Below, piece by piece: positions 1 to 14,969 of a stretch of 14,969 bases of DNA. The stretch lies in the NCBI GenBank assembly GCA_938001995.1, contig CALLAV010000028.1, positions 1 through 14,969 on the forward strand. Direction: 5' to 3'. Position 1 is the first letter of the stretch. Every line of letters begins with the position of its first letter. The notes under the pieces were generated by a model. The model ran no database searches, was not told the DNA's origin, and saw nothing but the letters and a program-made list of their open reading frames with translations. Position numbers and translations under genes: made by a program. Source of the stretch: an uncultured Amylibacter sp. GTDB taxonomy: Bacteria > Pseudomonadota > Alphaproteobacteria > Rhodobacterales > Rhodobacteraceae.

Positions 1-753
1 GCGATCAAGCTGCACTCAGCCTATCCGCGTTGGTTGATATCGCGCATGGATGCGGTGATTGCCACCTCGCCAAAGGCGGCTGAGTTTGTTCCTAACGTCA
101 AAGCAATTGTTCCGCATGGTGCGGATGTGGAGCTTTTTCACCCCACAACGGACCGCGCTGCGGCTTGGGCGTCTTTGGGGTATGGTGGTACGTTCGGAAT
201 TGCATCTGTAGGTCGGGTGCGGCCCGAAAAAGGGTCGGGTCTGTTCGTGGAGGCGATGATCAAGGCGTTGCCACAGTTGCCAGGTGGCGTGGCGCTCGTT
301 ATGGGGCGCACAGCGCCGTCACACCAGACGTTTGTGGATGGTTTGAAGGCCAAGGTGAAGGACGCGGGCCTTGCAGATCGGATCTTGTTTGTCGGCGAAA
401 TCCCTGCGCCCGAAGTTCCGAAAATAGTGCGGGCTTTGTCGCTGATGGTGCATTTGCCGACCTATGAACCTTATGGGATGACGCCTTTGGAGGGTATGGC
501 ATCAGGTGTGCCGTTCGTGGGCAGTGACACAGGCTATTACCGCCCTCTAAGTTGCGAAGGGACCACTGGGCGTATTGTGCCGACGGGTGTATCAGATGCC
601 GCTGCGGACGACGTTGTTGCCATCCTAAGCAACCCTGATTTACATGCAAAAATGGCCGCTGAGGCAGTGCGCCGCGCCCGCGCGGACTTCAGTATCCAAG
701 GCGAAGCGGATGGGGTTGCAAAGGTTTACGAGGGTTTGTGGGCGGCTGGATAG
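1..753 (+). CDS. Glycosyltransferase family 4 (GT-B), 3' part
   Basis: The frame is open from base 1, so the gene begins before the window; 250 C-terminal residues are visible. They form the nucleotide-sugar-binding half of a GT-B, family 4 (group 1) glycosyltransferase. Visible marks are the GRVRPEKG donor-binding segment near visible residue 71 and the E-x7-E signature EPYGMTPLE followed by GMASGVP, where the acidic residues contact the donor sugar and diphosphate in this family. Such retaining enzymes usually act on the cytoplasmic face during lipopolysaccharide or exopolysaccharide assembly; the sugar and acceptor cannot be read from the sequence. The TTG in the visible frame at 34 is not a credible start, because coding similarity continues upstream of it. 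The gene stops at TAG 751-753, 25 bases before a strong hairpin terminator shared with the converging pnp. Confidence 0.85.
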   Translation, partial: AIKLHSAYPRWLISRMDAVIATSPKAAEFVPNVKAIVPHGADVELFHPTTDRAAAWASLGYGGTFGIASVGRVRPEKGSGLFVEAMIKALPQLPGGVALVMGRTAPSHQTFVDGLKAKVKDAGLADRILFVGEIPAPEVPKIVRALSLMVHLPTYEPYGMTPLEGMASGVPFVGSDTGYYRPLSCEGTTGRIVPTGVSDAAADDVVAILSNPDLHAKMAAEAVRRARADFSIQGEADGVAKVYEGLWAAG

Positions 754-778
754 TGCAGCTAACGTATGTTCGATCAAA

Positions 779-806
779 AAAGGCCCCGCATCGCTGCGGG
801 GCCTTT
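779..806. terminator. Bidirectional intrinsic terminator between glycosyltransferase and pnp
   Basis: The stem AAAGGCCCCGCA (779-790) pairs perfectly with TGCGGGGCCTTT (795-806) around the loop TCGC. A-rich bases lie on the left and T-rich bases on the right, so it can end transcription from either strand. It serves the plus-strand glycosyltransferase and the minus-strand pnp, whose stop is at 829. Confidence 0.92.
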
Positions 807-828
807 CTTTGTTTCTGAACGAAAGAGA

Positions 829-2952
829 TTACTCTTCGTTTGAGATTTCTTCGCCAGTTTCCTGATCGACGACTTTCATGGACAGGCGTACCTTGCCACG
901 ATCGTCAAAGCCCATCAGTTTCACCTTAACGGACTGACCTTCGGCAACCACATCTTTTGGGTGACCGACACGCTCATTTGCCATTTGGGACACGTGCACA
1001 AGGCCGTCCCGCTTGCCAAAGAAGTTCACGAATGCGCCAAAGTCCATAACTTTCACAACAGTACCTGTGTAGATCGTACCGACCTCTGGTTCTGCTGCGA
1101 TGGACATGATCATGTCGCGGGCTGCTTCGATTTGAGCACCGTTCGAGGATGCGATTTTGATCACGCCATCGTCGTTGATGTCCACTTTTGCGCCAGATGT
1201 TTCCACGATTTCGCGGATCACTTTACCACCTGAACCGATCACTTCACGGATTTTGTCAGGGTTGATCTGGATGGTCTCAATGCGTGGCGCATGCTCGGAG
1301 AAGGAACCAGTCTCGGACAGAGCTTTGTTCATTTCCTCAAGGATGTGCATACGGCCGTCTTTGGCCTGATCGAGCGCTTTTTCCATGATCTCGGTGGTGA
1401 TGCCAGCAACTTTGATGTCCATTTGCAGGGACGTGATGCCGTTTTCTGTACCAGCCACTTTGAAGTCCATATCGCCGAGGTGATCTTCGTCGCCGAGGAT
1501 GTCTGTCAGAACGGCGTATTTGCCGTTGTCTTCAAGGATCAAGCCCATGGCAACACCAGCAACTGGTGCCTTCAGTGGAACGCCTGCGTCCATCATGGAC
1601 AAGGAGCCACCACAGACGGATGCCATTGAAGAGGAGCCGTTGGATTCCGTGATCTCTGACACAACGCGAATTGTGTAAGGGAAATCAGTTGGCGCTGGCA
1701 GAACAGCCTGCAACGCACGCCATGCCAGTTTACCGTGACCGATTTCACGACGACCTGGGCCCATCATACGGCCTGTTTCACCAACAGAGTAGGGAGGGAA
1801 GTTATAGTGCAACAGGAAGTTGGACCGGAACATGCCTTGCAGAGAGTCAATCATCTGCTCGTCGTCGCCCGTGCCCAGTGTTACCACTGCCAATGCCTGT
1901 GTTTCACCACGTGTGAACAGGGCAGAACCGTGTGTCCGTGGCAGAAGGCCCGTTTCACCAACGATACCACGAACCGTAGACAGGTCGCGACCGTCGATGC
2001 GTTTGCCAGTGTTGACGATGTCACCACGAACAACCGAGCTTTCCAGCTTTTTCATCGCTGTGGACAGGTTGCTGTCTTCCAGCTCTTCTTCGGTCAGGCC
2101 AGCTTTGATCACGTCGCGTGCTGCGGAAACAGCGGCGGTGCGTTCTTGCTTGTCTGTGTTGCCGAATGCGGCACGCATTTCTTTTTCGCCGATTTTGGTG
2201 ATTTTCGCCAAAATGTCGGAATAGTCAGGTGCTTGGAAATCAAACGGCTCGTTCGCGCAATCTTCGGCCATGTCGATGATCAGGTCAATCACTGGCTGGA
2301 TGTTTTCGTGGGCAAACTGAACAGCGCCGAGCATTTCTGCTTCGGATAGTTCGTATGCTTCTGATTCAACCATCATCACGGCGTCTTTTGTACCAGCCAC
2401 AACCAGATCAAGGCGCTGTTCTGGGTTGTTGCGCAGCTCGTGCATGTCGTCCACGGATGGGTTCAACACATATTCGCCGTCGACAAAACCAACGCGACAG
2501 TTGGCGATTGGGCCCATGAAAGGCGCGCCAGACAGTGTGAGCGCGGCAGATGCAGCGATCATTGCCACCATGTCTGGGTCATTTTCCAGATCGTGGGACA
2601 AGACTGTCAAAGTAACCTGTGTTTCGTGCTTAAAGCCCGGAACGAACAGCGGGCGGATCGGACGGTCGATCAGGCGTGCTGTCAGTGTTTCTTTTTCTGT
2701 TGGGCGTGCTTCACGCTTAAAGAAACCGCCCGGGATTTTACCCGCAGCGTAGTATTTTTCTTGGTAGTTCACTGTCAGTGGGAAGAAATCCATTCCTGGC
2801 TTTTCTTTCTTCGCAAAGACAACAGCGGCCAAAACAGATGTTTCGCCCAAAGTGGCGATCACTGTGCTGTCGGCCTGACGGGCGATTTTACCCGTTTCCA
2901 GAGTGAGCGTTTCACCGCCCCATTCGATTGATTTTTTGACTTCGTCAAACAT
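829..2952 (-). CDS. pnp: Polyribonucleotide nucleotidyltransferase (PNPase)
   Basis: This is a full-length, 707-residue PNPase, the normal length for the family. The enzyme degrades RNA 3' to 5' by phosphorolysis, releasing nucleoside diphosphates, and works as a trimer, alone or in a degradosome. The order is two RNase PH domains (about 1-230 and 310-540) joined by a helical linker, a KH domain with its GSGG loop at 573-576, and an S1 domain (about 624-692, [19 protein letters not shown] region). The first RNase PH domain carries the usual [12 protein letters not shown] segment. The ATG at 2952 is preceded by GGAAA about 5 bases upstream. In most bacteria pnp follows rpsO directly; here an MFS gene and the oppositely oriented ilvA intervene. 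The short acidic tail ending EEISNEE is typical of alphaproteobacterial forms. Confidence 0.98.
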
Positions 2953-3141
2953 ACTTTTTCCATTCTAGGCAAAGGGGCCTTCCCGCAGTGCCTTGTTGTG
3001 TAGTGGACGCCCCATTGCGTCCCGCCCCGTACCATCGTTTGCAGCGGCGGGGCCGTAACGCTGCATTTCAGATGGGGTGCGTCTACAGCAGGTTGTGTGG
3101 AAAGGGAATAGGGTCGTTAGAAACTTGGGCGTTGTAACGCG
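2953..3141 (-). other. pnp leader / MFS-pnp spacer with small hairpins
   Basis: No gene is visible in these 189 bases. On the minus strand they can form GGACGC-AATGGG-GCGTCC (3005-3022), and a weaker pairing of 3024-3029 (GCCCCG) with the CGGGGC at about 3047-3052. Just after the MFS stop lies the short dyad GCGTTGTAACGC (3129-3140). PNPase autoregulates in enterobacteria through an RNase III-cut leader stem; whether these hairpins play that part here is inference. I found no convincing promoter. Confidence 0.4.
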
Positions 3142-4371
3142 TTATGGGGTGGTTTTTTGCGTCTTGGAACCAGACAGCAGGGCAAACGCGCCAGAGGGTA
3201 TTAAAATTAGCAGTGCCATCATACCAAACGCGAGTTGATAGCTGGATTCTGGGTTAAGCGTGCTGGTGTGGCCGATCACAATACCAAACAAGGTTTGAAA
3301 GATCGGGATCGCGGCCACGGCGATGATTGTATAAAGGCTCGTCGCGCGTCCGATGGCCACATCTGGGACCACCTGGCGGAGCTGTGCAATAAGGGGGACA
3401 TAAAACTGTTGTGAGAAGACCATCACGAACAGCAAAATCACGGCAGGGTAAAGTGGTAGGTCGTCTGTGAGTGTTATCGCCAGAAGGCAAAGCATAGATA
3501 TGCCAGACGCAGTTAAGATCACAGCGTAACGTGAAATTGGCGCGTACTTGTCGATCAGGCCAAAGACCGTACCAGAGGTCATAGTGGCCCCAAAGAAAAG
3601 CGCTTGGAACAGGCCCGTTTGGCTTAGAGTAAGATCGTGTACAGCGATGAAATAGGGGCCGCCCCACAGGCCTGTGATGCAGGTGATTGGCGCAAAGGTA
3701 ACAAAGGCCATGATCAGGACGGGCCGCAGGTCTTTGTTTTTTAGCAAACTGAGGAAGGTGATCTTTTCTGTAGGTGCGTCTGGTTTGTCTTTGGGTTCCT
3801 TTTGCGCCGTTGCAAAGATCACCAGCGCAAGGGCCGTTGTGAAAACGGCTAGGCCGATAAATACATTGGTCCAGCCGTAACGTTCGATCACGAAGGCCAA
3901 AGGATAGGTCGCCGCGAGGCCTCCGATGCCGCCAAGCGTGACCATGAGGCCGTTGAGGAACCCGAACTGGTCGGACGGGAAATTGCGGGCGAGCAGCATG
4001 TACATGCCAACCCCGCCTACAGACAGCCCTGCGCCAAGGACGATGCGTGCGATAATGAGTCCGATGAAGGAATTGGCGTAGATGCAAGCGAGGGTGCCAA
4101 GTGCTAAGACCAATAAGAACGCGCTGATGATCAGGCGCGGACCATATTTGTCGAGCAGGGACCCGATGAAGCCTTGGGCAACGATATTGACGATGAAGAT
4201 GACGGATATGACAAAGCCGAGTTGATCGGCGGATAGGGTGAATTGGTCCTGCCACACGGGGGCGACGATTGCGCCTGCCGCGCGGTGAAACTGCCCCATG
4301 CCAAACAGAAAGACGCATGTGGTGAGGACGACCAGCGATTGCAGGCTAAGAAGGGCGCGGTTGGATGCCAT
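3142..4371 (-). CDS. Major facilitator superfamily transporter
   Basis: This is a hydrophobic protein of about 409 residues with roughly 12 predicted membrane segments, the usual size and topology for the major facilitator superfamily. Between the second and third segments lies a motif-A-like loop, GSLLDKYGPR (GxxxDxxGxR type), typical of these transporters. A hydrophilic, lysine-rich stretch (AQKEPKDKPDAPTEK) marks the central cytoplasmic loop between the two six-helix halves. The substrate cannot be inferred. I prefer the ATG at 4371 (MASNRALL) to the TTG at 4377 two codons upstream; neither has a good ribosome-binding site, so the start is uncertain. The gene is divergent from ilvA with a spacer of about 100 bases and runs toward pnp with no strong terminator between, so some read-through into pnp is possible. 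Confidence 0.88.
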   Translation of the reverse strand: MASNRALLSLQSLVVLTTCVFLFGMGQFHRAAGAIVAPVWQDQFTLSADQLGFVISVIFIVNIVAQGFIGSLLDKYGPRLIISAFLLVLALGTLACIYANSFIGLIIARIVLGAGLSVGGVGMYMLLARNFPSDQFGFLNGLMVTLGGIGGLAATYPLAFVIERYGWTNVFIGLAVFTTALALVIFATAQKEPKDKPDAPTEKITFLSLLKNKDLRPVLIMAFVTFAPITCITGLWGGPYFIAVHDLTLSQTGLFQALFFGATMTSGTVFGLIDKYAPISRYAVILTASGISMLCLLAITLTDDLPLYPAVILLFVMVFSQQFYVPLIAQLRQVVPDVAIGRATSLYTIIAVAAIPIFQTLFGIVIGHTSTLNPESSYQLAFGMMALLILIPSGAFALLSGSKTQKTTP

Positions 4372-4413
4372 TGGCAAAGCGTATCTGCGAAAAGAAAGGC
4401 GTGCAATGTGCCG

Positions 4414-4441
4414 TTGCCATGCCAGTTGAAAAGAGTAGTTT
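4414..4441 (+). promoter_or_regulatory. Weak candidate promoter for ilvA
   Basis: TTGCCA (4414-4419), 16 bases, then TAGTTT (4436-4441), about 30 bases before the GTG start of ilvA. The match to the housekeeping consensus is modest, so this is only a candidate within the short MFS/ilvA divergent spacer. Confidence 0.25.
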
Positions 4442-4471
4442 GAGCACAGACCAATCCAAGCAGGCGACCCC

Positions 4472-5713
4472 GTGACAGAGTATCAAGACAAAACAGCCAA
4501 AGCGGCAGAGGCGATGCGCGAACTGTTTGAAGAAACGCCGCTCCAGCGAAACGACCATCTGTCCCAAAAATATGATGCGGATATCTGGCTCAAACGCGAA
4601 GACCTGTCGCCCGTTCGGTCCTATAAAATCCGCGGGGCATTCAACGCGATCAGCAAGGTTTTGGCATCTAAGCCCGATCAAGACTTGTTCGTGTGTGCCA
4701 GTGCAGGCAATCACGCACAGGGCGTGGCCTATGTTTGCAAACATTTTGGTGTGAAGGGCGTGATTTATATGCCTGTGACGACGCCCCAGCAAAAGATCAT
4801 GAAGACCAAGATGTTTGGTGGGGATCAGGTGCAGGTCGTGCTTGTCGGTGACTTTTTCGACGACACATTGACCGCGGCGCAGACGTATTGTGAAACAGAG
4901 GGCGGCCATTTCCTCAGCCCATTTGACGATGTTGATGTGATCGAGGGTCAATCCACAGTCGCACTGGAAATAAAGGCGCAGTTGGGTCATGTGCCCGACA
5001 TGCTGGTTCTGCCCGTGGGCGGCGGCGGGCTGTCAGCGGGGGTCGTGTCCTACTTTGGATTAGAGGCGCTGGATTATGTGTTTGTAGAGCCAAAAGGTGG
5101 TGCTTCATTGGCTGCCGCGGTGGAGAACAAGGGACCGCTGACGCTTGAAACCGTGGACAATTTTGTTGATGGCGCAGCGGTGGCGCGGATTGGCAGCCGT
5201 AATTTCGCTGTGTTGATGGACGTTCAGCCTGAACAGGTTTTGGCGATTTCAGAGGACCGTTTGTGTTCCACAATGATCGAGATGTTGAATGTGGAAGGTG
5301 TGGTTCTGGAACCTGCTGGTGCGTTATCGATCGATGCGTTGCAAGACGTCGAGGAGCAGATCAAAGGCAAAACGGTTGTGTGCGTGTCCTCTGGCGGAAA
5401 CTTTGATTTTGAACGCCTACCAGAAGTGAAGGAACGGGCGCAGCGGTATTTGGGGCTGAAGAAATATTTCATCCTGCGGCTGCCACAGCGGCCTGGTGCG
5501 CTGAAAGACTTTCTTGGGATGCTGAACCAGAACGACGATATTTCGCGGTTTGAGTATTTGAAGAAATCGTCGCGCAATTTCGGGACTGTGTTGATTGGGA
5601 TCGAAACGGATGATCGCGCAAATTTTGATCAATTGGTGATGCGCACGGCCAAGGCGGGGTTTGCGCTGCGTGATATTACGGACGACACAGCTATTGCAGA
5701 ATTCCTCGTTTGA
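4472..5713 (+). CDS. ilvA: Threonine ammonia-lyase (threonine dehydratase), short form
   Basis: The product is a 413-residue, PLP-dependent fold-type II enzyme that deaminates L-threonine to 2-oxobutanoate, the first step toward isoleucine. Lys52 in SYKIRGA is the expected Schiff-base lysine; SAGNHAQG (77-84), the glycine-rich phosphate loop PVGGGGLSAG (181-190) and SSGGN (306-310) complete the cofactor site. Residues of about 332-405 (KYFILRLPQRPGALKDFL region) form one ACT-like regulatory unit, as in the short, Bacillus-type enzymes, rather than the two units of E. coli IlvA. Feedback control by isoleucine or valine is possible but not shown. The start is GTG at 4472, with only a weak AGG upstream; an in-frame ATG 14 codons later is less likely because the N-terminal length already fits relatives. 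A hairpin terminator begins 5 bases after the stop. Confidence 0.93.
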   Translation: MTEYQDKTAKAAEAMRELFEETPLQRNDHLSQKYDADIWLKREDLSPVRSYKIRGAFNAISKVLASKPDQDLFVCASAGNHAQGVAYVCKHFGVKGVIYMPVTTPQQKIMKTKMFGGDQVQVVLVGDFFDDTLTAAQTYCETEGGHFLSPFDDVDVIEGQSTVALEIKAQLGHVPDMLVLPVGGGGLSAGVVSYFGLEALDYVFVEPKGGASLAAAVENKGPLTLETVDNFVDGAAVARIGSRNFAVLMDVQPEQVLAISEDRLCSTMIEMLNVEGVVLEPAGALSIDALQDVEEQIKGKTVVCVSSGGNFDFERLPEVKERAQRYLGLKKYFILRLPQRPGALKDFLGMLNQNDDISRFEYLKKSSRNFGTVLIGIETDDRANFDQLVMRTAKAGFALRDITDDTAIAEFLV

Positions 5714-5718
5714 ACGAA

Positions 5719-5748
5719 AAACGCCCGCTCATTTCTGAACGGGCGTTT
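5719..5748. terminator. Bidirectional terminator between ilvA and rpsO
   Basis: AAACGCCCG (5719-5727) pairs with CGGGCGTTT (5740-5748) around a 12-base loop. The minus-strand copy is followed by a run of five T, so it is a good rpsO terminator. The plus-strand copy is followed by TTTAATTCTT and also ends ilvA. Confidence 0.88.
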
Positions 5749-5770
5749 AATTCTTACCAGCGAACTGGAT

Positions 5771-6040
5771 TTAGCGACGAATGCCGAGGCGTTTGATCAG
5801 ATCCTGATAGCGCGCTTCGTCTTTTGCCTTTGTGTAGTCAAGCAGCTTACGACGCAGGGCAACCATTTTCAAAAGACCACGACGACCGTGGTTGTCTTTC
5901 TTGTGGGTTTTGAAGTGCTCTGTCAGCGTAGAAATGCGGGATGTCAGGATAGCAACCTGTACTTCAGGGGAACCAGTGTCACCCTCTTTGGTTGCGTATT
6001 CTTTCATCAATTGAGCTTTAAGCTCTGGAGTAATCGACAT
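5771..6040 (-). CDS. rpsO: 30S ribosomal protein S15
   Basis: Eighty-nine residues, exactly the usual S15 length, beginning [12 protein letters not shown] and ending [10 protein letters not shown]15 binds the central domain of 16S rRNA early in small-subunit assembly. The conserved block [15 protein letters not shown] and the [12 protein letters not shown] segment, where the His and Asp contact rRNA, are both present. The frame remains open to an ATG at 6055, but the ATG at 6040 is chosen because it matches the family N-terminus and has GGAGA seven to eight bases upstream. Its usual partner pnp is not next to it: ilvA and the MFS gene lie between. S15 commonly represses its own translation by binding its mRNA leader. 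Confidence 0.98.
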
Positions 6041-6045
6041 CGGGG

Positions 6046-6050
6046 TCTCC
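6046..6050 (-). promoter_or_regulatory. Ribosome-binding site fixing the rpsO start
   Basis: The minus strand reads GGAGA then CCCCG then ATG. This spacing supports the start at 6040 over the ATG five codons upstream, which would bury this site within the coding region. Confidence 0.85.
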
Positions 6051-6111
6051 TTCATTGGTTAAAGGGTTATGGCGCAGGCCGGGATGTCGTCCAGCAAGGC
6101 CCATGGAGCAC

Positions 6112-6126
6112 CCGCATCAGATGCGG
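6112..6126 (-). promoter_or_regulatory. Hairpin in the rpsO leader
   Basis: CCGCAT (6112-6117) pairs perfectly with ATGCGG (6121-6126) around three bases, about 75 bases before the rpsO start on the minus strand. S15 leaders that fold into protein-binding structures are known in several phyla, including alphaproteobacteria. This hairpin may be one arm of such an element, but I could not match it to a defined consensus. Confidence 0.4.
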
Positions 6127-6264
6127 ATGGGGGTCTTTAGGTTAGAAAGCACTTAAAGGAAAGAGAAAATGCCGGATTCTGGGCGTGTTAACCATTTTTG
6201 GCCGAGATTCTGTCATTAACCCTTTGTTTCTGATATGCGCGTACATACGTCCTTGGGGTAAATT

Positions 6265-6298
6265 GGGCGCTACGGGTGTGATACTTTTGAATGCGCCC
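6265..6298 (+). promoter_or_regulatory. Inverted repeat before the RTX gene
   Basis: GGGCGC (6265-6270) and GCGCCC (6293-6298) can pair across a 22-base loop, ending five bases before the AAGGA ribosome-binding site (6304-6308) of the RTX gene. It could be a leader hairpin or an operator. I saw no convincing promoter hexamers in the 275-base rpsO/RTX divergent spacer. Confidence 0.3.
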
Positions 6299-6315
6299 GC
6301 CTTAAGGATGGGTAC

Positions 6316-7395
6316 ATGTTAGAGATTTTGATCCTCTCAATTCTGGGATTCGCTGGAACCGCCATTGGTGGGCTTGTGTCCTCGGATGATGATGCGTCAA
6401 GCAGCAACGAGTCAGACGGTGACGCCAGTGGCGATACCGAAAATGACCTGCTGTTGGGGACAGGCGAAGATAATATCTTGAACGGTACGGATGATGACGA
6501 TCAGATTTTCCTCGACGGGGGGGATGATGAATCTGACGGCGGCAGTGGCGATGACAGCATCGCTGGCGGAGACGGTGTAGATCAGATCAATGGCGGTGAC
6601 GATGATGATACGCTGTTTGGCAACGCGGGCGACGATATTCTGGATGGTGAAGACGGCGACGACACATTGTACGGTGGTTGGGGCGAAGACGACCTTGAAG
6701 GCGGCGATGGCGATGACACGCTTTATGGCGGCGAAATGGACGATGTTCTGACCGATTGGGACGGCAGCAACGAACTGTATGGCGGCGACGGCGATGATAC
6801 ATTGCAAGGCGGGTTCGACGTTGATGACACAAGCGTTCTGCACGGTGACGCAGGCGACGATACGATCACTGACGGCGACGCGGACGCCAGCGTTTATGGC
6901 GGTACGGGTGATGATGTAATTACGACAGGCCACGGCGACAGCGAAGTATATGGCGGCGACGGCGCAGACATAATTAGCACAGGCATCGACACGGATGTGA
7001 TCCACGGCGATGCAGGCGATGATGTGATCACAGCCATTGGAACAGATACCGAAGGTGAGGTAGACGAAGCCTATGGCGGTGAAGGAAATGATCAGTTGAA
7101 CATTCGCGGCGCGACCGAAGCATACGGCGGTGAAGGAGAAGATACATTCACCAGCTACTACAATACTTGGGTTGAAGAGGCGCCAACGGTGATGGATTTT
7201 GATGCATCAGAAGACCAGCTTGAGGTGGATATCCAGTCGCATGAAGGGCGGCAAGATTTGGATGACTTCGACATAAAGGTCGAAGACTTTGAAGACGGTA
7301 GTGGCGCGTCCATCTATGTAGACGGAGTCGAAGTGATGCGGGTTCCGGGCGCACAAGGTTTGAACCTAGCAGATGTGCAACTGAACCTCGTTTAA
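6316..7395 (+). CDS. RTX-type calcium-binding repeat protein with N-terminal hydrophobic segment
   Basis: A 359-residue, extremely aspartate- and glycine-rich protein. Residues 3-21 are hydrophobic (ILILSILGFAGTAIGGLV region), followed at once by an acidic, serine-rich stretch. From about 44 to 278 run many GGxGxDxLx nonapeptides, such as GGDGDDTLYGG (129-139), which in RTX proteins coil into a calcium-filled parallel beta-roll. Residues 289-359 form a non-repetitive C-terminal domain (TVMDFDASEDQLEVDI region) like those closing many roseobacter RTX proteins. RTX proteins normally leave the cell through type I secretion using a C-terminal signal; no ABC, membrane-fusion or TolC-like gene lies in this window. 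The ATG at 6316 has AAGGA seven bases upstream. No enzyme domain is visible, so a structural, adhesive or calcium-buffering surface role is only a guess. It overlaps the stop of the converging EamA gene. Confidence 0.88.
   Translation: MLEILILSILGFAGTAIGGLVSSDDDASSSNESDGDASGDTENDLLLGTGEDNILNGTDDDDQIFLDGGDDESDGGSGDDSIAGGDGVDQINGGDDDDTLFGNAGDDILDGEDGDDTLYGGWGEDDLEGGDGDDTLYGGEMDDVLTDWDGSNELYGGDGDDTLQGGFDVDDTSVLHGDAGDDTITDGDADASVYGGTGDDVITTGHGDSEVYGGDGADIISTGIDTDVIHGDAGDDVITAIGTDTEGEVDEAYGGEGNDQLNIRGATEAYGGEGEDTFTSYYNTWVEEAPTVMDFDASEDQLEVDIQSHEGRQDLDDFDIKVEDFEDGSGASIYVDGVEVMRVPGAQGLNLADVQLNLV
6445..7149 (+). repeat. RTX nonapeptide repeat tract
   Basis: This is the coding tract for residues of about 44-278. 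At DNA level it shows as recurring GGCGGCGACGGCGATGA-like units of 27 bases and variants, interrupted by irregular units around residues 143-150 and 166-176. The units are degenerate at third positions, so the array is old rather than recently expanded. Confidence 0.85.
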
Positions 7396-8252
7396 CGACC
7401 GCGTTTTAGGCCAATTATGTTCGATACAAACAGGGTCGTCAGCACGATTGCCCCACCGATCAGTGCATATTTTCCGGGGTTTTCGCCAACAACGTACCAG
7501 ACGAGCAGGGGCGCAAGTACTGCTTCGAGCAGCAGCAGTAGCGACACTTCGGACGATGTGATGTAGCGCGGGCCAAGCGACATGAGCGCCGTGCCAAGGG
7601 GTACAAACATCGCACCGAGTACGATGAGCAAAATCAACTCGCGGTTCGTTAACGTGTCGAGTTGGACAAACGGTAGGCAGATAAGCGCAGTTATCCCGTA
7701 ACCAATGGCCGTGGCAGGCACCATAGATACGGTCTTTGCGGATCGGGCTACGGTGAATGCGAACGCGAGTGTGGCAGCAGCGCCAAGGGCGATAGCGTCA
7801 CCAAGCAGCGAAGATTGCCCGCCCGAATGGGATCCTGCGGCGATGATGGCAATGCCGATCAGCGCGAAAATGGTCGTCCATATCATGCGGGGTGAGAAAC
7901 GTTCTCCCAAGAACGCCCAACTAGCAAGGGCGGCAAATATGGGCGAGGTGCTGACAATGAAAAGCGCGTTGGCAACAGAAGTTAAGCGCAAGCCGTAGAT
8001 AAAGCAGAAAGTTGCGATGCTCAGCAGGACGCCGTATTGCAAACCCGCGAGACCAAGATTGCGATAAGCCTGTACCGTTTTCCTGCGATACAATGCCAGC
8101 GTAAACAACGCGATCATGATGCCTGCCAACCCGCTGCGCACAAACATAAATGTCAGCCCGTCGGTTTCGACCAATCGCACGACCAAGCTGTCAGGAATGA
8201 CAGCTAAAACGCCGATGCTGGTCAGAATAAGACCTTTGGCTTGATCGTTCAT
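7392..8252 (-). CDS. EamA-family (DMT superfamily) permease
   Basis: The product has 286 residues and about ten hydrophobic helices, arranged as two EamA repeats, the normal plan for drug/metabolite transporters. Typical marks are the ends of the repeats, with SVANALFIVSTSPIFAAL and FLGERFSP in the first half and SSEVSLLLLLEAVLAPL in the second. Family members mostly export amino acids, metabolites or drugs; the substrate here is unknown. I start it at ATG 8252 (MNDQAKGL) rather than at a start 39 codons upstream, because the longer N-terminus would be an arginine-rich stretch overlapping the GST gene in another frame, while 8252 makes a clean ATGA overlap with the GST stop. It is the third gene of a coupled unit. 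Its stop shares the bases TTAA with the converging RTX gene. Confidence 0.88.
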   Translation of the reverse strand: MNDQAKGLILTSIGVLAVIPDSLVVRLVETDGLTFMFVRSGLAGIMIALFTLALYRRKTVQAYRNLGLAGLQYGVLLSIATFCFIYGLRLTSVANALFIVSTSPIFAALASWAFLGERFSPRMIWTTIFALIGIAIIAAGSHSGGQSSLLGDAIALGAAATLAFAFTVARSAKTVSMVPATAIGYGITALICLPFVQLDTLTNRELILLIVLGAMFVPLGTALMSLGPRYITSSEVSLLLLLEAVLAPLLVWYVVGENPGKYALIGGAIVLTTLFVSNIIGLKRGR

Positions 8253-8938
8253 TTCTGCCCAAACAGGATTGTACGCTCTTCGACAGTGTGGGGACGGCTT
8301 GGGCGTTTGTCTTTTCCGAGTGACACACCGCGCTGCACGGCGGGGCGGTCTTTGACGCGGGCACGCCAAGCCACAACGTTAGGAAAATCATCAAGCGACA
8401 AGCCCATTGCTTTGCCGATTAGAACCCACGGCCAGCACATCATGTCGGCAATGGAATAGTCATCGACAATGTAGTCGCGTCCTTCCAATCGGCGTTCCAA
8501 AACGCCCAGGCAACGGGTGTATTCGCCTGCATATCGTTTTGCCGCGTAACCGTCTTTCTCGGTGTCGGGCGCATAGTTGTGAAAATGGCTGTGCTGCCCC
8601 GCCATTGGTCCTTGGTTGCCCGTTTGCCAGAACAACCATTCCAGCGTTTCTTTGCGTTTTACGGGGTCTGTGGCGATGAATTTGCCTGTCTTTTCGGCCA
8701 GATACCACATGATTGCGCCGCTTTCGAAAACGGAGACGGGATCGCCACTGACATCGTGGTCGACAATTGCGGGCATGCGGTTATTTGGGCTAATTGCCAG
8801 GAATTCTGGTGCGAATTGTTCGCCTTTGCCGATGTGTAGCATGCGGGTGGTGTAGGGGATTGCCAGCTCTTCTAAAAGGATCGAAACCTTCCAGCCGTTG
8901 GGTGTTGGCCAATAGTAAAAATCAAGCGGTTTGGTCAT
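8249..8938 (-). CDS. Glutathione transferase, Nu-class / YfcG-like disulfide oxidoreductase
   Basis: This 229-residue glutathione S-transferase resembles E. coli YfcG and YghU. The thioredoxin-like N-terminal domain has PTPNGWKVSILLEE, where Thr12 and Asn14 match the Thr9 and Asn11 that hold glutathione sulfur in YfcG, then SPNNRMPAIVD (cis-Pro loop) and FESGAI, the Glu-Ser pair that binds glutathione. The helical C-terminal domain has the WLFWQTGNQGPMAGQ segment of this class. Known members bind one or two glutathione molecules and reduce disulfide compounds using glutathione, with weak classical transferase activity. The protein is cytoplasmic. Its ATG overlaps the CaiB/BaiF stop, and its own stop overlaps the permease start, both as ATGA, implying translational coupling and a shared task. 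Confidence 0.92.
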   Translation of the reverse strand: MTKPLDFYYWPTPNGWKVSILLEELAIPYTTRMLHIGKGEQFAPEFLAISPNNRMPAIVDHDVSGDPVSVFESGAIMWYLAEKTGKFIATDPVKRKETLEWLFWQTGNQGPMAGQHSHFHNYAPDTEKDGYAAKRYAGEYTRCLGVLERRLEGRDYIVDDYSIADMMCWPWVLIGKAMGLSLDDFPNVVAWRARVKDRPAVQRGVSLGKDKRPSRPHTVEERTILFGQK

Positions 8939-10134
8939 GATGCATTCCCCAGATTGATTGCGCCGTCTGCGGCGAGTGCTTCGATGTCCGCATCTGATAG
9001 GCCTGCTTCGCGCAGGATCTCGGCGGTGTGTTCGCCAAGTGTCGGAGGCGGCATACGCACCTCGGTCGGGGTCTCAGAAAATCGTGGTGCAGGTCGTGCT
9101 TGGCGTAGGCGGCCTGCCGTTGGGTGATGGTATTCCATAATTGTGTCGTTTGCCTGCACCTGTGGATGCACGCGCATTTCGCGGCGGTGTAGGACGGGTG
9201 CGCATGGTACGTCTTCGGCCTCTAACCGCGTTAACCAGTCGTCAGTGGTGCGGGTGCGCAGGACGTCTTGGGTCAGGGTTAGGCGTTCGTCAATGTTTTT
9301 GCCGCGCAGGGCGGCGGTTTTAAACCGTGGATCATCAACCAGTTCCGGCATATCAAAAGCACGGGACAGGTTCGCCCATTCCTTGTTTGATTGCACCGCG
9401 ACAGAGATGTATCCATCTGCGGTTTCGTAGATCAGATCGATAAAGCTTTGGGCGTTTTCTTGGGCGAATTCATTGCCTACGAACGTGTGCCCGCCCATAT
9501 CGGACCCCCACAAAAACGCAATGACAGTGTCGAGCATCGAGAGTTTGATGTGTTGTCCCACGCCCGTGCGCTCGCGGTGAAACAGGGCGGCAGAGATGGC
9601 CTGCGACGCGGCAAAGCCAGTGAGTTTGTCAGGCAGAATGGTGCGTACCAGACGCGGGCGGTTTTGATCTGATCCAGCTTGGACTGTTGTTAGGCCAGAG
9701 AGCGCTTGGACCAGTGGATCATAGACGGGTTTTTGTGCGTAAGGCCCCGTTTCACCAAAGCCCGAAATAGACACGTAGATAATGTCGTCTTTGATCTTGC
9801 GGCAGGCGGCTTCGCCAACACCAATGCGGTCTGCGACGCTCGGGCGAAAATTCTGCACAATCACGTCAGCGGTTTTCACCAATGACTTAAAGGCGGCCAA
9901 ACAGCGCTCGTCCTTAAGGTTCAGTGTCAGCGAGCGTTTGTTGCGATTGTTGTTCACAAAAGACGCCGACATGCCCGCGCGACGGGTGGAAACCATCCGC
10001 GTGTGGTCCCCTGTTTCCGGGGTTTCAATCTTGATCACATCGGCCCCTTGATCCGCAAGGATCAACGTAGTTGTCGGCCCTGATATCATCGAGGTTAGAT
10101 CAAGAATGCGAATGCCGTCAAAAAGGGATGCCAT
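8935..10134 (-). CDS. CaiB/BaiF family III CoA-transferase
   Basis: A 399-residue protein, the usual length for family III acyl-CoA transferases. It opens with LFDGIRILDLTSMISGPTTTLILADQGADVIKIE, the conserved N-terminal CoA-binding stretch (quoted here only as a landmark across residues 4-37), followed by NRNKRSLTLNLK (64-74), VIVQNFRPSVADRIG and the SGFGETGPY motif. Asp139 in VYDPLVQALSG aligns with the aspartate that carries the acyl or CoA group in this family. Enzymes of this kind move CoA between carboxylic acids; oxalate, carnitine, mesaconate and others are known substrates, and none can be chosen from sequence alone. The start ATG 10134 has a weak AGG upstream. It heads a unit with GST and EamA genes, suggesting uptake, activation or export of one small organic acid or conjugate. 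No acyl-CoA dehydrogenase or hydratase is adjacent. Confidence 0.9.
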   Translation of the reverse strand: MASLFDGIRILDLTSMISGPTTTLILADQGADVIKIETPETGDHTRMVSTRRAGMSASFVNNNRNKRSLTLNLKDERCLAAFKSLVKTADVIVQNFRPSVADRIGVGEAACRKIKDDIIYVSISGFGETGPYAQKPVYDPLVQALSGLTTVQAGSDQNRPRLVRTILPDKLTGFAASQAISAALFHRERTGVGQHIKLSMLDTVIAFLWGSDMGGHTFVGNEFAQENAQSFIDLIYETADGYISVAVQSNKEWANLSRAFDMPELVDDPRFKTAALRGKNIDERLTLTQDVLRTRTTDDWLTRLEAEDVPCAPVLHRREMRVHPQVQANDTIMEYHHPTAGRLRQARPAPRFSETPTEVRMPPPTLGEHTAEILREAGLSDADIEALAADGAINLGNAS

Positions 10135-10196
10135 GGCGTGCCTAGCTGTTGCGCGTGTTGGGGCAGTTCAATTCAATTCGCGCAGCTTGGCAAGCG

Positions 10197-11717
10197 TTAG
10201 CGTGCGGTCAGTACGATTTCGATCCAACCGCTTTCGGTTGCATCCGAAAAAGGTTCCGCACTCACAAGCCCGTTGGCAGAGACCTGTGTGCCGCTGAATT
10301 TGCCGTTTGCGATCAAGCTACGGGCTACGGACAAGGCGCGGTTTTGGCTGATGAACCATGCTTCCTCGGAATTGCCAGTGCCATAGCTGTCCACGCGGAT
10401 CATCCAATCGATGCCTTCTGGCACGCGTGAAACGGTGTCTTTCAAGATTGCAGCGATTTCGTTGAGCTTGATGCCGTCGCTCTCTTGCAGCTTGGCGGAG
10501 TTCTTCGCGAAAATCTGTGACGCGGGGATCAGAATGCGATCTGTAGATGTTGATGTGTCAGCGCTGGGTGCAGATGCCAGGATGAAGTCGCGCATTTGTG
10601 TATTCAACCGTGCGACGATCGCCGCGCCTTGCTCAGAACGTGTGGCTTGATCAGCGCGCAAGGTAGATTGCGACGTGTCAAAGGCCGTTTTGGCTCGATT
10701 GACGTCGGCTTGCAGGTCGGACAGGGTGTTCGCTGCCGTGGCTTTTTGTGCGGTGAAATCTTGCATGGTCAAGGATTCATTCTGCAAGATCGCTTGCTGG
10801 GCGTCCAACTCATCTTGCGCCACATCCAGTTCGCCTTGAATTTCGGCAATCAAAGCGTTGCGCGTGTCTATGGCCGCTTTGCGTCTGGCTTGATGCTCTT
10901 TAAAGGCGGCGTCAGCGGCTGCAAATTTCTCATATGCGCTGGTTTCGGCTTGTTTGGCATTTGCCAATTGCTCGTCTGCTTTCAATAGGCGTTCGCCCAC
11001 TTCGATTTGACGTTTGCGGGTTGCCGCAAGCGCGTCTTTGGCTGCGAGTTCTGACTTCTTTGCGTTTTCGGCTTGCGAGACCGCGTCTTTGAAGAAATCC
11101 GTTTCGATGTCGCCATTGTCATCGCCATCGGAAATTACGGCCTGAGCGGATTTTACGGCTTCGACCAAAACTTCGGCGGCGCTAAAGGCGGCTTGCGCTG
11201 CGGCTGCTGCGTTTTTTAATTGTTCGACTGTGGAGCGCAGTTTTGCGTGCTCTTCTTTCATCGCCTTAATGTCGGCTTGCAACGTTTCAGAAGAAGAAAT
11301 GACGGTGTTTAGGTTCTGCTGGCTTTGCAGCAGTGCATTGGACAGCTCTTCGCCTTTGGGGTCTTCGTCAGATGTGTCCACTTGGGAGAGGCGTTTTTTG
11401 GCTTCTGCCACCTTTAGAACGGCGCTGGATAGACCCTGTTTTGCTGCGTCAACTTTGGCCTGTTGGGCATCGACTGTTTCCAAAAGCGCCGTGTTTTTTT
11501 CTTCAAAAGCGGCTTGCGCGGCAATGGCGTCATCCAAGGCGTCGCGCTTGCTTTGCCAGTCAGCAACAAGCGCGTTGTATTCGGCAATTGGGGCAGGTGT
11601 GAGGCTGATTGATTGTGCAGCAGCGCTTTGAGGGTAGGACGCTGAAAGGAGCAGGGCACAAGTTAGTGCGGGGATGGAGAAAAACGGGTTGATTGATTTA
11701 CTGAAACGACGTGCCAC
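10197..11717 (-). CDS. Exported coiled-coil protein with OmpA/MotB-like C-terminal domain
   Basis: This 506-residue protein has a signal peptide (MARRFSK, hydrophobic core, predicted cut near SAAA-QS at 34/35). Residues of about 45-390 are almost entirely Ala/Glu/Lys/Gln heptad-like sequence, so a long periplasmic coiled coil is expected. Residues 393-506 resemble a divergent OmpA_C/MotB peptidoglycan-binding domain: an IPASQIFAKNSAKL strand-helix start, then VDSYG near 442-446 and SQNRALSVARSL (457-468), where Arg460 matches the diaminopimelate-contacting arginine of the family. The usual GHTD and NRR motifs are altered, so wall binding is likely but unproven. The start is GTG at 11717, with GGTGGAA upstream; there is no nearby in-frame ATG. 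Sixty-two bases separate it from the CaiB/BaiF gene with no clear terminator. I do not recognise a named family. Confidence 0.8.
   Translation of the reverse strand: MARRFSKSINPFFSIPALTCALLLSASYPQSAAAQSISLTPAPIAEYNALVADWQSKRDALDDAIAAQAAFEEKNTALLETVDAQQAKVDAAKQGLSSAVLKVAEAKKRLSQVDTSDEDPKGEELSNALLQSQQNLNTVISSSETLQADIKAMKEEHAKLRSTVEQLKNAAAAAQAAFSAAEVLVEAVKSAQAVISDGDDNGDIETDFFKDAVSQAENAKKSELAAKDALAATRKRQIEVGERLLKADEQLANAKQAETSAYEKFAAADAAFKEHQARRKAAIDTRNALIAEIQGELDVAQDELDAQQAILQNESLTMQDFTAQKATAANTLSDLQADVNRAKTAFDTSQSTLRADQATRSEQGAAIVARLNTQMRDFILASAPSADTSTSTDRILIPASQIFAKNSAKLQESDGIKLNEIAAILKDTVSRVPEGIDWMIRVDSYGTGNSEEAWFISQNRALSVARSLIANGKFSGTQVSANGLVSAEPFSDATESGWIEIVLTAR
11094..11129 (-). other. EF-hand-like acidic loop inside the coiled coil
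   Basis: Residues 197-208 read DGDDNGDIETDF. Asp, Asp, Asn, Gly and Ile sit at positions 1, 3, 5, 6 and 8 of a calcium loop, but position 12 is Phe instead of Glu or Asp. It breaks the heptad pattern between two helical stretches. Calcium binding is inference; a simple acidic hinge is the alternative. Confidence 0.35.
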
Positions 11718-11810
11718 TCGAACTATTCCACCCTGTCTGGTCTGTTTTCGTCGGGTTTTATCTGGTCGCAGATTATTGCGATGTGATCCCCGATCCTTTT
11801 CTGCCTTCTT

Positions 11811-11839
11811 TCAGTAGACAGGTTTTAGCGATGCGTCAA
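11811..11839 (-). promoter_or_regulatory. Candidate promoter of the coiled-coil/OmpA-like gene
   Basis: On the minus strand TTGACG (11834-11839), 17 bases, then TACTGA (11811-11816). The -35 element is strong for alphaproteobacteria and the -10 is moderate. Transcription would begin near 11804 and give a leader of about 87 bases containing the TCGCA/TGCGA dyad. Confidence 0.45.
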
Positions 11840-11909
11840 CGAAAGCTAACCATATATAGATGTGCAGTTTAGGTTTTGCGCCAGCGGTTGATCTGGTCCG
11901 ATATCTGGG

Positions 11910-11992
11910 GCCAAAAAAGCACGCTGCGGCGTAAACGATTCTATTGGGGCGCAACCGACAATTATGTGGGGTTGAGTGGCGTCTTTTTTGGC
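11910..11992. repeat. Ten-base inverted repeat enclosing two smaller hairpins
   Basis: GCCAAAAAAG (11910-11919) is perfectly complementary to CTTTTTTGGC (11983-11992). Inside lie ACGC-TGCG-GCGT (11921-11932) and CAACC/GGTTG (11952-11956 with 11970-11974). The three pairings are compatible with one three-way junction in RNA; as DNA, the A6/T6 tracts would bend the helix. Confidence 0.5.
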
Positions 11993-12125
11993 GCGAAATT
12001 ATGCACTTTGGATTTGTTGGCGATATTCTTTGTTTGATCGTGGATATTTAGAAAAAAGGCGAGAAATTGCTGTCAACAACTGTTGCGCGTCATACACAAT
12101 ACTGGCAGATTACCGCTAAATGTAT

Positions 12126-12132
12126 GGGAGAG
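12126..12132 (+). promoter_or_regulatory. Ribosome-binding site fixing the first LysM-SBP start
   Basis: GGGAGAG lies seven bases before ATG 12140. It rules out the in-frame TTG at 12083 and places the start directly before a standard signal peptide. Confidence 0.85.
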
Positions 12133-12139
12133 TTGGACA

Positions 12140-13237
12140 ATGATCACTAGATGTTTGATTGCGGCAGGGATTTCGCTTGTTTTGGGGGCAAGCGCGGCTG
12201 TGGCACAGACTTGCGGTGGGAACTATACTGTGAAGGGCGGGGATTCCTTGTCTGTTATCGCAGATTCTTTGTACAAGGATGCGAAAAAGTGGACTGCCAT
12301 CCATCAGGGTAATGTCGCCACTATTGGTAGCAATCCAAACAGTATTCGCGTTGGCCAAACATTGCGCCTGACCTGTATCGGTGGCCTTCCCACTGGATTA
12401 GAAGGTGGCACGGTTCAATCAACCGTTGCGTCGGCAAACCCGGCGGTGCAAACATCCTCAACCGCGTCTGCGGCGGTTCAGGTTGCTGCCGCAAATCGTA
12501 AATTGAAATTGTTGACGGCGGACGACAACGCGCCGTTCACGGACAGTTCGTTGCCAGGCGGTGGGTTGTTGACCGAGGTTGTGGATTCCGCGCTCAAAAG
12601 CAATTCGGACGTGAAAGACTTTGGTATTTATGTGGTGAATGACTGGTCCGCACATTTGGATCCGCTGATCACCGACGCGGTGTTCGATCTGGGCTTCCCT
12701 TGGTACAAGCCTGATTGCAAATTGCAGCCGGATACTTTCCGCTGTGCCGAGTTGAAATTCTCGGAGCCAATGTTTGAAATTTTGATGCTTTTGTATCAGC
12801 CGAAGGATCGTCAATTCGCGTTCAATACAGACACGGACATGCATGGTAAGTCTATTTGCCGACCCAAAGGTTGGTTGACCTATGATTTGGATGGTGCTGG
12901 GCGCAACTGGCTTGCCAACAATCTGGTAGAATTGAAGCAAGCGGATACAGTTGCGGATTGCTTTGAAATGATGCTGGCGGGTGATGTGGATTCTGTTTCC
13001 ATGGATGAATTCGTGGGGCGGACGTCGATCAAGGAGTTGGGGATCGGAGACAAAGTTCACACTGTCGACACGAAGCCGATTTCCATCCAAGGCATGCATG
13101 TTGTCGTTGGCAAAGAGCATCCGCAGGGCGATGAAATGCTGGCGTTGATTGATGCGGGCTTGGCCAACCTAAAGGCGTCTGGGGATTATCAACGGATTTT
13201 GGACACGCACATGTCGCGCATCTGGGCGGATTTCTAA
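12140..13237 (+). CDS. Exported LysM plus family-3-like solute-binding protein, paralog A
   Basis: A 365-residue protein. Residues 1-23 are a signal peptide with a predicted cut after AAVAQ or just before it. Residues 29-78 are a LysM domain (YTVKGGDSLSVIA opening, VGQTLRL end), which binds N-acetylglucosamine-containing glycans such as peptidoglycan. A Ser/Thr/Ala-rich linker (about 80-118) leads to a type 2 periplasmic-binding fold (121-365) resembling SBP_bac_3: LLTADDNAPFTD opens it, DLGFPWYKPDC lies where the family has its ligand loop, RCAELKFSEP matches the usual R-x5-6-FS-P segment, and AGDVDSVSMDE matches the late acidic segment. Mature cysteines are at 25, 79, 193, 202, 240 and 274. 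No permease or ATPase is nearby, so it may sense or hold a ligand rather than feed a transporter. A second copy follows 42 bases later. Confidence 0.87.
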   Translation: MITRCLIAAGISLVLGASAAVAQTCGGNYTVKGGDSLSVIADSLYKDAKKWTAIHQGNVATIGSNPNSIRVGQTLRLTCIGGLPTGLEGGTVQSTVASANPAVQTSSTASAAVQVAAANRKLKLLTADDNAPFTDSSLPGGGLLTEVVDSALKSNSDVKDFGIYVVNDWSAHLDPLITDAVFDLGFPWYKPDCKLQPDTFRCAELKFSEPMFEILMLLYQPKDRQFAFNTDTDMHGKSICRPKGWLTYDLDGAGRNWLANNLVELKQADTVADCFEMMLAGDVDSVSMDEFVGRTSIKELGIGDKVHTVDTKPISIQGMHVVVGKEHPQGDEMLALIDAGLANLKASGDYQRILDTHMSRIWADF

Positions 13238-13279
13238 GCAAGTGATGCGGTTGAGGAGAACGGCCTTCTGGGGGAAACT

Positions 13280-14377
13280 ATGCTACGAAAATTGATTTCA
13301 GCGGGACTGTTTTCGGCGATCGCAGGCGGCGCTATGGCGCAAGAGGATTGTGGTCGGACCTACGTTTTGCAGCAAGGGGACACGTTGTTGTCGATTGCGC
13401 AGGACTACTACGCGGAACGTAGCAAATGGTCGGTGATCTATTACGCAAACGAAACGGCTTTGGGCGGTAATCTGGTTGATTTGCCCGAAGGTGTGACGCT
13501 GAACATTCCGTGTGTGGATGGGGAAACGCTGAAACCGACGAACATCACGGAAACAGTTGCCGCACCAGAACCTGATCCCGAGCCTGAGCCGGAAGTGACC
13601 ATCGCACCGATTGAAACACCATTGTTGCAAGATGATGCAGATATCAAGCTGGTGACAGGGTCAAACTATGCGCCGTTTACGGATCAAGACTGGCCCAACA
13701 ACGGTATGATGTTCGAACTGGTGAATGCAGCATTCGAAGAAGCGCCGTCACCTCTGCCGTTTTCGATTGTTTGGGAGAATGACTGGTCCAAGCACTTGTT
13801 CCCAATGCTCGACAGCAAACAGGTTGATATGGGGTTCCCGTGGTATCGCCCGAATTGTGAGGCAGAGCCGCAGAATGAGCGCTGTGCGAACTTCCACTTT
13901 TCGAAGTCCGTATTTGATATTCTTGTCCTGATCTACGTGAATGCAGAGGCGCCGTTTGATTTCGACAAAGACGAAGACTTATTTGGCAAGACTATCTGTC
14001 GTGAAAAGGGGTATTTTACGCATGACCTAGATGGGCCAGACCGCCGTTGGGTCACAGATGGCAAGATCACGCTCGTGCGGGCTGACACGACGGATGACTG
14101 TTTCCGCATGGTGGCCGCGGGCGACGTGGACGCGGTGTCGGTGAACGAGTTTCTGGGAACGGGTAAGCTGAAAGAGTTGTCGTTGCAGGAAAAGGTTGTG
14201 GCGTTGGAACGGCCTGTGGGAACGCAAGGCCTGCATGTTGTGATTTCAAAGCGGCATTGGCGTGGGACAACGAACCTTTATCGGTTCAATGCAGGACTAG
14301 AGCAGCTGAAAAAGACTGATCGGTATGACGCAATTGTATCGCGCCATATGGAGCTGTTTCGGCAGCGCAATCGTTAA
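13280..14377 (+). CDS. Exported LysM plus family-3-like solute-binding protein, paralog B
   Basis: This is the second gene of the operon, also 365 residues. It has a signal peptide (1-20, AGGAMA-QE), a LysM domain (28-77, YVLQQGDTLLSIA opening), a proline/acid-rich linker (about 95-106) and the same solute-binding fold (122-365). By hand count about 80 of 180 residues are identical to paralog A over 121-300 with no gap. Cysteines are at 24, 78, 193, 202, 240 and 274, four of them at identical numbers. DMGFPWYRPNC, RCANFHFS and AGDVDAVSVNE repeat the signature segments, but Asn289 replaces Asp289 of paralog A. ATG 13280 follows GGGGGA. The linkers differ completely, so the copies are old and have diverged in tether and perhaps ligand. 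The stop overlaps that of the converging TerB-like gene. Confidence 0.87.
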   Translation: MLRKLISAGLFSAIAGGAMAQEDCGRTYVLQQGDTLLSIAQDYYAERSKWSVIYYANETALGGNLVDLPEGVTLNIPCVDGETLKPTNITETVAAPEPDPEPEPEVTIAPIETPLLQDDADIKLVTGSNYAPFTDQDWPNNGMMFELVNAAFEEAPSPLPFSIVWENDWSKHLFPMLDSKQVDMGFPWYRPNCEAEPQNERCANFHFSKSVFDILVLIYVNAEAPFDFDKDEDLFGKTICREKGYFTHDLDGPDRRWVTDGKITLVRADTTDDCFRMVAAGDVDAVSVNEFLGTGKLKELSLQEKVVALERPVGTQGLHVVISKRHWRGTTNLYRFNAGLEQLKKTDRYDAIVSRHMELFRQRNR

Positions 14378-14805
14378 GGTTTAAGGTGACGCGCTCGTGC
14401 GGCCCGTTCAATGGCCGCGCCTGCAAGGCGATCAATGTTCAAAACGTAGCGAATTTCTTCTAAGAAACGCAATTCGCCTTCGCGCAGGCGGCCATCCGCA
14501 GCAGCCACATCACAACACAGCGCATAGGCGGTTTCGTTGAATTTTTCTGGCATCGCTGCTCGAACAAGACCAAACAGCGCATCAAGCCCGTCTTCGTCTT
14601 CGAGGATATCAAACACCGTTTGCGAAATCAAAGTGATGCGATCCACGTCATAATCGGAAAATACGGGTAAGTGGCCCACGACCCGATCAATGGACAAGAG
14701 TTCGAGCGTACGCACCTGTGTGTCTGACACGGATGTCGATACCATCAACGCGATCAAAGCGTCCTGAAGGTTCCATGGGCTTTCGGTGATATCTTCTGCG
14801 GTCAT
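14374..14805 (-). CDS. TerB-like (tellurite resistance TerB family) protein
   Basis: A 143-residue, soluble, helical protein. Residues of about 92-118 (TAYALCCDVAAADGRLREGE region) carry the pattern of the TerB fold, with acidic residues Asp99, Asp104, Glu109 and Glu111 placed to bind metal as in TerB. The N-terminal half has a matching helix pair, ALIALMVSTSVSDTQVRTLE (17-36), so the protein looks like two related halves. TerB-family proteins occur with Ter stress systems, but also alone as housekeeping-like genes of unknown role; no terC, terD or other ter gene is here, so tellurite resistance should not be assumed. ATG 14805 has AAAGG about nine bases upstream. It is divergent from lysK, with a good candidate promoter, and its stop shares TTAA with paralog B. 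Confidence 0.8.
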   Translation of the reverse strand: MTAEDITESPWNLQDALIALMVSTSVSDTQVRTLELLSIDRVVGHLPVFSDYDVDRITLISQTVFDILEDEDGLDALFGLVRAAMPEKFNETAYALCCDVAAADGRLREGELRFLEEIRYVLNIDRLAGAAIERAARARHLKP

Positions 14806-14835
14806 AGCTGCGGCCTTTGGTGCATATTCGCGCTG

Positions 14836-14864
14836 ATAATATTGACGCTTGCGAGCAGGGGCAA
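14836..14864 (-). promoter_or_regulatory. Candidate promoter of the TerB-like gene
   Basis: On the minus strand TTGCCC (14859-14864), 17 bases, then TATTAT (14836-14841). Transcription would begin near 14829, about 25 bases before the start codon. Confidence 0.5.
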
Positions 14865-14870
14865 TAGGGA
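14842..14870 (+). promoter_or_regulatory. Candidate promoter of lysK
   Basis: TTGACG (14842-14847), 17 bases, then TAGGGA (14865-14870), about 34 bases before ATG 14904. The -35 is strong and the -10 weak. It lies almost base for base on top of the opposing TerB promoter. Confidence 0.45.
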
Positions 14871-14903
14871 GTGCGCTTGAACCAAATAAAACTGGAACCC
14901 AAC

Positions 14904-14969
14904 ATGTCCGACCTCCGTGATCTTGCGATGAGCAGCAAAGCCTGGCCTTTTGAAGAAGCCCGCAAGATT
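14904..14969 (+). CDS. lysK: Class I lysyl-tRNA synthetase, first 22 codons
   Basis: Only the N-terminal 22 residues are visible before the window ends. They read MSDLRDLAMSSKAWPFEEAR followed by Lys-Ile, which I recognise as the conserved start of the class I lysine-tRNA ligase of Rhodobacterales (typically M-x-[DE]-LR-x-x-AM-x-SKAWPFEEAR). This enzyme charges tRNA-Lys and is unrelated in fold to the class II LysS of most bacteria. GGAA sits seven bases upstream of the ATG. The call rests on a short segment, but the SKAWPFEEAR block is distinctive. Confidence 0.82.
   Translation, partial: MSDLRDLAMSSKAWPFEEARKI

Follow-up and report, generated by a model that had tools for sequence, protein, structure and literature searches.

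In the window, the whole 14,969-nucleotide stretch of DNA analyzed here, two adjacent genes encode the paralogs A and B, each of which carries a signal peptide, a LysM domain, a linker and a domain of the SBP_3 solute-binding type. The two genes stay together in related genomes, where no permease gene adjoins them, and in a sister branch the LysM-SBP genes are linked to the gene of a membrane-spanning Ser/Thr kinase. On these grounds we propose, with a probability of roughly 45%, that A and B would act as wall-tethered receptors for envelope signaling and not as feeders of ABC transporters, by a working principle resembling that of the GlnH–PknG system.

Architecture of the tandem pair

Contig C28, from which the window comes, belongs to a 2.7 Mb genome that is 72% complete and divided into 352 contigs. 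Relatives of this genome carry names such as Rhodobacteraceae, Amylibacter and the like. The pair and its neighbors are laid out as follows.

12140..13237, + strand: paralog A, 365 aa, with signal peptide, LysM domain, linker and SBP_3-like domain
12140..12208, + strand: signal peptide of A, about residues 1–23, with a hydrophobic stretch at 5–23 and no lipobox; cleavage site placed by eye
12224..12370, + strand: LysM domain of A, residues 29–77, with C25 and C79 on either side
12500..13213, + strand: SBP_3-like domain of A, about residues 121–358, with conserved R201, W188, C193/C202, C240/C274 and D284
13238..13279, + strand: gap of 42 bases between A and B
13280..14377, + strand: paralog B, 365 aa, with signal peptide, diverged LysM domain, Pro/Glu-rich linker and SBP_3-like domain
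13352..13513, + strand: LysM region of B, about residues 25–78, with C24 and C78 on either side
13643..14347, + strand: SBP_3-like domain of B, residues 122–356, with the B-only block SK.HWRGT..LYRFNAGL
10197..11717, − strand: divergent neighbor, a secreted coiled-coil protein with an OmpA domain at its C-terminus
14374..14805, − strand: convergent TerB-like neighbor, overlapping the end of B by 4 bases and lying outside the system

A and B are 37% identical over 361 positions, and both reading frames are intact. A preliminary description of this DNA had presented them as tandem paralogs 42 bases apart, and its coordinates, frames and gap all proved correct. The coiled-coil/OmpA gene is treated here as a neighbor, and we do not claim that it belongs to the system. 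Elsewhere in the window, positions 6316–7395 (+ strand) encode a 359-aa protein with a hydrophobic N-terminal stretch and nine matches to RTX calcium-binding repeats.

Against the Pfam LysM family (PF01476), window A reaches 20.1 bits, narrowly below the curated cut-off of 20.9, and window B has no match at E ≤ 1; a weak match of B to the NCBIfam LysM protein PRK11198 (19.8 bits) was found. Among orthologs, Pfam LysM matches at E ≤ 0.01 were obtained for 15 of 16 A proteins and 9 of 20 B proteins, and in the sister branch for 15 of 17. The LysM assignment made earlier draws support from the ortholog sets; in Pfam, the window proteins themselves fall just short (A) or go unmatched (B). When ortholog profiles were compared with solved structures, the best match of this part was the LysM domain of Kbp/YgaU (7pvc), a protein that lacks an SBP domain and carries a BON domain.

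The SBP domain gives a similar picture. The scores of window A and B against SBP_bac_3 (PF00497), 15.8 and 22.2 bits, both lie below the cut-off of 26.4, and at E ≤ 0.01 the family is matched by 14 of 16 A orthologs and 18 of 20 B orthologs but by just 4 of 17 sister-branch proteins. The ortholog profiles A1, A2 and A3 reach solved amino-acid SBPs such as 4zv1 and 6svf. Since these profiles match despite the sub-cut-off scores in the window, we consider the LysM and SBP_3 domains to be real but diverged, in agreement with the order of signal peptide, LysM domain, linker and SBP_3-type domain first proposed for both proteins. Through the LysM domain, A and B would be held at the peptidoglycan. 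Relative to amino-acid SBPs of ABC transporters (AncQR 4zv1, 6svf and 4oen), the profile similarity lies in the second half of the domain and includes the aligned carboxylate-binding Arg. A and B differ from them in the N-terminal LysM domain, an enlarged loop with a Cys pair, the replacement of the lobe-2 Asp by Asn and the lack of an adjoining permease.

In the profile alignment to 4zv1, position 289 matches the lobe-2 Asp, and R201 coincides with the Arg in the canonical motif R....FS. R201, which thus aligns with the carboxylate-binding Arg of amino-acid SBPs, is present in 80 of 82 A rows and 72 of 80 B rows. Position 289 is Asn in 81 of 82 A rows, window A being the sole A row with Asp, and in 74 of 80 B rows; in the sister branch, 9 of 12 first genes have Asp there and 9 of 12 second genes have Glu. 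The loop ahead of R201 is enlarged or rebuilt and holds a Cys pair. All groups show little or no variation at cysteines 193, 202, 240 and 274 or at D284 and P191, and the cysteine pattern suggests disulfides. The Arg, W188, D284 and several polar residues are retained across both branches. Among the canonical SBPs of the source genome, L006 was usable for residue comparison; L004, a permease ORF, and L005, which aligned poorly, were left out.

The conservation of R201 beside a changed position 289 points to a predicted carboxylate handle that has been retained while the rest of the site was altered. GlnH, in the available portion of one report, binds the amine and carboxyl groups of its ligand via Ser, Arg and Asp (PMC6069109). 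As Arg is the one member of this triad clearly retained in A and B, ligand binding could also have been lost. A has constant blocks of its own, CGG ahead of the LysM domain and GLP-GL-GG behind it, and B has an invariant polar block around HWRGT..LYR; these different invariant blocks indicate that A and B are not spare copies of each other.

Conserved pairing and transporter context

A scan of named genome contigs confirmed 163 relatives, the best 80 of which were retained for locus counts. At 79 of these best 80 loci A is followed by B on the same strand, and at the other (L081) the contig stops after A. Measured from the stop codon of A to the called start of B, the gap has a median of 11 bases across the 79 pair loci; in two of these an open frame is shortened, that of A in L060 and that of B in L122. 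LysM-SBP matches were also found in 65 of 394 family genomes sampled independently. Twenty-seven of these were classed as A/B type (best E below 1e-78), and every one of the 27 has at least two neighboring matches. The neighborhood survey proposed in the preliminary description therefore finds A and B kept together in both collections. Three consecutive LysM-SBP genes, not two, occur in L181, L186 and L084, the extra gene of L084 being A-like and located upstream.

The pair is patchily distributed: 7 of 33 genomes searched in its own genus, the source genome included, contain it. In a class-wide sample, the sister-branch profile matches 51 of 385 genomes, 48 of them outside the family; among the best few candidates scored per genome, none of the matches listed for these 48 covers both the LysM and the SBP part.

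In a quick maximum-likelihood tree of 89 proteins, the 28 A rows and the 27 B rows each form one clade (SH-aLRT 99 and 100), and the two clades are sisters (99). The first and second genes of the sister branch fall mostly into separate groups across a branch with a value of 98, with single-copy members scattered. Two clades for A and B and a separate tandem pair in the sister branch suggest that tandem duplication probably occurred twice; gene conversion may have acted within pairs.

Permeases were sought with a profile built from genes of the source genome, which recovered all 17 of its source genes. It detects no permease in the window. Across 81 loci, some with less than 10 kb fetched on a side, it finds a permease somewhere in 9 and as the immediate neighbor of the pair in none. 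ABC genes are thus no regular companions of the homologs, and the earlier claim that no transporter lies nearby holds for the window and, as regards adjoining genes, for all 81 loci. A role as the binding protein of an ABC importer encoded alongside was rejected, because the profile found no permease adjoining the pair across these loci.

Six of the nine permease loci (L079, L095, L099, L110, L115 and L118) hold modABC (molybdate)-type sets as judged by gene clusters, and the set in L118 has its own ModA-type SBP. In L132, a set of SBP_bac_1, ATPase and permease genes begins 319 bases downstream of the pair on the same strand. In L068, a canonical SBP_3 gene is convergent with the pair, with ATPase and permease genes beyond it, and in L136 a permease lies about 3 kb upstream. 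Where ABC sets near the pair were examined (L118, L132 and L068), they have their own binding protein. Among the first 20 sister-branch regions, a permease occurs in five (L170, L172, L180, L182 and L184), none directly adjoining the SBP genes.

The source genome itself has 35 permease matches and three SBP_3 genes over the cut-off. That on C160 is followed directly by two permeases, and that on C93 shares its contig with one permease. In the same genome, L005 (C178:3241-4194) is a 362-aa frame in which several hydrophobic stretches interrupt the SBP_3 domain, an arrangement that resembles a ligand-gated channel of the bacterial glutamate-receptor type.

A sister-branch kinase and other neighbors

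The kinase found near sister-branch LysM-SBP genes has 700–970 aa, a conserved tail of 200 aa and one hydrophobic segment. Intact HRD and DFG motifs and a single hydrophobic segment are present in all 10 sister-branch kinases considered, and a Pkinase domain in all 4 that were checked against Pfam. Among 40 sister-branch regions, which were chosen by hand and not at random, the kinase lies within 3 kb of the LysM-SBP genes on the same contig in 14 genomes (G283, G267, G191, G140, G280, G298, G185, G079, G197, G043, G296 and G160, together with G285 and G022, where the gap is 2.7–2.9 kb). In a fifteenth genome (G195), the SBP pair is directly preceded by an FHA–PP2C set, and the kinase occupies a different contig. 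Some kinase regions have a gene for a dynamin-like GTPase before the kinase and FHA and PP2C genes after it; among the 15 genomes, FHA occurs in 6 and PP2C in 8.

Searched for in 388 genomes of the family, the kinase tail turned up in 25, 19 of which also have LysM-SBP genes where 4.1 would be expected (hypergeometric P ~1e-11, a value that treats related genomes as independent and joins samples of 394 and 388). The other 6 kinase-tail genomes have no LysM-SBP match, and in the fetched cases the kinase stands without one, which indicates that the kinase does not need the SBPs; as the kinase set occurs without the pair, the latter looks like an add-on to an older kinase cassette. In six stretches (L199, L200, L201, L202, L203 and L205), the same kinase type is present, mostly with FHA and/or PP2C, and no LysM-SBP gene lies in the stretch.

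None of the 27 A/B-type genomes, that of the window (72% complete) included, yielded the kinase tail. A kinase of the source genome was considered as a partner and rejected, its sole Pkinase match being of a different type and about 25% identical. The match in question, L190 (C85:7237-7980), is a frame of 763 aa that combines a kinase domain with a long tail and adjoins an OmpA-like gene.

In the A/B branch, the most frequent immediate neighbor is a single-pass membrane protein, here called T, whose gene precedes A on the same strand at 35 of the 81 loci (~43%). T is not present in the window, where the divergent coiled-coil/OmpA gene takes that place; relatives of this gene occupy the same position in L060, L120 and L134. 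T relatives occur in 54 of 388 genomes overall, some of them without A/B, and in 13 of the 27 A/B-type genomes, directly upstream of A in 9 of those. With a share of only 35 of 81 loci, T was rejected as a universal partner. Its extracytoplasmic part shows no homology to the kinase tail in hhalign (probability 0.2%). Of the T relatives scanned in genomes without A/B, two (L264:5129-6091 and L259:5237-6151) end in a LysM domain, the former within an accD-folC-rhodanese-zapE neighborhood, and the T that adjoins A/B stops at the point where the LysM domain of these relatives would start. The occurrence of T upstream of A and the kinase linkage of the sister branch are both new relative to the preliminary description.

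In L063, ruvA/B lies on one side of the pair and ybgC-tolQ-tolR-...-tolB-pal-ybgF on the other, where 68 bases separate B and ybgC. The same ruv/Tol-Pal gene clusters, with the genes downstream of the pair, were recognized by clusters in L061, L064, L065, L072, L092 and L100, which brings this context to 7 of 81 loci. Contexts otherwise depend on lineage: the pair stands behind ruvA/B, in those seven loci also ahead of Tol-Pal genes, or among metabolic genes or others. Because contexts differ in this way between lineages, they indicate no single partner.

Possible functions and relation to known systems

Pairing without a transporter and the adjacency of the sister-branch kinase make a wall sensor the more likely role than an importer component. 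The preliminary description had raised a sensor as an alternative to a transport component, and this idea gains from the conserved pairing, the lack of an adjoining permease and the kinase of the sister branch. In our proposed mechanism, the LysM domains would fix the exported proteins to the peptidoglycan, where A and B would work together without being redundant, perhaps as a heterodimer. The SBP domains would close on a small ligand bearing a carboxylate, plausibly an amino-acid-like compound or a fragment of the wall, and an inner-membrane protein would read the liganded, closed form. For the sister branch, the reader would most likely be the adjoining single-pass Ser/Thr kinase, acting via its extracytoplasmic tail and passing the signal to its FHA and PP2C partners. 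The A/B branch would have lost this kinase or never acquired it, and T would be a candidate reader there in about 43% of loci. As a tentative and more far-reaching version, the whole could be a wall-anchored two-receptor sensor, confined in our samples to one alphaproteobacterial family, that reads an amino-acid ligand or one derived from the wall, drives a kinase in the sister branch or a single-pass protein in the A/B branch and whose receptor pair arose twice.

The closest parallel to this signaling role comes from Mycobacterium and Corynebacterium, for which the available portions of two reports describe GlnH, an SBP, as controlling PknG through GlnX and, in Corynebacterium, as not serving glutamine uptake (PMC6069109, PMC9769921). 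As far as these portions go, the likeness lies in a family-3-like SBP that has no transport role and is encoded with a Ser/Thr kinase; an SBP gene of the sister branch directly adjoins the kinase gene. By the same sources, GlnH is a single lipoprotein without LysM, whereas the SBPs here are LysM-bearing and in tandem, and PknG is cytoplasmic and needs GlnX, whereas the sister-branch kinase itself spans the membrane. The A/B branch of the window departs further, with no linked kinase in any of 27 A/B-type genomes, and for this reason we do not claim membership of the GlnH–PknG system.

The main rival is that A and B regulate wall remodeling without any transmembrane signal: the SBP_3 domain would bind stem peptides and the LysM domain glycan, and the pair would steer or brake wall enzymes or Tol-Pal. 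We regard this as possible, if rather unlikely. It finds a precedent in MltF, whose N-terminal domain has an SBP_3 fold. In the available part of one report, this domain responds to muropeptides and switches its enzyme (PMC10746161), so that MltF, to that extent, resembles A and B as an extracytoplasmic regulatory domain reading wall fragments. Its enzyme, in the same source, is on the same chain, whereas A and B have a LysM domain and, in Pfam, no lytic transglycosylase or other enzyme domain. The location of the pair beside ybgC-tol-pal genes in L063 and related loci would suit such a regulator, as would the OmpA domain in the window's divergent neighbor, but the Tol-Pal context is limited to 7 of 81 loci and the kinase linkage of the sister branch would be left unexplained.

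It is improbable, in our judgment, that A and B are wall-held scavengers that buffer a substrate near the inner membrane for delivery to an unlinked ABC permease. Orphan SBPs are known to serve permeases encoded far away, and both the SBP_3 ancestry and the 35 permease matches of the source genome would allow such a role. No permease adjoins the pair in 81 loci, however, two of the three over-cut-off SBP_3 genes of the source genome (C160 and C93) have permeases on their own contigs, and a freely moving SBP would seem better suited to delivery than one bound to the wall. Least probable are structural wall proteins whose binding fold no longer takes a ligand. The Asn found at the canonical Asp position of almost every A/B row and the Cys-pair loop rebuilt ahead of the Arg would speak for this; the Arg, W188, D284 and several polar residues conserved in both branches and the invariant polar block in B speak against it.

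Each part of the arrangement is of a known kind. In the open-licence PMC literature, we found no paper on a LysM-SBP_3 protein, the tandem cassette, its stable pairing or its kinase linkage.

One report, in its available portion, names the activation of bacterial Ser/Thr kinases as an outstanding question (PMC6069109). If our reading is true, a peptidoglycan-tied receptor pair co-encoded with a membrane kinase would be a testable kinase input in a Gram-negative family, and it would represent a route from SBP to Ser/Thr kinase outside Actinobacteria that starts from a wall-fixed receptor. Solute-binding folds would then have been recruited from transport into wall-bound sensing, tandem duplication having probably occurred twice, and the branch of the window would show that such receptors can persist without the kinase of the sister branch.
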